DNA from: Pseudomonas wenzhouensis
GTDB taxonomy: Bacteria > Pseudomonadota > Gammaproteobacteria > Pseudomonadales > Pseudomonadaceae
Assembly: GCF_021029445.1 (NCBI RefSeq)
Contig: NZ_CP072610.1
Span: 2,666,001 to 2,730,000, forward strand
DNA: 64,000 nucleotides
Direction of reading: 5' to 3'
This document shows, one piece after another, positions 1 through 64,000 of this stretch. Below the pieces are notes generated by a model. It was not told the DNA's origin. It did no database searches and was given only the letters and a program-made list of their open reading frames with translations. The first letter of the stretch is position 1. Every line of letters begins with the position of its first letter. Made by a program: the position numbers and the translations under genes.

Positions 1-632
1 ACGCCCTCGACGACATCGTCAAGCGTGGTCGACCGCTGAAAAAAGGCGAATTCCTGTTCCGTCAGGGTGATTCCTTCGGCTCCGTATTCGCCGTGCGTTC
101 CGGCGCGCTGAAAACCTTCAGCCTGAGCGATGGTGGCGAAGAGCAGATAACCGGCTTTCACCTGCCCAGCGAGCTGGTCGGCCTGTCGGGTGTCGACGGC
201 GAGCGCTACCCGGTCTCGGCACAGGCGCTGGAAACCACCTCGGTCTGCGAGATTCCCTTCGAGCGCCTTGACGACCTGGCCCTGCAACTGCCACAGCTGC
301 GCCGCCAACTGATGCGCATCATGAGCCGTGAGATCCGCGACGATCAGCAGATGATGCTGCTACTGTCGAAGAAAACCGCCGACGAACGCATCGCCACCTT
401 CCTGGTCAACCTCTCTGCCCGCTTCCGCGCGCGCGGCTTCTCGGCCAACCAGTTCCGCCTGGCCATGTCACGCAACGAAATTGGTAACTATTTGGGTCTT
501 GCGGTCGAGACGGTGTCTCGCGTATTTACCCGCTTCCAACAGAACAAGCTGCTCGAAGCCGAAGGCAAGGAAGTCCACATTCTCGACCCGATCGAGTTGT
601 GTGCATTGGCCGGTGGCAATCTCGACGTTTGA
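1..632 (+). CDS. anr: Anr/FNR-type oxygen-responsive regulator, 5' truncated
   Basis: CRP/FNR-superfamily transcription factor. The 5' end lies outside the window; about 209 residues remain, read in frame from base 3. Visible are the sensory beta-roll, a Cys in TSVCEIPF matching the internal fourth [4Fe-4S] ligand of FNR, and a C-terminal winged helix with the recognition segment [17 protein letters not shown]. The other three cluster cysteines would lie in the missing N-terminus. In pseudomonads Anr senses low oxygen and activates denitrification, arginine deiminase and high-affinity oxidase genes. apt follows 43 bases downstream, the order I recall from P. aeruginosa. The cluster Cys favours Anr over Crp or Dnr. 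Confidence 0.9.
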
Positions 633-675
633 GTTCGCACGGCTTTCGCGGGCTCAACGCCTTTAGGACCCCACG

Positions 676-1224
676 ATGATCTTTGACGAATTCAGCATCA
701 AGACCCTGATCCGCCCGGTAGCAGACTTCCCAAAACCGGGCGTGGTGTTTCGCGACATCACCCCGCTGTTCCAGTCGCCGCGCGCCCTGCGCATGGTCGC
801 CGACAGTTTCATCCAGCGCTATGTGGAGGCTGAATTCAGCCATATTGGCGCCATGGATGCGCGCGGCTTTCTCATCGGCTCGATCATCGCCTATGAACTG
901 AACAAGCCGCTGGTGCTGTTTCGCAAACAGGGCAAGCTGCCGGCGGATGTGCTCAGCGAGGGCTACCAGACCGAGTACGGCGAAGCGTTCCTGGAAGTAC
1001 ACAATGACAGCCTCTGCGAAGGCGACTCGGTGCTGATCTTCGATGACCTGATCGCCACCGGTGGCACGCTGATCGCCGCCGCCAATCTGGTACGTCGCCT
1101 GCGTGCCAGCGTTTTCGAGGCCGCTGCAATCATCGACCTGCCGGAGCTGGGCGGCTCGCAAAAACTGCAGGATGCCGGCATTCCCACCTTTACCCTGACC
1201 GCCTTCGCACTCGACGACCGCTAA
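676..1224 (+). CDS. apt: Adenine phosphoribosyltransferase
   Basis: Cytosolic purine-salvage enzyme converting adenine plus PRPP to AMP and pyrophosphate. The 182-residue length is normal for the family. The PRPP-binding signature [13 protein letters not shown] is at residues 119-131, and the FRDITPLF and DARGFLIG segments typical of Apt are at about 25-32 and 61-68. The ATG at 676 is the first in frame after the anr stop and gives the usual N-terminus. It sits 43 bases after anr on the same strand, so co-transcription is possible but not shown. No anomalies. Confidence 0.96.
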
Positions 1225-1241
1225 GCCCGGAGCCAGCGGTT

Positions 1242-2096
1242 GTGGATGATGCCGCTCAGCGAATCGCCACTGAAACCCAGATGAAGCAGACCTCCTTGGA
1301 TTCGACAAGCGCATGGCGCCTGCGCCTGGCCCAGACCATGGACGGCAGGGCCGTCCAGCGGCTGGTGACCGGACTGATTCTGATAAATGCCGCCATCCTC
1401 GGTCTGCTCACTTCACCGCCTATCGTCAGCCAGTGGGGCTGGCTGCTGGTGCCGCTGGACGCCATCATTCTCGCCTGTTTCTTCGCGGAGCTGAGCCTGC
1501 GTTTCGCCGCCCGTGGCATCGCCCTGCTACGCGACCCCTGGGCCTTGTTCGACTGCATTGTCGTCGCCATAGCCCTTATACCGGCCAGTGGCCCTTTCGC
1601 GGTTTTACGAGCGCTGCGCGTGTTGCGAGTGCTACGCCTGGTATCGATCAATCCGAGTATGCGCAAGGTGGTGCAGGCACTCCTCGCTTCGTTACCCGGC
1701 ATGGGCAACATCATCATGCTGATGAGCCTGATCTTCTATGTCGCCGCCGTAATGGCCACACAGCTGTTTGGCGAGCGCTTTCCGGAATGGTTCGGCAGCC
1801 TCACCGCCAGCCTCTACTCACTGTTCCAGATGATGACACTCGATAGCTGGTCGAGCGGCACCGTCAGGCCAATCATGGAAGTTTATCCACTGGCTTGGCT
1901 GTTCTTCATTCCCTATGTGCTGATTGCCACTTTCATGATGCTCAACCTGTTCATCGCCGTCATCGTCAACGCGATGCAGAGTGCCCATGAACCCAGCCCT
2001 GAAGAACAGGCCGCAGCAGCACGCGAACAGGCGATTCTCGACGAACTGCGCGCACTGCGCAGCGAAGTGGCCGAGTTACGCCGCCAGCAGCCCTGA
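1242..2096 (+). CDS. NaChBac-like voltage-gated ion channel
   Basis: Single-domain six-helix ion channel of the bacterial voltage-gated cation family, expected to work as a tetramer in the inner membrane. Numbered from the GTG at 1242: S4 at about 119-141 carries Arg at every third position (LRALRVLRVLRL); the pore selectivity motif TLDSWSS is at 199-205; the end (255-284) is a charged coiled coil like the tetramerising tail of bacterial Nav channels. Characterised sodium channels have TLESW, so Asp replaces the filter Glu here. The GTG start has GGAG nine bases upstream; an ATG at 1281 is the alternative. Ion selectivity cannot be assigned from sequence. Confidence 0.82.
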   Translation: MDDAAQRIATETQMKQTSLDSTSAWRLRLAQTMDGRAVQRLVTGLILINAAILGLLTSPPIVSQWGWLLVPLDAIILACFFAELSLRFAARGIALLRDPWALFDCIVVAIALIPASGPFAVLRALRVLRVLRLVSINPSMRKVVQALLASLPGMGNIIMLMSLIFYVAAVMATQLFGERFPEWFGSLTASLYSLFQMMTLDSWSSGTVRPIMEVYPLAWLFFIPYVLIATFMMLNLFIAVIVNAMQSAHEPSPEEQAAAAREQAILDELRALRSEVAELRRQQP

Positions 2097-2132
2097 GCAA
2101 GGCCGTCACAGGCCCGCGCGCGACCTCAACAG

Positions 2133-2351
2133 CTAGCGGGTATTGCGTCGTAGCGGATCGAGCAGCGCCTTGAGGCCGTTGTGGTCGATCTCCTGCATCA
2201 ACGCCAGCAATTGCCCCAGCTCGCCCTTGGGAAACCCCTCGCGGGCAAACCAGTTCAGATAGTGCCCCGGCAAATCGGCGATCAACCGACCCTTGTACTT
2301 ACCGTAGGGCATGCGCCGGGTCACCAGGAGTTGCAGTGCTTCGGGGTTCAT
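2133..2351 (-). CDS. DUF3820 family small protein
   Basis: A 72-residue soluble protein with the pattern of DUF3820: MPYGKYKG near the N-terminus, then LPGHYLNWFAREGFPKGELG. The family occurs widely in pseudomonads and has been labelled a putative quorum-sensing-regulated factor, but I know of no firm function. It is convergent with the ion channel gene, with 36 bases between stops, and lies downstream of the DsbA-like/SDR pair on the same strand, separated by about 70 bases. No signal peptide or membrane segment is visible. Confidence 0.75.
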   Translation of the reverse strand: MNPEALQLLVTRRMPYGKYKGRLIADLPGHYLNWFAREGFPKGELGQLLALMQEIDHNGLKALLDPLRRNTR

Positions 2352-2418
2352 CGAATGCTCGATTGATCGGAAATGACGGCGTCATTGTGCCAGGCATCAG
2401 CCCTGAAACGAAAAGTCG

Positions 2419-3012
2419 CTACCCATGCAGTGCTTCACGCACGAAATCCAGGCGATCCTGACCAAAGAACATCTCCCCACCGACGAAGCAGGTCGGCGCA
2501 CCGAATACGCCTCGCCGGACGGCTTCCTCGGTCGTCGACTTGAGCGCCTCCTTGACTGCCGGATCGGCCGCCTGAGCCTGCAACTGCGCGGCATCGAAGC
2601 CGGCCGCCAGCAATACGGCGGCCACCCTGGCCGGATCGCCCATGTTCACGCCATCGACCCAGATCGCCCGAAACAGTGCCTGCAAGGCATCGTCGAAACG
2701 TTCTGGCTGGCGCAGTTGCAGCGCCACCAGCAAGCGCATCAGCGTCAGGGTATTGATCGGGAAATGCGGGTTGAAGCGCATCGGCACGCCATAGCGCTCG
2801 GCAAAGCGCGCCAGGTCGCGAATCATGTAACGCCCCTTGGCCGGAATCATCGCCGGCGAGGCGTTGCCGGTGGCCTGGAACACGCCGCCAAGCAGCATTG
2901 GCCGATAGACCAGTGCAGCGCCAGCGTCGCGACACAGATCAGGCAACTGGGTATGGGCCAGGTAGGACGCCGGGCTGCCCAGGTCGAAGAAAAACTCCAC
3001 CGTCTTGCTCAT
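2419..3012 (-). CDS. DsbA-family 2-hydroxychromene-2-carboxylate isomerase-like protein
   Basis: Thioredoxin-fold protein of the kappa-GST/HCCA-isomerase group, about 197 residues. The N-terminus FFFDLGSPASYLA carries the Ser that replaces the thioredoxin Cys and binds glutathione in this family. FGAPTCFVGGEMFFGQDRL near the C-terminus is the conserved cis-Pro and tail block. ATG 3012 is preferred over the upstream GTG at 3021 because a GAG lies at proper spacing. It follows the SDR gene by 34-44 bases on the same strand and is probably co-transcribed, which hints at aromatic or xenobiotic catabolism. The substrate is unknown; HCCA isomerase is a family label. Confidence 0.82.
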   Translation of the reverse strand: MSKTVEFFFDLGSPASYLAHTQLPDLCRDAGAALVYRPMLLGGVFQATGNASPAMIPAKGRYMIRDLARFAERYGVPMRFNPHFPINTLTLMRLLVALQLRQPERFDDALQALFRAIWVDGVNMGDPARVAAVLLAAGFDAAQLQAQAADPAVKEALKSTTEEAVRRGVFGAPTCFVGGEMFFGQDRLDFVREALHG

Positions 3013-3055
3013 CAGTTTCACTCGCTCGTTATTGTGATGATGGGTTCAGCGCAGG

Positions 3056-3787
3056 TTACCAGCGCTCGATCCACGGACGCAGATCCAGCTCGAAGGTCCA
3101 GGCATCACGCGGCTGGCTGTGCAAGAACCAGTAACTGTCGGCGATATGCTCGGGATCGAGAATGCCATCCTGGTCTTTCAGGGCATATGTCTCCGGCCAG
3201 TTATCACGGATGAAGGCCGTATCGATGGCTCCGTCGACCACGATATGGGCGACATGGATATTCAACGGCCCGAGCTCTCGCGCCATGCTCTGCGCCAGTG
3301 CGCGGATACCATGCTTGGCTCCGGCAAAGGCGGCAAAACCGGCAGCCCCGCGCAAACCTGCGGTGGCACCGGTAAACAGGATGCTGCCACGCGCGCGCGT
3401 GACCATGCGCTTGGCCACTGCCTGGCTGGTAAGAAAACCGGAGAAACAAGCCATTTCCCAGATCTTGAAGTACTTGCGTGGCGTTTCTTCCAGAATGCTG
3501 CAGGGCACGTTAGCACCGATATTGAAGACCATCACCTCGATCGGGCCGATGTCGCGCTCGATGCGTTCGACCAGTTCAGCCACCTGCTCCTCACGTCGCG
3601 CATCGGAGGCAAAACCATGTGCTTCGCCACCCTCACTGCGGATTTCTGCCAACAACGGTTGCAGTTTTTCGAGGCTGCGCCGGGTCACGCAGGCGACATA
3701 TCCCTCGCGGGCAAAACGCCGGGCAATGGCGCCGCCCGTGGCGTCACCGGCGCCAATGATCAATGCGATTTTCTTATTTTCGGTCAT
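3056..3787 (-). CDS. Atypical short-chain dehydrogenase/reductase (Tyr-less)
   Basis: Rossmann-fold SDR of 243 residues. The cofactor loop reads IIGAGDATGGA instead of TGxxxGIG, and the catalytic YxxxK is FAGAK, with Phe for Tyr and Lys kept. The usual Ser position reads LFTGATAG. This matches a known subgroup of classical SDRs with an incomplete glycine motif and Phe at the active site (the pattern I recall for CDD cd05373, SDR_c10), so ordinary oxidoreductase activity is doubtful. ATG 3787 has GGAG eight bases upstream and is better supported than ATG 3799. It is divergent from a TetR gene across a palindrome and leads the DsbA-like gene. Confidence 0.85.
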   Translation of the reverse strand: MTENKKIALIIGAGDATGGAIARRFAREGYVACVTRRSLEKLQPLLAEIRSEGGEAHGFASDARREEQVAELVERIERDIGPIEVMVFNIGANVPCSILEETPRKYFKIWEMACFSGFLTSQAVAKRMVTRARGSILFTGATAGLRGAAGFAAFAGAKHGIRALAQSMARELGPLNIHVAHIVVDGAIDTAFIRDNWPETYALKDQDGILDPEHIADSYWFLHSQPRDAWTFELDLRPWIERW

Positions 3788-3802
3788 GGCCTTCTCCATT
3801 AG

Positions 3803-3830
3803 CTAACGATCGTTAGATGAACGAACGTTA
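3803..3830. promoter_or_regulatory. Candidate TetR operator between divergent genes
   Basis: Bases 3803-3816 form a perfect 14-bp palindrome (CTAACGATCGTTAG). A related 11-base copy, AACGAACGTTA, follows at 3820-3830. The pair sits between the SDR gene and the TetR gene it diverges from, where an autoregulatory repressor would bind. Binding is inferred from position and symmetry only. Confidence 0.6.
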
Positions 3831-3876
3831 TGCTACGCTCTCGGTCGGGTCAACTCAGCATAGAACGGAGTCATCC

Positions 3877-4443
3877 ATGCGTTATTGCGCCGAACACAAG
3901 ACCGAAACCCGCGAGCGCCTGCTCGCCAGCAGCGGCGCCCTCGCCAAGCAGCAAGGTTTTGCCGTGACCGGGGTGGATGCACTGATGAAAACCATCGGTC
4001 TGACCGGCGCGGCGTTCTACAGCCACTTCCCGAGCAAGAACGACCTGTTCGCCGAACTGATCGAGCGCGAGCTTCGCAATAGCCTGAGCCGACTCGGCGG
4101 CGAAGCGGGTGGTGCCGGACGCGACAAACTGAAACGCTGCCTGGCGGCTTATCTCAGCCTGGCGCATGTCGAGCAACCGGATAAAGGCTGCGTACTGCCG
4201 GCCCTGGGCGCGGAGATCGCCCGTGCCGATGAAGGCGTACGCTTGCGCACCGAGCAACAGATCCTGCGACTGCAGAGCACCTGGGCCGAGATCATCGGCG
4301 ACCCACAACTGGCCTGGACGATTCTCGCTCAATGCCTCGGCAGCCTGCTGCTGGCGCGCATGATGGCCAGCGAGGAATCGCGCCAGCAGGTACTCGGCGC
4401 CAGCCTGGACATGCTCGAAAACACATTGAAGCCTGTCAGCTGA
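3877..4443 (+). CDS. TetR/AcrR family transcriptional regulator
   Basis: A 188-residue repressor with an N-terminal helix-turn-helix (about residues 10-55; GVDALMKTIGLTGAAFYSHFPSKNDLF is the recognition block) and a divergent C-terminal ligand domain. ATG 3877 is chosen because CGGAG lies six bases upstream and the HTH then begins about ten residues in; the longer frame from 3817 would run through the operator. It is divergent from the Tyr-less SDR and probably represses that operon and itself through the palindrome at 3803-3816. The inducer is unknown; the neighbouring isomerase and SDR suggest an aromatic or fatty compound. Confidence 0.88.
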   Translation: MRYCAEHKTETRERLLASSGALAKQQGFAVTGVDALMKTIGLTGAAFYSHFPSKNDLFAELIERELRNSLSRLGGEAGGAGRDKLKRCLAAYLSLAHVEQPDKGCVLPALGAEIARADEGVRLRTEQQILRLQSTWAEIIGDPQLAWTILAQCLGSLLLARMMASEESRQQVLGASLDMLENTLKPVS

Positions 4444-4491
4444 ACGCGGATGCCGTTACCCTACGCAGGTTCTTCTTGTCAGGATCGCCCC

Positions 4492-5142
4492 ATGCCGTAC
4501 ACGCCTTCCCCGCTGGTGGGTGAAAACCCGCTGCACGCCATCGAAGTCCGCATCCTCGGTTGCCTGATCGAAAAGCAGTTGACCACACCGGAAACCTACC
4601 CACTGACGCTCAATGCCGTGCAGCTGGCCTGCAACCAGAAAACCAGTCGCGAGCCGCTGATGAGCCTGGAAACCGGCGAAGTCGGCCGCTACCTGCGCAG
4701 CCTGGAAGGCCGTAAGTTGGTGCACCTGGTCATGGGCAGCCGCGCCGACCGCTGGGAACAGCGTTGCGACAAGCAGCTGGAGTTGGTCAAACCGCAAACC
4801 GTACTGCTCGGCCTGCTGCTGTTGCGCGGGCCGCAAACGCTCAATGAACTGCTCACCCGCAGCAACCGCATGCACGATTTCGACGACGTAGACGACGTCC
4901 AGCACCAACTGGAACGTCTCATTGGTCGTGGCCTGGCCGTACTGCTACCACGCCAGAGCGGTCAGCGCGAGGATCGCTACATGCATCTGCTGGGCGAGCA
5001 GACTGACCTGGAGAACCTGCTGGCCAGCCGCCCCAGCAGCCGTAGTGACACCTCGGCACCTAACGATGATCGTCTGGTCGAACTGGAAGCGCGTATCGCC
5101 GCACTGGAAGAACGTCTGGCACGCCTGGAAGGCGCACAGTAA
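4492..5142 (+). CDS. yceH: YceH family protein (DUF480)
   Basis: A 216-residue cytosolic protein of the YceH/DUF480 family. The diagnostic opening is [25 protein letters not shown], followed by two winged-helix-like repeats and a C-terminal coiled stretch rich in Glu, Leu and Arg (about 190-214). ATG 4492 has AGGA seven bases upstream; an in-frame ATG at 4450 lacks a site. It starts 48 bases after the TetR gene on the same strand. The family is conserved across proteobacteria without a firmly established role. Confidence 0.88.
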
Positions 5143-5160
5143 CCCTAAGGAGTCCATGCA

Positions 5161-5478
5161 TTGAATCTCAAAAGCCGTTTCTGCCTCATACTCAGCGCCA
5201 CCCTGCTCGCTGCCGGCTGCAGCAGTACCGCCGAGCAACCCAGCCGCGCAGCAGCACCGAGTGCTGTAACCCCGGATAGCTGCACCTCGTCCGCCGTCGA
5301 GCACCTCAAAGGCCAGACCGCCACCCCCGAACTGCTCGAACAAGCCCGTCAGCAAGCTGGCGCCAGCTCGGCCCGCATTCTCACGCCCAACAGCGTGGTG
5401 ACCCTGGAATACAATGGCCAGCGCCTTAACCTCAACGTCGACGATCAACGCGTGATCACCCGCGTATCCTGCGGCTGA
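5161..5478 (+). CDS. I78-family peptidase inhibitor-like lipoprotein
   Basis: A 105-residue secreted lipoprotein. The signal peptide ends in the lipobox LLAAGC, with lipidated Cys at residue 20. The mature part has the I78 pattern: a Cys, a GQ, a SSARILTPNSVVTLEYNGQRLNL block and a terminal RVSCG. I78 members inhibit serine proteases, so this may guard the envelope against elastase-like enzymes. The start is TTG 5161, supported by AAGGAG eight bases upstream; the ATG at 5155 is out of frame and stops at once. It follows yceH by 18 bases and may be co-transcribed. Confidence 0.78.
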   Translation: MNLKSRFCLILSATLLAAGCSSTAEQPSRAAAPSAVTPDSCTSSAVEHLKGQTATPELLEQARQQAGASSARILTPNSVVTLEYNGQRLNLNVDDQRVITRVSCG

Positions 5479-5542
5479 CGGCACGGCGGTGCGGCTTATC
5501 CCGTATCGCCATCACGCCAACCACCTTGCACAGGCCAATACC

Positions 5543-5995
5543 ATGACCTCACACGTGCAGCCTTGCGCCGAGCTGATGCTGGATAACCAGCTGTGCTTTG
5601 CCCTTTACTCCACCTCACTGATGATGACCAAGACCTACAAGCCCCTGTTACAGGCGCTCGGTCTCACCTACCCGCAATATTTGGCCATGCTGGTGCTGTG
5701 GGAAAACGAGGGCATCACCGTCAGTGAGATCAGCGCGCGCATGCTGACCGACCCGGGTTCGTTGACGCCTCTACTCAAACGCCTGGAAGGCGAAGGCCTG
5801 CTGCAGCGCCAACGCAGCAGCCAGGACGAGCGCGTGGTGCAGCTGTACCTCACCGACAAGGGTCGTGCCCTGCACGAACAGGCCAAGGCATTGCCGGCCT
5901 GCATCCTCAAGGCCTCGGGCCTCGACTTGCCGGCACTGGGCAAGTTGCGTGACGACCTGGTCGAGCTGCGCCAGCACCTGCAGGACGCGCTCTGA
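5543..5995 (+). CDS. ohrR: OhrR, MarR-family organic hydroperoxide sensor
   Basis: A 150-residue MarR-type repressor. The sequence LDNQLCFALYSTSLMMTKTYKPLL contains the redox-active Cys (residue 18) of the OhrR family. The winged helix lies at about 45-110, with the wing DPGSLTPLLKRLE and SSQDERVV. Peroxide oxidation of that Cys releases the repressor from DNA. ATG 5543 is chosen because it places the sensor Cys as in characterised OhrR proteins, although the ribosome site is weak. The target ohr lies 312 bases downstream on the same strand, with an inverted-repeat operator candidate between. Confidence 0.9.
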   Translation: MTSHVQPCAELMLDNQLCFALYSTSLMMTKTYKPLLQALGLTYPQYLAMLVLWENEGITVSEISARMLTDPGSLTPLLKRLEGEGLLQRQRSSQDERVVQLYLTDKGRALHEQAKALPACILKASGLDLPALGKLRDDLVELRQHLQDAL

Positions 5996-6200
5996 ACACG
6001 GGCGATGCGAGCCATCGCCCCAACCCCCTCATTCTCCCGCCTGAATTGCCCCACCGACCTGTCCCTCCTGCGCCTTCCGTGCCTTGCCAGACTGCTTCCG
6101 TATCAGCGGAACATGGCCGCCCATCACGGCGCTAGCCCACGTCGCAGCTGCTTATTCCATTGATCGCCACTCATATAACCCAATACTTTATAGATTTATC

Positions 6201-6223
6201 TTGCGCGCAAAATATATGCGCAA
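6201..6223. promoter_or_regulatory. Candidate OhrR operator upstream of ohr
   Basis: The 312-base gap between ohrR and ohr is AT-rich and holds no convincing gene. It contains the inverted repeat TTGCGC-N11-GCGCAA (6201-6206 and 6218-6223), whose left half is itself the palindrome TTGCGCGCAA. A further GCGCGCAA lies at about 6250-6257. The position just upstream of ohr fits repression by OhrR. Assignment is by position and symmetry. Confidence 0.5.
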
Positions 6224-6307
6224 TAAAGCTCTCACTATGGAAATGGTTAGCGCGCAAATGATTAGCGAGCCAATCCATCATTTACTGACCTAACGAGGAA
6301 TATCCCC

Positions 6308-6733
6308 ATGACTATCGAAAACGTTCTCTACCGCGCCACCGCTGAAGCCTTTGGTGGCCGTGAAGGCCGCGCCGTTTCTTCCGACGGCATTCTGGACATC
6401 GCCCTCACCACGCCGAAAGAACTCGGCGGTGCTGGCGGCAACGGCACCAACCCGGAACAACTCTTCGCTGCCGGCTACTCTGCCTGCTTCCTGGGTGCCC
6501 TGAAGTTCGTCGCCGCCCGCGACAAGCTGAGCATCCCGGCGGATACCTTCATCGAAGGCACCGTGGGCATCGGCGCCATCCCCACCGGCTTCGGCATCGA
6601 AGTGGTACTGCGCATCAGCCTGCCGGGCCTGGATCGCGACGCCGCGCAAACCCTGGTAGATCGCGCGCACATCGTCTGCCCGTACTCCAATGCCACCCGC
6701 GGCAACATCGACGTCACCCTGACTATCGTCTGA
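6308..6733 (+). CDS. ohr: Organic hydroperoxide resistance protein Ohr
   Basis: Thiol peroxidase of the Ohr/OsmC fold, 141 residues, the usual length. It reduces organic and fatty-acid hydroperoxides in the cytosol with lipoyl-protein electrons. Both catalytic cysteines are present: Cys60 in [10 protein letters not shown] and Cys124 in [11 protein letters not shown]. The family start [19 protein letters not shown] is intact. AACGAGGAA precedes the ATG. It is followed by a strong rho-independent terminator at 6755, so it is probably a single-gene unit induced by peroxides through OhrR encoded upstream. Confidence 0.97.
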
Positions 6734-6754
6734 ACCCGCACACGCCAAAAAACG

Positions 6755-6793
6755 AAACCCCGCCACCGTTACCGGTAGCGGGGTTTTCTTTTG
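6755..6793 (+). terminator. Rho-independent terminator of ohr
   Basis: A stem AAACCCCGC (6755-6763) pairs with GCGGGGTTT (6778-6786) across a short loop, followed by TTTTCTTTT. It sits 22 bases after the ohr stop. Confidence 0.9.
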
Positions 6794-6890
6794 ATCATCA
6801 TCCTTCGCAACTGAAGCTGCTCCTACGCGAACGCTGATACACCTGTAGGAACGGCTGGGCGGCACTCCGCTTCAGCCGCGAAATAACGCG

Positions 6891-8270
6891 TTATGCCAGA
6901 CCACGCACCTGCTCCCAGGTCAGATCCAGGCACTTGCGCGCTTTCTCGACCAGCTCATCCACCTCCGCCTGGCTGATCACCAAAGGCGGCGCGATGATCA
7001 TGGTGTCGCCCACCGCGCGCATGATCAGACCGTTGTTGAAGCAGTGGCCACGACAGACCATGCCCACGCCCACATCACCGGAGAAGCGCTTGCGCGTGGC
7101 CTTGTCCTGCACCAGTTCGATGGCGCCGAGCATGCCAACGCCACGCACTTCGCCCACCAACGGGTGATCGGCCAGCTCACGCAGGCGCTTTTGCAGGTAG
7201 GGCGCGGTTTCGGCCTTGACCCGCTCGACGATGCCTTCTTCCTTGAGAATGCGCAGGTTCTCCAGCCCTACCGCTGCCGCCACCGGATGCCCGGAATAGG
7301 TGAAGCCGTGGTTGAAGTCGCCGTGCGCTTCGATCACTTCGAACACCTTGTCGCTGACGATCAGCCCGCCCATCGGCACGTAGCCGCTGGTGAGGCCCTT
7401 GGCGATGGTCATCAGATCAGGCTTGAGGTCGTAGTACTGGCTGCCGAACCACTCGCCGGTACGGCCAAAGCCGCAGATCACTTCGTCAGCGACGAACAGA
7501 ATGTCGTACTTGGCGAGGATTTCCTTGATGCGCGGCCAGTAGGTCTCTGGCGGGATGATCACACCACCGGCGCCCTGGATCGGCTCGGCAATGAACGCGG
7601 CGACGTTTTCCTCGCCCAGTTCGAGAATCTTCTTCTCCAACTGATCGGCAGCCCAGATGCCGAAGGCGTCCGGGCTCATATCACCGCCTTCACCGAACCA
7701 GTACGGTTGCGGAATATGCGCGATACCCGGAATCGGCAGGTCGCCCTGCTCGTGCATGAACTTCATGCCGCCGAGGCTGGCGCCGGCCACGGTGGAGCCG
7801 TGGTAGCCATTGTCGCGACCGATGATGATTTTCTTGTTCGGCTGCCCCTTGCATGCCCAGTAGTGGCGTACCAGACGCAGCATGGTGTCATTGCCTTCCG
7901 AGCCCGAACCGGTAAAGAACACATGGTTCATGCCGGCCGGCGCCAGTTGGGAGATAGCGTGGGCCAGTTCCAGCACTGGCGGGTGAGCAGTCTGGAAGAA
8001 GGTGTTGTAGAACGGTAGCTGCAACATCTGTTTGGAAGCTGCAGCGACCAGTTCCTCGCGACCATAGCCGACGGCCACACACCACAGGCCGGCCATGCCA
8101 TCGAGGATCTTGTTGCCCTCGCTGTCCCACAGGTGCACACCCTTGGCCTCGGTGATGATGCGCGGCCCCTTTTCGGCCAACTGCTTGTAATCACTGAACG
8201 GCGCCAGGTGGTGGGCCTGGCTCAGCGCCTGCCAGTGTGCGGTTTTCGAGTTGTTCTGGGCGTTATTCAT
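6891..8270 (-). CDS. spuC: Putrescine/polyamine-pyruvate aminotransferase (SpuC-like)
   Basis: Class III PLP aminotransferase of 459 residues. TGSGSEGNDTMLRLVRHYW, the PLP Asp block FVADEVICGFGRTG and the Schiff-base Lys in TIAKGLTSG are all present. SpuC moves the amino group of putrescine or related polyamines to pyruvate. ATG 8270 follows a perfect AGGAGG and gives the family N-terminus; the longer frame to 8369 is not used. It is the last gene of a four-gene minus-strand operon (FAD oxidase, XRE-cupin regulator, glutamine-synthetase-like ligase, aminotransferase), 23 bases after the ligase. Polyamine use is supported by context; exact substrate preference is not. Confidence 0.88.
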   Translation of the reverse strand: MNNAQNNSKTAHWQALSQAHHLAPFSDYKQLAEKGPRIITEAKGVHLWDSEGNKILDGMAGLWCVAVGYGREELVAAASKQMLQLPFYNTFFQTAHPPVLELAHAISQLAPAGMNHVFFTGSGSEGNDTMLRLVRHYWACKGQPNKKIIIGRDNGYHGSTVAGASLGGMKFMHEQGDLPIPGIAHIPQPYWFGEGGDMSPDAFGIWAADQLEKKILELGEENVAAFIAEPIQGAGGVIIPPETYWPRIKEILAKYDILFVADEVICGFGRTGEWFGSQYYDLKPDLMTIAKGLTSGYVPMGGLIVSDKVFEVIEAHGDFNHGFTYSGHPVAAAVGLENLRILKEEGIVERVKAETAPYLQKRLRELADHPLVGEVRGVGMLGAIELVQDKATRKRFSGDVGVGMVCRGHCFNNGLIMRAVGDTMIIAPPLVISQAEVDELVEKARKCLDLTWEQVRGLA

Positions 8271-8293
8271 GGCGCCTCCTTCTATCCGTGACA

Positions 8294-9640
8294 TCACAGG
8301 TACCAGCGGTATTCGCGCGGGCTGATGTCGTGCATGAAGGCCAGGTGATCCTGGCGTTTGTTCTCGCAATAAACCATGACGAACTCGCTACCGAGGCCGG
8401 CGGCGACGCGCTCGCTGGCCTGCATGCGGCGCACGGCGTCGAGCATGTCCTTGGGAAAGTCGACGCCGCTGCTGCGGTCGTCATTCAGCGGTGCGATGGG
8501 CTCGACCTGGGCATCGAGACCCTGTTCGATGCTGGTCAGTAATGCCGCCAGCACCAGATAGGGGTTGGCATCGGCGCCCGGCAGGCGGAATTCCAGGCGC
8601 AGGTTGCACGCGTCGGACTCGGGAATGCGCACGCAGGCGTCGCGATCCTCGAAGCCCCAGCTGGCCTTGCTCGCCGAGTTCACCTGGGCGCCAAAGCGGC
8701 GGTAGCTGTTGTGGTTCGGCGCGTAGATCGGCATCAGCTCCGGCAGCAGTTCCAGGCAACCGGCCACGGCATGCCGCAACGGACGCTGCTCGTCACGCGC
8801 CAGCAGGTTGTTGCCAGCCTCGTCGTACAGGCTGACGTGGATATGCATGCCGCTGCCCGGATACTGCAGGTATGGCTTGGCCATGAAGCTGGCGCGATGA
8901 CCATGCTTGAGCGCCACGCCACGGGTCACCCGGCAGAACAGCGCCGACCAGTCGGCCGCCTGCAGCGGGTCGGCGTTGTGGCTGAAGTTGATCTCGAACT
9001 GCCCCGGGCCGATCTCGGCGGTTATAACTGTGGTGTCGATGCCCTGCAGACGCGCGGTCTCACTGATGTCGTCGAGCACCTCGGCAAAACGCGAGAGCCG
9101 CTCGATATGCATATTCGGCTGGTCGTCGGCATCCCCGCTCAGGTCATCGCGCGGGTATTGCGGCAAGCCGTCCTTGAGCGCCTTGTCGAACAGGTAGAAC
9201 TCCAGCTCGAAGGCCACCACCGGACGAATGCCACGGGCGGCTAGGCGCTGCACCACGCGCGCCAGCACCTCGCGCGGTTCGAACTCGATCGGTGCTTCAG
9301 TACCATCGGAGCTGATCAGCATCTGCCCCAGCGGCTGGCGTTCCCAGTTCACCAGTTTGAGCGTGCCGGGAATCAAGCGGCGAGGCGCGTCCGGATCGCC
9401 ATCGTGGAAGCAGTAATCGCCAATCTCGTACAGCCCGCCCTGGGCGCCGAGCAGCATGCAATTCTGCGGCAACTTCAGGGCGCTGCCGGCGGCGACCTTC
9501 TCCAGCATCTCGATGGGGTAGCGCTTGCCGTAGAAATGCCCGGGAATGTCCAGGCAGATCAGGTCGACGAAGCGCACCTCGGGGTGGGCCTGGCGGAATT
9601 GGCGGACTTCGTCGAGCAGCTCGACTCGGGTGGCGTTCAT
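8294..9640 (-). CDS. puuA: Gamma-glutamylputrescine synthetase (glutamine synthetase family)
   Basis: ATP-dependent ligase of the glutamine-synthetase superfamily, about 448 residues, joining glutamate to putrescine or another polyamine. Catalytic-core motifs include VAFELEFYLFD, GPGQFEINFSHNADPLQAAD, SGMHIHVSLYD and the C-terminal LRLEFRLPGADANPYL. ATG 9640 is preferred over the longer frame to 9682, with GGAA upstream. Neighbours are the glutamylpolyamine oxidase, a PuuR-like repressor and SpuC, which fits the gamma-glutamylation route. Pseudomonads carry several PauA paralogues with different polyamine preferences, so the substrate is only an inference. Confidence 0.87.
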   Translation of the reverse strand: MNATRVELLDEVRQFRQAHPEVRFVDLICLDIPGHFYGKRYPIEMLEKVAAGSALKLPQNCMLLGAQGGLYEIGDYCFHDGDPDAPRRLIPGTLKLVNWERQPLGQMLISSDGTEAPIEFEPREVLARVVQRLAARGIRPVVAFELEFYLFDKALKDGLPQYPRDDLSGDADDQPNMHIERLSRFAEVLDDISETARLQGIDTTVITAEIGPGQFEINFSHNADPLQAADWSALFCRVTRGVALKHGHRASFMAKPYLQYPGSGMHIHVSLYDEAGNNLLARDEQRPLRHAVAGCLELLPELMPIYAPNHNSYRRFGAQVNSASKASWGFEDRDACVRIPESDACNLRLEFRLPGADANPYLVLAALLTSIEQGLDAQVEPIAPLNDDRSSGVDFPKDMLDAVRRMQASERVAAGLGSEFVMVYCENKRQDHLAFMHDISPREYRWYL

Positions 9641-9666
9641 TGTGGTTATTTCCGATTCACGGGAGG

Positions 9667-10239
9667 TCAGGTGTAGATCCACAACACCCGCGCGGGGGTG
9701 TCGCCCTGGTTGGCATAACGCAGGCGCGCATAGCTGGGCACCTGGAAAACATCGCCGGGGTAAAGGGTGGCGCTCTCTTCGTCCTCACCCAGCCACAGGG
9801 TCAATTGGCCTTCGAGCACGTAGCCGGCCTGCTCCGAGCGGTCGCTCATCTGCCGCTCACCACTGCTGGCGCCGGGTTCGAGCAGGCTATCGACCACCAT
9901 GAAGGCGCCCTGCAGCGTCGGCGAGGCCATGATGTCGGTGATGCCACCAGCCAGATACAGGGTACGGCGCTCATCCGGCCGGGTGACCCAGTCCAGCGCC
10001 TTGGGCTTGGGCAGGCTGTAGAAATAGGTGGTGGGCACGTCGAGCGCCTCGGCGATGGCGGTCAGATCCTCCACCGTCGGGCGCGACAAGCCACGTTCGA
10101 CCTGCGAGAGAAAGCCCACGGAGCGGCCGATGCGCTCGGCCAGCTCGTTGAGGGTGACCTTCTTGTGCTTGCGCAGGTCGTGGATCAGCACGGCCAGGGC
10201 CGCCATCTCCAGGTTCTTGTCCATCTCTGGGCTGTTCAT
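9667..10239 (-). CDS. puuR: XRE-cupin transcriptional regulator, PuuR-like
   Basis: A 190-residue two-domain regulator: an N-terminal XRE helix-turn-helix (about 20-75; VTLNELAERIGRSVGFLSQVERGLSRPTVEDL) and a C-terminal small cupin (about 115-188; GYVLEGQLTLWLGEDEESATLYPGDVFQVP). The layout and operon context match PuuR/PauR, repressors of polyamine catabolism. It starts one base after the oxidase stop and ends 26 bases before the ligase start, so it is inside the operon it probably controls. A 9+9 bp inverted repeat at 11539-11566, just before the first operon gene, is a plausible site. The ligand is unproven. Confidence 0.85.
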   Translation of the reverse strand: MNSPEMDKNLEMAALAVLIHDLRKHKKVTLNELAERIGRSVGFLSQVERGLSRPTVEDLTAIAEALDVPTTYFYSLPKPKALDWVTRPDERRTLYLAGGITDIMASPTLQGAFMVVDSLLEPGASSGERQMSDRSEQAGYVLEGQLTLWLGEDEESATLYPGDVFQVPSYARLRYANQGDTPARVLWIYT

Positions 10240-10240
10240 T

Positions 10241-11530
10241 TCAGAAGCTGTCTCTTAGTCGGTACCAGGCCTTGCCAATGGCCTCGAGCGGCGCCGCCAG
10301 GCGCTCGCCAAATGGAAAGGCGGGGTTGCGCAACTGCTGGTACAGGGCCAGTTCGTCGTCATTGCCGAGAATCGCATCGCTGACAGCCCGCGCCGCTGCC
10401 AGGGTCGGCAATACGCCATGGCCGGAGAAGCCCTGCAGCCAATAGCGGCCGTTCTCGCCACCGATATCCGGCGTGCGCGCACGGGTGATGTCGATATGCC
10501 CACCCCAGGCGAAATCGATGGCCACGTCTGACAACTGCGGGAATACACGCTCGAGGAAAGGCCGCGTGGCAGCCGCCATGTCCTTCGGCAGGCCGCCCAG
10601 ATAGGTGCAACCGCCGCCGAATAGCAAGCGGTGATCCGGCGTGCGGCGGAAATAATCGAGGACGAACTGGTTATCGGTGACACAAGCATTGCGCGGCAGC
10701 AAGGCCTCGGCGCGTTCTGCGCCCAACGGCTCGGTGGCGATCTGGTAGGTGCCGACCGGCAGGATGCGCCGGGCCAGGCGTGGCTCCAGATCGTCGATAT
10801 AGGTGTTGCAGGCCAGCACCAGATTGTCGGCCTGCACGCTGCCCTGCTCGGTACGCACGTGGTAGCCGTCGCCATGCCTATCCTGACTCAGTGCGCGACT
10901 CTGCTCGAAGATCTGCCCACCGGCGCGAACGAAGGCCTCGGTCAGGCCGAGTGCCAGCTTGAGCGGGTTGAGGTGGCCGGCTTCTGGGTCATAGAGACCC
11001 GCCTGATAACGCTCACTGGCGACCCATTGCGGCATCTGCTCACGAGAGACGAACTGCAGCGCGCGGTGCCCCCACTTATAGGCGGCCTGCTCCTGCCATT
11101 CATGCAACAGCACCACGCGGCGCGGCAGCACAGCCGTCCACAGATGGCCACGGCGATAATCGCAGTCGAAACCATAACGCTGGGGCAGTTCGCGCAACTC
11201 GCGGGCCGCCCAGGTCATGCCATACCATAGACGGCGGGCACGTTCGAGACCAAGCGCCTTCTCCAGCGGCGGCATATCGCACGACCAGCCGAGAATCGCC
11301 TGCCCGCCATTACGACCGGAAGCCGCCCAGGCCACCCGGCTGGCCTCCAGCAGGATCACCCGCTTGCCGGCTTCGGCCAGGCGCAGCGCCGTGTGCAGAC
11401 CGCTGAAACCAGCACCGACCACCAGTACATCGCACTGCACGTTACCTTGCAGGGCCGGATAGTGCCTCAACCGATCCCGACAGTTCTGCGCGTAGTAACT
11501 GTCGACATGCTCACTGGCCTGGCGAAACAT
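10241..11530 (-). CDS. puuB: FAD-dependent gamma-glutamylpolyamine oxidase (PuuB/PauB-like)
   Basis: A 429-residue flavoprotein oxidase of the DAO/glycine-oxidase type. CDVLVVGAGFSGLHTALRLAEAGKRVILLEA at 33-63 is the ADP-binding fold, and RVAWAASGRNGGQ is the family block that follows. The C-terminus has GGHIDITRARTPDIG and LQGFSGHGVLPT, typical of PuuB/PauB. It oxidises gamma-glutamyl-amines to aldehydes with release of peroxide. It is first in the operon and is preceded by an AT-rich stretch with a perfect inverted repeat nine bases before the start. Standard length, no damage. Confidence 0.88.
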   Translation of the reverse strand: MFRQASEHVDSYYAQNCRDRLRHYPALQGNVQCDVLVVGAGFSGLHTALRLAEAGKRVILLEASRVAWAASGRNGGQAILGWSCDMPPLEKALGLERARRLWYGMTWAARELRELPQRYGFDCDYRRGHLWTAVLPRRVVLLHEWQEQAAYKWGHRALQFVSREQMPQWVASERYQAGLYDPEAGHLNPLKLALGLTEAFVRAGGQIFEQSRALSQDRHGDGYHVRTEQGSVQADNLVLACNTYIDDLEPRLARRILPVGTYQIATEPLGAERAEALLPRNACVTDNQFVLDYFRRTPDHRLLFGGGCTYLGGLPKDMAAATRPFLERVFPQLSDVAIDFAWGGHIDITRARTPDIGGENGRYWLQGFSGHGVLPTLAAARAVSDAILGNDDELALYQQLRNPAFPFGERLAAPLEAIGKAWYRLRDSF

Positions 11531-11538
11531 AAGCGGCT

Positions 11539-11566
11539 CATGAAATTTAAAATAATTAATTTCATG
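11539..11566. promoter_or_regulatory. Perfect inverted repeat at head of polyamine operon
   Basis: CATGAAATT (11539-11547) and AATTTCATG (11558-11566) are exact inverted copies separated by ten AT-rich bases, starting nine bases upstream of the oxidase ATG. It is a likely operator, with the PuuR-like protein as obvious candidate. The rest of the 288-base gap (11567-11818) is AT-rich and then unremarkable; I see no gene in it. Confidence 0.55.
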
Positions 11567-11818
11567 AAAATATATAGATAAAATTTCACAAAGGCAAGTC
11601 TGAGCACGCCAGGGGCGAGCTCAGACGCAGCGCTCGACAGAAATACTCGCGACCAGATTCTTCACGGAAAGTCATCGCGCGACGCTCATACAAACGAAAT
11701 CGCTCGAAGAAGCGCAGCTTAGGTGCTGTAAATGCACATCCTGAGAGGAATAACGGCGCCGCATCAGCGAGCGCCGATACTTTCCGTACAGAGCCTAAAG
11801 CCCTTCCTGCGACACCTG

Positions 11819-12967
11819 CTATAGCCCCATCTGCTTGGCGATGATTTCGTTCATGATCTCGCGCGTGCCGCCGCCAATGGAGAGGATGCGGTTGTCGCGG
11901 TACAGGCGCTCTACCAGGGACTCGCGCATATAGCCCATGCCGCCCATGATCTGCACCGCATCGTAGGTCAGGCGGTCGGCGATATCGGTGGCGAAGTTCT
12001 TGGCCATGGAGATTTCCTTGATCACGCTTCTGCCGGCCGCCATCTGCGCGGCCTGGCGGTAGGTGAACTCACGGGAGACTTCCAACTGAGTAGCCATCTC
12101 GGCCAGGCGGTGCTTGAGCACCTGGAACTTGCCCACCGGCTTGCCGAACGCCTGGCGCTCGCGCGCCCACTTCATCGACTCTTCCAGCGCCATTTGCGCG
12201 GTCATATTGGCCATGATCGCCAGGCTCAGGCGTTCGCTCTGGAAGTTGGCCATGATGCAGGCGAAGCCGGCGTTCTCCACGCCGATGAGGTTCTCCACCG
12301 GCACCAGGCAGTCATCGAAGAACAGTTCGGCGGTGTCCGACGCCCACCAGCCCATCTTCTTCAGTTTGCGACCGACGGTGAAGCCTGGCGTGCCCTTTTC
12401 CACCAGCAACAGGCTGACGCCGCCAAAGCCCTCGCCACCGGTACGCACCGCCACCGTGTAGTAATCGGCACGCACGCCGCTGGTGATGAAGGTCTTGCTG
12501 CCGTTGATGCGGTAATGGTCGCCATCACACACGGCGCGGGTCTTGAGGTTGGCCACGTCGGAGCCACCGGAAGGCTCGGTGACTGCCAGCGCCATGATCT
12601 TCTCGCCGGCCAGCACCTGCGGCACCACGCGCTCGCGGATGGCAGGCTTGGCCCATTTGACGATGGGCGGCAAACCGATATCCAGCGAGCCCAGCCCGGC
12701 CACCAGGCCGCCCGAGCCGCTGCGCATCAGTTCCTCGCTGGCTGCGACCTTGGCGAATACGTCGCCCTCGTGGCTGCCGCCGTACTGCTCCGGGTAGCCG
12801 ATACCGAGGATGCCCGCCTCACCTGCCTTGAGGTACAGCTCACGAGGAAATTCCTCGGCCTCCTCCCACTCGTCGATATGCGGCAGGATCTCGCGCTCGA
12901 CGAAGCGCCGAACAGAATCACGAACCAGTTGGTGGGACTCATCGAAATACGACAGAGCGGCGGCCAT
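11819..12967 (-). CDS. Acyl-CoA dehydrogenase, possible second citronellyl-CoA dehydrogenase
   Basis: A 382-residue FAD acyl-CoA dehydrogenase. ALAVTEPSGGSDVANLKTRA is the flavin/substrate block (about 130-149), and the C-terminus has QIMGGMGYMRESLVERLYRDNRILSIGGGT. Electrons would pass to EtfAB, encoded at 60-62 kb. GGGAG lies upstream of the ATG. A sequence identical at 17 of 18 positions to the atuR-atuA operator lies 34-51 bases before the start, suggesting AtuR control and a role in acyclic terpene or related branched acyl-CoA oxidation. As I recall, the P. aeruginosa counterpart in this position (PA1535) has been discussed with AtuD; this is unchecked. Confidence 0.9.
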   Translation of the reverse strand: MAAALSYFDESHQLVRDSVRRFVEREILPHIDEWEEAEEFPRELYLKAGEAGILGIGYPEQYGGSHEGDVFAKVAASEELMRSGSGGLVAGLGSLDIGLPPIVKWAKPAIRERVVPQVLAGEKIMALAVTEPSGGSDVANLKTRAVCDGDHYRINGSKTFITSGVRADYYTVAVRTGGEGFGGVSLLLVEKGTPGFTVGRKLKKMGWWASDTAELFFDDCLVPVENLIGVENAGFACIMANFQSERLSLAIMANMTAQMALEESMKWARERQAFGKPVGKFQVLKHRLAEMATQLEVSREFTYRQAAQMAAGRSVIKEISMAKNFATDIADRLTYDAVQIMGGMGYMRESLVERLYRDNRILSIGGGTREIMNEIIAKQMGL

Positions 12968-13000
12968 GCGGGTACTCCCGTTATTGTTTTCGCCACCCTA

Positions 13001-13018
13001 ACCTAGCGCTTGCTTGGT
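13001..13018. promoter_or_regulatory. AtuR-type operator before acyl-CoA dehydrogenase
   Basis: ACCTAGCGCTTGCTTGGT differs at one base from the right-hand operator at 39781-39798 in the atuR-atuA gap (ACCAAGCGCTTGCTTGGT). It lies 34 bases upstream of the dehydrogenase ATG, close to the 41-base distance of the atuA operator. Function is inferred from identity and position. Confidence 0.6.
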
Positions 13019-13033
13019 TTTCAAGCGAGCGTT

Positions 13034-13618
13034 TCATTTCTGCTCGTGCAGCGTCTTCCTCACCCGCTCGCCCATTTCGTAGGCCGGCCCTTCCACTGCC
13101 TGGAAATTACGGGTGTAGCGCTGGGCGAAACCATCGGTGCCCCACTCGCGGTACTGCTGCACATGCCATAACTCATGCGCCCAGAGCACAGGGTCGGCGG
13201 CAGCCGCCTGTGCATCACGAAACACCACCACATCCACCAGCGTCACAGCCTGTACGTCGGGGTTCTGCAGCATGACGGTGGCGGCATCCATCTCGTCGGT
13301 GATACCGACGCGATAGCGCACTTCATCGAGCAACGCATCGTCGTAGAACGGCGCGAGCTGCGCGCGAATCATCAGGGGAATTGGCTCGGTGCCGGCTCGG
13401 ATTGCCGCCTGGCGCGATTGCAGCAGCCAGGTTTCGAGGCGCGCCGCCGCCATATTCAGGCCATCTTCCCGCACCCGCACCGGATCGGGCACACATAGGC
13501 AGGAAGCGCCCAGACACACCTGAATCTGCCCAGTCGGGCATTGGGCCTGTGCAGCCAGAGGCGCCCCGATCAGGAACACCAGGGCAATACGGCGCAGAGT
13601 GTCGGCGATCACGGGCAC
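13034..13618 (-). CDS. Secreted HExxH protein (DUF4157-like), Cys-rich N-terminus
   Basis: A 194-residue exported protein. A Sec signal peptide covers about residues 1-25 (FLIGAPLAAQA, likely cut before QCPTG). The mature start holds four closely spaced cysteines (CPTGQIQVCLGASCLC). Near residue 147 is WAHELWHVQQYREWG, an HExxH zinc-protease motif of the type found in DUF4157 proteins, with an E further on in QAVEGPAYEMGERV that could be a third ligand. It lies between the acyl-CoA dehydrogenase and recR, 24 bases before the recR side. Peptidase activity is predicted from the motif only; no substrate can be named. Confidence 0.72.
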   Translation of the reverse strand: MPVIADTLRRIALVFLIGAPLAAQAQCPTGQIQVCLGASCLCVPDPVRVREDGLNMAAARLETWLLQSRQAAIRAGTEPIPLMIRAQLAPFYDDALLDEVRYRVGITDEMDAATVMLQNPDVQAVTLVDVVVFRDAQAAAADPVLWAHELWHVQQYREWGTDGFAQRYTRNFQAVEGPAYEMGERVRKTLHEQK

Positions 13619-13642
13619 TCCGATTAGAGAGGATTTGACGGC

Positions 13643-14242
13643 TTACAGGCTGATCGGGCGCCGACCTGCCAACGCATGGGCCAGGGTGCCGCCGTCGACC
13701 AGTTCCAGCTCGCCACCCAGCGGCATGCCATGGGCGATACGCGAGGCAACCAGGCCTTTGCCGGCAAGGATCTGCGCGATGTAGTGCGCAGTGGCCTCAC
13801 CCTCTACGGTCGGGTTGGTGGCCAGGATCACTTCGCTGAAAGCACCGGCCTCGATGCGCTCCAGCAGCGCGGGAATGCCGATGGCTTCCGGGCCCAGGCC
13901 ATCGAGCGGGGACAGATGCCCCTTGAGCACGAAGTAGCGACCGCGAAAGCCGGTTTGCTCCACTGCATGCACGTCCATCGGCCCCTCTACGACGCACAGC
14001 AGGCTGTCATCGCGGCGCTCGTCCAGACACAGCTGGCACAGTTCGTCTTCGCTCAGGCTGCGGCATCGCTTGCAGTGGCCCACGCCTTCCATCGCAGCAT
14101 TGAGCGCCTGAGCCAGACGCTGACCGCCACTGCGATCACGCTCAAGCAGCTGCAGCGCCATGCGCTGCGCGGTCTTCTGCCCAACACCGGGCAGGATGCG
14201 CAGGGAATCGATCAACTGGCGAATCAGGGGGCTGAAGCTCAT
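13643..14242 (-). CDS. recR: Recombination mediator RecR
   Basis: A 199-residue RecFOR-pathway protein that, with RecO, loads RecA at gapped DNA. In order: the helix-hairpin-helix ([16 protein letters not shown], about 15-30), the zinc finger [16 protein letters not shown] (about 58-73), the Toprim domain (VVEGPMDV...[15 protein letters not shown]) and the C-terminal Walker-like [15 protein letters not shown] 14242 has AGGA upstream; the frame's upstream ATG at 14269 is not used. It is downstream of dnaX and ybaB on the same strand, the common dnaX-ybaB-recR order, here with a 208-base gap after ybaB. Confidence 0.96.
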
Positions 14243-14275
14243 GGAAGTCCTGCAAAGGTTGGCGGGCAACGATTT

Positions 14276-14293
14276 GGTGGGCTAAAGCCCACC
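14276..14293. repeat. Short perfect hairpin between ybaB and recR
   Basis: GGTGGGCT and AGCCCACC are exact inverted copies around a two-base loop. The wider 208-base gap (14243-14450) carries no gene. The motif (gtgggctaaagcccac) resembles dispersed Pseudomonas REP-type hairpins and interrupts an otherwise tight operon. Confidence 0.55.
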
Positions 14294-14450
14294 CTACGAA
14301 CTGAACATGCGATCAACATAAGTAAGAGTGGCGATCAGGCGGCGTGCAGGGCAAGGCGCCGACGAACGAGGAACCGCAGTGTGCTGCAGCACATGAGGAT
14401 TCCGAGTTCGTCGGCAACACAGCCATGTGCGTCGACTGGGCGTCACCTAT

Positions 14451-14777
14451 TCAGAAAGGCATTTTGAAGCCTGGGGGGAGCTGCATGCCTGCGGTCATGC
14501 CGGACATTTTCTCCTGGCTGTTCTGCTCGACCTTGCGCACGGCGTCATTGACGGCCGCGGCGATCAGGTCTTCCAGCACTTCCTTGTCTTCCTGCATCAG
14601 GCTGTCGTCCAGGGTGATGCGCTTGACGTCGTGACGACCGGTCATCACCACGCTGACCAGACCGGCGCCGGACTGGCCGGTGACTTCGGCGTTGGCCAGT
14701 TCTTCCTGCATCTTCTGCATTTTTTCCTGCATTTGCTGAGCCTGTTTCATCAGGCCTGCCATGCCACCTTTCATCAT
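14451..14777 (-). CDS. ybaB: YbaB/EbfC family nucleoid-associated protein
   Basis: A 108-residue DNA-binding protein of the YbaB/EbfC family. The N-terminal amphipathic, Met- and Gln-rich helix [19 protein letters not shown] and the core [26 protein letters not shown] are typical; the C-terminus ends in LPPGFKMPF. Members form tweezer-like dimers that bind DNA. It lies 24 bases downstream of dnaX and is probably co-transcribed with it. Confidence 0.95.
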
Positions 14778-14801
14778 GTCGGTATCCTCGGTATTCGGGG
14801 T

Positions 14802-16880
<2,079 letters not shown>

Positions 16881-16995
16881 GGAAAACCGTCGTATGAGGA
16901 AAGCAAAAGTGGGCTAATGCTAGCGGAGCAACCGGCAAATTGCATCCGCCAACCGATACCCGCAGACGTCACAGAGGTGCTCTGCAAATAGCGCT

Positions 16996-17023
16996 GTTCA
17001 ATTCTTGAACAACGGCGTATAGT
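16996..17023 (+). promoter_or_regulatory. Dyad and candidate promoter in the dnaX upstream gap
   Basis: The 462-base gap between dnaX and the first small gene holds no gene I can support. It contains the dyad GTTCAA-TTC-TTGAAC (16996-17010) followed by a -10-like TATAGT at 17018-17023. This could drive the two small genes 320 bases downstream, though the -35 is poor and the leader would be long. Confidence 0.3.
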
Positions 17024-17342
17024 CCGAACCGTTCGTACCACGCTGCAAGTCAAAAAGGCCTTCGCGCCCCCTCGCTGGTTTCCCGGTTCAACGTCTAGCG
17101 CTGTTTCGCGCTACCGCCCTACCCGATCCCATCCGCTGACTGATCAGGCCGACTCGCCACTTACTGGCGCAGATCCTCCGCCTGCCTCCGACGTACCGAC
17201 CACGCCTAAGAACCGTAACACTGGAACTTTATCGTGCTAACCAAGCTCCGATGGTTCGACATGCTATGGCCGCTTTTCGGCCAACCACATGGAGCTACAC
17301 CACGCGCAACGAAGCGCACATGCTTTAAGGAAGTACCTAAGA

Positions 17343-17564
17343 ATGAATGCTCAACATCAAATTCAGAAAGCCATCAGCACCCTGACCCACGCCTTCGCGC
17401 CGTTCGACTGCCGCATCCAGGCCACGCGCAAGGGCAGCTTCAGCTTCACCCTAGTCGACAAGACCGGTATCGCCCAGTACAGCCAGCGTCTTTACCCGGG
17501 CCAGTACAACGACGATTCGCTGCAACAGGTGATCGAGCGTACGCGCCAATCGCTCACGGCTTGA
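17343..17564 (+). CDS. Small conserved Pseudomonas protein
   Basis: A 73-residue soluble protein. The central pattern AFAPFDCRIQATRKGSFSFTLVDKTGIAQYSQRL resembles the small DUF1652/DUF3509-type proteins common in pseudomonads, but I cannot place it firmly. ATG 17343 is favoured over the longer frame from 17289 because TAAGGAA lies 12-14 bases upstream and the upstream residues look non-coding. The protein encoded next (17618) shares the same layout, so the two may be diverged duplicates. It lies between dnaX and ffs; function unknown. Confidence 0.6.
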   Translation: MNAQHQIQKAISTLTHAFAPFDCRIQATRKGSFSFTLVDKTGIAQYSQRLYPGQYNDDSLQQVIERTRQSLTA

Positions 17565-17617
17565 ACCAAGCCGCCATGTTGAGGTCGAAGCAAATCAACC
17601 TCAGGATGGAGTCAGAT

Positions 17618-17905
17618 ATGGAACTCAGCAATCAGCAACTCGTCGACCATCTGTTCAATCCGCTGCGCGCCAGCTTCAGCTCGCCGCGGCCGGATGGCAG
17701 CGTCATCCTCGCCTTGCTCGACGAGAGCGACAGCACCGTCTACAGCCGTGTTCTGGCCAGGCCCCAAATCACCGACCAGAACGCCTTTGCCCAGAGCCTG
17801 GAAGAAATCCGCCTGGAACTGGCGGTACGCGCCGGCAATATTCCTGCCGACCTGCGCAAGATACTCAAGGAACAGGACAGCGTGCTGAATTACCGCATCG
17901 CCTGA
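17618..17905 (+). CDS. DUF3509-like small protein
   Basis: A 95-residue soluble protein with the core LFNPLRASFSSPRPDGSVILALLDESDSTVYSRVL followed by SLEEIRLELAVRAG, a layout like Pseudomonas DUF3509 proteins. ATG 17618 is chosen because GGAG lies six bases upstream; an in-frame ATG at 17606 is the alternative. It follows the other small gene by 53 bases and ends just before a strong terminator, so the two probably form one transcript. No function is known to me. Confidence 0.68.
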   Translation: MELSNQQLVDHLFNPLRASFSSPRPDGSVILALLDESDSTVYSRVLARPQITDQNAFAQSLEEIRLELAVRAGNIPADLRKILKEQDSVLNYRIA

Positions 17906-17919
17906 ACCTGCACACCCGC

Positions 17920-17951
17920 AAAAGCCTGCGCCCAACGCGCAGGCTTTTTAT
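17920..17951 (+). terminator. Rho-independent terminator after the small-gene pair
   Basis: AAAAGCCTGCGC (17920-17931) pairs with GCGCAGGCTTTT (17937-17948) across a five-base loop, followed by TTATT. It sits 14 bases after the stop at 17905 and separates the pair from the oppositely transcribed ffs. Confidence 0.92.
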
Positions 17952-18019
17952 TGCGCAGAGCAAATGACCAGCGACGAGACGGGGGCATCGAAAGAGAAGG
18001 AGGGAAGCGCTAGAGATTG

Positions 18020-18131
18020 GAGGCGAACCCTGCCAGCCACACCCCGGCACACGATGTTCCCGCTGTGGCTGCTCCCTTCCGGGCCTGACCAGGTTCACGG
18101 GTAATCGTTGCGAGGGGACCGACAGGGCCCA
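18020..18131 (-). ncRNA. ffs: 4.5S signal recognition particle RNA
   Basis: On the minus strand the sequence contains the SRP domain IV core: CAGGTC-type internal loop (GTGAACCTGGTCAGGCCCGG), the GGAA tetraloop (CCGGAAGGG) and AGCAGCCA. The 5' end GGGCCCTG pairs with CAGGGTTC near the 3' end to close the long rod. Length is about 110 nucleotides, as for E. coli 4.5S RNA. It binds Ffh for co-translational targeting. The position downstream of dnaX matches other pseudomonads. End coordinates are good to a few bases. Confidence 0.93.
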
Positions 18132-18207
18132 CCATAACGAAGCCCGCCATTGCGACGGGCCGCGCCATTGTAACGACTAAACGCAAACTTACAACTGCTT
18201 CAAACAC

Positions 18208-19842
18208 TTAGACGCGGAAACGGCCCACCAACTGAGCCAGGCCATGGGACAGCTCGGACAGATGCTGGCTGGCCCGCGTGCTCTGCTCGGAGGTCTGTGC
18301 CGCCTCGTTGGACAGATCACGAATATCACTGATGTTGCGTGCGATCTCTTCGGTAACGCTGCTCTGCTCCTCGCACGCCGTGGCGATCTGCGCGGCCATG
18401 TCATTGATGCGCTGCACCGAATCACCGGTCACGCTCAACGCCTGATCCACACCCGCCGCCTGCTCCACGCTCTGCCGTGCCCGCGCACTGCCCGAATGGG
18501 TGGCCTTGACCGCATTCTGCACACCGATCTGCAGACGCTCGATCATCTGCTGAATATCCTTGGTGGACTCCTGAGTACGCGCGGCCAACGCGCGCACCTC
18601 ATCGGCCACCACAGCAAAACCACGCCCCTGCTCGCCTGCCCGCGCCGCCTCGATGGCGGCATTGAGTGCCAGCAGGTTGGTTTGCTCGGCAATACCCTTG
18701 ATCACCGCCAGCACGGCGCCAATATTGGCGGTTTCCTGTTCCAGCGTCTGGATGGTAGTGGAGGCACTCTCCACTTCCTGTGCCAACTGGCGGATAGAGC
18801 GTATGGTGGCCCCCACCACCTCGGCCCCCTCACGCGACTGCGCTTCGGCCTGGCGCGCCGCATCGGCGGCATTCTGCGCATTGCGCGCCACCTCATGCAC
18901 CGCTGCGCTCATCTCGGTTGCAGCCGTGCTGACCTGATCTACAGCCACATGCTCGCTACTGATGAGGCGGTCATTGGCGGCTGCCATCCCTGCCAGGCTT
19001 TGCGCTGAATCGGCCACCTCCCCGGTGACCCTGCCCACTTCCTTGATCAGGGGTTGCAGCTTGTCGAGAAAGCGATTGAAGGCGTGACTGAGCTTACCCA
19101 ACTCATCCCTGGACAGCACATCCAGACGCACCCGCAGATCACCATCCCCATCGGCAATCTGCTCGATGCGATGCAGCAGACTGTGCAGCGGACGCGTCAC
19201 CAGCAGCGGGAAGCCCACTATCAGCACCAGACACACCAGCAGGCCTATGGCGATCAGCAGCCCCTGCTGCCAGACCAGCGCATCGCCACGTGCTATGGCA
19301 TCGGTACCCACCGCATTGGCTGCGCCATCTTCCAACTCGCCAAGTTTGTCGATAGCGGTACGTGCCTCTTCGAATTGCGCCTCACTGTCAGCAAAACTCA
19401 GCAGACTGGCGCCCTCCGGGTCACTCGAACTCATTTCCAGCACGCGCAGAGACGTTGCCTTCCAACGCTCATAGCCACGGTCAAACTCGGCCACCAGGGC
19501 AAGCGCCTCATTGCCAGGCTGCATGGCGGCGAACTTGTGCACACGGTCATAGGCCTGCTGCAGATTTTCAGCATGGGCAGCGCGTAGCTGGTCGGCATGC
19601 TGGTGCGCACTCTCATCGAGCAAGCTGCGCTCGGCAACGAAAGCCTGATAGAGATCCCGGTCGGCATTGAGCAACAGGCTGACAGCCGGCAAATGGCGAT
19701 TGGTCAGTGTCGTGCTGGACTCGGCAACCTGAGTGATGCCACGAACCCCCAGCGCCCCCATCGTCACCAGCAGAATGGCCAGCAGCAGAATCGGTAGAGC
19801 AATCTTCCAGCGAAAACCAAGATCAGCGAATACACGCAACAT
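18208..19842 (-). CDS. Methyl-accepting chemotaxis protein
   Basis: A 544-residue transmembrane chemoreceptor. TM1 is at about 11-33, followed by a periplasmic helical bundle (about 34-190, four-helix-bundle type), TM2 (about 195-215), a HAMP segment beginning [24 protein letters not shown], and the signalling hairpin with [35 protein letters not shown] at its tip. There is no C-terminal CheR/CheB pentapeptide. ATG 19842 has GGAG eight bases upstream; the longer frame to 19914 is not used. No chemotaxis genes adjoin it, so it probably feeds the general pathway. Ligand unknown. Confidence 0.93.
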
Positions 19843-20126
19843 GATGGCACTCCAGCATGACATTACTAGCAACAGCTTAGTCGAGCCTTGCCAGGCTGCT
19901 GCATGCCCTGGCAAATAACGGCCGAACGCAGCGGACTACGCCTGCCTGAATGCTTACGTTTTTTGCTCATGGGCCGGAACCACAGGGGCCGATGCGACAC
20001 TAAGCCCTATCGGAAGGGCCGTCAGGACACTGCCGAGCCTTACCTTTTGTGCTAGCGTTCCCACGTTTTCGGCTGTGCGGCCCTGCCCGTCGCGCCGAAC
20101 CTCTCACCTGCAAACGGAGTTACACC

Positions 20127-20405
20127 ATGGCAATCACCAAAGACCAACTGATCGGCGACCTGGCCGAGGCCACCTCCCTGCCCAAAGCCAGCGTACGCAA
20201 TCTGCTCGACCAGTTGGCCGAGATCGTCGGCGACGCGCTGGAAAACGACGGTGAGATCACCCTGCCGGGTATCGGCAAACTGAAGGTAAGCGAGCGCCCG
20301 GCACGCACCGGCCGCAACCCGCAGACCGGCAAAGCCATCGAAATCGCTGCCAAGAAAGTGGTCAAGCTGGTGCCCGCCAAGGCCCTGACCGACAGCCTGA
20401 ACTGA
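20127..20405 (+). CDS. HU-family DNA-binding protein
   Basis: A 92-residue HU/IHF-type histone-like protein. MAITKDQLIGDLAEATSLPKASVRNLLDQL is the helical dimer domain, and PGIGKLKVSERPARTGRNPQTG is the beta-arm with its Pro-tipped DNA-intercalating loop. ATG 20127 has CGGAGT eight bases upstream. The conserved arm and body favour HU over IHF, but this is not the main hupB locus (no lon or peptidyl-prolyl isomerase next to it), so it is probably an additional HU paralogue. It is convergent with the copper cluster, with a GC hairpin between. Confidence 0.9.
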   Translation: MAITKDQLIGDLAEATSLPKASVRNLLDQLAEIVGDALENDGEITLPGIGKLKVSERPARTGRNPQTGKAIEIAAKKVVKLVPAKALTDSLN

Positions 20406-20416
20406 GTGTTTGCCAG

Positions 20417-20435
20417 CCCAGGCGCAATGCCTGGG
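20417..20435. terminator. GC hairpin between convergent HU and cusF genes
   Basis: CCCAGGC (20417-20423) and GCCTGGG (20429-20435) form a perfect stem with a five-base loop between two convergent genes. There is no T-tract on either side, so it is a plausible but not typical two-way terminator. Confidence 0.5.
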
Positions 20436-20448
20436 CCGGCTCTGCTGG

Positions 20449-20742
20449 TTACTCGACTACCTGCAGCTCGGTAACGATGTACCGGTTACCCTGCTGCTGC
20501 ACCTGAAAGTTGACTTTCTCTCCTGCCGAAACGCCCTCCAGCAGCTGCGCATTCGCAACCTCGAACACCATGGTCATCGGCGGCATACCGATACTGGCGA
20601 TGGGGCCGTGACGCAGGGTGATCTTCTGCGCGGCGCTATCGACCTTGCGCACCTCGCCCTGACTCAGCGGCGCGGGGTCGGCGGCCTGCACCGGCAGGCT
20701 GAACAGGGTAGCCAGCGTCGCGATCAGCAATGACTTGTTCAT
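20449..20742 (-). CDS. cusF: CusF-like periplasmic copper-binding protein
   Basis: A 97-residue secreted protein with a signal peptide ending VQAADP and the CusF OB-fold. The metal site is suggested by HGPIASIGMPPMTMVFEV, supplying the His and Met ligands seen in CusF; the stacking Trp of E. coli CusF is not evident. CusF carries Cu(I) or Ag(I) in the periplasm to an efflux pump or scavenger. It is last in a minus-strand run (DUF2946, small protein, TolC-like, multicopper oxidase, cupredoxin, CusF), 19 bases after the cupredoxin gene. Confidence 0.88.
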   Translation of the reverse strand: MNKSLLIATLATLFSLPVQAADPAPLSQGEVRKVDSAAQKITLRHGPIASIGMPPMTMVFEVANAQLLEGVSAGEKVNFQVQQQGNRYIVTELQVVE

Positions 20743-20761
20743 GCATGTTTCCTCTCGTCGG

Positions 20762-21256
20762 TCACTCGGCCAGCACCCGGATGGTGCCGACCATACCGGC
20801 CTGATAGTGGCCGGCGATCAGGCAGGCGAAGTCGAACTCGCCTGCGCGGTTGAAGGTCCAGATCATCTCGCCGCTCTGCCCCGACGCGACGTGGGCCATA
20901 TAGGGTTCGTCGTGCTGCATACCGGGAAAACGCAGCATCGCCTCGGCATGTTCATCCAGGGTTTCGCGGGTGCCGATGACAAACTCGTGGAGGATCTTGC
21001 CGTCGTTGTGGTGAACAAAACGGATGGTCTCGCCCTGCCTGATCTGCAGCCGATCTGGGGTGAAGCGCATCCGGTCGGTCATACGGATCTCGATGGTGCG
21101 GTCGACCTCACCGGCATCGCCGGCGATGCCCCAGGGCTTCTGCTCCCTGATCGTTGCGGCGGCCTGATGGCCCTCGTGCGCCTCGCTGTGGGCCAGCGCT
21201 GCCGGGCTGCCGAGCAGCCCGATCAGGGTCAGAACCAGTAACTGTGCTGTTTTCAT
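20762..21256 (-). CDS. Periplasmic cupredoxin (blue-copper) protein
   Basis: A 164-residue secreted protein: signal peptide (about 1-22, ending ALAHS), a His-rich mature start (HSEAHEGHQ), then a cupredoxin fold. Type 1 copper ligands are visible as His in KILHEFVIG and Cys, His and Met in FACLIAGHYQAGM. Such proteins in copper clusters bind or shuttle copper in the periplasm. It lies 51 bases after the multicopper oxidase and just before cusF on the same strand, a likely single operon. Whether it transfers electrons or only stores copper is unknown. Confidence 0.85.
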   Translation of the reverse strand: MKTAQLLVLTLIGLLGSPAALAHSEAHEGHQAAATIREQKPWGIAGDAGEVDRTIEIRMTDRMRFTPDRLQIRQGETIRFVHHNDGKILHEFVIGTRETLDEHAEAMLRFPGMQHDEPYMAHVASGQSGEMIWTFNRAGEFDFACLIAGHYQAGMVGTIRVLAE

Positions 21257-21307
21257 CTGTGAATCCTCGCTTGCTGTGGGGACCGGGCCGCGTGGCGGCC
21301 CGCCCCG

Positions 21308-22720
21308 TCAATGCCCGGCATGACCGCCCGGCTTGCGTACCTGCACTTCCACCGGCGTCTCGAGCGGCTGCTTGAGCGGCATCGACTGGCCGCCGCCGTC
21401 GTGCGAGCGGCTCGGGTTGGCCAGTGCGCCCTTCCATTCATAGGCCACAGTTCCGGCCGGATGCTTGAACCAGCCCGGGTCGCGGTAGTCGCCAGCGGCC
21501 TGCTCCTTGCGCACCTTGAGCATGGTGAACATGCCGCCCATCTCCACCGAGCCGAACGGGCCGTCGCCGGTCATCATCGGTACGGTGTTGTCCGGCAGCG
21601 GCATCTGCATTTCCGCCATGTCGGCCATACCGCGCTCGCCCATCACCATGTAGTCCGGCACTAGCTTGGCGATCTTGCGGGTGATGTCGCGGTGATCGAC
21701 GCCGACCAAGGTCGGCACGTCGTGACCCATGGCGTTCATAGTGTGGTGGCTCTTGTGGCAGTGCAGCGCCCAGTCGCCCTCCTCGTCGGCGATGAACTCG
21801 AGCTGGCGCATCTGCCCCACCGCTACGTCGGCGGTCACCTCCGGCCAGCGCGAGCCGACCGGGGTCGGACCACCGTCGGTGCCGGTGACCTCGAACTCGT
21901 GGCCGTGCAGGTGGATCGGGTGGTTGGTCATGGTCAGGTTGCCGACGCGCAGGCGCACCCGCTCGCCCTGGCGCGCCACCAGCGGGTCGATGCCGGGGAA
22001 CACCCGGCTGTTGAAGGTCCACAGGTTGAAATCGAGCATCTCCATGATCTTCGGCGTGTAGGCGCCCGGCTCAATGTCGTAGGCGCTGAGCAGCAAGCAG
22101 TAGTCGCGGTCCACCTCGGCGATCAGCGGGTGATGCTCTCTGGGGTGGGTGACCCAGAAGCCCATCATGCCCATGGCCATCTGCACCATCTCGTCGGCGT
22201 GCGGGTGGTACATGAAGGTGCCGGGACGGCGGGCGACAAACTCGTAGACGAAGGTCTTGCCAGAGGGAATCGCCGGCTGGGTCAGGCCCGTCACACCGTC
22301 CATGCCGTTGGGCAGGCGCTGGCCGTGCCAGTGGATGCTGGTGTGCTCGGGCAGCTTGTTGGTAACGAAGATGCGCACCCGGTCGCCCTCCACCACCTCG
22401 ATAGTCGGCCCCGGCGACTGGCCGTTATAGCCCCACAGGTGGGCCTTGTAGCCGGGCGCCAGCTCGCGTACCACCGGCTCGGCGACCAGGTGGAACTCCT
22501 TGACGCCGTTGTTCATCCGCCACGGCAGCGTCCAGCCGTTGAGGGTCACCACCGGGTTGTAGGGCCGCCCGCTGCCCGGCTGCAGCGGCGGTTGGGTGTC
22601 GGCGCTGGCCTGCAGCACCGGCTCGGGCAGGGCCGCCATGGCCACCCGGCTTACCGCCGAGGTCGCCACCGCAGCGCCGATGGCGCTGGCCCCGAGAAAG
22701 AAATCGCGTCGTGAAACCAT
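21308..22720 (-). CDS. Multicopper oxidase, Tat-exported (CopA/CuiO-type)
   Basis: A 470-residue periplasmic multicopper oxidase. The N-terminus MVSRRDFFLGASAIGAAVA is a twin-arginine signal. All four copper motifs are present: HWHG, YHPHADE, NHPIHLHGHEF and HCHKSHHTMNAM. It probably oxidises Cu(I) to less toxic Cu(II). Met-rich stretches (MADMAEMQMPLP) near the C-terminus fit copper handling. ATG 22720 has AAGGAA eight bases upstream; the longer frame to 23128 merely overlaps the TolC-like gene in another frame. Intact and close to its upstream neighbour (16 bases). Confidence 0.92.
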   Translation of the reverse strand: MVSRRDFFLGASAIGAAVATSAVSRVAMAALPEPVLQASADTQPPLQPGSGRPYNPVVTLNGWTLPWRMNNGVKEFHLVAEPVVRELAPGYKAHLWGYNGQSPGPTIEVVEGDRVRIFVTNKLPEHTSIHWHGQRLPNGMDGVTGLTQPAIPSGKTFVYEFVARRPGTFMYHPHADEMVQMAMGMMGFWVTHPREHHPLIAEVDRDYCLLLSAYDIEPGAYTPKIMEMLDFNLWTFNSRVFPGIDPLVARQGERVRLRVGNLTMTNHPIHLHGHEFEVTGTDGGPTPVGSRWPEVTADVAVGQMRQLEFIADEEGDWALHCHKSHHTMNAMGHDVPTLVGVDHRDITRKIAKLVPDYMVMGERGMADMAEMQMPLPDNTVPMMTGDGPFGSVEMGGMFTMLKVRKEQAAGDYRDPGWFKHPAGTVAYEWKGALANPSRSHDGGGQSMPLKQPLETPVEVQVRKPGGHAGH

Positions 22721-22736
22721 CAGGGAAATTCCTTGT

Positions 22737-24143
22737 TCAGTGGCCGGCGGCGGCCGGCTCGGCAGCAGCGGCAGGCGCCGCGCCGAGCGAGGGATTGGGG
22801 GCGCCCAACAGGGCCATGTCGAGGTCGGCGCGCGCCAGCCAGAAGGCGCGTTGCGCCTGCAGGTAGCCATCCACCGCCTGCACCTGGCGGCGCGCATCGG
22901 CGAGCAGGTCAAAGGTGCTGATGAACATGCCGTTGTAGCGCAGCAAGTTTTCCTCGGCGATGCGCTGGCGCAGCGGCAGCACCTCGGCGCGATAGTGCTG
23001 CGCCAGCTCGAAGGCGTTGCGGTAGGCGTGGTAGGCCTCGCGCACCTGCGAGCGGGCGTTGATCGCCGTCTCGGCGGCGCGGTTGAGCGCCTGGCGATAC
23101 TGCGCCTCGGCCCGCGCCACCTTGGCACCGCTCCAGTCGAACAGCGGCAGCTCGACGCTGATCTCGTAGCCGCGCTGGGTCGGCTCCTCGTTGGAGCGGT
23201 TGTTGACCACGCCCAGCTCCAGCACGTTGATGAAGCGCGTGGTTCGGGTCAGGCCGAGGTTCTGCGCCAGACGCTCGGCATCCAGGCGCACGGCCTGGAT
23301 GTCCTGGCGCTGGTTCATGGCCAGGCGCTCCACGTCCGGCAACTCGTCTGCGGTTTTCGGCAATGCCGGCAGGCGTTCGAGCAGGCGGTAGTCGAGCTGC
23401 TCGCCCCACAGGCCGAGCAGACGGGTCAACTGCTCGCGGCTGCGCACCCGCGCCTGTTCGGCCTGCAGCAGGCCGATGCCGGCCTCGGCGTAGAAGTTCT
23501 GCTGTTCGGCCTGCTGCAACTTGCTGAAGTTACCCACTGCAGTCATGCGCCGGGCCAGCTCGGCGCCGGCTTCGGCGGCGGCCAACACCTGCCGCGCGTA
23601 GACCAGGCTCTCCTCTGCGGCGACCGCCTGGTACCAGGCCTTGCGCGTCTCGCTGGCAAGCTCGAACACCGCCAGGCTGGTCTGCCGCTGCAGCTGCTCG
23701 AAGCGCCGACCCTCCAGGCGCGAGGTCAGCGGCAGGGCGATCAGCCGCGCCAGATTCAGGTGCAGGCCGCGCTCGTATTCGATCTCGCTGCCCTTCTCCA
23801 GGCGGCCGTAGGAGAAGCCGGGATTGGGCAGGCGCCCGGCCTGCACCCGTTCGGCCTCGCCGATGCCCAGTTCGTCGAAAGACGCCTGCAGGCCGCGGTT
23901 GTTGAGCAGCGCCAGTTGCACCGCGGCATCCAGGCTCAGGGGTTCGGCCAACAGCTCGGCGACGCGCGCCTCGATCTGGCTGCGCCCGGCCTCGTCGCGG
24001 GCCCACAGCAGTTGCTTGTCCAGCTGGCGCTCGGCGCTTTGCTGCACCGGATCGAAGCCGCTGTCCTGGCTGAAGCCGGCGCATCCGGCCAGCAGCAGCG
24101 CGGCGCAGAGCAGTACGGCGGGTTTAATGGTGGTCATGGCCAC
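22737..24143 (-). CDS. TolC/CusC-family outer membrane lipoprotein
   Basis: A 468-residue outer-membrane factor of the RND-efflux type. The lipobox LLLAGC (Cys at about 21) anchors it; two OEP repeats follow, with LSLDAAVQLALLNNRGLQ starting the first. It resembles the CusC/CopB-like factors of copper clusters. The unusual point is that no CusA-type pump or CusB-type adaptor is encoded nearby, so it must work with a pump elsewhere or in another way. Its start overlaps the 3' end of the upstream small gene by 20 bases. Confidence 0.86.
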   Translation of the reverse strand: MAMTTIKPAVLLCAALLLAGCAGFSQDSGFDPVQQSAERQLDKQLLWARDEAGRSQIEARVAELLAEPLSLDAAVQLALLNNRGLQASFDELGIGEAERVQAGRLPNPGFSYGRLEKGSEIEYERGLHLNLARLIALPLTSRLEGRRFEQLQRQTSLAVFELASETRKAWYQAVAAEESLVYARQVLAAAEAGAELARRMTAVGNFSKLQQAEQQNFYAEAGIGLLQAEQARVRSREQLTRLLGLWGEQLDYRLLERLPALPKTADELPDVERLAMNQRQDIQAVRLDAERLAQNLGLTRTTRFINVLELGVVNNRSNEEPTQRGYEISVELPLFDWSGAKVARAEAQYRQALNRAAETAINARSQVREAYHAYRNAFELAQHYRAEVLPLRQRIAEENLLRYNGMFISTFDLLADARRQVQAVDGYLQAQRAFWLARADLDMALLGAPNPSLGAAPAAAAEPAAAGH

Positions 24144-24423
24144 CTCCCTCGACGGGCTCGGCGCCCTGCTCGGCCGGCTGCTCCCAGCCTTCCATGCTGT
24201 AGGTGCGCCAGCCGCCGATACGGCCGACCAGATCGTTGGCCGCGCGCCAGTCCTGCAACGGCTCGTCGGCCTGGGCGCGGTAGTCTTTCAGAGGGGAACG
24301 GTAATCCTGCGCCGGCACGGCGGCGTTGGCGTCCAGCGGGTCAGGCTGGGCCGCCATCAGGATGCCGGGCAGCGCCAGGGCAGCGATGCCCAGCAGCCTT
24401 CCGGCAAGGGAATGCAAAGTCAT
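24124..24423 (-). CDS. Small secreted protein of copper cluster, His-rich tail
   Basis: A 99-residue protein with a signal peptide (about 1-25, ALPGILMAAQP) and no membrane segment after it. It carries near-repeats DYRSPLKDYRAQ and ends in EGGGHDHH, a likely metal-binding tail. Proteins of this shape occur beside copper oxidase genes, but I know no function. It overlaps the TolC-like gene by 20 bases and is separated from the upstream DUF2946 gene by 74 bases containing a small GC stem (GCGCCGC-AAG-GCGGCGC). Confidence 0.6.
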   Translation of the reverse strand: MTLHSLAGRLLGIAALALPGILMAAQPDPLDANAAVPAQDYRSPLKDYRAQADEPLQDWRAANDLVGRIGGWRTYSMEGWEQPAEQGAEPVEGGGHDHH

Positions 24424-24497
24424 GATGTGTTCTCGCGTACGGCGGCCAGGCGACCGCGTGAGCTACAGGCGCCGCAAGGCGGCGCTACCTAAGGGGC

Positions 24498-24932
24498 TCA
24501 GGCGAGAGAAAGACGCGGGGGGCGTTCGGGCGTGTCGGCCACGCCGACGATAAGGCGGTCGAGCCAGGCTGCGGCCGGCTCGGCGGTTTGCAGGGCAGAG
24601 TCGTTCAGAAATGGCTGACTGGGCGCGGCGACACCGACGCAGAAGGCGCACAGGGTGCAGAGGCCGCCATCGGCGGGAGCAGCGCTGCTGGCCACCGAGG
24701 CGGCGTCCTGATGCGCGCCATGTGCGCTGTCGGCCGCCATGTCGTGGTGCATGGCGTGCTCAGCCTGCTGAGTCGAACTCATCTGCAGAGCGCCGCTGCG
24801 ATGCACCTGCTCGCATAACTGCATGCCAAGCGCCGCCATGGCCTGTGCCGGCAGGGCCAGCATCAGCATGCAGATCAGGGCGGTACGCAGGGATGTGCGC
24901 ATGAGGTGCAAGACCAGAGCAGTGAGAAACAT
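24498..24932 (-). CDS. DUF2946-like membrane-anchored protein, copper cluster
   Basis: About 144 residues. A hydrophobic N-terminal segment (TALICMLMLALPAQAMAALG) acts as signal or anchor; then come a His/Met-rich stretch (EHAMHHDMAADSAHGAHQD) and CTLCAFCVG, three Cys that look metal-binding. This pattern fits DUF2946, often found at the head of copper-resistance clusters. The start is uncertain: ATG 24932 or ATG 24902, neither with a clear ribosome site. It is first of the minus-strand copper genes. Confidence 0.65.
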   Translation of the reverse strand: MFLTALVLHLMRTSLRTALICMLMLALPAQAMAALGMQLCEQVHRSGALQMSSTQQAEHAMHHDMAADSAHGAHQDAASVASSAAPADGGLCTLCAFCVGVAAPSQPFLNDSALQTAEPAAAWLDRLIVGVADTPERPPRLSLA

Positions 24933-24983
24933 GGGCTGGATTATCCGCGCCTCGCGGCCATTGTCCAGCCCCGCCATCCAGCC

Positions 24984-25586
24984 TCAGCCAAGCATGGTCA
25001 CATGCCGTGGATGGCTGGCTACCCGGTCGAGCCAGGCGCGAATGGCTGGGAAAGCTTCCAGGCTGAAGCCGCCTTCATCCGCCACATGGGTGTAGGCATA
25101 CAGGGCGATATCGGCAATCGAATACTGCTCGCCGACTAGGTAGGACGTACGCTCCAACTGCTTCTCCATCACCTTCAGCGCCTTGTAGCCCAGCGCCAGG
25201 CAGCGCGCGTGCTCTTCGCGCCGCGCCTCCGGCATGCCCTGGTAAAGCTGGATGAAGCGCGCCACTGCAACATAGGGCTCGTGGCTGTATTGCTCGAAGA
25301 ACTGCCACTGCAGTACCTGGGTGCGCAGGCGCGGCTCGGTCGGCAGAAACTCGCTGCCATCGGCAAGGAAGTTGAGGATGGCGTTGGATTCCCACAGACA
25401 GGTGCCATCTTCCAGCTCCAGCACCGGAATCTTGCCGTTGGGATTCCTGGCCAGAAAAGCTTCGCTCTGAGTTTCGCCCTTGAGGATGTCGATGGCAATC
25501 CACTGGTACTCCTTGCCCAGCAGATGCAGCATCAGCTTGACCTTGTAGCAGTTGCCCGAGCGGTAATCGCCGTAGACCTTGAACAT
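24984..25586 (-). CDS. Glutathione S-transferase family protein
   Basis: A 200-residue cytosolic GST. The N-terminal thioredoxin-like domain (1-80) has KVYGDYRSGNCYKVKLMLHLL and the glutathione-contact NPNGKIPVLELEDGTCLWESNAIL; an all-helical domain follows (90-198), with the N-capping motif SIADIALYAYTH. ATG 25586 has GGGAGGG seven bases upstream. It is separated from the copper cluster by about 50 bases and followed upstream by a REP hairpin, so it is probably its own unit. The substrate is unknown; its closest class by sequence is beta/theta-like. Confidence 0.9.
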   Translation of the reverse strand: MFKVYGDYRSGNCYKVKLMLHLLGKEYQWIAIDILKGETQSEAFLARNPNGKIPVLELEDGTCLWESNAILNFLADGSEFLPTEPRLRTQVLQWQFFEQYSHEPYVAVARFIQLYQGMPEARREEHARCLALGYKALKVMEKQLERTSYLVGEQYSIADIALYAYTHVADEGGFSLEAFPAIRAWLDRVASHPRHVTMLG

Positions 25587-25616
25587 CGCGTTGCCCTCCC
25601 CGTGTTTCATTCTTTC

Positions 25617-25678
25617 CCAAGGAGCCGGCTTGCCGGCGATCCGCTTTGCGCGAAAGCATCGCCAGCAAGCTGGCTCCT
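25617..25678. repeat. REP hairpin, AGGAGCC(A/G)GCTTGC type
   Basis: AGGAGCCGGCTTGCCGGCGAT (in two halves, 25619-25639) mirrors ATCGCCAGCAAGCTGGCTCCT at the right end, with a central loop containing a second small stem. This is the common Pseudomonas intergenic palindrome; it occupies the gap between the GST and aminotransferase genes. Confidence 0.8.
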
Positions 25679-25694
25679 ACGGTTCTGCAAGACC

Positions 25695-26852
25695 CTACTT
25701 CGCCTGCGCCTCGCGGATCACCACCGCCAACCGGCGCAGGCCTTCGCCCAGACGCTCCGGCGCCACGTGGCTGAAATTCAGCCGCAGGTGACCAGGGTTG
25801 GCGTCCGGATCGATGAAGAACGGCTCACCCGGCATGAAGGCGACGTTCTGCGCCAACGCTGCGTCGAGCAGCGTACGGGTATCCAGCGGCTGCTTGAGGG
25901 TCAGCCAGAAGAACAGACCACCCTGCGGAATCTCCCAGTCAGCCAGGTCAGCGAAGTGTTCCTGCAACGACGCCTGCATGGCGTCACGGCGGAGGCGGTA
26001 GAAATCGCGCAGCTCGGCCAGGTGGCCACGGTACTGCTCGCTGCCCAGCCACTGCAGCGCCTGCCACTGGCCGATACGGTTGGTGTGCAGATCCGCCGAC
26101 TGTTTCAGGCGCAGCAGGTGCGGGAACAGGTCAGGCGTGGCGATCAGGTAACCCACGCGCAGGCCTGGCAGCAATGTCTTGGATACGGTGCCGGTGTAGA
26201 TCCAACTGGCTTTCTTCAGGCGGCTGACGATGGGCGTGGCGCTGCCGGCGTCGAACACCAGCTCGCGGTACGGCTCGTCTTCGATCAGGGTCACGCCAAA
26301 CTCGTCGAGCAGCGCCGCCACGGCTTCGCGCTTGGCCTCGCTGTAACGGGTGGCGGACGGGTTCTGAAAGGTCGGGATCAGGTAGGCGAAAGCCGGCTTG
26401 TGCGTTTCCAGACGCTGACGCAGCGCCGCCAACTCAGGCCCGTCGGCCTCCTGCGGCACGCTGATGCAGTCGGCGCCAAAGAGCTGGAAGGCCTGCAGCG
26501 CGGCCAGGTAGGTCGGCGCTTCGAGCAATACCTCGGTGCCCGGATCGATGAACAGCTTGGAGGCCAGATCCAAGGTCTGCTGCGAGCCGCTGACGATCAG
26601 TACCTGGCTGGCCTCGCAAGGCACGCCCAATGCACGCGCCTCAGCGGCAATGGCCTCACGCAGCGCCGGCTCACCCTCGCTCATGCCGTACTGGCCCATG
26701 CTCGCCGGCATATCGGCCCAGTCCACCTTGGGCAGCATCGGTTCGGCCGGCAGGCCACCGGCGAAGGACATCACCTCCGGACGCTGCGCCGCAGCCAGAA
26801 TTTCGCGAATCAGAGAGCTTTTCAGGCGGGCGATACGTTCGGAGAAGGCCAT
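25695..26852 (-). CDS. PLP-dependent aminotransferase, class I/II (LysN/2-aminoadipate type)
   Basis: A 385-residue fold-type I aminotransferase without a GntR domain. Visible motifs: GQYGMSEGEPALREAIA near residue 55, YLIPTFQNPSATRYS, LIEDEPYRELVF, and the PLP Lys in TGTVSKTLLPGLRVGY. The layout matches the 2-aminoadipate/valine-pyruvate group. It is divergent from a MarR gene across 82 bases with small inverted repeats. The physiological substrate cannot be told from sequence. Confidence 0.86.
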   Translation of the reverse strand: MAFSERIARLKSSLIREILAAAQRPEVMSFAGGLPAEPMLPKVDWADMPASMGQYGMSEGEPALREAIAAEARALGVPCEASQVLIVSGSQQTLDLASKLFIDPGTEVLLEAPTYLAALQAFQLFGADCISVPQEADGPELAALRQRLETHKPAFAYLIPTFQNPSATRYSEAKREAVAALLDEFGVTLIEDEPYRELVFDAGSATPIVSRLKKASWIYTGTVSKTLLPGLRVGYLIATPDLFPHLLRLKQSADLHTNRIGQWQALQWLGSEQYRGHLAELRDFYRLRRDAMQASLQEHFADLADWEIPQGGLFFWLTLKQPLDTRTLLDAALAQNVAFMPGEPFFIDPDANPGHLRLNFSHVAPERLGEGLRRLAVVIREAQAK

Positions 26853-26886
26853 GAGATGTCCTGGGCTGCAAAGTCATTGGAATTAA

Positions 26887-26939
26887 GTCAAACTGCTTGA
26901 CCGAAACTACGCCGCCAACCCGAGATACGTCAATATGAC
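26887..26939. promoter_or_regulatory. Candidate MarR operators in divergent gap
   Basis: Two small inverted repeats share the GTCA/TGAC core: GTCAA-ACTGC-TTGAC (26887-26901) and GTCA-ATA-TGAC (26929-26939, overlapping the MarR start codon). They sit between the MarR and aminotransferase genes, where an autorepressor would bind. The arms are short. Confidence 0.35.
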
Positions 26940-27447
26940 TGACCTAAAAAATTTCGCCGAGAAGTTTTTAACGTCACCCGCCGAGGGTGCGCAGGCCAAC
27001 CATCATGGCGCACAAGTGATCAAGCACGCTGCAGCCCAGCAGGCTGCCATGGAAGCCTTCTTCTTCGGCTACCAGGCCTTCACCGCCAAGCCTGACGAGA
27101 TGCTGGCAAAGCGCGGCCTGTCGCGGGTGCATCATCGCATTCTGTTCTTCATCGCCAAGTATCCGGGCCTGAACATGACCGAACTGCTGGGTTACCTGGG
27201 GGTAAGCAAGCAGGCACTGAACATGCCGCTGCGTCAGTTGATCGAGATGAATCTGGTGCAAAGCGAGGCTGCCACGGACGATAAGCGCAAGCGTGTTCTC
27301 GGCTTCACGGCCGAAGGTGCCAAGCTGGAGCAGGCACTGCGCCGCGAGCAGGCGCGGCTGCTGCAACGTGTATTCGCTGAAGTGGGTGAAGAGGCGGTGC
27401 AGGGCTGGCTCAGGGTAAATCTGGCACTGGCTGCCGGCCGTAGCTGA
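26935..27447 (+). CDS. MarR-family transcriptional regulator
   Basis: A 170-residue winged-helix regulator. The DNA-binding block is MTELLGYLGVSKQALNMPLRQLIEMNLV with wing AATDDKRKRVLGFTAEG, and a longer than usual N-terminal extension (about 35 residues) precedes the dimer helices. It is divergent from the aminotransferase, whose expression it probably controls. The ATG at 26935 opens the frame and overlaps a small dyad; MTDLKNFAEKF is a reasonable N-terminus. The ligand is unknown. Confidence 0.85.
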   Translation: MTDLKNFAEKFLTSPAEGAQANHHGAQVIKHAAAQQAAMEAFFFGYQAFTAKPDEMLAKRGLSRVHHRILFFIAKYPGLNMTELLGYLGVSKQALNMPLRQLIEMNLVQSEAATDDKRKRVLGFTAEGAKLEQALRREQARLLQRVFAEVGEEAVQGWLRVNLALAAGRS

Positions 27448-27484
27448 ATCGCTGTCAGACAGCCTGGCAGACGGAAGAGTCTGC

Positions 27485-28126
27485 CTACCCCTGCTGTAAC
27501 TCGCCAGCACCCCTGAAGAACACCAGCATCAGCGCTACGCCCGCGCCCAGCAGCGGCAGCAACGCCACCAGCATCAGCAGCACGCTGGCCAACATCAGCC
27601 CGCCGACAATATCGAGCCAGGCCATGACCTTCAGCGCCGGATAGGGATAGTCCAGCTTGAGTAGCCGCATTCCCAGCCAGGTGGTGCATATGCCCATCAG
27701 ACAGAGCAGCGCCATGTAGCCAATGGTTTGCCAATCCAACCCACCAAACAGCTGATCGCCGAACAACATATCGAGTATTTCCAGCAACAGCGTCACCCCC
27801 AGCAGCAGCCAGATCGGTACGCCCAGGTTGCGTGCAGCGAAGCGGGCTTCGGCAAAAGCCTTGAAACGCAACAACAGGTAGCAGCCGAGCAGAGCCAGCA
27901 TCAGGCTCAACCAGTCGGTATAGGCAAACAGTCGTTCGGCCTCAGGCGTCTGCAGTGGCGCAGCCAAGAACAACAACCCGAGCAACAGTGTGTTGGCGGC
28001 GACCGACACCAGCGCCAACCCGCCCAATACCTGCAACTGCCTGGCACTCCATCCCGGCAATTGCCTGCTGCCGACACGGTCGAGCAACTCCACCTGCGGT
28101 GCGCTGTAGGGATTGTCCGGTTGCAT
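27485..28126 (-). CDS. Hypothetical six-helix inner membrane protein
   Basis: A 213-residue membrane protein. After a polar start (MQPDNPYSAPQVELLDRV) there are about six hydrophobic segments at roughly 32-55, 70-88, 100-118, 132-150, 160-178 and 185-203. The NPYSAP start recurs in DUF-type Pseudomonas membrane proteins, but I recognise no domain. ATG 28126 is chosen because the upstream part of the longer frame (to 28240) looks non-coding. Convergent with the MarR gene and divergent from the LysE gene; function unknown. Confidence 0.6.
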   Translation of the reverse strand: MQPDNPYSAPQVELLDRVGSRQLPGWSARQLQVLGGLALVSVAANTLLLGLLFLAAPLQTPEAERLFAYTDWLSLMLALLGCYLLLRFKAFAEARFAARNLGVPIWLLLGVTLLLEILDMLFGDQLFGGLDWQTIGYMALLCLMGICTTWLGMRLLKLDYPYPALKVMAWLDIVGGLMLASVLLMLVALLPLLGAGVALMLVFFRGAGELQQG

Positions 28127-28269
28127 CGATGTGGCCCTTGATCGGCAAAAACTCGAGGCTAACGATATGGCCAGCGCTTGGCCAGACTGTACGGCCCAAC
28201 CCAGCCATGGCTGTACCGCGACGCCGCTGCGGTGGCGCAATAGGCTTTGCCAGTCCCCGGAGAACGACC

Positions 28270-28881
28270 ATGTCCACCGAACTGCTGCTCGCCTTCATCG
28301 CCTTCGCCTTCGTCACCTCGGTGACGCCAGGCCCCAACAACATGATGCTGCTCGCCTCCGGGGTGAACTTCGGCGTGCGCCGCAGCATTCCGCACATGCT
28401 CGGCATCAGCCTGGGCTTCATGCTGCTGGTGGCCGCCGTAGGCCTGGGCCTGGGCCAGGTGTTCCAACGGCTGCCGCTGCTGCATGACGTGCTGCGCTAT
28501 GTCGGCGCCGCCTACCTGCTTTATCTGGCCTGGAAAATCGCCCAGTCCGGCGCGCCGCAAGGCCGTGACAACCCTGCCGCCAAACCCTTCACCTTTCTCC
28601 AGGCTGCGGCATTCCAGTGGGTCAACCCCAAGGCCTGGATCATGGCCATCGGCGCCATCACCACCTATACCCCGCAGGATGGTTTCTTCAGCAACGTGCT
28701 GCTGATCGCCGCCCTGTTCGCCCTGATCAACTGCCCCAGCGTGGGCCTGTGGACCGTCGCCGGCAGTATGCTGCGCAAGTGGCTGGACAACCCGCGGGCG
28801 CTGCGTACCTTCAACATCGGCATGGCGCTGCTGCTGGTCGCCTCGCTTTACCCCATCATCGTCGACACTGGAATGTTCTGA
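28270..28881 (+). CDS. LysE-family amino acid/metabolite exporter
   Basis: A 203-residue, six-helix inner-membrane exporter of the LysE/RhtB family. The diagnostic early motif VTSVTPGPNNMMLLASGVNFG is at 15-35, and FQWVNPKAWIMAIGA marks the fourth helix. Such proteins export amino acids or related metabolites. CGGAGA lies upstream of ATG 28270. The stop overlaps the next gene's start by one base (TGATG), indicating translational coupling with the BenE-like transporter. The cargo cannot be assigned. Confidence 0.92.
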   Translation: MSTELLLAFIAFAFVTSVTPGPNNMMLLASGVNFGVRRSIPHMLGISLGFMLLVAAVGLGLGQVFQRLPLLHDVLRYVGAAYLLYLAWKIAQSGAPQGRDNPAAKPFTFLQAAAFQWVNPKAWIMAIGAITTYTPQDGFFSNVLLIAALFALINCPSVGLWTVAGSMLRKWLDNPRALRTFNIGMALLLVASLYPIIVDTGMF

Positions 28882-30071
28882 TGCAAGACGCCGTCCCTTC
28901 CCGCCTGCGCCCACTGGCGGACACCTCCACCTCGGCCGTGGTCGCTGGATTCATCGCCATGCTCACCGGCTATACCAGCTCCCTGGTGCTGATGTTCCAG
29001 GCCGGCCAGGCGGCCGGCCTCAGCGCCGGGCAGATTTCCTCGTGGATCTGGGCGCTGTCGATCGGCATGGCGCTGTGCTGCATCGTGCTCTCGCTACGCT
29101 ATCGCGCGCCGGTGATGATCGCCTGGTCGACGCCCGGTGCGGCGCTGCTGATCACCAGCTTGCCGCAGGTGTCCTATGGCGAGGCGATTGGCGCCTACAT
29201 CCTGGCCTCGGGTCTGATCGTGCTGATCGGTCTGACCGGCACCTTCGACCGCCTGATGCGCCGCATCCCTGCCTCTATCGCGGCCGCCCTGCTGGCCGGT
29301 GTGCTGTTCAAGATCGGCCTGGAAATCTGCGTGGCCGCCGAACAACAACCGATTCTGGTGGTGGCCATGCTGCTCGCCTACCTGCTCGGCAAGCGCCTAT
29401 GGCCTCGCTACTCGGTGCTTTCGGCACTGGTTGTCGGCAGCGTGCTGGCCGGGATGTTCGGCCTGTTGGACTTCACTGGCTTCCAGCTGCAACTGGCCAC
29501 GCCTGAGTGGACCACGCCGAGCTTCTCCCTGGGCGCTGCCATCAGTATCGGCATACCGCTGTTCATCGTCGCCATGGCCTCGCAGAACCTGCCGGGCATG
29601 GCGGTGCTGCGCGCCAATGGTTACGACGTGCCGGCCTCACCACTGCTGACCAGCACCGGCCTGGTGTCGATCCTGATGGCGCCGTTCGGCAGCCACGGCA
29701 TTCACATGGCCGCGATCAGCGCCGCCATCTGCGCTGGCCCGGAAGCCCATGAAGACCCGCGCAAGCGCTACACCGCAGCAGTCTGGTGCGGGGTGTTCTA
29801 CGCCATTGCCGGCATTTTCGGCGCCACTCTGGCCTCGCTGTTCGCCGCGTTGCCGGCGGCGTTGATCCTCTCCATCGCCGCACTGGCGTTGTTCGCCTCG
29901 ATCATCGGCGGCCTGACCCAGGCCATGAGCGAACCCAACGAGCGCGAAGCGGCGCTGATCACCTTCCTGGTCACCGCCTCGGGCATGACCCTGGCCGGTG
30001 TCGGCTCGGCCTTCTGGGGTATCGTCGCCGGCCTTCTGACCCTGGCCGTGCTGAACTGGGGCAAGCGCTAG
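28881..30071 (+). CDS. benE: BenE-type benzoate/H+ symporter family transporter
   Basis: A 396-residue inner-membrane transporter with about twelve helices. The BenE block FIAMLTGYTSSLVLMFQAGQAAGL is at about 26-49, followed by STPGAALLITSLP, VAMASQNLPGMAVLRANGY and FGSHGIHMAAISAAICAGPEAHEDPRKRY, all characteristic of the family. Despite the name, no benzoate catabolic genes are near, and many BenE homologues sit in unrelated contexts, so the substrate is uncertain. Start and stop are tightly joined to the LysE gene upstream (one-base overlap); downstream lies a REP pair. Confidence 0.85.
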   Translation: MQDAVPSRLRPLADTSTSAVVAGFIAMLTGYTSSLVLMFQAGQAAGLSAGQISSWIWALSIGMALCCIVLSLRYRAPVMIAWSTPGAALLITSLPQVSYGEAIGAYILASGLIVLIGLTGTFDRLMRRIPASIAAALLAGVLFKIGLEICVAAEQQPILVVAMLLAYLLGKRLWPRYSVLSALVVGSVLAGMFGLLDFTGFQLQLATPEWTTPSFSLGAAISIGIPLFIVAMASQNLPGMAVLRANGYDVPASPLLTSTGLVSILMAPFGSHGIHMAAISAAICAGPEAHEDPRKRYTAAVWCGVFYAIAGIFGATLASLFAALPAALILSIAALALFASIIGGLTQAMSEPNEREAALITFLVTASGMTLAGVGSAFWGIVAGLLTLAVLNWGKR

Positions 30072-30087
30072 CCACCCCATAGCTCTG

Positions 30088-30205
30088 AAGCAATCCGGGG
30101 CTCTACAAGGCCGCCCCGGATTGCATCCGGGCTACGAGCGGTAGGGTGCGCCGTGCGCACCAACGACTGACAGCGTATGCATGCGGTGCGCGCAGCGCAC
30201 CCTAC
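30088..30205. repeat. Two REP hairpins between benE and the BASS gene
   Basis: The first, CAATCCGGGG (30091-30100) with CCCCGGATTG (30114-30123) and trailing CATCCGGGCTAC, is the GTAGCCCGGATG-type REP. The second pairs GTAGGGTGCGC (30141-30151) with GCGCACCCTAC (30195-30205) and overlaps the stop codon of the convergent BASS-family gene. Confidence 0.8.
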
Positions 30206-31098
30206 TGTTCGGGCACCGCGTCGTGGGCCAGTTCTGCACCATGCACACGGTTGACCCACAAGCCGAACAACGCCGCCGTGATGAACATGATCAGGCTGTA
30301 GATGGCGGCCGGAATGGCCATGGTCGGGTTGTTCAGCAGCGCCGGGCTGAGTGCCAGGGCGATGGCCAGGGTGCCATTGTGGATACCGATCTCCATGGCG
30401 ATGGCAATCGCCTGGCGCAGGTTGAGCTTGAGCAGCCTGGGCACGCAGTAACCCACCGCCATGCTCAACAGGTTGAAGGCCAGCGCCGCGCCGCCTACCG
30501 ACGGCGCGTAATCGACGAAGGTACGCCAGTCCTTGGCCACCGCCAGCAGGATGATCAGCAGCAAGAACAGCGCCGAGATGATCTTCACCGGTTTCTGCAT
30601 GCGCTCGGCGAAGCCGGGGAAACGGCTGCGCAGCCACATGCCAATGGCCACCGGCCCCAGGACGATGACGAACACCTGCACCACCTTGGCGAACTGCAGC
30701 GGAATGGCCTGATCGGCGGACATGAAGTAAGCCAGCGACAGATTGACGATCAGCGGCATGGTCAGAATCGCGATCACCGAGTTGACTGCGGTGAGGGTGA
30801 TGTTCAACGCCACGTCGCCATGGGCCAGATGACTGTAGAGGTTGGCCGTGGTGCCGCCCGGCGAGGCAGCCAAGAGCATCAGACCGACGGCCAGTGCCGG
30901 CGCCAGACCGAACAATTTGGCCAGGAAAAAGCACGCCAGCGGCAACAGCAGCAGCTGGCAAGCCAGGCCGATCAGCACCGGCTTGGGAAATTTGGCCACG
31001 CGGGCGAAGTCGGCCAGGCTCAGGGACAGACCAAGCCCGAGCATGATGATGCCCAGCGCAGCGGGCAGGAAAAACGTCAGCAAGGGATCGGCGGTCAT
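30202..31098 (-). CDS. Bile acid:sodium symporter family (BASS) transporter
   Basis: A 298-residue inner-membrane protein with nine to ten helices. The sodium-site block LLAASPGGTTANLYSHLAHGDVALNITLTAVNSVIA at about 75-110 and EIGIHNGTLAIALALS near 235-250 are family signatures. Bacterial members usually move organic anions such as pantoate or pyruvate-like acids rather than bile acids. It stands 113 bases from the SDR gene downstream of its start on the same strand, which could place both in one transcript. Substrate unknown. Confidence 0.9.
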   Translation of the reverse strand: MTADPLLTFFLPAALGIIMLGLGLSLSLADFARVAKFPKPVLIGLACQLLLLPLACFFLAKLFGLAPALAVGLMLLAASPGGTTANLYSHLAHGDVALNITLTAVNSVIAILTMPLIVNLSLAYFMSADQAIPLQFAKVVQVFVIVLGPVAIGMWLRSRFPGFAERMQKPVKIISALFLLLIILLAVAKDWRTFVDYAPSVGGAALAFNLLSMAVGYCVPRLLKLNLRQAIAIAMEIGIHNGTLAIALALSPALLNNPTMAIPAAIYSLIMFITAALFGLWVNRVHGAELAHDAVPEQ

Positions 31099-31210
31099 TA
31101 TTGTTATTGCTCCAGTTGAACCCGTCGTGATTGTGCTGAGTCAGAGCCACTGCTGACAGTGGCCCTGCGAGCCAACCTTAGACTGCGTGCAGACTACCGG
31201 GCCAGAGCTA

Positions 31211-31972
<762 letters not shown>

Positions 31973-32118
31973 GTCTGCTTCCTCGCAGTGATTCCTGTTG
32001 AATGGGCGAGGAGTCTAGCCAGCAAGCCGGACGGCGAGCAGCACTATCAGACTCTGGAGTGGCGGGTCATGCAGGGCGCTGATGACGACGCCAGCAGCGC
32101 GGTGCCGCGATCAACGGA

Positions 32119-32184
32119 TAGCCCGGATGAAATCCGGGAAAGATAGGACGGCATGCCAGACCGCCCCAGATTTCATCCGGGCTA
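32119..32184. repeat. REP hairpin with 16-bp perfect arms
   Basis: TAGCCCGGATGAAATC (32119-32134) and GATTTCATCCGGGCTA (32169-32184) are exact inverted copies. It lies just after the pyrF stop and before the SDR promoter region, so it may also end the pyrF transcript. Confidence 0.88.
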
Positions 32185-32190
32185 CAAGGC

Positions 32191-32892
32191 TCAGGCGTGC
32201 AGTTCGGCGACCACGGCAGCCAGCGCCTGCGCCGGATCGGCGGCCTGGCTGATGGGGCGACCGATCACCAGATAGTCGGAGCTGGCCTCCAGTGCCTGAC
32301 GCGGGGTGAGGATGCGCTTCTGGTCGTCGGCGCTGCTACCAGCCGGGCGAATGCCGGGCGTCACCAGTTGCAGGCGCGGCTGCGCCACCTTCAGCGCCTG
32401 CGCTTCCTGCGCCGAGCAGACCAGGCCATCGAGCCCGGCCTCGGCGGCCAGCCCGGCCAGACGCAGCACTTGCTCCTGCGGCGGCACATCCAGGCCGATA
32501 CCGGCCAGGTCCTGCTGCTCCATGCTGGTCAGCACCGTCACGCCGATCAACAACGGCTTGGCGCCCGCCAGCTTGTCCAGCTCATTACGGCAGGCCGCCA
32601 TCATGCGCAGGCCGCCGGAGCAGTGCACGTTGACCATCCACACGCCCAGTTCCGCAGCGGCCTTGACCGCCATCGCCGTGGTATTGGGGATGTCATGAAA
32701 TTTCAGATCGAGAAACAGCTCGAATCCTTTGGCCTGCAGCGCCTCGACCACCTGCGGGCCACTGCGGGTGAACAGCTCCTTGCCGACCTTGACCCGGCAC
32801 AACGCCGGATCGAGCTGGTCGGCCAACGCCAGAGCGGCATCACGGCTGGGAAAGTCGAGGGCGACGATGATCGGGGTCTGGCAGGCGGGCAT
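32191..32892 (-). CDS. pyrF: Orotidine 5'-phosphate decarboxylase
   Basis: A 233-residue TIM-barrel enzyme, last step of UMP synthesis. [16 protein letters not shown] opens the barrel; the catalytic Asp/Lys array is in [13 protein letters not shown] (about 58-70); TPGIRPAG and YLVIGRPI carry the phosphate site. ATG 32892 (MPACQTP) is preferred over the TTG at 32898. A group II intron ends 28 bases upstream, between pyrF and its presumed promoter, so pyrF mRNA from the original promoter would contain the intron unless it splices. Confidence 0.95.
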
Positions 32893-32956
32893 GAGCAAAT
32901 CTCGAACAGGACAAAGTCGGGTAGGGACAGGCCATTACTGGCCCGTCCCCCCCTAA

Positions 32957-32990
32957 GAACCGTACGTGCGGCTTTCACCGCATACGGCTC
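32957..32990 (-). ncRNA. Group II intron domain V
   Basis: The 34-base hairpin begins GAGCCGTATGCGGTGAAAG and ends CGTACGGTTC on the minus strand: a canonical domain V with AGC-type catalytic triad region, GAAA tetraloop (GGTGAAAGCC) and two-base bulge. It lies 57 bases after the maturase stop codon. Confidence 0.93.
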
Positions 32991-33047
32991 AAGCTTACGA
33001 AAAACCAAGTAGCTTGGCCGGCAACGTACGAAGTGTTGCGTCGAATT

Positions 33048-34787
33048 CTACAGTTTTAAACCGCTAAACCGTAGAGGTGTCTCTTGGCGCCGGCTATGAA
33101 CCAGCGCATGGCAGTTGGGATGAAGCAGCACACGGTTTTGCAGAGTGTCTGGCCCGCCGTCCACCCGCCTGATGACGTGATGGTCGTGCCAGCCAGTTTC
33201 CTTGCTCACCGCTTGCCCGCACGAGGCACATAGGCCCCGCTGTCTGCGGAAGAGACTGAGGATTTGTCCCCGATAACGCAGCTTGTGCTGCATCCGTTTG
33301 ACTCTCAGCGCCTCCCATTCCAGCTCGCGCTCCGCGTCGTAGGGGGTGTAATCCACCGACAGACGCTTGTGACGCACGATTGCGGTTCCCGCCAACTGGT
33401 ATAGCCGGCGGTACTGCTTTTCTCCCTTACCATTCTTGTAGGGGTACGCGAACACCCAGTTCTGCCCGCCTATGGATCGGAAGTATTTATTCCTGATCCA
33501 ATCAGCCGACTTCCTTGGATGCCTACGTTTCGCCCACCTCCAGATTCGCCAAAAGATCAGATGATCCAGCCTGCTGAAGGTTTGTTTTGCCACGACCGGG
33601 GAGTGGTATTGTGCCCACCCCTTCAGTACCGGGTTCAGTTGGCCGATCAACGCTTCCTGCGTCATGGCCCCACTGCCTTTGATGATCTCGCGCACCTTCC
33701 GATAAAACGCTGAAGCGTTTTTCTTCGAGGGCTTGATCAGCAGCTTGGCTTTCCTGCGTGGTGACTTCGGCACGTACTTCCTGAAATTCCACCCCAGGAA
33801 ATCGAATCCCTGGTGAATGTGCGTGATGTGCGTTTTCTCCCGGGACAGCTCAACCCCTCGTACTGACAGGAATTGTTCTACCCAGGGTTTGACCTCTTCC
33901 TCCAACAGCTCTTTCGAGGCTGCCAGGATCACGAAGTCGTCCGCATACCTAACGCATTGCACCTTGGTCTTCTTGGCTTTCACAACCCCCAGCCTCTTCG
34001 CCAGATGGCGCTTCAACTGAGTTTCCAGACCGTTCAGAGTGGCATTGGCCAGACAGGGCGAAATAATTCCACCCTGCGGCGTCCCGGCTTCCGTTGCCAT
34101 GAGTTGTCGCCGGTCGATAACCCCGGCTTTTAACCACTTGCGCAGTACCTTCGTGTCCATCGGGACATTCCGACACAGCCATTCGTGGTTGATGTTGTCG
34201 AAGAAGCCCTTGATGTCGCCTTCCAGAATCCAGACCGGCGCCGTTTGCGACGACAGCAGGTGGAAAAGCTCAACCATTGCGTCAGCAGTCGAACGATCCG
34301 GGCGAAATCCATAGGACTTCGGATCGCTGGTACTTTCGATTACAGGCTCCAACGCTTGCAGATGCAGCGCCTGCATGGCCCGATCCAACATCGTCGGGAT
34401 ACCCAGCGGGCGCCTCTCATGCTTACCGGGTTTCGGTATCCAGACCCGCCGTAGCGGTTTGGGTCGATAACCCCGTTGTTTCGACAGACTTCCCACAGCA
34501 CGGAGCTTGGCCTGGGGCGATCCCCAGGTTTCTCCATCGACGCCCGGAGTCTTACGACCCCGGTTCTCCGTGACTCGTCGTACAGCCAAACAGCGGCCGT
34601 AAAACGAATAGGTCAGCATCCGTTGCAGGCGTTTAACCCTGCGCCAGTTACCTTCCTGTGTTGCCTGCGCAATCTTTAGCTGCGTTTTCCGAACGGCTTG
34701 CTGAACGGTGGCCCAATCGAGATCGTGCCAATTCATCACTCCGCCGAAGGGCGCAGACGCGACCGGTGTTGCTGGTTGCGTTTTCAT
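33048..34787 (-). CDS. ltrA: Group II intron reverse transcriptase/maturase with HNH endonuclease
   Basis: A 579-residue intron-encoded protein. RT blocks: RRVWIPKPGKHERRPLGIPTMLDRAMQ, SYGFRPDRSTADAM, ILEGDIKGFFDNI, GTPQGGIISPCLAN and the catalytic YADD in CVRYADDFVILA. Maturase domain X follows (RLDHLIFWRIWRWAKRRHP), then a C-terminal HNH endonuclease with CASCGQ, HDHHVIRR and HPNCHALVH. The full domain set suggests a functional retrohoming protein, of the chloroplast-like (CL) type by domain V and ORF style. ATG 34787 has AGGAGGACTGT upstream. No frameshifts. Confidence 0.95.
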   Translation of the reverse strand: MKTQPATPVASAPFGGVMNWHDLDWATVQQAVRKTQLKIAQATQEGNWRRVKRLQRMLTYSFYGRCLAVRRVTENRGRKTPGVDGETWGSPQAKLRAVGSLSKQRGYRPKPLRRVWIPKPGKHERRPLGIPTMLDRAMQALHLQALEPVIESTSDPKSYGFRPDRSTADAMVELFHLLSSQTAPVWILEGDIKGFFDNINHEWLCRNVPMDTKVLRKWLKAGVIDRRQLMATEAGTPQGGIISPCLANATLNGLETQLKRHLAKRLGVVKAKKTKVQCVRYADDFVILAASKELLEEEVKPWVEQFLSVRGVELSREKTHITHIHQGFDFLGWNFRKYVPKSPRRKAKLLIKPSKKNASAFYRKVREIIKGSGAMTQEALIGQLNPVLKGWAQYHSPVVAKQTFSRLDHLIFWRIWRWAKRRHPRKSADWIRNKYFRSIGGQNWVFAYPYKNGKGEKQYRRLYQLAGTAIVRHKRLSVDYTPYDAERELEWEALRVKRMQHKLRYRGQILSLFRRQRGLCASCGQAVSKETGWHDHHVIRRVDGGPDTLQNRVLLHPNCHALVHSRRQETPLRFSGLKL

Positions 34788-35601
34788 ACAGTCCTCCTGA
34801 GATGAACGACATTCAGGACGGACTACTCCCCTATGGGCAGTAGTCGCCCATAGGGTCGTTTGGTTATCGCTGGAATCAGCGGCTCTTCTTGCGCTCGTAA
34901 ACCAGATGCACGTCAGCCAGGGTTGCCCCTGCCGGTGATGTTTCAACCGATATGCTACCCATTACAGGCAGCCATTCGCTTCTTGCATCCTCCCATTCCC
35001 CACACCCATCAGCGCCCCTTGCGGTTTGCCTGCCTGACCATGCTGCTGGTCAGGCGAGTGGTCGGGATTGCCACGTTCCCCGAGTCGCATCTATTCCCCG
35101 TTTAGGCTTCGTCTTTCCCCCGACAGTCGTTTTGGTACCGCATCACCAGACGCTACGGTGATGACCGACTGTGTTGCCTTTTGGCTGAGGCCGATAATTG
35201 CCGTAGGCCTCTCAATGCTCACGGGGGGTCTGTCGACGATTCACATGGGTTAGCCATGCGGGTTGGGTCATTAGCCTCGGCGCATCCGTGCAATTCGGAC
35301 ACATGGAGCTCTCCGTCACCGGATAACACCCTCTTGCGAGCGAGACATTGTCAATCGGGCTTCACACCCCAGGGTTGGCCCCTGACGCATGCCGATCTAA
35401 TGAACTGGCAGGTACATGCCAGGCTCGGTACCCCTGTGTAAGCGGGCTGAGCAATGCGATTAGGAGCTTGACGCTCCGTGCTTGGACAACACTTCCCACC
35501 TACGTCTCACGACGGTGATTAAGGCTCAATGCCAGACGTTGAGAAGTGAAACCTTGCCCAGAGGGCGGATTCACCCTCTAGGCTGACATATTTAGTTACA
35601 C

Positions 35602-36138
35602 CCCGATTGCATCAGAGTGCGACTTTCCTGCTTTTCGCACCGATTCCACGGCCCAACGAAGGCGTGAAATGGTGCATTTTGTTGCCTGTCCCCGTTGAAG
35701 CACGATGCTCCCGAGGCGCAGATCAACCCAGGCTGAGCTGGTTATGTTGATTGCTGTTTTAGGCATTAACCCCTTGATAGCAAAGGATTTGGAGCCATGG
35801 TGCAATGAACCAGACCAAGCACGACGCGATCATACGTGTCGCACAACGCCGGGCATTGTAGCGCAAAGCCAGCGAACACTGGCCAGGGCGAAAGGCTGCA
35901 AGGCACTCATCACGCCCACTCACCTTACGCTCTGCACACCCTGCCAGCATGGCCTCCACATCGGTTAAGCATGCTCTGTGCGGCGAATGATCTGCGCCGG
36001 CCGAGGCATCCGATCAACACCTGTCGGGTCAATGCAGTCATGCATAGCTCAGCCTGCCGGCGGCCTCAGGTGAACCAGACAAGACAAGGTACGATACGCA
36101 GGTTATGGTTGACATTCTCCCCCTCGTAAGGAGTTACC
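35602..36138. other. Gene-poor stretch between intron and DUF2897 gene
   Basis: No convincing reading frame is present in these 537 bases. The right end holds the promoter side of the DUF2897 gene, and the left end should hold the original pyrF promoter on the minus strand. Two related segments begin TGAACCAGAC (35806 and 36070) and continue with similar but not identical bases. I see no tRNA or known RNA motif. Confidence 0.5.
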
Positions 36139-36312
36139 ATGCCCTGGTACGTTTGGTTGCTGCTGGCTCTGGTGTTCGGCTCGGTAATCGGCAGCCTGCT
36201 GATCCTGCGCAGCAGTGCCAAGAAAATGCCCCTGAGTGAGGAGCAGCTCGCACGCATGCGCCAGCGCGCCATCGAACAACAAGCCAAGGACGAACGCGAG
36301 CGCCAACGCTAG
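36139..36312 (+). CDS. DUF2897 small membrane protein
   Basis: A 57-residue protein starting MPWYVWLLLALVFGSVIGSLL, a single N-terminal membrane helix (about 3-25), then a charged cytoplasmic tail LSEEQLARMRQRAIEQQAKDERERQR. This is the DUF2897 pattern of pseudomonads. AAGGAG lies five bases before the ATG. I recall the family next to, and divergent from, pyrF, which fits the idea that the intron inserted into a formerly short divergent gap. Function unknown. Confidence 0.85.
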   Translation: MPWYVWLLLALVFGSVIGSLLILRSSAKKMPLSEEQLARMRQRAIEQQAKDERERQR

Positions 36313-36516
36313 GTTTTGTGCGAAAAGTCGTCGAGCGAAGATGATGACGACCGCGCACAAACAGGCAAGAAAGGGTCTGGCCCCACACTCGCGCCCGGGC
36401 GCGGTAAATGAGCATTTGACCGCACCGAGGTTCCAGCCCGGTTTCAACCAAGCATCACCAAGCGCAGGCATTTTTCCTGAAGCGCCCAGACTGCGCAGCC
36501 TCGCCAAGGACATATC

Positions 36517-37275
36517 ATGCCCCTGCACCTGCGCCTGCTGCTCCCGGCCCTAACCCTGGCCCTTGGCACCAGCCTGGGCTTCATTGCCCCCACAGGCCTG
36601 CTGTTCGGCGGCCTTTTCGTTGTATGGGTACTGGCCGCTGAACGGCACTTGCCGAACGGGCTTTGGCTAGCACTGATCCTGCTGAGTAGCGTCAGTCTGG
36701 CAGCGCACCTGATACCCGGTTTCACCCCCTGGCAACTGTGGCCACCGCGCCTGATCAGCAGCGATGCGGCGCCCTATGGCCTGCGCCTGTCCTGGGACAA
36801 ACTGCTAGTGGCCACCACACTGCTGGCCTGGTGGCTGGGGCAGGCACGCCGCGACGCCAATTCTCCGCAGCGTGCATGGCTGGCCTGCATCGCCACCTTG
36901 CTGCTGGTACCGCTACTGGCCATGGCGCTGGGCCTGCTCGCCTGGCAACCCAAATGGCCGCAGGGGCTGCTGCTGTGGCTGGCCATCAATCTCGGCGTAG
37001 CGGTATTGGCCGAGGAGTTGCTGTTTCGTGGCCTGTTGCAGCCGGCTCTGATCAGATACTTGGGAACGTGGCCTGGATTGCTACTGACGGCAGGCCTGTT
37101 CGGTGCGGCCCACCTGCCCTTCAGCCCGCTGTTTGCCATAGTGGCAGCCTGTGCAGGCCTTGGCTATGGTCTGGCCTTTCACTACAGCGGTCGTCTCAGC
37201 CTGGCCATAGCGCTGCACGGAGCAGTCAATCTCCTGCATTTCCTATTGCTGAGCTATCCGCTGCGGCTGACGTGA
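36517..37275 (+). CDS. CPBP family intramembrane glutamic protease
   Basis: A 252-residue membrane protein with about eight helices. The CPBP (Abi) motifs are present: AEELLFRGLLQ (EExxxR) at about 168-178, FGAAHLPFSP (FxxxH) at about 195-204, and HGAVNLL near 236-242. Bacterial members are putative CAAX-like or intramembrane proteases. It starts 204 bases after the DUF2897 stop. Its last 50 bases overlap the 3' end of the convergent binding-protein gene. No clear substrate. Confidence 0.86.
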   Translation: MPLHLRLLLPALTLALGTSLGFIAPTGLLFGGLFVVWVLAAERHLPNGLWLALILLSSVSLAAHLIPGFTPWQLWPPRLISSDAAPYGLRLSWDKLLVATTLLAWWLGQARRDANSPQRAWLACIATLLLVPLLAMALGLLAWQPKWPQGLLLWLAINLGVAVLAEELLFRGLLQPALIRYLGTWPGLLLTAGLFGAAHLPFSPLFAIVAACAGLGYGLAFHYSGRLSLAIALHGAVNLLHFLLLSYPLRLT

Positions 37276-38044
37276 CGGCAATGCGGTAAGGCGAAAAAAT
37301 GCGCAGCAACTCGCCCTTACTGCGCAAACGTTCGAGCAGGGCGGCGAAGCGCTCAGGCGTTATCGGCGCGCCCGCGCGAATCATCGCGTGGTGGCGATAA
37401 ACCTGATCGATACGCTCGGAGATCAGCAATCGAGGCGCATATTCCTGATTACGCGCCAGAAAATCGTAGAGATTGGAGCGCGTCACCAAGGCAACATCGG
37501 CGCGCCCGCGCAACACCATCAACAGATTGCTGTCATGCGAATGACCGAGGTAGGCATTGAAAGTGCTGGTGAGAAAGTCAGGATCGCTGTTGAACTGGGC
37601 AAAGCCATAGTGATAACCGCGATACAGCGCCAGCCGCTTGCCCTCTAACGCGGCGAAGTAACCCTGATCACGCAGGTTCTCACGCCTGGCCACGAACAAC
37701 TCGGCATCTTCGAGCTGCATGTCGACCGGCTCGGCATCGATGCCCTGCCAGCCCCATTGCGGATTCTCGAAAATGGCCATATCGATGCGCCCGCGCTGCA
37801 GATCGTCGAAACGACGCACGACAGCCGTAGGCAGCATGATGAACTGGTAATCGCTTTGTTCCCGATTGAGCGCCTCGAGCAACTGCGCCAGCAGGCCACT
37901 CGACTCCTGCAGATTGGACTTGACCACATAAGGCGGAAAATAGGCGCCGCCCACCTTGATCAGCTCGGCGGCAAACAGGGGCACGGCTGACAGCAGCCCA
38001 AGGGCCAGCACGCATCCTTGAATCAGGCACCGTGAATGACGCAT
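37226..38044 (-). CDS. Periplasmic substrate-binding protein (SBP_bac_3), copy A
   Basis: A 272-residue secreted protein with a signal peptide (about 1-26, SAVPLFAAEL) and the cluster 3 solute-binding fold: LIKVGGAYFPPYVVKSNLQESSGLLAQLLEALN, then GRIDMAIFE, RLALYRGYHYGF, SHDSNLLMVLRGRADVALVTRSNL. Bacterial members bind amino acids or opines, or act as stand-alone sensors. No permease or ATPase gene is adjacent; the neighbour upstream (38119) is a clear paralogue. 3' overlap of 50 bases with the CPBP gene. Confidence 0.82.
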   Translation of the reverse strand: MRHSRCLIQGCVLALGLLSAVPLFAAELIKVGGAYFPPYVVKSNLQESSGLLAQLLEALNREQSDYQFIMLPTAVVRRFDDLQRGRIDMAIFENPQWGWQGIDAEPVDMQLEDAELFVARRENLRDQGYFAALEGKRLALYRGYHYGFAQFNSDPDFLTSTFNAYLGHSHDSNLLMVLRGRADVALVTRSNLYDFLARNQEYAPRLLISERIDQVYRHHAMIRAGAPITPERFAALLERLRSKGELLRIFSPYRIAVTSAAADSSAIGNAGD

Positions 38045-38118
38045 TGCGAGCCCCCGAAAAATCCGTCTTCTGATGTGCGCCAGCCTACCCGAACCGACCT
38101 TGACCGAACAGACGGTTT

Positions 38119-38904
38119 CTAACGCCCGGATTCCTTATCGATCAGGGTCAGATGATAGCGATCAAGCAACCTCGAAAACTCGCCACTGCCCTTTAACTGC
38201 CGCAGCAGCTCGCCGATTTGTGCAGGCTTCAGAGGCCCACCACGTCGCAACAGGATCTGGTGGTGATAAAGCTGATCCGCCTGCGCGGAAACCAGGAATT
38301 CGGGCACCAGTGCCGGATGCCGATCGAGGAACATCTGCAGGTAGGAGCGCGTAACCACGGCTACATCGGCACGCTGAGCCAAAAGCATTAACAGGTTGCT
38401 GTCATGGGAGTAGGTCAGCATGGCGTTGTAGGTACGCACGAGATGGTCAGGGTCGGCATTGAAGCCAGCGAAACGGTAGTGATAGCCATGATAGAGCGCC
38501 ATGCGCTTGTCGCTCAGGTCCTGGAAATATTCCTGGCCACGTCCTGGCTGGGCAGCGGCGACGAAAACCTCGGCATCATCGACATTCAGATCCAGCGCCA
38601 GATAGGAGCGCCCCTGCCAACCCCAGGTACTGGACTCGAAGAACATCAGATCGAAACGTCCGTTCTCAAGGTCGCGATAACGCCGGGGAGCCGAGGTCGG
38701 TACCAATACGAAACGATAGCGCTGCTGCGTGGCGTTGAGCGCCTGCAACAAATCAGGCACCAGCCCCTGCGGCTGCGATGATTCCGGCCGCTCTACATAA
38801 GGTGGAAAGTGATAACCACCGACGCGCACCTCCTGCGTGGCAATGGCAGTCGGCACATGCAGCAACGACAGGCAGCACATCATGCAAAACACTAGCGCAC
38901 GCAA
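38119..38904 (-). CDS. Periplasmic substrate-binding protein (SBP_bac_3), copy B
   Basis: A 261-residue secreted protein, paralogue of the one encoded at 37226. Signal peptide about 1-22 (LLHVPTAIATQ). Shared landmarks in the same order: VGGYHFPPYVE, GWQG, MALYHGYHYRF, SHDSNLLMLLAQRADVAVVTRSYL. The two lie in tandem on the same strand, 74 bases apart, without any transporter genes. The shared SHDSNLLM block and conserved FPPYV suggest the same ligand class. Possible roles are a receptor-feeding binding protein or an amino-acid scavenger; unproven. Confidence 0.82.
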   Translation of the reverse strand: MRALVFCMMCCLSLLHVPTAIATQEVRVGGYHFPPYVERPESSQPQGLVPDLLQALNATQQRYRFVLVPTSAPRRYRDLENGRFDLMFFESSTWGWQGRSYLALDLNVDDAEVFVAAAQPGRGQEYFQDLSDKRMALYHGYHYRFAGFNADPDHLVRTYNAMLTYSHDSNLLMLLAQRADVAVVTRSYLQMFLDRHPALVPEFLVSAQADQLYHHQILLRRGGPLKPAQIGELLRQLKGSGEFSRLLDRYHLTLIDKESGR

Positions 38905-38994
38905 ACTCGACCTCTCGTCACGTCACACGATACGAAGCAGCCCGGTGTCAGAGCCCCTAGAACGGGCGCTCACCATCAGCCTAGCCAAGTTTGC

Positions 38995-39672
38995 TCAAAT
39001 ATCCTTGCACACCAGCGACAGCGCCTCTTCCGCCAGCTGATCCAGGCTCATTGGCCCCTGCGGACGAAACCAGGTATTGGTCCAGCTCAAGGCACCAGTC
39101 AGAAACCGCCGCTGGATGAACGGATCACCCTTGAAATAACCGGCGTCACGCGCCTCGCCCAGCACCTGCAGCCAAAGCTGCTCGTAGGTGTCGCGCAAGG
39201 CCAGAATCTGTGCCTGCCCCCGCTCGGACAACGAACGCCACTCGTAGACCAGCACCGCCATGGCTTCACCGGTACCGCCCATGATCGACTGCAGCTCACA
39301 ACGAATCAGCGCCAGTAGACGCTCACGGGTGCCCTGTGCCGAGGCCAGCGCAGCACGCATCAGCGCCGTGTTATAGATGATGGTCTCCTCCATCACCGCG
39401 CGCAGGATCTCGTCCTTGCTTTTGAAGTGATGAAAGATGCTGCCCGACTGGATGCCAATAGCGCTGGCCAGGTCACGCACCGTGGTGCGCTCATAGCCCT
39501 TGCTGCGGAACAGGTGGGCGGCCATCTGTAACAGCTTGCCACGGGCGCTGTCCGGGTCGGTCACCTGGCCGCTGGCAACCAACTCCAGCATCACGGCCTG
39601 GGCTCTGTGTTCATCCACGCTGATTTCTCCCCTGATTGCCTTGCACGGCAATTGTTCTGATGAGTTCTTCAT
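38995..39672 (-). CDS. atuR: TetR-family repressor AtuR
   Basis: A 225-residue TetR regulator. The HTH is LLQMAAHLFRSKGYERTTVRDLASAIGIQSGSIFHHFKSKDEIL, and the ligand domain matches the acyl-CoA-responsive type. It is divergent from atuA, like AtuR of P. aeruginosa, which represses the atu genes through two inverted-repeat sites in this gap. ATG 39672 is used because the longer frame (to 39774) would run through the operator. Two matching operators lie at 39724-39741 and 39781-39798. Confidence 0.88.
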   Translation of the reverse strand: MKNSSEQLPCKAIRGEISVDEHRAQAVMLELVASGQVTDPDSARGKLLQMAAHLFRSKGYERTTVRDLASAIGIQSGSIFHHFKSKDEILRAVMEETIIYNTALMRAALASAQGTRERLLALIRCELQSIMGGTGEAMAVLVYEWRSLSERGQAQILALRDTYEQLWLQVLGEARDAGYFKGDPFIQRRFLTGALSWTNTWFRPQGPMSLDQLAEEALSLVCKDI

Positions 39673-39723
39673 GCTGCCGGCAAGTGCTTGTCTTACTTGA
39701 TGAAATGTATGCGCCGGACGATG

Positions 39724-39798
39724 ACCAAGCAAGCGCTTGGGCGCATTTTTGGCCGTTTTGTCGCCTTCCACCACTTTTCAACCAAGCGCTTGCTTGGT
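39724..39798. promoter_or_regulatory. Paired AtuR operators with overlapping atuA promoter
   Basis: ACCAAGCAAGCGCTTGGG (39724-39741) and ACCAAGCGCTTGCTTGGT (39781-39798) are reverse complements but for one terminal base; each has ACCAAGC/GCTTGGT arms. A weak promoter TTGCTT (39790-39795)-17-TTATCA (39813-39818) overlaps the right site. AtuR is reported to bind two 13-bp inverted repeats here in P. aeruginosa, consistent with this layout. Confidence 0.75.
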
Positions 39799-39839
39799 AA
39801 TGTCGACTCACCTTATCAATGTGTGACGGGCCAATTCCA

Positions 39840-41645
39840 ATGACCAAAACCGTACGCATCGGCTGCGCCTCCGCTTTCTGGGGCGATACCTCCACCGCTG
39901 CAGCCCAACTGGTTCGCGGCGCCGAACTGGATTACCTGGTGTTCGACTACCTGGCCGAGATCACCATGTCGATCATGGCCGGCGCCCGCATGAAGAAGCC
40001 GGATGACGGCTACGCCCGTGACTTCGTCGAGGTGCTCGCGCCGCTGCTCGGCGAACTGGCAGCGAAGAAAACCCGCGTCATCAGTAACGCCGGTGGGGTC
40101 AACCCGATGGCCTGCGCCGCCGCCCTGAGCGCCGCCTGCGAGCAGGCCGGGGTGAACCTGAAGATCGCCGTACTGCACGGTGACAACCTGCAACCCAAGC
40201 TTGGCGAGCTGGTCAAGGCCGGCACCCGCGAGATGTTCACGGGCGCCGCGCTGCCGCCCTTCTGCGTCTCGGTCAACGCCTACCTCGGCGCACCGGGCAT
40301 CGTCGCCGCGCTGGAACAGGGCGCCGACATCGTCATCACCGGCCGCGTGGTCGACAGCGCCGTGGTCAGCGCCGCCCTGGTGCACGAATTCAGCTGGGCC
40401 TGGAGCGACTACGACAAGCTGGCCCAGGCCGCACTGGCCGGGCACATCATCGAGTGCGGCGCGCAGTGCACCGGTGGCAACTTCACCGACTGGCGCGACG
40501 TGCCGGATTACGAGCACATCGGCTTCCCCATCGTCGAAGTCGAGAGCGATGGCCGTTTCGTCGTGACCAAGCCGGAGGGTTCCGGCGGCTTGGTCACGCC
40601 TTTTACCGTTGGCGAGCAGATGCTCTACGAGATCGGCGACCCGCGCGCCTATCTGCTGCCGGACGTGATCTGCGATTTCACCCTTGTCGAGCTGAGCCAG
40701 GTCGGCGACAACCGCGTGCAGCTGCGGGGCGCACGCGGCCTGCCGCCCACCGACCAGTACAAGGTCAGCGCCACGCACCCGGACGGTTTCCGCTGCACCG
40801 CCAGCTTCCTGCTCGCCGGTATCGATGCGGTGGCCAAGGCCGAGCGGGTCAGCCAGGCGATCATCAACAAGACCGAAGAGCTGTTCGCCGAGCGCGGCTG
40901 GGGCCGTTATCAGGAAGTCAGCGTCGAGCTGCTCGGCAGCGAAGCCACCTATGGCGTCCATGCTCACCGCAAATACAGCCGCGAAGTGGTGGTGAAGATC
41001 GCCGCACGGCATGCCAAGAAGGAGGCACTGATCCTCTTCTCCCGCGAGATCGCCCAGGCTGCCACCGGCATGGCACCGGGCCTGACCGGCATCGTCGGCG
41101 GCCGCCCCACCGTCTACCCGGTGATCCGCCTGTTCAGCTTCCTGGTGGACAAGAGTGCCTGCGCCCTGAGCGTCGAGATCGATGGCGAACGCCAACCGGT
41201 CGCCCTGCCGCAGATCGATGCCTTCGACCCGGCCCAACTTCGTGCACCAGCCGCTCTGCCCGTCCCCATGGGTGAAGCCGACGCCGCCGTGCCGCTGATC
41301 CGCCTGGCCGTGGCCCGCTCCGGCGACAAGGGCAACCACAGCAACATCGGCGTGATGGCCAGAAAGCCCGAATACCTGGCGTGGATCGCTGCTGCGTTGA
41401 CGCCCGAAGCCGTGGCCAACTGGATGGCGCATACCCTGGACGCCGAACAGGGCCGCGTCAGCCGCTGGTACCTGCCGGGTTGCCACGGCCTCAACTTCCT
41501 GCTGGAGAACGCGCTGGGCGGTGGTGGCGTCGCCAGCCTGCGCATCGACCCGCAGGGCAAGGCGTTCGCCCAGCAGTTGCTGGAGTTCCCGGTGCCGGTG
41601 CCCAAGGCGCTGGCCGACAGCCTGAACACTGCAACCGTCTCGTAG
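39840..41645 (+). CDS. atuA: AtuA, acyclic terpene utilisation protein (DUF1446)
   Basis: A 601-residue cytosolic protein. The N-terminal DUF1446 part includes [20 protein letters not shown] and [18 protein letters not shown], and the C-terminal region (about 490-595) includes [26 protein letters not shown], a second family block. AtuA is needed for citronellol and geraniol growth, but its reaction is not established. ATG 39840 (MTKTVRIG) is preferred to the upstream GTG at 39819. First gene of atuABCDEFG, divergent from atuR with two operators in the gap. Confidence 0.93.
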
Positions 41646-41685
41646 CGCGCCACGCGCACCGCAATCACTCAGGACAACAAGAACA

Positions 41686-42555
41686 ATGAGCTACGACTCC
41701 GTATTCAAACCTGGCCTGTTCAATGAACAGACCATCCTGGTCACCGGTGGTGGCAGCGGCATCGGCCGCTGCGTGGCCCACGAGTTGGCCCACCTCGGCG
41801 CCCATGTGGTGCTGGTCGGGCGCAAGCAGGAAAAGCTGGAGAAGACCTGCGCCGAGATCACCGAGGACGGTGGCAGCGCCAGCTTCCAGGTCTGCGACAT
41901 CCGTGACGAAGACGCCGTGAAGGCCATGGTCGGCGCGGTGATCAGGGAACGCGGGCGCATCCACCAGCTTGTGAACAATGCTGGCGGCCAGTTCCCCGCG
42001 CCGCTGATCGGCATCAACCAGAAAGGCTTCGAGACCGTGGTGCGCACCAATCTGGTGGGCGGCTTTCTGGTGGCCAAGGAAGTCTTCCTGCAGAGCATGA
42101 GCAAGCACGGCGGCAGCATCGTCAACATGCTCGCCGACATGTGGGGCGGCATGCCCGGCATGGGCCATTCGGGGGCGGCGCGGGCCGGCATGGAGAACTT
42201 CACCAAGACCGCCGCCTACGAGTGGGGCCACGCCGGTGTGCGGGTCAACGCCGTAGCGCCGGGCTGGATCGCCTCCAGCGGCATGGACACCTACCCTGAG
42301 TCGATGAAGAACATGATCCGCAACCTCAAGGATCACGTGCCGCTGCAACGCATCGGCACCGAGTCCGAGGTGGCGGCGGCCATCGTTTTCCTGCTCAGCC
42401 CCGGCGCCAACTTCATCAGCGGCAACACCATCCGCATCGATGGCGCCGCCAGCCAGGGCACTCGTGCCTGGACTCTGGGCAAGGCGAAAAACAGCGAATC
42501 CTACAACGGTTTCCACCGGGCCTACGTGCCCGACGTACTGAAAGATCAGGAGTAA
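41686..42555 (+). CDS. atuB: AtuB, PECR-like SDR of terpene pathway
   Basis: A 289-residue SDR-fold protein. The cofactor motif TGGGSGIG (about 20-27) and NNAGGQFPAP are intact. The catalytic position reads MGHSGAARAGMENFTK, as in peroxisomal trans-2-enoyl-CoA reductases (PECR/DECR), not YxxxK. This suggests an enoyl-CoA reductase-type activity rather than an alcohol dehydrogenase. It sits 40 bases after atuA and four bases before atuC. The exact step in citronellol degradation is not settled; enoyl-CoA reduction is an inference. Confidence 0.9.
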   Translation: MSYDSVFKPGLFNEQTILVTGGGSGIGRCVAHELAHLGAHVVLVGRKQEKLEKTCAEITEDGGSASFQVCDIRDEDAVKAMVGAVIRERGRIHQLVNNAGGQFPAPLIGINQKGFETVVRTNLVGGFLVAKEVFLQSMSKHGGSIVNMLADMWGGMPGMGHSGAARAGMENFTKTAAYEWGHAGVRVNAVAPGWIASSGMDTYPESMKNMIRNLKDHVPLQRIGTESEVAAAIVFLLSPGANFISGNTIRIDGAASQGTRAWTLGKAKNSESYNGFHRAYVPDVLKDQE

Positions 42556-42559
42556 GGCG

Positions 42560-44176
42560 ATGCCCGTGATCCAATCGGAAATCGATGTCCATGGCGAAGC
42601 CTTCGCGCAGAACCGCGAAGCCATGCTGAGTGCCATCGCGGCCTTCCGTGACGTGGAGCAGAAGGTGCTCGACAAGGCGCAGGAAGCCAAGGCCAAGTTC
42701 GAGAAGCGCGGCCAGTTGCTGCCGCGTGAACGCATCAACCTGCTGCTCGATGCCGGCGCGCCGTTCCTCGAACTGTCCTCGCTGGCAGGCTACAAACTGC
42801 ACGACGACAAGGACGGCAGCCAGGCAGGTGGCGGCCTGATCGCCGGCATCGGCTACATCGCCGGTGTGCGTTGCCTGGTGATCGCCAACAACAGCGCGAT
42901 CAAGGGCGGCACCATCTCCCCCACCGGCCTGAAGAAATCCCTGCGTCTGCAGCAGATCGCCTTCGAGAACAAGCTGCCGGTGGTGACCCTGGCCGAAAGC
43001 GGTGGCGCCAACCTCAACTACGCCGCCGACATCTTCGTCGAGGGCGCGCGCGGCTTCGCCAACCAGGCGCGCATGTCCGCCATGGGCCTGCCGCAGGTCA
43101 CCGTGGTGCATGGCTCCAGCACTGCTGGCGGGGCTTACCAGCCGGGCCTGTCGGACTACGTGGTGGTGGTGCGCGGCAAGGCCAAGATGTTCCTCGCCGG
43201 CCCGCCTCTGCTCAAAGCCGCCACCGGTGAAATCGCCACCGACGAGCAACTGGGCGGCGCGGAAATGCACGCGCAAGTCGCCGGTACCGCCGAGTACCTG
43301 GCCGAGAACGACGCCGACGGCGTGCGCCTGGCACGCGAGATCCTTGGCATGCTGCCGTGGAACCAGCAACTGCCCGCTCGTGAGAAGCTCACCTGGCGCG
43401 AACCGCTGTACCCGGCCGAGGAACTGCTCGGCCTGGTGCCGGCCGATGCCAAGAAGCCCTACGACGTACGCGAGATCATCGCGCGCATCGCCGATGGCTC
43501 GGAGTTCCTCGACTTCAAGAACGAGTTCGACAGCCAGACCGTCTGCGGCCACCTGCAGATCGAAGGCCAGGCCTGCGGCTTCATCGGCAACAACGGCCCG
43601 ATCACCCCGCAGGGTGCGGCCAAGGCAGCGCAGTTCATCCAGCTGTGCGAGCAGAGCAACACGCCGATCCTGTTCTTCCACAACACCACCGGCTTTATGG
43701 TCGGGACGGAATCGGAACAAAACGGCGTGATCAAGCACGGCTCGAAGATGATCCAGGCCGTGGCCAACGCCACCGTGCCCAAGCTCACCATCGTCGTCGG
43801 CGGCTCCTACGGCGCCGGCAACTACGCCATGTGCGGCCGCGGCCTCGACCCGCGCTTCATCTTCGCCTGGCCCAACAGCCGCACCGCCGTGATGGGCGGC
43901 GCCCAGGCCGGCAAGGTGCTGCGCATCGTCACCGAGGATAAGCACGCCAAGGAAGGCAAGGAAGCCGATCCGAAAATGCTCGACATGCTCGAGCACGTCA
44001 CTGCGCAGAAACTCGACAGCCAGTCCACTGCCCTCTATGGCACCGCCAGCCTGTGGGACGACGGCCTGATCGACCCGCGCGACACGCGCAAGCTGCTGGG
44101 CTTCTTGCTGGACATCTGCGCCGAAGCCAACCTGCGACCTCTGAAATCCAACCGTTTCGGCGTCGCCCGTTTCTGA
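42560..44176 (+). CDS. atuC: Geranyl-CoA carboxylase beta subunit AtuC
   Basis: A 538-residue carboxyltransferase subunit. It transfers CO2 from biotin on AtuF to cis-geranyl-CoA. Visible blocks: LLDAGAPFLELSSLAGYKL, a carboxyltransferase N domain with AESGGANLNYAADIF and GSSTAGGAYQPGLSDYVV, and a C domain with FFHNTTGFMVG and GGSYGAGNYAMCGRGLDPRF. The same fold serves methylcrotonyl-CoA carboxylase, but the atu context assigns geranyl-CoA. The start is four bases after the atuB stop with GGAGTAAGGCG upstream. Confidence 0.94.
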   Translation: MPVIQSEIDVHGEAFAQNREAMLSAIAAFRDVEQKVLDKAQEAKAKFEKRGQLLPRERINLLLDAGAPFLELSSLAGYKLHDDKDGSQAGGGLIAGIGYIAGVRCLVIANNSAIKGGTISPTGLKKSLRLQQIAFENKLPVVTLAESGGANLNYAADIFVEGARGFANQARMSAMGLPQVTVVHGSSTAGGAYQPGLSDYVVVVRGKAKMFLAGPPLLKAATGEIATDEQLGGAEMHAQVAGTAEYLAENDADGVRLAREILGMLPWNQQLPAREKLTWREPLYPAEELLGLVPADAKKPYDVREIIARIADGSEFLDFKNEFDSQTVCGHLQIEGQACGFIGNNGPITPQGAAKAAQFIQLCEQSNTPILFFHNTTGFMVGTESEQNGVIKHGSKMIQAVANATVPKLTIVVGGSYGAGNYAMCGRGLDPRFIFAWPNSRTAVMGGAQAGKVLRIVTEDKHAKEGKEADPKMLDMLEHVTAQKLDSQSTALYGTASLWDDGLIDPRDTRKLLGFLLDICAEANLRPLKSNRFGVARF

Positions 44177-44201
44177 CCCTCATCATCGGAGCACAACAAC
44201 A

Positions 44202-45359
44202 ATGATCTTCACTCAAGAGCACGAAGAACTCCGCCGCACCGTGCGCAACTTCGTCGACAAGGAAATCAACCCGCACGTCGATGAGTGGGAAAAGGAAGGC
44301 CGCTTCCCCATCCACGACATTTTCAAGAAGGCTGGCGAACTGGGCCTGCTGGGCATCTCCAAGCCGGAGAAATTCGGTGGCATGGGTCTGGACTACAGCT
44401 ACTCCATCGTCGCCGCCGAAGAGTTCGGCACCATCCATTGCGGCGGCATCCCCATGTCCATCGGCGTGCAGACCGACATGTGCACCCCGGCCCTGGCGCG
44501 CTTCGGCTCCGATGAGCTGCGCGAGGAGTTCCTGCGCCCGGCCATCAGCGGCGAGATGGTTGGCTGCATCGGCGTCTCCGAAGTCGGCGCCGGTTCAGAC
44601 GTGGCGGGCCTGAAGACCACCGCCCGCAAGGACGGCGACGACTACGTGATCAACGGCAGCAAAATGTGGATCACCAACTCGCCGTCGGCCGACTTCATCT
44701 GCCTGCTGGCCAACACCAGCGACGACAAGCCGCACGTCAACAAATCGCTGATCGTGGTGCCGATGAAGACGCCCGGCATCACCGTCAGCCCGCATCTGGA
44801 CAAGCTCGGCATGCGCAGCTCGGAAACCGCTCAGGTGTTCTTCGACAACGTGCGCGTGCCGCAGCGCTATCGCATCGGCCACGATGGCGCCGGTTTCATG
44901 ATGCAGATGCTGCAGTTCCAGGAAGAGCGTCTGTTTGGCGCCGCCAACATCATCAAGGGGCTGGAATACTGCATCGACACCACCATCGACTACTGCAAGC
45001 AGCGCCACACCTTTGGCCAACCACTGATCGACAACCAGGTCATCCACTTCCGCCTGGCCGAACTGCAGACCGATATCGAGTGCCTGCGTGCGCTGGTCTA
45101 CCAGGCCACCGAGCAGTATGTGAAAGGTCGTGACGTGACCAAGCTGGCGTCGATGGCCAAGCTCAAGGCCGGCCGCCTGGGCCGCGAGGTGTCCGACGCC
45201 TGCCTGCAATACTGGGGCGGCATGGGCTTCATGTGGGACAACCCGGTGTCGCGCGCCTACCGCGACGTGCGCCTGGTCAGCATCGGCGGCGGTGCCGACG
45301 AAATCATGCTCGGCATCATCTGCAAGCTGATGGGCATTCTGCCCGGGAAGAAAAAATAG
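44202..45359 (+). CDS. atuD: Citronellyl-CoA dehydrogenase AtuD
   Basis: A 385-residue FAD acyl-CoA dehydrogenase converting citronellyl-CoA to geranyl-CoA with electrons going to EtfAB. GCIGVSEVGAGSDVAGLKTTAR and the C-terminal YWGGMGFMWDNPVSRAYRDVRLVSIGGGADEIM are characteristic. It starts 25 bases after atuC, with CATCGGAGC upstream. The other dehydrogenase at 11819 shares the operator type and could be its isoenzyme. A REP cluster separates atuD from atuE. Confidence 0.94.
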   Translation: MIFTQEHEELRRTVRNFVDKEINPHVDEWEKEGRFPIHDIFKKAGELGLLGISKPEKFGGMGLDYSYSIVAAEEFGTIHCGGIPMSIGVQTDMCTPALARFGSDELREEFLRPAISGEMVGCIGVSEVGAGSDVAGLKTTARKDGDDYVINGSKMWITNSPSADFICLLANTSDDKPHVNKSLIVVPMKTPGITVSPHLDKLGMRSSETAQVFFDNVRVPQRYRIGHDGAGFMMQMLQFQEERLFGAANIIKGLEYCIDTTIDYCKQRHTFGQPLIDNQVIHFRLAELQTDIECLRALVYQATEQYVKGRDVTKLASMAKLKAGRLGREVSDACLQYWGGMGFMWDNPVSRAYRDVRLVSIGGGADEIMLGIICKLMGILPGKKK

Positions 45360-45383
45360 CCGGGACGATTCTGCGAGCTGATG

Positions 45384-45495
45384 CTTCCCACGTCGAGGCG
45401 TCGAACCGTCCGCGTGGGAACCCATAACGGGACGCTCCGCGTTCCAGCGACGCAGAGCGTCGCCAAATGCATTTCCACGCGGAGCGTGGGAACGA
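45384..45495. repeat. Long REP palindrome between atuD and atuE
   Basis: TTCCCACG at the left and CGTGGGAACG at the right bracket inner pieces gggacgctccgcgttc and gcagagcgtcgc. It fills most of the 151-base gap in the atu operon and belongs to a different REP family from those in the other gaps. Confidence 0.8.
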
Positions 45496-45510
45496 TCTAA
45501 AGGTGCCCCC

Positions 45511-46308
45511 ATGAGCAACCTGCCCCACTGCGAAACCCTGCTGCTGAACCTAGAAGGTGGCGTGCTGCACGTCACCCTCAACCGCCCGGACAGCCGCAAC
45601 GCCATGAGCCTGGCCATGGTCGGCGAACTGCGCGCTACGCTGGAGGCCGTGCGTCATGATCCGAACGTGCGCGCCCTCGTCCTGCGTGGTGCCGATGGTC
45701 ACTTCTGTGCCGGCGGCGATATCAAGGACATGGCCGGCGCCCGCGCCAAGGGAGGTGACGCCTATCGCGAGCTGAACCGCGCCTTCGGTGCGCTGCTGGA
45801 AGAAGCTCAGGCCGCGCCGCAGGTGCTGGTGGCGGTGCTGGAAGGCGCCGTGCTCGGCGGCGGCTTCGGCCTGGCCTGCGTATCCGATGTGGCCATCGCT
45901 GCCAGCGGCGCCAAGTTCGGCCTGCCGGAAACCACGCTAGGTATCCTCCCGGCGCAGATCGCCCCCTTCGTCGTGCACCGCATCGGCCTGACCCAAGCGC
46001 GCCGCCTGGCGCTGACCGCTGCCCGCTTCGACGGTGCCGAAGCCCTGCGTCTGGGCCTGGTGCATTACTGCGAGGACGGTGACGCCGCCCTGCAACAGCG
46101 CCTGGACGAGACCCTGGAACAGATTCGCCAATGTGCGCCACAGGCCAATGCGCAGACCAAGGCCCTGCTGCTGGCCAGCGAAGGCGAAGCGCTCGGCCCG
46201 TTGCTCGACCGCGCAGCCGAACAGTTCGCTGCCGCCGTGACCGGCGCCGAGGGCGTCGAAGGCACCATGGCCTTCGTGCAGAAGCGTAAGCCGAAGTGGG
46301 CGCAATGA
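45511..46308 (+). CDS. atuE: Isohexenylglutaconyl-CoA hydratase AtuE
   Basis: A 265-residue crotonase-fold enzyme that adds water to isohexenylglutaconyl-CoA. GADGHFCAGGDIKDM (about 58-72) supplies the oxyanion hole, and EGAVLGGGFGLACVSDVAIAA with FGLPETTLGILP carries the second. A lyase follows in the pathway. ATG 45511 is preceded by GGTGCCCCC. Homologous to LiuC/methylglutaconyl-CoA hydratases, with assignment by its atu context. A REP follows the stop by 28 bases. Confidence 0.92.
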   Translation: MSNLPHCETLLLNLEGGVLHVTLNRPDSRNAMSLAMVGELRATLEAVRHDPNVRALVLRGADGHFCAGGDIKDMAGARAKGGDAYRELNRAFGALLEEAQAAPQVLVAVLEGAVLGGGFGLACVSDVAIAASGAKFGLPETTLGILPAQIAPFVVHRIGLTQARRLALTAARFDGAEALRLGLVHYCEDGDAALQQRLDETLEQIRQCAPQANAQTKALLLASEGEALGPLLDRAAEQFAAAVTGAEGVEGTMAFVQKRKPKWAQ

Positions 46309-46335
46309 TGGATTGGCTGGACTGACATGATCGAC

Positions 46336-46399
46336 CGTAGCCCGGATGTAATCCGGGAGCGCTCGCCAAAATGATTCCCCGGATTGCATCCGGGCTACG
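46336..46399. repeat. REP hairpin between atuE and atuF
   Basis: GTAGCCCGGATGTAATCCGGG (46337-46357, in two segments) mirrors CCCCGGATTGCATCCGGGCTAC (46377-46398). It lies wholly within the 109-base gap before atuF. Confidence 0.85.
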
Positions 46400-46417
46400 C
46401 ACAGCAGGAGCACAAAG

Positions 46418-48406
<1,989 letters not shown>

Positions 48407-48416
48407 CTACATCACC

Positions 48417-48485
48417 GTGGGAGGGGCTTTAGCCGCGAGCGTTGTTCATCGCGGCTAAAGCGGATCGCCGCCCGGCCCTTCCCAC
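48417..48485. repeat. REP hairpin between atuF and atuG
   Basis: The outer arms GTGGGAGGGG (48417-48426) and CCCTTCCCAC (48476-48485) bracket an inner pair, GGCTTTAGCCGCGA and TCGCGGCTAAAGC. It belongs to a third REP family and fills the gap before atuG. Confidence 0.82.
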
Positions 48486-48515
48486 GGCCCCATAACAACA
48501 AGAAGGAGCACGCCC

Positions 48516-49340
48516 ATGTCACTGTCCGGCAAAACCCTGTTCATCACTGGCGCCAGCCGTGGCATCGGCCGCGAGATCGCCCTCAAGGCCGCCGCCGATG
48601 GCGCCAACATCGTCATCGCGGCCAAGAGCGCCGAGCCACACCCGAAACTGGAAGGCACCATCTTCAGCGTCGCCGCCGAGGTCGAAGCCGCTGGCGGCAA
48701 GGCCCTGGCACTGCAGCTGGACGTGCGCGACGAACAGGCCGTGGCCGCCGCCATGGCCCAGGCTGCCGAGCATTTCGGCGGCATCGACGCCCTGGTCAAC
48801 AACGCCGGCGCGATCAAGCTGGTGGGCGTGGAAAAACTCGAACCCAAGCGATTCGACCTGATGTACCAGATCAACACCCGCGCAGTGATGGTCTGCAGCC
48901 AGGCGGCACTTCCCTATCTGAAGAAGAGCGCGGGTGGGCATATTCTCAACCTCTCGCCGCCACTCAACCTCGATGCCAAGTGGTTCGCCCAGCACGGCCC
49001 CTACACCGTCACCAAGTACGGCATGAGCATGCTCACCATGGGCATGAGCGAGGAGTTCAAGAAGTACGGCATCAGCGTCAACTCGCTGTGGCCGAAGACC
49101 ATGATCGCCACCGCCGCCATCGAATTCGAACTGGGCAGCCGCGACGCCTTCAAACGTGCGCGCACGCCGGCGATCATGGCTGACGCCGCCCATGCGATTC
49201 TGAGCAGCGAAGGCCGCAGCATCAGCGGGCGTCTGCTGATCGACGAGGACATCCTGCGCGAACGGGGCGTCAACGATTTCGAGCAGTACCGTTTCGATCC
49301 CGCTGGCGGCAGCCTAGTGCCGGATCTGTTTGTCGACTAA
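48516..49340 (+). CDS. atuG: AtuG, short-chain dehydrogenase of the terpene cluster
   Basis: A 274-residue SDR resembling the HSDL2-type hydroxysteroid dehydrogenase-like group. TGASRGIG at about 10-17, NNAGAI and the active-site block NLSPPLNLDAKWFAQHGPYTVTKYG (Tyr-x-x-x-Lys: YTVTK) are visible, so unlike AtuB it has a full catalytic set. It may act on citronellol/citronellal or a hydroxyacyl-CoA, but this is not known. Last atu gene here; AAGAAGGAGCACG lies upstream. No AtuH-like acyl-CoA synthetase follows. Confidence 0.9.
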   Translation: MSLSGKTLFITGASRGIGREIALKAAADGANIVIAAKSAEPHPKLEGTIFSVAAEVEAAGGKALALQLDVRDEQAVAAAMAQAAEHFGGIDALVNNAGAIKLVGVEKLEPKRFDLMYQINTRAVMVCSQAALPYLKKSAGGHILNLSPPLNLDAKWFAQHGPYTVTKYGMSMLTMGMSEEFKKYGISVNSLWPKTMIATAAIEFELGSRDAFKRARTPAIMADAAHAILSSEGRSISGRLLIDEDILRERGVNDFEQYRFDPAGGSLVPDLFVD

Positions 49341-49360
49341 GGCCTAAGACGCGTGGCTTC

Positions 49361-49421
49361 GTAACCCGGATGCAATCCGGGTATCCCATGCGCGGATTCC
49401 CCGGGTTACATCCGGGCTACG
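49361..49421. repeat. REP hairpin at the end of the atu cluster
   Basis: GTAACCCGGATGCAATCCGGG (49361-49381, in two parts) pairs imperfectly with CCCGGGTTACATCCGGGCTAC at the right. It is of the same family as those at 30088, 32119 and 46336 and may help end the atu transcript. Confidence 0.8.
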
Positions 49422-49482
49422 GACACCCGAGCCGCGTGCACCGAGACAAGCGTCGGGATCGCGCCTTGCCCGGTACACACGG

Positions 49483-49941
49483 CTACTGCTTGAACTCGAA
49501 CTGCACCTCGGCGCCTTCGATGGAGTCCCAGTAGTCGTCGACACGCTCGTTGCTGATCAGCCGACCGCTGATCTGGAACGGACTCTGGACGTCGGGTTTC
49601 TCGCCAAACAGCGGCGGCAGCACTGGCGAGAGTTCCTCGCGGGTTTCGTTTTCCAGCGCCTGCTCGAACAACTCCTGCGGCACGCTGAGATCCAGTGCCA
49701 GCTTCGCCTCGGGCTCGGCAGGTTTAGGCTGTGGTGCTGCAGCAGGTTTGGGCTTGGCGGCAACAGGCGCTTTGGCGGGAGGCACGGGTTTGTTTTCGAC
49801 CACCTTGGCAGGCGGCGCAGGTTGAGGCGCGCTAACCACGGCGGGCTCAGGTGCAGGCTGCTGCGCAACAGGCTCAGGCGCACGCTCGCAGGCGCTCAGC
49901 CAACCCAAACACAGCAACAGTAAAATGGACTTACGCATCAT
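49483..49941 (-). CDS. Proline-rich secreted lipoprotein, function unknown
   Basis: A 152-residue protein with a lipobox (LGWLSAC, Cys at about 18). A low-complexity Pro/Ala/Lys linker (about 25-85) resembles TonB-like periplasm-spanning stretches, and a compact C-terminus begins KLALDLSVPQELFEQAL and ends AEVQFEFKQ. It is convergent with atuG across a REP. No domain is recognised; the linker may let the C-terminal part reach across the periplasm. Confidence 0.68.
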   Translation of the reverse strand: MMRKSILLLLCLGWLSACERAPEPVAQQPAPEPAVVSAPQPAPPAKVVENKPVPPAKAPVAAKPKPAAAPQPKPAEPEAKLALDLSVPQELFEQALENETREELSPVLPPLFGEKPDVQSPFQISGRLISNERVDDYWDSIEGAEVQFEFKQ

Positions 49942-50031
49942 GGGACAAGGGTAACTCGATCAGTAACGCGCCCATGCTCCTCCGCCTGGGCGCGCCTGAC
50001 AAGTCGACTTACAGGACTTTTACCCGACCGC

Positions 50032-50709
50032 TCATTCGGCTGACGGCTCCTTAGCCAGATGCTCAAGCTCGGCCTCGATATCCAGTTGCGGATAATCGGC
50101 CTTGAGCTGCTCCAGCAACCGCTGCGCCTCCTCCTGCTGATTGGCCTTGCGCAGCGCCAGCAGACGCAGCAACGCCTCGCGCAGTTCGCTCTGGATCACC
50201 AGCTCGGCCATCGGTGCGATGGCAGTAGCACTGCTCAGGGCTTCATCCGCCATCGCGGTCGGCTGCGCTGATCGTGCAACAGCCTCAGCTTTGAGGCGCT
50301 CCTGAGGAACAGCCATACGCGCCATCGGCTCAACCTCCGCAGCCCGCTTGGCCGCCATCGATGCAGGTGCTGGCGCGGCAGGGCTCATCGCCACGCTGGG
50401 CGGCACGGCATCGAAGGCCTCCGGCGTTTGCTCCAGCGTACGCCAGGTAAGGCTGACGCCGATCCCCACGCAAGCCAGCCCGGCTAGCGCCACCGACCAG
50501 CGCTGACGACCGCTGCCGAACAGCCATTGGTGCAGGCGTTGCGCCCTGCCAGATTCAGCCTTGTCGGCCTGCTGTGCTTCACGGGCGGCCGCATTGGCCG
50601 CCGCCAGGATGCGCGCATCCATCTCGGCCGAGGGTTCACCGCTGCCATGGGCACGGAAATGCGCCAACAGCTCTTGTTCGTGATCCAGCGGTTCTCGTTC
50701 ATGGGTCAT
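50032..50709 (-). CDS. sbrR: Anti-sigma factor, SbrR-like
   Basis: A 225-residue protein with an N-terminal cytoplasmic part containing HEQELLAHFRAHGSGEPSAEMDARILAAA, one membrane helix (about 73-91, SVALAGLACVGIGVSLTW) and a periplasmic Ala/Met-rich tail. The N-terminal layout and the 4-base overlap with an ECF sigma gene are those of anti-sigma factors. In PAO1 the corresponding pair is, as I recall, SbrI/SbrR (PA2896/PA2895), affecting swarming. Assignment is by context plus topology; the sequence alone is low-complexity. Confidence 0.68.
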   Translation of the reverse strand: MTHEREPLDHEQELLAHFRAHGSGEPSAEMDARILAAANAAAREAQQADKAESGRAQRLHQWLFGSGRQRWSVALAGLACVGIGVSLTWRTLEQTPEAFDAVPPSVAMSPAAPAPASMAAKRAAEVEPMARMAVPQERLKAEAVARSAQPTAMADEALSSATAIAPMAELVIQSELREALLRLLALRKANQQEEAQRLLEQLKADYPQLDIEAELEHLAKEPSAE

Positions 50710-51278
50710 ACGGACAACTCCTCGGTGGCCAGCAGCCGGCGCAGTTTCTGCAGGGCATAGCGCAAACGGCTCTTGACCGTCTCAGCCGGCGTGCGGGTCA
50801 ACTCGGCAATCTCGTTCAGTTCCAGGTCGCCATGGGCACGCAACAGGAACACCTCGCGCTGATCTTCCGGCAGGTCAGCCAGCGCCGCCTGCAACCGTTC
50901 TTTGTCGCGGGTCAGCCACCAGTGCTGCTCCGGGCCTGGCTGCGGATCGGCCTGGGCGTGCTGGCCTTCGTCATATTCGTCATGTCCGGTCTGATGACGA
51001 CCCGTCTTGCGCCAGTGGTCGATCAAACGGTTGCGGGCGATCTGGTACAGCCAGGTCTTGAACAGCACCGCCTCGCGCTGCTCGCTCTGGCTGCGGATCA
51101 GGCTCATCCAGGTTTCCTGGAACACTTCCTCGGCCAGGGCATGATCGCCACACAGGCCGAGCAGAAAGCGGAACAGACCCAGCCGATGGCGCTGGTACAG
51201 CGCGTTGAAGGCTGCGGCATCACCGCGGCGGTAACGTCGCAATAGAGCGGCGTCGTCATCCGTGAGAGGTGCGTTCAC
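50706..51278 (-). CDS. sbrI: ECF-family RNA polymerase sigma factor, SbrI-like
   Basis: A 190-residue sigma-70 family ECF factor. Region 2 has AFNALYQRHRLGLFRFLLGLCGDHALAEEVFQETWMSLI and LYQIARNRLIDHWRK; region 4 has LPEDQREVFLLRAHGDLELNEIAELTRTPAETVKSRLRYALQKLR. Its start overlaps the VWA gene's end and its end overlaps the anti-sigma start by four bases each, so the three are translationally coupled. SbrI homology is by position and context. A candidate ECF promoter precedes the operon at 53016-53046. Confidence 0.85.
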   Translation of the reverse strand: MNAPLTDDDAALLRRYRRGDAAAFNALYQRHRLGLFRFLLGLCGDHALAEEVFQETWMSLIRSQSEQREAVLFKTWLYQIARNRLIDHWRKTGRHQTGHDEYDEGQHAQADPQPGPEQHWWLTRDKERLQAALADLPEDQREVFLLRAHGDLELNEIAELTRTPAETVKSRLRYALQKLRRLLATEELSV

Positions 51279-52975
51279 TGCTGAACTCGTGCGGGGGTGG
51301 AGCCGGAAGTGTGCAGGCTCTGGGCAATTTCGGCCAGTTGGATGAACTCGCCGCGCAGGCCGAAGCGATCCTCGCCCCTGGCCGAGCGCGCCAGCTCGAT
51401 GCTCTGCGCCAGGTCGAAGTCGCCGGTGTAGCGACCGTCCTTGAGCTGCTGGGCGAAGGCCGCGACCGCAGCGGCGAAGCGCAGATCCTCGCTGGCAGCG
51501 CTTATCGGCTTGGCCTCGGCACGCGCGATGGGGCGCTCCAGCAAACGGCTGGCTGCCTCGCCTGGCGCCTTGTAGCGAATCCGCAGCCAGGCCAGTTCAT
51601 CCGCCTTGCCCGCTGGCGAGGTCGCGGCCTGGTAGCGCAGCGGCTCCAGCCAGCCCTTGCCGCCGGCGGGAACAATCTCGTAGAGCGCAGTGACCGTGTG
51701 GCCAGCGCCAATATCGCCGGCATCGACCTTGTCGTTGCTGAAGTCCTCGCGCTTGAGCGCGCGGTTCTCGTAGCCCAGCAAGCGGTATTCGCTGACTTCG
51801 CTCGGGTTGAATTCCAGTTGCAGCTTCACGTCGCTGGCCACGGTGGCCAGGGTCGAGCCGAGCTGATCCACCAGCACCTTGCGCGCCTCGCGCAGGTTGT
51901 CGATATAGGCGTAATTGCCGTTGCCGGCATCGGCCAGTTGCTCCATCAGGCGCTCGTTGTAGTTGTCCACGCCGAAACCCAGGGTGGTCAGCGAGACGCC
52001 TGTGTTGCGCTTGTCCGCCGCCAGTTGCTTGAGGCTGTCGAAGTCGCTGATGCCAACATTGAAGTCGCCGTCGGTGGCCAGCAGGATGCGGTTGATGCCG
52101 CCCTCGATCATATGCTTGCTTGCCTGCTGATAGGCCAACTGAATGCCTGACTCCCCTGCCGTCGAACCGCCAGCGCTGAGTTGATCGATAGCCGCACGAA
52201 TCTTCACCGTGTCACTGCCGGGCGTGGAGTCCAGCACCACCTGGCTGTTACCGGCATAGGTGACCAGCGAGACACGATCCTGCGGGCGCAGCTGCTCGAC
52301 CAGCAATTTCAGCGTGCCCTGCACCATCGGTAGACCTTCACGGCGATGCATCGACCCGGACACGTCGACCAGGAACACCAGGTTGGCCGGCGGCAGCTCC
52401 TCCACGCTGCGATCCGATGCCTTGATGGCGATGCGCAGCAGGCGCGTCTGCGGGTTCCACGGCGTCACCGCCAGCTCGGTGCTGACGCCGAAAGGTACGT
52501 CACCCTGCGGCAACGGATAGGCATAGGGGAAGTAGTTGACCAGCTCCTCCAGGCGCACGGCATCCTTCGGTGGTAGTTGCCCACCGTTGAGGAAACGCCG
52601 CACGTTGGCGTAGCTGCCGGTATCGACGTCGATGCTGAAGGTGGACACCGGCGTTTCGGCAACGGCGAATACCGGGTTGTCGGCATAGGCCTGGTATTGC
52701 TCACGCGACTCGTCACGGTAGCTCGGCGGCAGGATATCGGCGACGGGGGCCGGCGCGTAGGCCATCGGCGCCATGCGCTTCTGACTGGCCTCGACATGCA
52801 TCTCGGCAGCCGCAGGCGCAGCCAGACGTTCACGGACAAGTGTCACCGCCGGTTCCGAATTGGCCTGGGCTTCCGGCTCCGGGCCAGAGGCGCTGCAAGC
52901 GGCAAGCAACAGCACGGTGCCCGCCGAAAAACCGACGGCGAACAGACGAACGAGCAACAAGGCATAAGCGGGCAT
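51275..52975 (-). CDS. VWA-domain lipoprotein (YfbK-like)
   Basis: A 566-residue protein. The lipobox VLLLAAC (Cys about 26) directs it to the periplasmic face. A von Willebrand factor N-terminal segment (about 120-170, NPVFAVAETPVSTFSIDVDTGSYANVRRF) precedes the VWA domain with its metal site, FLVDVSGSMHRREGLPM (DxSxS), and TDGDFNVG; DUF3520-like C-terminal part. ATG 52975 has AGGAGGTG upstream. It overlaps the sigma gene by four bases. A possible envelope sensor feeding the sigma system, inferred from operon structure only. Confidence 0.86.
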   Translation of the reverse strand: MPAYALLLVRLFAVGFSAGTVLLLAACSASGPEPEAQANSEPAVTLVRERLAAPAAAEMHVEASQKRMAPMAYAPAPVADILPPSYRDESREQYQAYADNPVFAVAETPVSTFSIDVDTGSYANVRRFLNGGQLPPKDAVRLEELVNYFPYAYPLPQGDVPFGVSTELAVTPWNPQTRLLRIAIKASDRSVEELPPANLVFLVDVSGSMHRREGLPMVQGTLKLLVEQLRPQDRVSLVTYAGNSQVVLDSTPGSDTVKIRAAIDQLSAGGSTAGESGIQLAYQQASKHMIEGGINRILLATDGDFNVGISDFDSLKQLAADKRNTGVSLTTLGFGVDNYNERLMEQLADAGNGNYAYIDNLREARKVLVDQLGSTLATVASDVKLQLEFNPSEVSEYRLLGYENRALKREDFSNDKVDAGDIGAGHTVTALYEIVPAGGKGWLEPLRYQAATSPAGKADELAWLRIRYKAPGEAASRLLERPIARAEAKPISAASEDLRFAAAVAAFAQQLKDGRYTGDFDLAQSIELARSARGEDRFGLRGEFIQLAEIAQSLHTSGSTPARVQQ

Positions 52976-53015
52976 GCTGCACCTCCTGAGCAATGGCACG
53001 AGACCTTCGCTCAGG

Positions 53016-53046
53016 TAGACGCAGCCTTGAGGTGAATCGGGTTAAA
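53016..53046 (-). promoter_or_regulatory. Candidate ECF-type promoter of the VWA-sigma operon
   Basis: On the minus strand, TTTAACC (53040-53046) and CGTCTA (53016-53021), separated by about 18 bases, resemble ECF -35 AAC and -10 CGTC elements. They lie 41 bases before the VWA start. An autoregulated ECF operon would fit. The match is visual and weak. Confidence 0.35.
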
Positions 53047-53061
53047 CCAGAACGTGCCTGC

Positions 53062-54507
53062 TCAACCTTCCCACGAACCGCCCGCTTCCTGGCACAGCTG
53101 CGTGGCCAGCATGCCCAACGTCATCAGCGCCCTCTCCGCCTCACGGTTCCATGGAATGCCGCAGTTGAGGCGCACACAATGGTTGAACTGTTCGGTATTG
53201 CTGAAGATCAGCCCGGGGGCGATGGAAATGCCCTGCTGCAGCGCGCGCACGTGCAGATCCTTGGTGTTGACCCGCGCGGGCAGGCTGATCCAGAGGATGA
53301 AGCCGCCCTTGGGCCGGGTCATCTGCGTACCGACCGGGAAATACTGCTGTACCGCCAGCTGGAAGGCGCTGAGGTTCTTGCGGTACTCCTGACGGATATG
53401 CCGCAGATGGCGGTCATACCCGCCATTTTCCAGGTAGGCCGCCACCGCCATCTGGGTGACGCTGCACGCCGAATGGGTGGAAAAGGTCTGCAGCCGCTGG
53501 ATCTCGTCCTGATACTTGCCAGCGACGATCCAGCCGATGCGCACACCGGGCGACAGCGTCTTGGAGAAGCTCGAACAGTAGATCACCCGGCTGTCGCGAT
53601 CATGGGATTTGAGCGCCTTGGTCGGGCCCTGTTCGAACATCAGCTCGCCGTAGATGTCGTCCTCGACGATCTGGAAATCGTAATCGCCGGCCAGGCGCAG
53701 CAACTGGCGCTGACGCTCCTCGGGGATGGTGCCGCCGAGTGGGTTGGATAGACGTGCCGTCAGCACCAGCGCCTTGATCGGCCACTGGTTGGCCGCCAGT
53801 TGCAGCGCTTCGAGGCTGATGCCGGTGGTCGGATCGCACGGGATCTCGATGACCTTGAGCCCCAGCAGATCGGCCAGTTGCAGCAGACCATAGTAGGTCG
53901 GCGACTCCACCGCGATCAGGTCGCCCGGCTTGGTCAACACGCGCAGGCTCATCTGCAGCGCATCGACGCAGCCATGGGTGATCACCACCTCGGACGGGTC
54001 GACCACCACACCGGCATCACGCATGCGGATCGCCACCTGGCGGCGCAACGGTTCGAAACCGGGGCTGAACATGTAGCTGAAGGCGCGCGGACTGTGAAAA
54101 CGGGTGACCTTGGCCAGTTGCTGGTGCAACGCCCGCACCGGCAAATAGTCGACATGCGGCACCGCAGCACCCAGCGGGAATACGCCCTCACGACGCGACT
54201 CGGTGAGGACCTGGTTGATGATACTGGCGCGGGTGACCAGACCAGGCCGTTCGACCTTGGCGATATCCGGCGTCGGCGCGGTCAGGGCTGGCGTCTGATG
54301 TACGTAGAAACCCGATTGCGGGCGCGCACGGATCAGCCCCTGATCTTCGAGATTAGCGTACGCCTGCAAAACGGTGGCGTGGCTGACGTTGAGCTGGGCG
54401 CTCATCTTGCGTACGGACGGCACACGCTCGCCGGGCTGATAGACGCCGCGACGAATATCCTCGGCCAACTGCTGGGCGATACGTTGATAGAGCAGCAGAT
54501 TGGTCAT
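53062..54507 (-). CDS. MocR-family GntR/aminotransferase regulator
   Basis: A 481-residue fusion: an N-terminal GntR winged helix (1-75, YQPGERVPSVRKMSAQLNVSHATVLQAYANLEDQGLI) and a C-terminal PLP aminotransferase-like domain with NPLGGTIPEERQRQLL, IVEDDIYGEL and the PLP Lys in YCSSFSKTLSPGVRIGW. MocR proteins usually regulate amino-acid or vitamin metabolism. ATG 54507 has GGAGGA upstream. The gap above it holds ACAATTGT (54554-54561) and related CAATTG/TATTG elements. The nearby targets are unclear; as I recall PAO1 has a regulator here (PA2897). Confidence 0.86.
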   Translation of the reverse strand: MTNLLLYQRIAQQLAEDIRRGVYQPGERVPSVRKMSAQLNVSHATVLQAYANLEDQGLIRARPQSGFYVHQTPALTAPTPDIAKVERPGLVTRASIINQVLTESRREGVFPLGAAVPHVDYLPVRALHQQLAKVTRFHSPRAFSYMFSPGFEPLRRQVAIRMRDAGVVVDPSEVVITHGCVDALQMSLRVLTKPGDLIAVESPTYYGLLQLADLLGLKVIEIPCDPTTGISLEALQLAANQWPIKALVLTARLSNPLGGTIPEERQRQLLRLAGDYDFQIVEDDIYGELMFEQGPTKALKSHDRDSRVIYCSSFSKTLSPGVRIGWIVAGKYQDEIQRLQTFSTHSACSVTQMAVAAYLENGGYDRHLRHIRQEYRKNLSAFQLAVQQYFPVGTQMTRPKGGFILWISLPARVNTKDLHVRALQQGISIAPGLIFSNTEQFNHCVRLNCGIPWNREAERALMTLGMLATQLCQEAGGSWEG

Positions 54508-54644
54508 GGCGATATCCTCCGGGGCACAGGAGCATAACAGTAACCTATTGCTACACAATTGTACCGGCACAGATGCGATCTGTTTTTACCGTACGCAGCA
54601 CTTTGCTGGTCACAGATTGCGTAAATGCCGTGTTCCGAACATAA

Positions 54645-54669
54645 AAAACCCCGGGCGCGCCGGGGTTTT
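54645..54669 (-). terminator. Rho-independent terminator of the OmpA/DUF4398 unit
   Basis: AAAACCCCGG (54645-54654) and CCGGGGTTTT (54660-54669) form a perfect stem with a five-base loop; read on the minus strand, a T-run (TTTTTTAT) follows. It sits 20 bases after the OmpA-family stop at 54689. Confidence 0.92.
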
Positions 54670-54688
54670 CAGGTTCGGTACCAGGCGA

Positions 54689-55501
54689 TCAACGCTCTGC
54701 GCCAAGCTGACCTCGCTCATCGGAGAAGACGATTTCCACCCGCCGATTCTGCGCCCGACCACGTGCCGAGGCGTTTTCCGCAACGGGAAAGTCCACGCCG
54801 TAGCCAACCACCTGAATACGCTTGGCATCGACGCCCAGGTCGACCAGCAGGTCGGCTACAGCCTGCGCGCGCGCGCGCGACAGTTCGAGATTCTCCGCCG
54901 CATCGCCGGTGTTGTCGGTGTAGCCCTCGATACGCACACGCCGCTGCGGATTGATCTGCAGAAACTGCACGAGTTTGAGCACAGTACGGTTGGCCGCCGG
55001 CTGCAGATCAGCGCGACCGGCATCGAACAGCATGTCGCCCAGGGTCATCACCAGGCCGCGCTCGGTCTCGCTGGTGGCCAGGCTGACCATCTGCTCTTCC
55101 AGCCAGCCGTTATGCTGCTGCACGCTGAGCAGTTTGGCTTCACGCAGGGTCAGTTGCAGACGCTGACGCTCCAGTTCCAGCTTGGCCGCACGCTCCTGGT
55201 TGAGGCTGATATCGCTATGTTGCCGGGCGATCTCGGCATAGCGCTGACTGAGGTAGGCGTAATGACGTACATCGTCGCCACTGCCCCAATAACTGGACAG
55301 TCGCTCGGCACGCGCCAGGGACTCGCCTGCGCGAATCACATCCTTGGGCGCGGCACGCAGTACATTAGGATCCTCCTTGACCGACTGGAAGCTGATACGC
55401 GCCTCCTCCAGAGCCTGCTCGCTTGCCGGCTGACTGCTGACGCAGCCACTCAGAACGGCACCAGCCAGTACCACCGCGCCGAAATGACCGAAAGTCTTCA
55501 T
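54689..55501 (-). CDS. OmpA-family lipoprotein with DUF4398 N-terminus
   Basis: About 270 residues. The lipobox AVLSGC (Cys about 19) is followed by a DUF4398-like helical part (ASEQALEEARISFQ, RLSSYWGSGDDVRHYAYLSQRYAEIARQ) and a C-terminal OmpA peptidoglycan-binding domain (GDMLFDAGRADLQPAANRTVLKL, RIEGYTDNTGDAAENLELSRARAQAV, VGYGVDFPVAENASARGRAQNRRVEIVF). It overlaps the upstream lipoprotein by one base (TGATG). Probably links outer membrane and wall; the partners are unknown. Confidence 0.9.
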   Translation of the reverse strand: MKTFGHFGAVVLAGAVLSGCVSSQPASEQALEEARISFQSVKEDPNVLRAAPKDVIRAGESLARAERLSSYWGSGDDVRHYAYLSQRYAEIARQHSDISLNQERAAKLELERQRLQLTLREAKLLSVQQHNGWLEEQMVSLATSETERGLVMTLGDMLFDAGRADLQPAANRTVLKLVQFLQINPQRRVRIEGYTDNTGDAAENLELSRARAQAVADLLVDLGVDAKRIQVVGYGVDFPVAENASARGRAQNRRVEIVFSDERGQLGAER

Positions 55502-55851
55502 CACATCGCCCCCAATTGCTGGCGCAGCCGACCGATACGCTGGTTGAGCTCGGTCAGTTGCTCACGGCCCTTGGCGTTCAGATGCTCAGCCTCGGCCAGG
55601 CGTGCATCCAGTTCGGCCTGCTCGGCAAGTTGCCGTGCCTGCTTGTTTTCGCCGTCCTGCATGGCGCTCTGAGCCTGGGCGAGCTTGCTTTCGGCTTGTA
55701 GCAATGAAGCGGACTGCTCGCTGACGACACCCAGGGATTTGGTCTGCGCCAAGGCCTGTTCGGTCAGCCGCAGCTGCTCGGTGGGTGCAGGATCGCTGGC
55801 GCAGGCCGTCAGGCCCAGCGCCAGCAGCAAGGGAAGGGTTCGATTGATCAC
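55501..55851 (-). CDS. DUF4398 lipoprotein
   Basis: A 116-residue lipoprotein (LALGLTAC lipobox, Cys 17), then a nearly all-helical part with heptad-like LRLTEQALAQTKSLG, LLQAESKLAQAQSAMQDGENKQARQLAEQAELDARLAEAEHLNAKGR. This is the DUF4398 pattern, usually found next to OmpA-domain genes as here. Overlaps the OmpA gene's start. A helical bundle or coiled-coil periplasmic function is likely; no catalytic motif. Confidence 0.86.
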   Translation of the reverse strand: MINRTLPLLLALGLTACASDPAPTEQLRLTEQALAQTKSLGVVSEQSASLLQAESKLAQAQSAMQDGENKQARQLAEQAELDARLAEAEHLNAKGREQLTELNQRIGRLRQQLGAM

Positions 55852-55860
55852 GAAAATTTC

Positions 55861-56694
55861 CTACTGAGTGACGTCGCCAACCGGATCAGGCTGCATCTGC
55901 TGCGCCTTCCACAGATCCAGATTGCGTTGCAGGAACTGCTCAGGCAGCCCGGCGGCGACCATTTCTGTCATCTTCCGCGCCAGCTGGCCACGCAGCCAGG
56001 GCTCGTTGCACGCCGAATTGTGCGACAGGGTAAGGTAGAGGCCTTCGCTGGAAATCGGCGGATCCAGCACCTCGAGGTCATCATCCATCCCCAGCGTTTC
56101 AGCGAGTGCCAGGCCGGGATAGCGTTCGTACAGCACATAATCGGTGCGACCGAGCAGTAACTTCTGGAAGGCCTGAGTCAGGCTCGATACCCCTTCGAGC
56201 GTCAGGTTCTGCTTGGCAAAGGTGTCGAACTGCTGACCGAAACTGTTGCCCACCAGCGTATCGCCGGTATGTCCCTGCAGGTCGATCCAGCTGCCATAGG
56301 GGAAGGCTTCACCCTTGCGCACCCAGACTACGCTGGGCGTATAGAAGAACGCTGGGTGCACATAATCCATTTGCTCCAGACGCGGCAGGGTGATGAACGC
56401 GCCCGCAATCAGATCGACACGACCGGTACGCACTTCATCCTGCGCGCGTGACCATGGCCCGGTGTAAATCACGTCGATCACCACACCCAGCTCTTTACCC
56501 AAATGCTTGAGCAAATCAGCATTGGCGCCGACCAGTTGCTGCGGGTTCTGCGGATCACGCCAGAGATAGGGCGGGTACTCGGGGTTACCGGTCGCCACCA
56601 GGCGCTCGCATTTACCAGCAGCAAGGGCCGCAGTTGGCATGACGACCAGTGCGCACCACAACAACAGCGACTTAAACAGACAACGCTCAGGCAT
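55861..56694 (-). CDS. Periplasmic substrate-binding protein (SBP_bac_3), stand-alone
   Basis: A 277-residue secreted protein: signal peptide (about 1-26, VVMPTAALAAG), CERLVATGNPEYPPYLWRD, then GANADLLKHLGKELGVVIDVI, GRVDLIAGAFITLPRLEQMDYVHPAFF and LLGRTDYVLYERYPGLALAE, in the cluster 3 solute-binding pattern. It lies nine bases upstream of the DUF4398 gene on the same strand. No transporter is adjacent. A third such orphan binding protein in the window, but less similar to the 37-39 kb pair. Confidence 0.82.
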   Translation of the reverse strand: MPERCLFKSLLLWCALVVMPTAALAAGKCERLVATGNPEYPPYLWRDPQNPQQLVGANADLLKHLGKELGVVIDVIYTGPWSRAQDEVRTGRVDLIAGAFITLPRLEQMDYVHPAFFYTPSVVWVRKGEAFPYGSWIDLQGHTGDTLVGNSFGQQFDTFAKQNLTLEGVSSLTQAFQKLLLGRTDYVLYERYPGLALAETLGMDDDLEVLDPPISSEGLYLTLSHNSACNEPWLRGQLARKMTEMVAAGLPEQFLQRNLDLWKAQQMQPDPVGDVTQ

Positions 56695-56801
56695 TGGCTA
56701 CTCTCGGATCATACGTGGGTCGGCGGGACAGCGGCCCCGGAGTCCTGTGTATTCATGCTAGCTTAATGGCGCCACCGGAATCAGTGCGATAAGGACGCGC
56801 C

Positions 56802-57720
56802 ATGAAAAAACTGCTGTTCGCGCTGCTGCTCCTGCTGTCAGGTAGCGCAGCTACGCTGTATTTCTTTCCTGCGACTCAACTGGCCAGCCTGCGTCTGCTA
56901 CCGCGCCGGTCTCGCTCACGAGCAGCTGACTGTCCATAATCTTAACATCCATTACTACCAGGGAGGGCCGGCAAGCGCTGAAACGCTGGTGCTGCTTCAT
57001 GGTTTTGCCGCCGACAAGGATAACTGGCTGCGCTTTGCTCGCCACCTGACCGCGAACTATCGCGTCATTGCCCTGGATCTGCCAGGCTTCGGCGACAGCG
57101 ACCTGCCTAGCGGTAGCTACGATACCGGCACTCAGGCCGAACGTCTGGCGGATATTCTCGCCGCCATGGGTATCCAGCAGGCGCACGTGCTGGGTAACTC
57201 GATGGGCGGACAGATCGCCGCCCTCTTCGCCGCACGCTACCCGGAACGCGTCCGCTCGCTGGCGCTGTTCGCCAATGCCGGAATCGACAGCCCGCACAAG
57301 AGCGAGCTGTATCGCCTGCTCGCTCGTGGCGAGCCCAATCCCCTGGTGATCAGGCAGCCGCAGGATTTTGACAAGCTGCTGCACTTCATCTTCGTCGAGC
57401 CGCCCTATCTGCCCGAGTCGCTCAAGCGCTATCTGGGTGAGCGCGCCATGGCCCGTGCCGGGCATTACGAGATGGTGTTCAAGCAGTTGCGGGAACGCGC
57501 CATTGCTCTGGAGCCCCAGCTGACAGGAATCCAGGCACCCACCTTACTGCTGTGGGGCAAACAGGATCGAGTGCTGGACGTATCCAGCATCGAAGTCATG
57601 CAACCGTTGCTGCGCCAGCACAGCGTGGTGACCATGGATGACGTTGGTCACGCCCCCATGCTTGAGCGTCCCGAAGAAAGCGCCCTGCTCTATCGGCGAT
57701 TTCTGGAAGGCCTGAAGTGA
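56802..57720 (+). pseudogene. Alpha/beta hydrolase (lipase-like), frameshifted near codon 35
   Basis: A 5' segment from ATG 56802 encodes MKKLLFALLLLLSGSAATLYFFPATQLASL, a membrane anchor, and stops at about 56938 in its frame. The downstream frame, in phase with 56989, encodes AGLAHEQLTVHNLNIHYYQGGPASAETLVLLHGFAADKDNW and runs to 57720 with the nucleophile elbow GNSMGGQ and DVGHAPMLERP. One extra base or two missing in 56898-56912 breaks the frame. The rest looks intact, so this is a recent lesion or a base-calling error. As recalled, PAO1 has a lipase here (PA2949). Confidence 0.8.
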
Positions 57721-57740
57721 CACCCGGCACACAGGATCGG

Positions 57741-58417
57741 GTAGGAGGCGGGGTCACCCCCGCCGTCCTCCCACACCACCGTACGTACGGTTCCGTATAC
57801 GGCGGTTCCTGCCTACTGACCAACAGCGTCAGCGAGCTTGGTTCCGTTGATGTGTCGCCCGTGGTAACTAAGCGCCCAGACCGGCCCTCGGAGTTTCCGA
57901 CTCCTACCTCCTGATGGTCTCGACCGCCGCTGTTCACGACGCTTCTGCTTTACGCTCCAACAGAGAGCACACCTGACTATCCACTCATGACAGGTTCAGC
58001 CCTTCATTGCTCCGGTTGCGAGCAACTACTACGGCCTCTGCTGACTTCTGTTCGCCCATCCCGTCACCTCGCGGCGCCGGTAGCACATGGCAGGTCAAAC
58101 AGATCTCCCAGGGTAATTCGCGCGACTTTCCTGCTTATGCCTGTCGGATCTACGTCACAGCGTTCCGTGCAAGTATTGGGCTTTGGCAATTTTGGCTACC
58201 TTACCCCGCTGCACCGCCTAATCCGCTTCCTGTTCGTCAGGCCAGCATTTTGCCTCGGGCTTCCTTCAGATTCGCAGTCACCCACGACACCCTTGCCTCT
58301 GGCTAACACTTCCCCTTGCCGGGTGTGTAGAGGACTTTCACCTCCTAGTCGTCCAGCTCACCACCACAGTGAACCGAACAGCGCCAGTCACGGCGCTACG
58401 CGCCATGCCTGGCGCAA
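57741..58417 (-). mobile_element. Group IIC intron B, ORF-less derivative
   Basis: Its 5' part (58417 to about 57990) matches the 5' region of intron A, and its 3' end (57741 onwards) carries domain V (GAACCGCCGTATACGG...ACGGTGGTGTG) and a domain VI ending CCTAC, but there is no reverse transcriptase ORF between. The first base is T (TTGCGCC) where A has G (GTGCGCC). It ends 20 bases after the hydrolase stop and directly follows intron A with four bases (TCGA) between. It could only move with a protein supplied in trans. Confidence 0.75.
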
Positions 58418-58421
58418 TCGA

Positions 58422-60342
58422 GTAGGAGGCGGGGTCGCCCCCGCCGTCCTCTCACACCACCGTACGTACGGTTCCGTATACGGCGGTTCAGGCCATACGG
58501 CTAAGCCGAGTGATCGTATCCAGTATTGACACCAGTCCAAGCGCATCCCAGCGTTTCTTCGGCAGCGCCTGCCGCAGGTGCAAGGCGCCGGCGTTCCACC
58601 AGGGGCCGCGCCCGTTGGTGGCCGACTTCCAGGCCCGCTCCTCCGGTAAGCCCAGCCGCATCAGATTGCGTGCCCGGGTAACCGGTCGTTTCCAGTGCCG
58701 CCACAGCACATTGCGCAGCAACCGCCGCACCCAGCCATCCAGCTCTTCCACAGGCCGCTTGCTCTGGCTCAGCTTGAAGTAGCTGCTCCAGCCACGCAGA
58801 ACCGGGTTGAGCCGCTCGATCAGCCAGGTCAGCTGACTACCCCGCCTAGCACGTAGCAGGCTTTTCACCCGTTCGCGCAGGCGCTGCAGACTGCTGCCGG
58901 CAATCCGCAGTTTCGGCTGCCGGTGCACGGTCATGCCGTAGCCCAGGTAACTGCTGCGCCACGGGCGGATGACCTGGCTCTTGGCCCGGTTCAACCGCAA
59001 CCGCAGCCGCTGCTCCAGGAAACGCTCCAGACTGGCCAGCACCCGCTCGCCCGCCTGCCGACTGCGGACGTAGACGTTCGCGTCGTCGGCATAGCGCACG
59101 AAGCGATGGCCGCGCCGGCTCAGCTCCTGGTCCAGCTCGTTCAGCAGGATGTTCGAGAGCAGGGGCGAGAGCGGCCCGCCTTGCGGCGTGCCTTCTCGTC
59201 GCAGGCTCACGAGCCCATCCGCCATGACACCGGCTTCCAGGTAGCGCCGAACCAGCCGCCGCACACGCGGGTCTTCGACCTGACGCGCCAGCAGATCCAT
59301 CAGCAGATCGTGGTCGACCCGGTCGAAGAATTTCTCCAGGTCCAGTTCCACGCTCCAGCGATAGCCCGACGCCACATGGGCGCGGGCCATTTCGATGGCC
59401 TGGTGCGCGCTGCGCCCCGGACGAAAGCCGTAGCTGAAGTCCGAGAACAGCGGTTCGAAAAGCGGCGTCAGTTGCTGCAGCAGCGCCTGCTGGATCAGGC
59501 GATCCAGCACGCTGGGTATCCCCAGCGTTCTGACCCCGCCCTCGGGCTTGGGAATGTTCACCGCACGGACGCCGTGCGGCTGGTATTCACCCGTCTGCAG
59601 CCGCTCCCGCAGGGACGGCCAATACTGCTTCAGGTAGCCCGCGAGTTCGTCCACCGACAGGCCATCGGCCCCAGGTGCGCCCCGGTTGTTCACCACCCGT
59701 CGATACGCACGCCTCAGGTTCGCCGGCGACAGCACCCGCTCCATCAGCGCGTTCGGCTCCGCTTTCGTCCACGTTACAGACGCCATCGGTGTCTGCGCAC
59801 TGTCAGCCGGCATGCGCGGATTCCGTCCACCATGCCGGGGAACAGCCTTCCCCTGGGGGGAAGCTTCTGCGGTTCGACATCCCATGAGACTCCAACGCCT
59901 ACCGGCGGTATGACCTGTTCGGCCCTTGGTGACGTGGTTGCTCGTCACTTACTACGGCCTCGGCTGACTTCTGCACGCCCATCCCGTCGCCTCTCGACGC
60001 CCGGTAGCCCAGCGGCAAACATGCAGATCTCCCAGGGTAATTCGCGCGACCTTCCGGCTTATGCCTGGCGGATCTACGTCGTAGCGTGCCGTGCAAGTAC
60101 CGGGCTTTGACGAATTGGGCCGTCTCACCCCGCTACGCCGCCTCCATCCGCTTCCTGTTCGTCAGGCCAGCCATTTGCTTCCGGCTTCCTTCAGATTCGC
60201 AGTCACCCGCGACACCCTTGCCTTCCGCTAGCACTTCCCCTTGCCGGGCGTGCAGAGGACTTTCACCTCCAAGTCGTCCGGTTCACCACCACAGTGAACC
60301 GAACAGCGCCAGTCACGGCGCTACGCGCCATGCCTGGCGCAC
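58422..60342 (-). mobile_element. Group IIC intron A with reverse transcriptase, after etfA terminator
   Basis: A 1921-base intron starting GTGCGCC at 60342 and ending CCTAC at 58422. CCAAT within ATTGG at 60114-60118 (minus strand), 224 bases inside, pairs with the 5' exon ATTGG, a short EBS1-IBS1 of the IIC kind. It is inserted just after the T-run of the etfA terminator, the site preference of IIC introns, which target terminator hairpins. Its domain V (58454-58489) overlaps the RT stop codon. Confidence 0.85.
58488..59813 (-). CDS. Group IIC intron reverse transcriptase/maturase (no endonuclease)
   Basis: A 441-residue protein. RT blocks: RAVNIPKPEGGVRTLGIPSVLDRLIQQALLQ, SYGFRPGRSAHQAIEMARAHV, SVELDLEKFFDRVDHDLL, GTPQGGPLSPLLSNILLNELDQEL and YADD in FVRYADDANVYVRS. 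Thumb/maturase domain X ends the protein; no HNH domain follows, as expected for class C. ATG 59813 (MPADSAQTPMA) is preferred to the longer frame. The TGA stop lies inside domain V. Intact and probably active. Confidence 0.93.
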   Translation of the reverse strand: MPADSAQTPMASVTWTKAEPNALMERVLSPANLRRAYRRVVNNRGAPGADGLSVDELAGYLKQYWPSLRERLQTGEYQPHGVRAVNIPKPEGGVRTLGIPSVLDRLIQQALLQQLTPLFEPLFSDFSYGFRPGRSAHQAIEMARAHVASGYRWSVELDLEKFFDRVDHDLLMDLLARQVEDPRVRRLVRRYLEAGVMADGLVSLRREGTPQGGPLSPLLSNILLNELDQELSRRGHRFVRYADDANVYVRSRQAGERVLASLERFLEQRLRLRLNRAKSQVIRPWRSSYLGYGMTVHRQPKLRIAGSSLQRLRERVKSLLRARRGSQLTWLIERLNPVLRGWSSYFKLSQSKRPVEELDGWVRRLLRNVLWRHWKRPVTRARNLMRLGLPEERAWKSATNGRGPWWNAGALHLRQALPKKRWDALGLVSILDTITRLSRMA

Positions 60343-60347
60343 CCAAT

Positions 60348-60374
60348 AAAAAACCCGCTCTAGTGAGCGGGTTT
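60348..60374 (-). terminator. Rho-independent terminator of etfA
   Basis: AAACCCGCTC (60351-60360) and GAGCGGGTTT (60365-60374) pair across TAGT; on the minus strand the stem is followed by TTTTTTATTGG and then intron A. It lies about 20 bases after the etfA stop and is the intron's insertion landmark. Confidence 0.92.
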
Positions 60375-60393
60375 TTCGTTGCGGGAAAGCGGC

Positions 60394-61323
60394 TTAGACC
60401 GACTTTTCCAGCTCCGGTACGGCTTCGAACAGGTCAGCAACCAGACCGTAGTCAGCCACCTGGAAGATCGGCGCCTCTTCGTCCTTGTTGATCGCAACGA
60501 TCACCTTGGAATCTTTCATACCAGCCAGGTGCTGGATCGCACCGGAGATACCGACGGCGATGTACAGCTGCGGCGCAACGATCTTGCCGGTCTGACCGAC
60601 CTGCATGTCGTTCGGCACGAAACCGGCGTCGACGGCAGCGCGGGAAGCGCCGACGGCAGCGCCCAGCTTGTCGGCCAGCGCGTACAGGTGCTTGAAGTTG
60701 TCGCCATTGCCCATGCCACGACCGCCGGAAACGACGATCTTGGCAGCCGTCAGTTCCGGACGATCGGACTTGGCCAGCTCTTCGCCGACGAAGGCGGACT
60801 TGCCGGCATCGGCCGGGCCGGAAACGGCTTCAATGGCAGCGCTGCCGCCTTCGGCAGCAACAGCGTCGAAACCAGTGCTACGCACAGTGATCACCTTGAC
60901 GGCAGCCGAGGACTGCACGGTGGCGATGGCGTTACCGGCATAGATCGGACGCTTGAAGGTGTCGGCGCTTTCAACGGCGATTATCTCGGAGATCTGATCG
61001 ACGTCCAGGGCAGCAGCGACGCGCGGCAGGATGTTCTTGCCGTTGCTGGTGGCGGCAGCCAGGATGTGGCTGTAGTTCTTGCCCAGCTCGGCTACCAGCG
61101 GCGCGACGTTTTCCGGCAGCTGGTTGGCATAGGCCGCGTTGTCGGCAACCAGCACCTTGGCTACGCCAGCGATCTTGGCAGCGGCGTCGGCAGCAGCGCC
61201 AGCGTTGGCACCGGCTACCAGAACGTGAATATCGCCACCGATCTTCTGCGCCGCAGCAACGGTGTTCAGGGTAGCGGGCGCCAGGGCGGCATTGGTGTGT
61301 TCAGCGATAACCAGGATAGTCAT
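60394..61323 (-). CDS. etfA: Electron transfer flavoprotein alpha subunit
   Basis: A 309-residue flavoprotein subunit that with EtfB accepts electrons from acyl-CoA dehydrogenases. The N-terminal domain starts [25 protein letters not shown]; the C-terminal FAD domain has [74 protein letters not shown] and ends VPELEKSV. Adjacent to the etfB stop with no gap, so the two are translationally coupled. Followed by a terminator and the two introns. Confidence 0.97.
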
Positions 61324-62073
61324 TTAGATTACCTTCGCCTCGTTCTTCAGTTTCTCGACCAGTTCAGCCACGGACTTGACCTTGATGCCGGCGCTGCGAG
61401 CAGCCGGTGCTTCGACTTTCAGAGTCTTGACGGTGGAAGCGGTGGAAACGCCCAGCGCGTCCGGGGTAACGGTTTCCAGCGGCTTTTTCTTGGCCTTCAT
61501 GATGTTCGGCAGCGACGCGTAGCGCGGCTCGTTCAGACGCAGGTCAGTGGTGACGATCGCCGGCAGGTTCAGCGCAACGGTCTGCAGACCGCCATCGATC
61601 TCACGGGTGACGTTGACCTTGTCGCCAGCCACTTCGACCTTGGAGGCGAAGGTGCCTTGGCCGAAGCCAGTCAGGGCGCCCAGCATCTGGCCGGTCTGGT
61701 TGTTATCGCTGTCGATGGCTTGCTTGCCCATGATCACCAGCTGCGGCTGCTCCTTGTCGACCACAGCTTTGAGCAGTTTGGCCACGGCCAGGGAGTTCAG
61801 CTCATCGTTGGACTCGACCAGGATGGCACGGTCGGCGCCGAGGGCCAGCGCGGTGCGCAGTTGCTCCTGCGCAGTAGCCGGGCCGATGGTGACGACGACG
61901 ATCTCGCTCGCCACGCCCTTTTCCTTCAGGCGTACGGCCTCTTCCACGGCGATTTCGCAGAAGGGGTTCATGGACATCTTGACGTTGGCGAGGTCGACGC
62001 CGCTGTTGTCCGCCTTGACGCGAACCTTGACGTTGTAGTCAACCACTCGTTTGACAGCTACAAGAACCTTCAT
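61324..62073 (-). CDS. etfB: Electron transfer flavoprotein beta subunit
   Basis: A 249-residue subunit with an AMP-binding fold: [19 protein letters not shown] start, [21 protein letters not shown], and [31 protein letters not shown] with the recognition-loop region that contacts dehydrogenases. ATG 62073 has GAGGAATCC upstream; the longer frame to 62238 is not used. First gene of etfBA, divergent from etfdh. Confidence 0.97.
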
Positions 62074-62253
62074 GGATTCCTCGTTACTCTCCGGTGAATA
62101 AGAATGTCGCCAAGGCGAGCCTGGCCGGTGATGCAAAAGCGACCGCATCCAACCTTTTAGCTCAGACGGCGAGCGCAAAACCGCCCGTATCTTGACCCCG
62201 CAGCCTGGCCTGGTCAATACAGCGAACCGGCCGGTCATCTGCGATGTAGTAGG

Positions 62254-62322
62254 ATTCTAGCAGGCCTACAGAAAATTCAAACAAACGTTTGTATTGGCCC
62301 GTCGAGAGGGTGTAGATATAAT
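62254..62322. promoter_or_regulatory. Divergent etfBA/etfdh promoters with palindromic operator
   Basis: In the 324-base gap (62074-62397): on the minus strand TTTGAA (62276-62281)-16-TAGAAT (62254-62259); on the plus strand TTGGCC (62294-62299)-17-TATAAT (62317-62322). Between them is the perfect palindrome ACAAACGTTTGT (62281-62292), overlapping the minus -35. The AAAC/GTTT halves resemble PsrA sites. I see no gene here. Confidence 0.7.
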
Positions 62323-62397
62323 GCCTGCACCGTGCTTAGGGAGCGAGCTGTACCCTCCCCTATAAAACATCGAAGAGCCTTGAGTAGGAGATAGCCT

Positions 62398-64000
<1,603 letters not shown>

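Follow-up and report, generated by a model that had tools for sequence, protein, structure and literature searches.

A single AtuR-type operator before a PA1535-type acyl-CoA dehydrogenase gene points to a probable dispersed AtuR regulon in Pseudomonas

The closest described counterparts of the locus reported here are the operators of the repressor AtuR and of its orthologue RdmA. Binding of AtuR in Pseudomonas aeruginosa is cited within PMC9973270, and the part of that paper covered here gives AGCAAGCGCTTGG and CCAAGCGCTTGCT as the AtuR-binding repeats; it also describes RdmA, the AtuR orthologue of P. nitroreducens, which binds two repeats of the same core before dmgA and represses until DSF releases it. 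The enzyme side is described in the abstract of Foerster-Fromme et al. (reprinted in PMC4714473)—the PA1535 protein of P. aeruginosa is present on acyclic terpenes and absent on isovalerate or succinate, has high citronellyl-CoA dehydrogenase activity and also oxidises octanoyl-CoA, and has a lower affinity for citronellyl-CoA than AtuD; mutants show that AtuD is essential on terpenes and PA1535 is not. The PA1535-type gene and its terpene induction have been on record since 2008.

For the acids of the pathway, the parts covered of PMC8637051 and PMC3667196 ascribe the use of citronellic and geranic acid mostly to fadD4 and little, if at all, to atuH; growth on terpenes is poor when fadD4 or PA1618 carries a Gm insertion (fadD4::Gm, PA1618::Gm), for which the authors partly blame polar effects. 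In these parts no regulator of fadD4 is named and no link to AtuR is made. A microarray study of cis-2-decenoic acid, also covered in part, places PA1535, several atu genes, and PA2885 among very many affected genes (PMC4412052). In the papers covered we found no statement that AtuR controls PA1535 or fadD4, and neither PMC8041468 nor PMC13086498 contains the word AtuR in its main text; an AtuR iModulon is named in the part covered of PMC9023270, and some of the regulon may already have been described. What sequence comparison appears to add is an operator common to the dehydrogenase gene and fadD4, together with a nested pattern of co-occurrence with AtuR.

The locus lies in Pseudomonas wenzhouensis, in a stretch of 64,000 nucleotides that we analysed as a whole and refer to as the window. 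Open reading frames at 39819-49340 on the plus strand form the atu cluster in the order atuA to atuG, with NCBIfam matches for five; the gene names are those we presume from order and family. AtuR, a TetR-family repressor with TetR_N and TetR_C_24 domains, is encoded divergently to atuA at 38995-39672 on the minus strand, with a length of 225 aa from the start codon that we chose. The atuR-atuA region holds a left operator at 39724-39741 on the minus strand, containing the 13-mer AGCAAGCGCTTGG at 39728, and a right operator at 39781-39798 on the plus strand, containing CCAAGCGCTTGCT at 39782.

A further site of this kind, ACCTAGCGCTTGCTTGGT at 13001-13018, has one mismatch to the right operator (plus strand) and two to the left (minus strand). 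It belongs to a gene on the minus strand, in whose direction it reads ACCAAGCAAGCGCTAGGT, and it keeps 12 of the 13 core positions; the changed base falls in a variable column of the footprint. At up to three mismatches the window contains three matches only, this one and the two atuR-atuA sites, whereas 100 shuffles gave a mean of 0.06 matches and never three. The likeness to the atuR-atuA operator is confirmed as real, and it is far beyond chance. An earlier note on this DNA had reported a match at 17 of 18 positions to the right operator and a distance of 26 kb from the atu cluster; the window scan bears out both, the distance to the right operator being about 26.8 kb. Its figure of 34 bases before the start holds as a difference of coordinates, but the bases actually lying between the site and the ATG (12967, minus strand) number 33 (12968-13000). 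The site before the gene is single: at up to three mismatches no second match accompanies it to make a pair of repeats about 40 bp apart.

The note had also considered that the motif might be frequent at random sites in the genome. With at most one mismatch, ACCAAGCNNTTGCTTGGT occurs at only five places in the whole 4.45-Mb genome—the two atuR-atuA sites, 13001-13018, C1:2526073-2526090 before fadD4, and C1:937702-937719 before another acyl-CoA dehydrogenase gene. The three sites outside atuR-atuA stand 33, 34, and 45 bases before a start codon, respectively, and all three genes behind them serve CoA-ester metabolism. When three mismatches are allowed the count rises to 49, with 15 for the reversed pattern; it is thus weak matches that abound in this genome, and not near-perfect ones. 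Among the weaker ones, a 2-mismatch site precedes a lipoprotein-like ORF (C1:3176625) and a 3-mismatch site lies near an NqrA-like ORF (C1:3037250); a match to the core only at C1:583411 lies inside a gene and was set aside.

The gene behind 13001-13018, at 11819-12967 on the minus strand, encodes an acyl-CoA dehydrogenase (ACAD) of 382 aa with all three ACAD Pfam domains; an NCBIfam search of it returned nothing at the curated cut-off. The orthologue in P. aeruginosa PA7 shares 90% identity with it and is the only match in that genome (G198) at E 1e-140; there, as in the window, dnaX and a RecR-like ORF precede the gene. Identity to AtuD of the same window, encoded at 44202-45359, is only 39%, which speaks against orthology with AtuD. 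RecR is PA1534 of P. aeruginosa in the part covered of PMC4321378, and from the order of locus numbers we take the ACAD behind it to be PA1535. Citronellyl-CoA dehydrogenase activity is reported for PA1535 and, by analogy, predicted for the ACAD of the window. The published activity and terpene expression of this orthologue give substance to the note's proposal of a second citronellyl-CoA-type dehydrogenase (abstract, PMC4714473); its suggestion that an isoenzyme could account for terpene growth in the absence of AtuD finds no support, since in the same abstract the mutants reveal AtuD as the essential enzyme and not PA1535. The window also encodes a small protein with an eCIS_core domain (13034-13618; Pfam PF13699), placed between recR and the ACAD gene, and no such ORF is found at the corresponding place in the PA7 locus.

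Conservation of the site was followed in the best 80 of 466 ACAD relatives (77 titled Pseudomonas, one Serpens, and two Gammaproteobacteria MAGs). All 80 carry the operator before the gene, at a uniform place and in a uniform orientation, with 16 of 16 positions matching in 17 loci, 15 in 57, and 14 in six; in 2000 windows drawn at random from these loci, the score never exceeds 12 where the best match lies elsewhere. A further 20 upstream regions, picked from the family sample to cover the most divergent orthologues and drawn partly from the same genomes, all score 15 or 16 at protein identities down to 77%. In an alignment of 81 sequences (the 80 and the window) the operator columns average 1.86 bits against 0.39 for the 114 flanking columns, 84 of which fall below 0.5 bits. 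Each operator column carries 1.6-2.0 bits save one of 0.48 bits, and this is the base changed in the present strain. One close relative (G292) is of separate interest: its AtuR is 92% identical and its ACAD only 84%, the two genes (C1:2570300-2571445 and C1:2597003-2597644) lie 27 kb apart as in the window, and the upstream site (L212) scores 15 of 16, which may mean that the ACAD allele was replaced while its operator stayed.

The operator may lie within a promoter. Touching the operator at 13019-13024 on the minus strand is TTGAAA, a likely -35 element, of which TTG is found in 81/81 aligned upstream regions and the full hexamer in 47/81. The hexamer 17 bases further on, at 12996-13001 on the minus strand, would mark a weak -10 position by its place only; it is TTAGGG here and in 15/81 regions altogether, most commonly TAAGTT (27/81), and others in the rest. 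A sigma-70 promoter scan of this strain's ACAD upstream region gave no match at the scan threshold. Given the invariant TTG on the one hand, and the variable -10 hexamer and the lack of a sigma-70 match on the other, we infer rather than assert a promoter that carries the operator in the spacer between its -35 and -10 positions.

Distribution across the family ties the motif to AtuR. Orthologues of AtuR, at least 75% identical, are present in all 80 named ACAD-bearing genomes. Of 298 sampled Pseudomonadaceae genomes, 146 have AtuR, 129 the ACAD, and 140 the exact motif ACCNAGCNCTTGCTTGGT. AtuR and the motif accompany the ACAD in 129 of 129 cases, and every one of the 140 motif genomes is AtuR-positive (140/146 AtuR-positive against 0/152 AtuR-negative genomes). 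The reversed pattern is zero in every genome row. Fisher p values of 4e-66 and 9e-79 for co-occurrence ignore kinship and overstate the evidence, as the genomes are related. That the motif actually stands before the ACAD gene was seen directly, as regards these 129 genomes, for the fetched upstream regions only (80 and 20). AtuR occurs without the ACAD in 17/146 genomes, without the exact motif in 6/146, and without FadD4 at the cut-off in 11; the satellites are therefore not obligatory. In three AtuR-positive genomes (G298, G348, and G353; L335, L336, and L337) both the ACAD and FadD4 are missing and the best site on the atuR side scores only 12 of 16, which may mean that the operator drifts once the satellites have been lost.

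The same operator recurs at other genes. Among the matches listed, 58 of 59 classified operator loci precede atuR-atuA, a PA1535-type ACAD, or fadD4; the 59 are mainly exact matches and leave out most other listed ones, including fourth sites in several genomes. In the present genome (G000) the fadD4 operator, ACCAAGCACTTGCTTGGT, has perfect arms and lies outside the window at C1:2526073-2526090 (L228:3074-3091), 34 bases before the gene and about 153 kb from 13001-13018. The gene (C1:2524374-2526038) codes for a 555-aa enzyme of the AMP-binding type; the part covered of PMC8637051 gives FadD4 (PA1617) this same length, and the signature motifs nearly match those of FadD4. The protein is 75% identical to the PA7 protein, and 75% is also the figure for PA1617 and its P. 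mendocina homologue in the part covered of PMC3667196. A 4HBT thioesterase gene follows, as PA1618 follows PA1617. FadD4 is found in 143 of the 298 genomes, 135 of them AtuR-positive and eight AtuR-negative (all of genus g5 and at most 61% identical). Upstream regions of fadD4 from 20 genomes show the operator in 9/12 AtuR-positive and 0/8 AtuR-negative cases; the three AtuR-positive genomes that have FadD4 and lack the operator are, like the eight, of genus g5, so its absence may reflect lineage and not loss of AtuR.

The remaining near-perfect site, ACCAAGCGTTTGCTTGGC at C1:937702-937719 (L227:3203-3220), again outside the window, stands 45 bases before a third ACAD gene (C1:937765-938901, 379 aa), from which an AraC-like gene runs divergently. 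The operator precedes 22 of its 30 closest orthologues; in a set of 20 mostly more distant ones it is seen in 0/4 AtuR-negative genomes and 1/16 AtuR-positive ones, weakly (13 of 16), a contrast that carries no information on AtuR. Operator-like sites also lie upstream of DUF1302-like outer-membrane genes in G296 (L249), P. aeruginosa PA7 (L347), and P. otitidis (L350), two of them adjoining a FadD-like gene; L249, whose gene we presume to be DUF1302-like, is the one locus of the 59 outside the three main classes. The PA7 and P. otitidis sites (C1:1186429 and C30:9653) were rejected as third-ACAD sites, since DUF1302-like genes adjoin them; the DUF1302-like loci are possible lineage-specific members of the regulon.

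Which protein uses the site, and whether the site is an operator at all, can be weighed against this background. A stem of 13 pairs at 13005-13033, overlapping the operator, looks like a terminator, and one could read it as the intrinsic terminator of a plus-strand transcript, its likeness to the atu operator being incidental. Only the operator side of the stem is conserved, its other half falling beyond the conserved block, and a terminator leaves the same 18-mer at fadD4 and atuR-atuA unexplained; with its outer half unconserved, we rule this reading out as extremely improbable. It is improbable as well that the site is used not by AtuR but by a different TetR-family protein that prefers the same DNA. 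TetR paralogues can share operators, 20 TetR_N proteins were found in the genome, and the exact motif is missing in six AtuR-positive genomes. Against this stand the motif's presence in 0/152 AtuR-negative genomes and the presence of AtuR in 129/129 ACAD genomes; moreover, the other 19 TetR_N proteins are not close to AtuR, the best aligning with a score of 119 against 1137 for AtuR with itself, and none has its recognition helix. Conservation of the site, the occurrence of gene and exact motif within the sample in AtuR-positive genomes only, and the lack of a close TetR relative together argue for AtuR and not a paralogue, so that the control by AtuR proposed in the note gains comparative support. 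AtuR would bind at 13001-13018 and likewise at the fadD4 and third-ACAD sites.

A different question is what the ACAD is for. If AtuR binds, the enzyme could still serve general medium-chain or DSF-type acyl-CoA oxidation, with the terpene link secondary. PA1535 accepts octanoyl-CoA, has the lower affinity for citronellyl-CoA, and is dispensable on terpenes (abstract, PMC4714473); RdmA responds to DSF-type acids (PMC9973270, in the part covered); and cis-2-decenoic acid affects PA1535 and atu genes, along with many others (PMC4412052, likewise). Against it counts that the PA1535 protein appeared with acyclic terpenes but was absent with isovalerate or succinate (abstract, PMC4714473), and that the ACAD gene was found, in 298 genomes, only alongside AtuR; we consider this assignment possible but rather unlikely.

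We therefore favour, with considerable confidence, the reading that 13001-13018 is a single AtuR operator in the ACAD promoter and that the ACAD is a satellite of a dispersed AtuR regulon, supporting AtuD. By analogy with RdmA before dmgA, AtuR would sit on the operator between TTGAAA and the -10 position and block RNA polymerase by steric repression; release would come from a ligand derived from an acyclic terpene, or from a related, DSF-like acyl compound that is branched or has a cis-2 double bond, and the ACAD would then be made together with the atu cluster. The putative regulon would comprise the atu cluster, the ACAD (as a broad citronellyl-CoA/octanoyl-CoA dehydrogenase), fadD4 with the thioesterase (the step that would activate citronellic and geranic acid), and a further ACAD in part of the genus. 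Most likely the ACAD supports AtuD and later beta-oxidation and widens the substrate range beside AtuD to octanoyl-CoA; it would not be a substitute for AtuD. It is also probable, though less firmly so, that AtuR acts as master switch for a scattered Pseudomonas regulon, with single operators at unlinked places bringing fadD4-PA1618, PA1535 and, by lineage, the third ACAD and DUF1302-like genes under the control that governs the atu cluster. If true, the remoteness of the main terpenoyl-CoA synthetase from atu would be accounted for.

The operator is the likely cis-element behind the 2008 observation of PA1535 on terpenes only, and AtuR is predicted to control the unlinked fadD4 genes as well, to which P. 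aeruginosa owes most of its use of citronellic and geranic acid. One repressor probably runs several scattered genes of plant-terpene breakdown in Pseudomonas; and because RdmA answers DSF-type quorum signals, the regulon suggests where further DSF-breakdown enzymes may be found.

Set beside the known systems, the ACAD site resembles the operators of AtuR (atuR-atuA of P. aeruginosa) and RdmA (dmgA of P. nitroreducens HS-18) in 12 of 13 positions of the CCAAGCGCTTGCT core, in its place close upstream of a gene of acyl-CoA metabolism, and in being present only with AtuR. It differs in being one site instead of two 40-42 bases apart and, from atuR-atuA, in serving another transcription unit 26.8 kb from atu, at which AtuR presumably binds. 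The fadD4-PA1618 pair (PA1617-PA1618) shares the operator, there 34 bases before the start, but encodes an acyl-CoA synthetase and not a dehydrogenase. AtuD is of the same family at 39% identity and, like PA1535, acts on citronellyl-CoA; however, growth on terpenes requires AtuD, which does not act on octanoyl-CoA, whereas PA1535 is dispensable and uses octanoyl-CoA (abstract, PMC4714473). On the operator and on AtuR control of PA1535 that published abstract is silent; PA1535 is nonetheless the closest counterpart of the ACAD, with a protein 90% identical (PA7), the same place behind dnaX and recR, and the same operator (L204).
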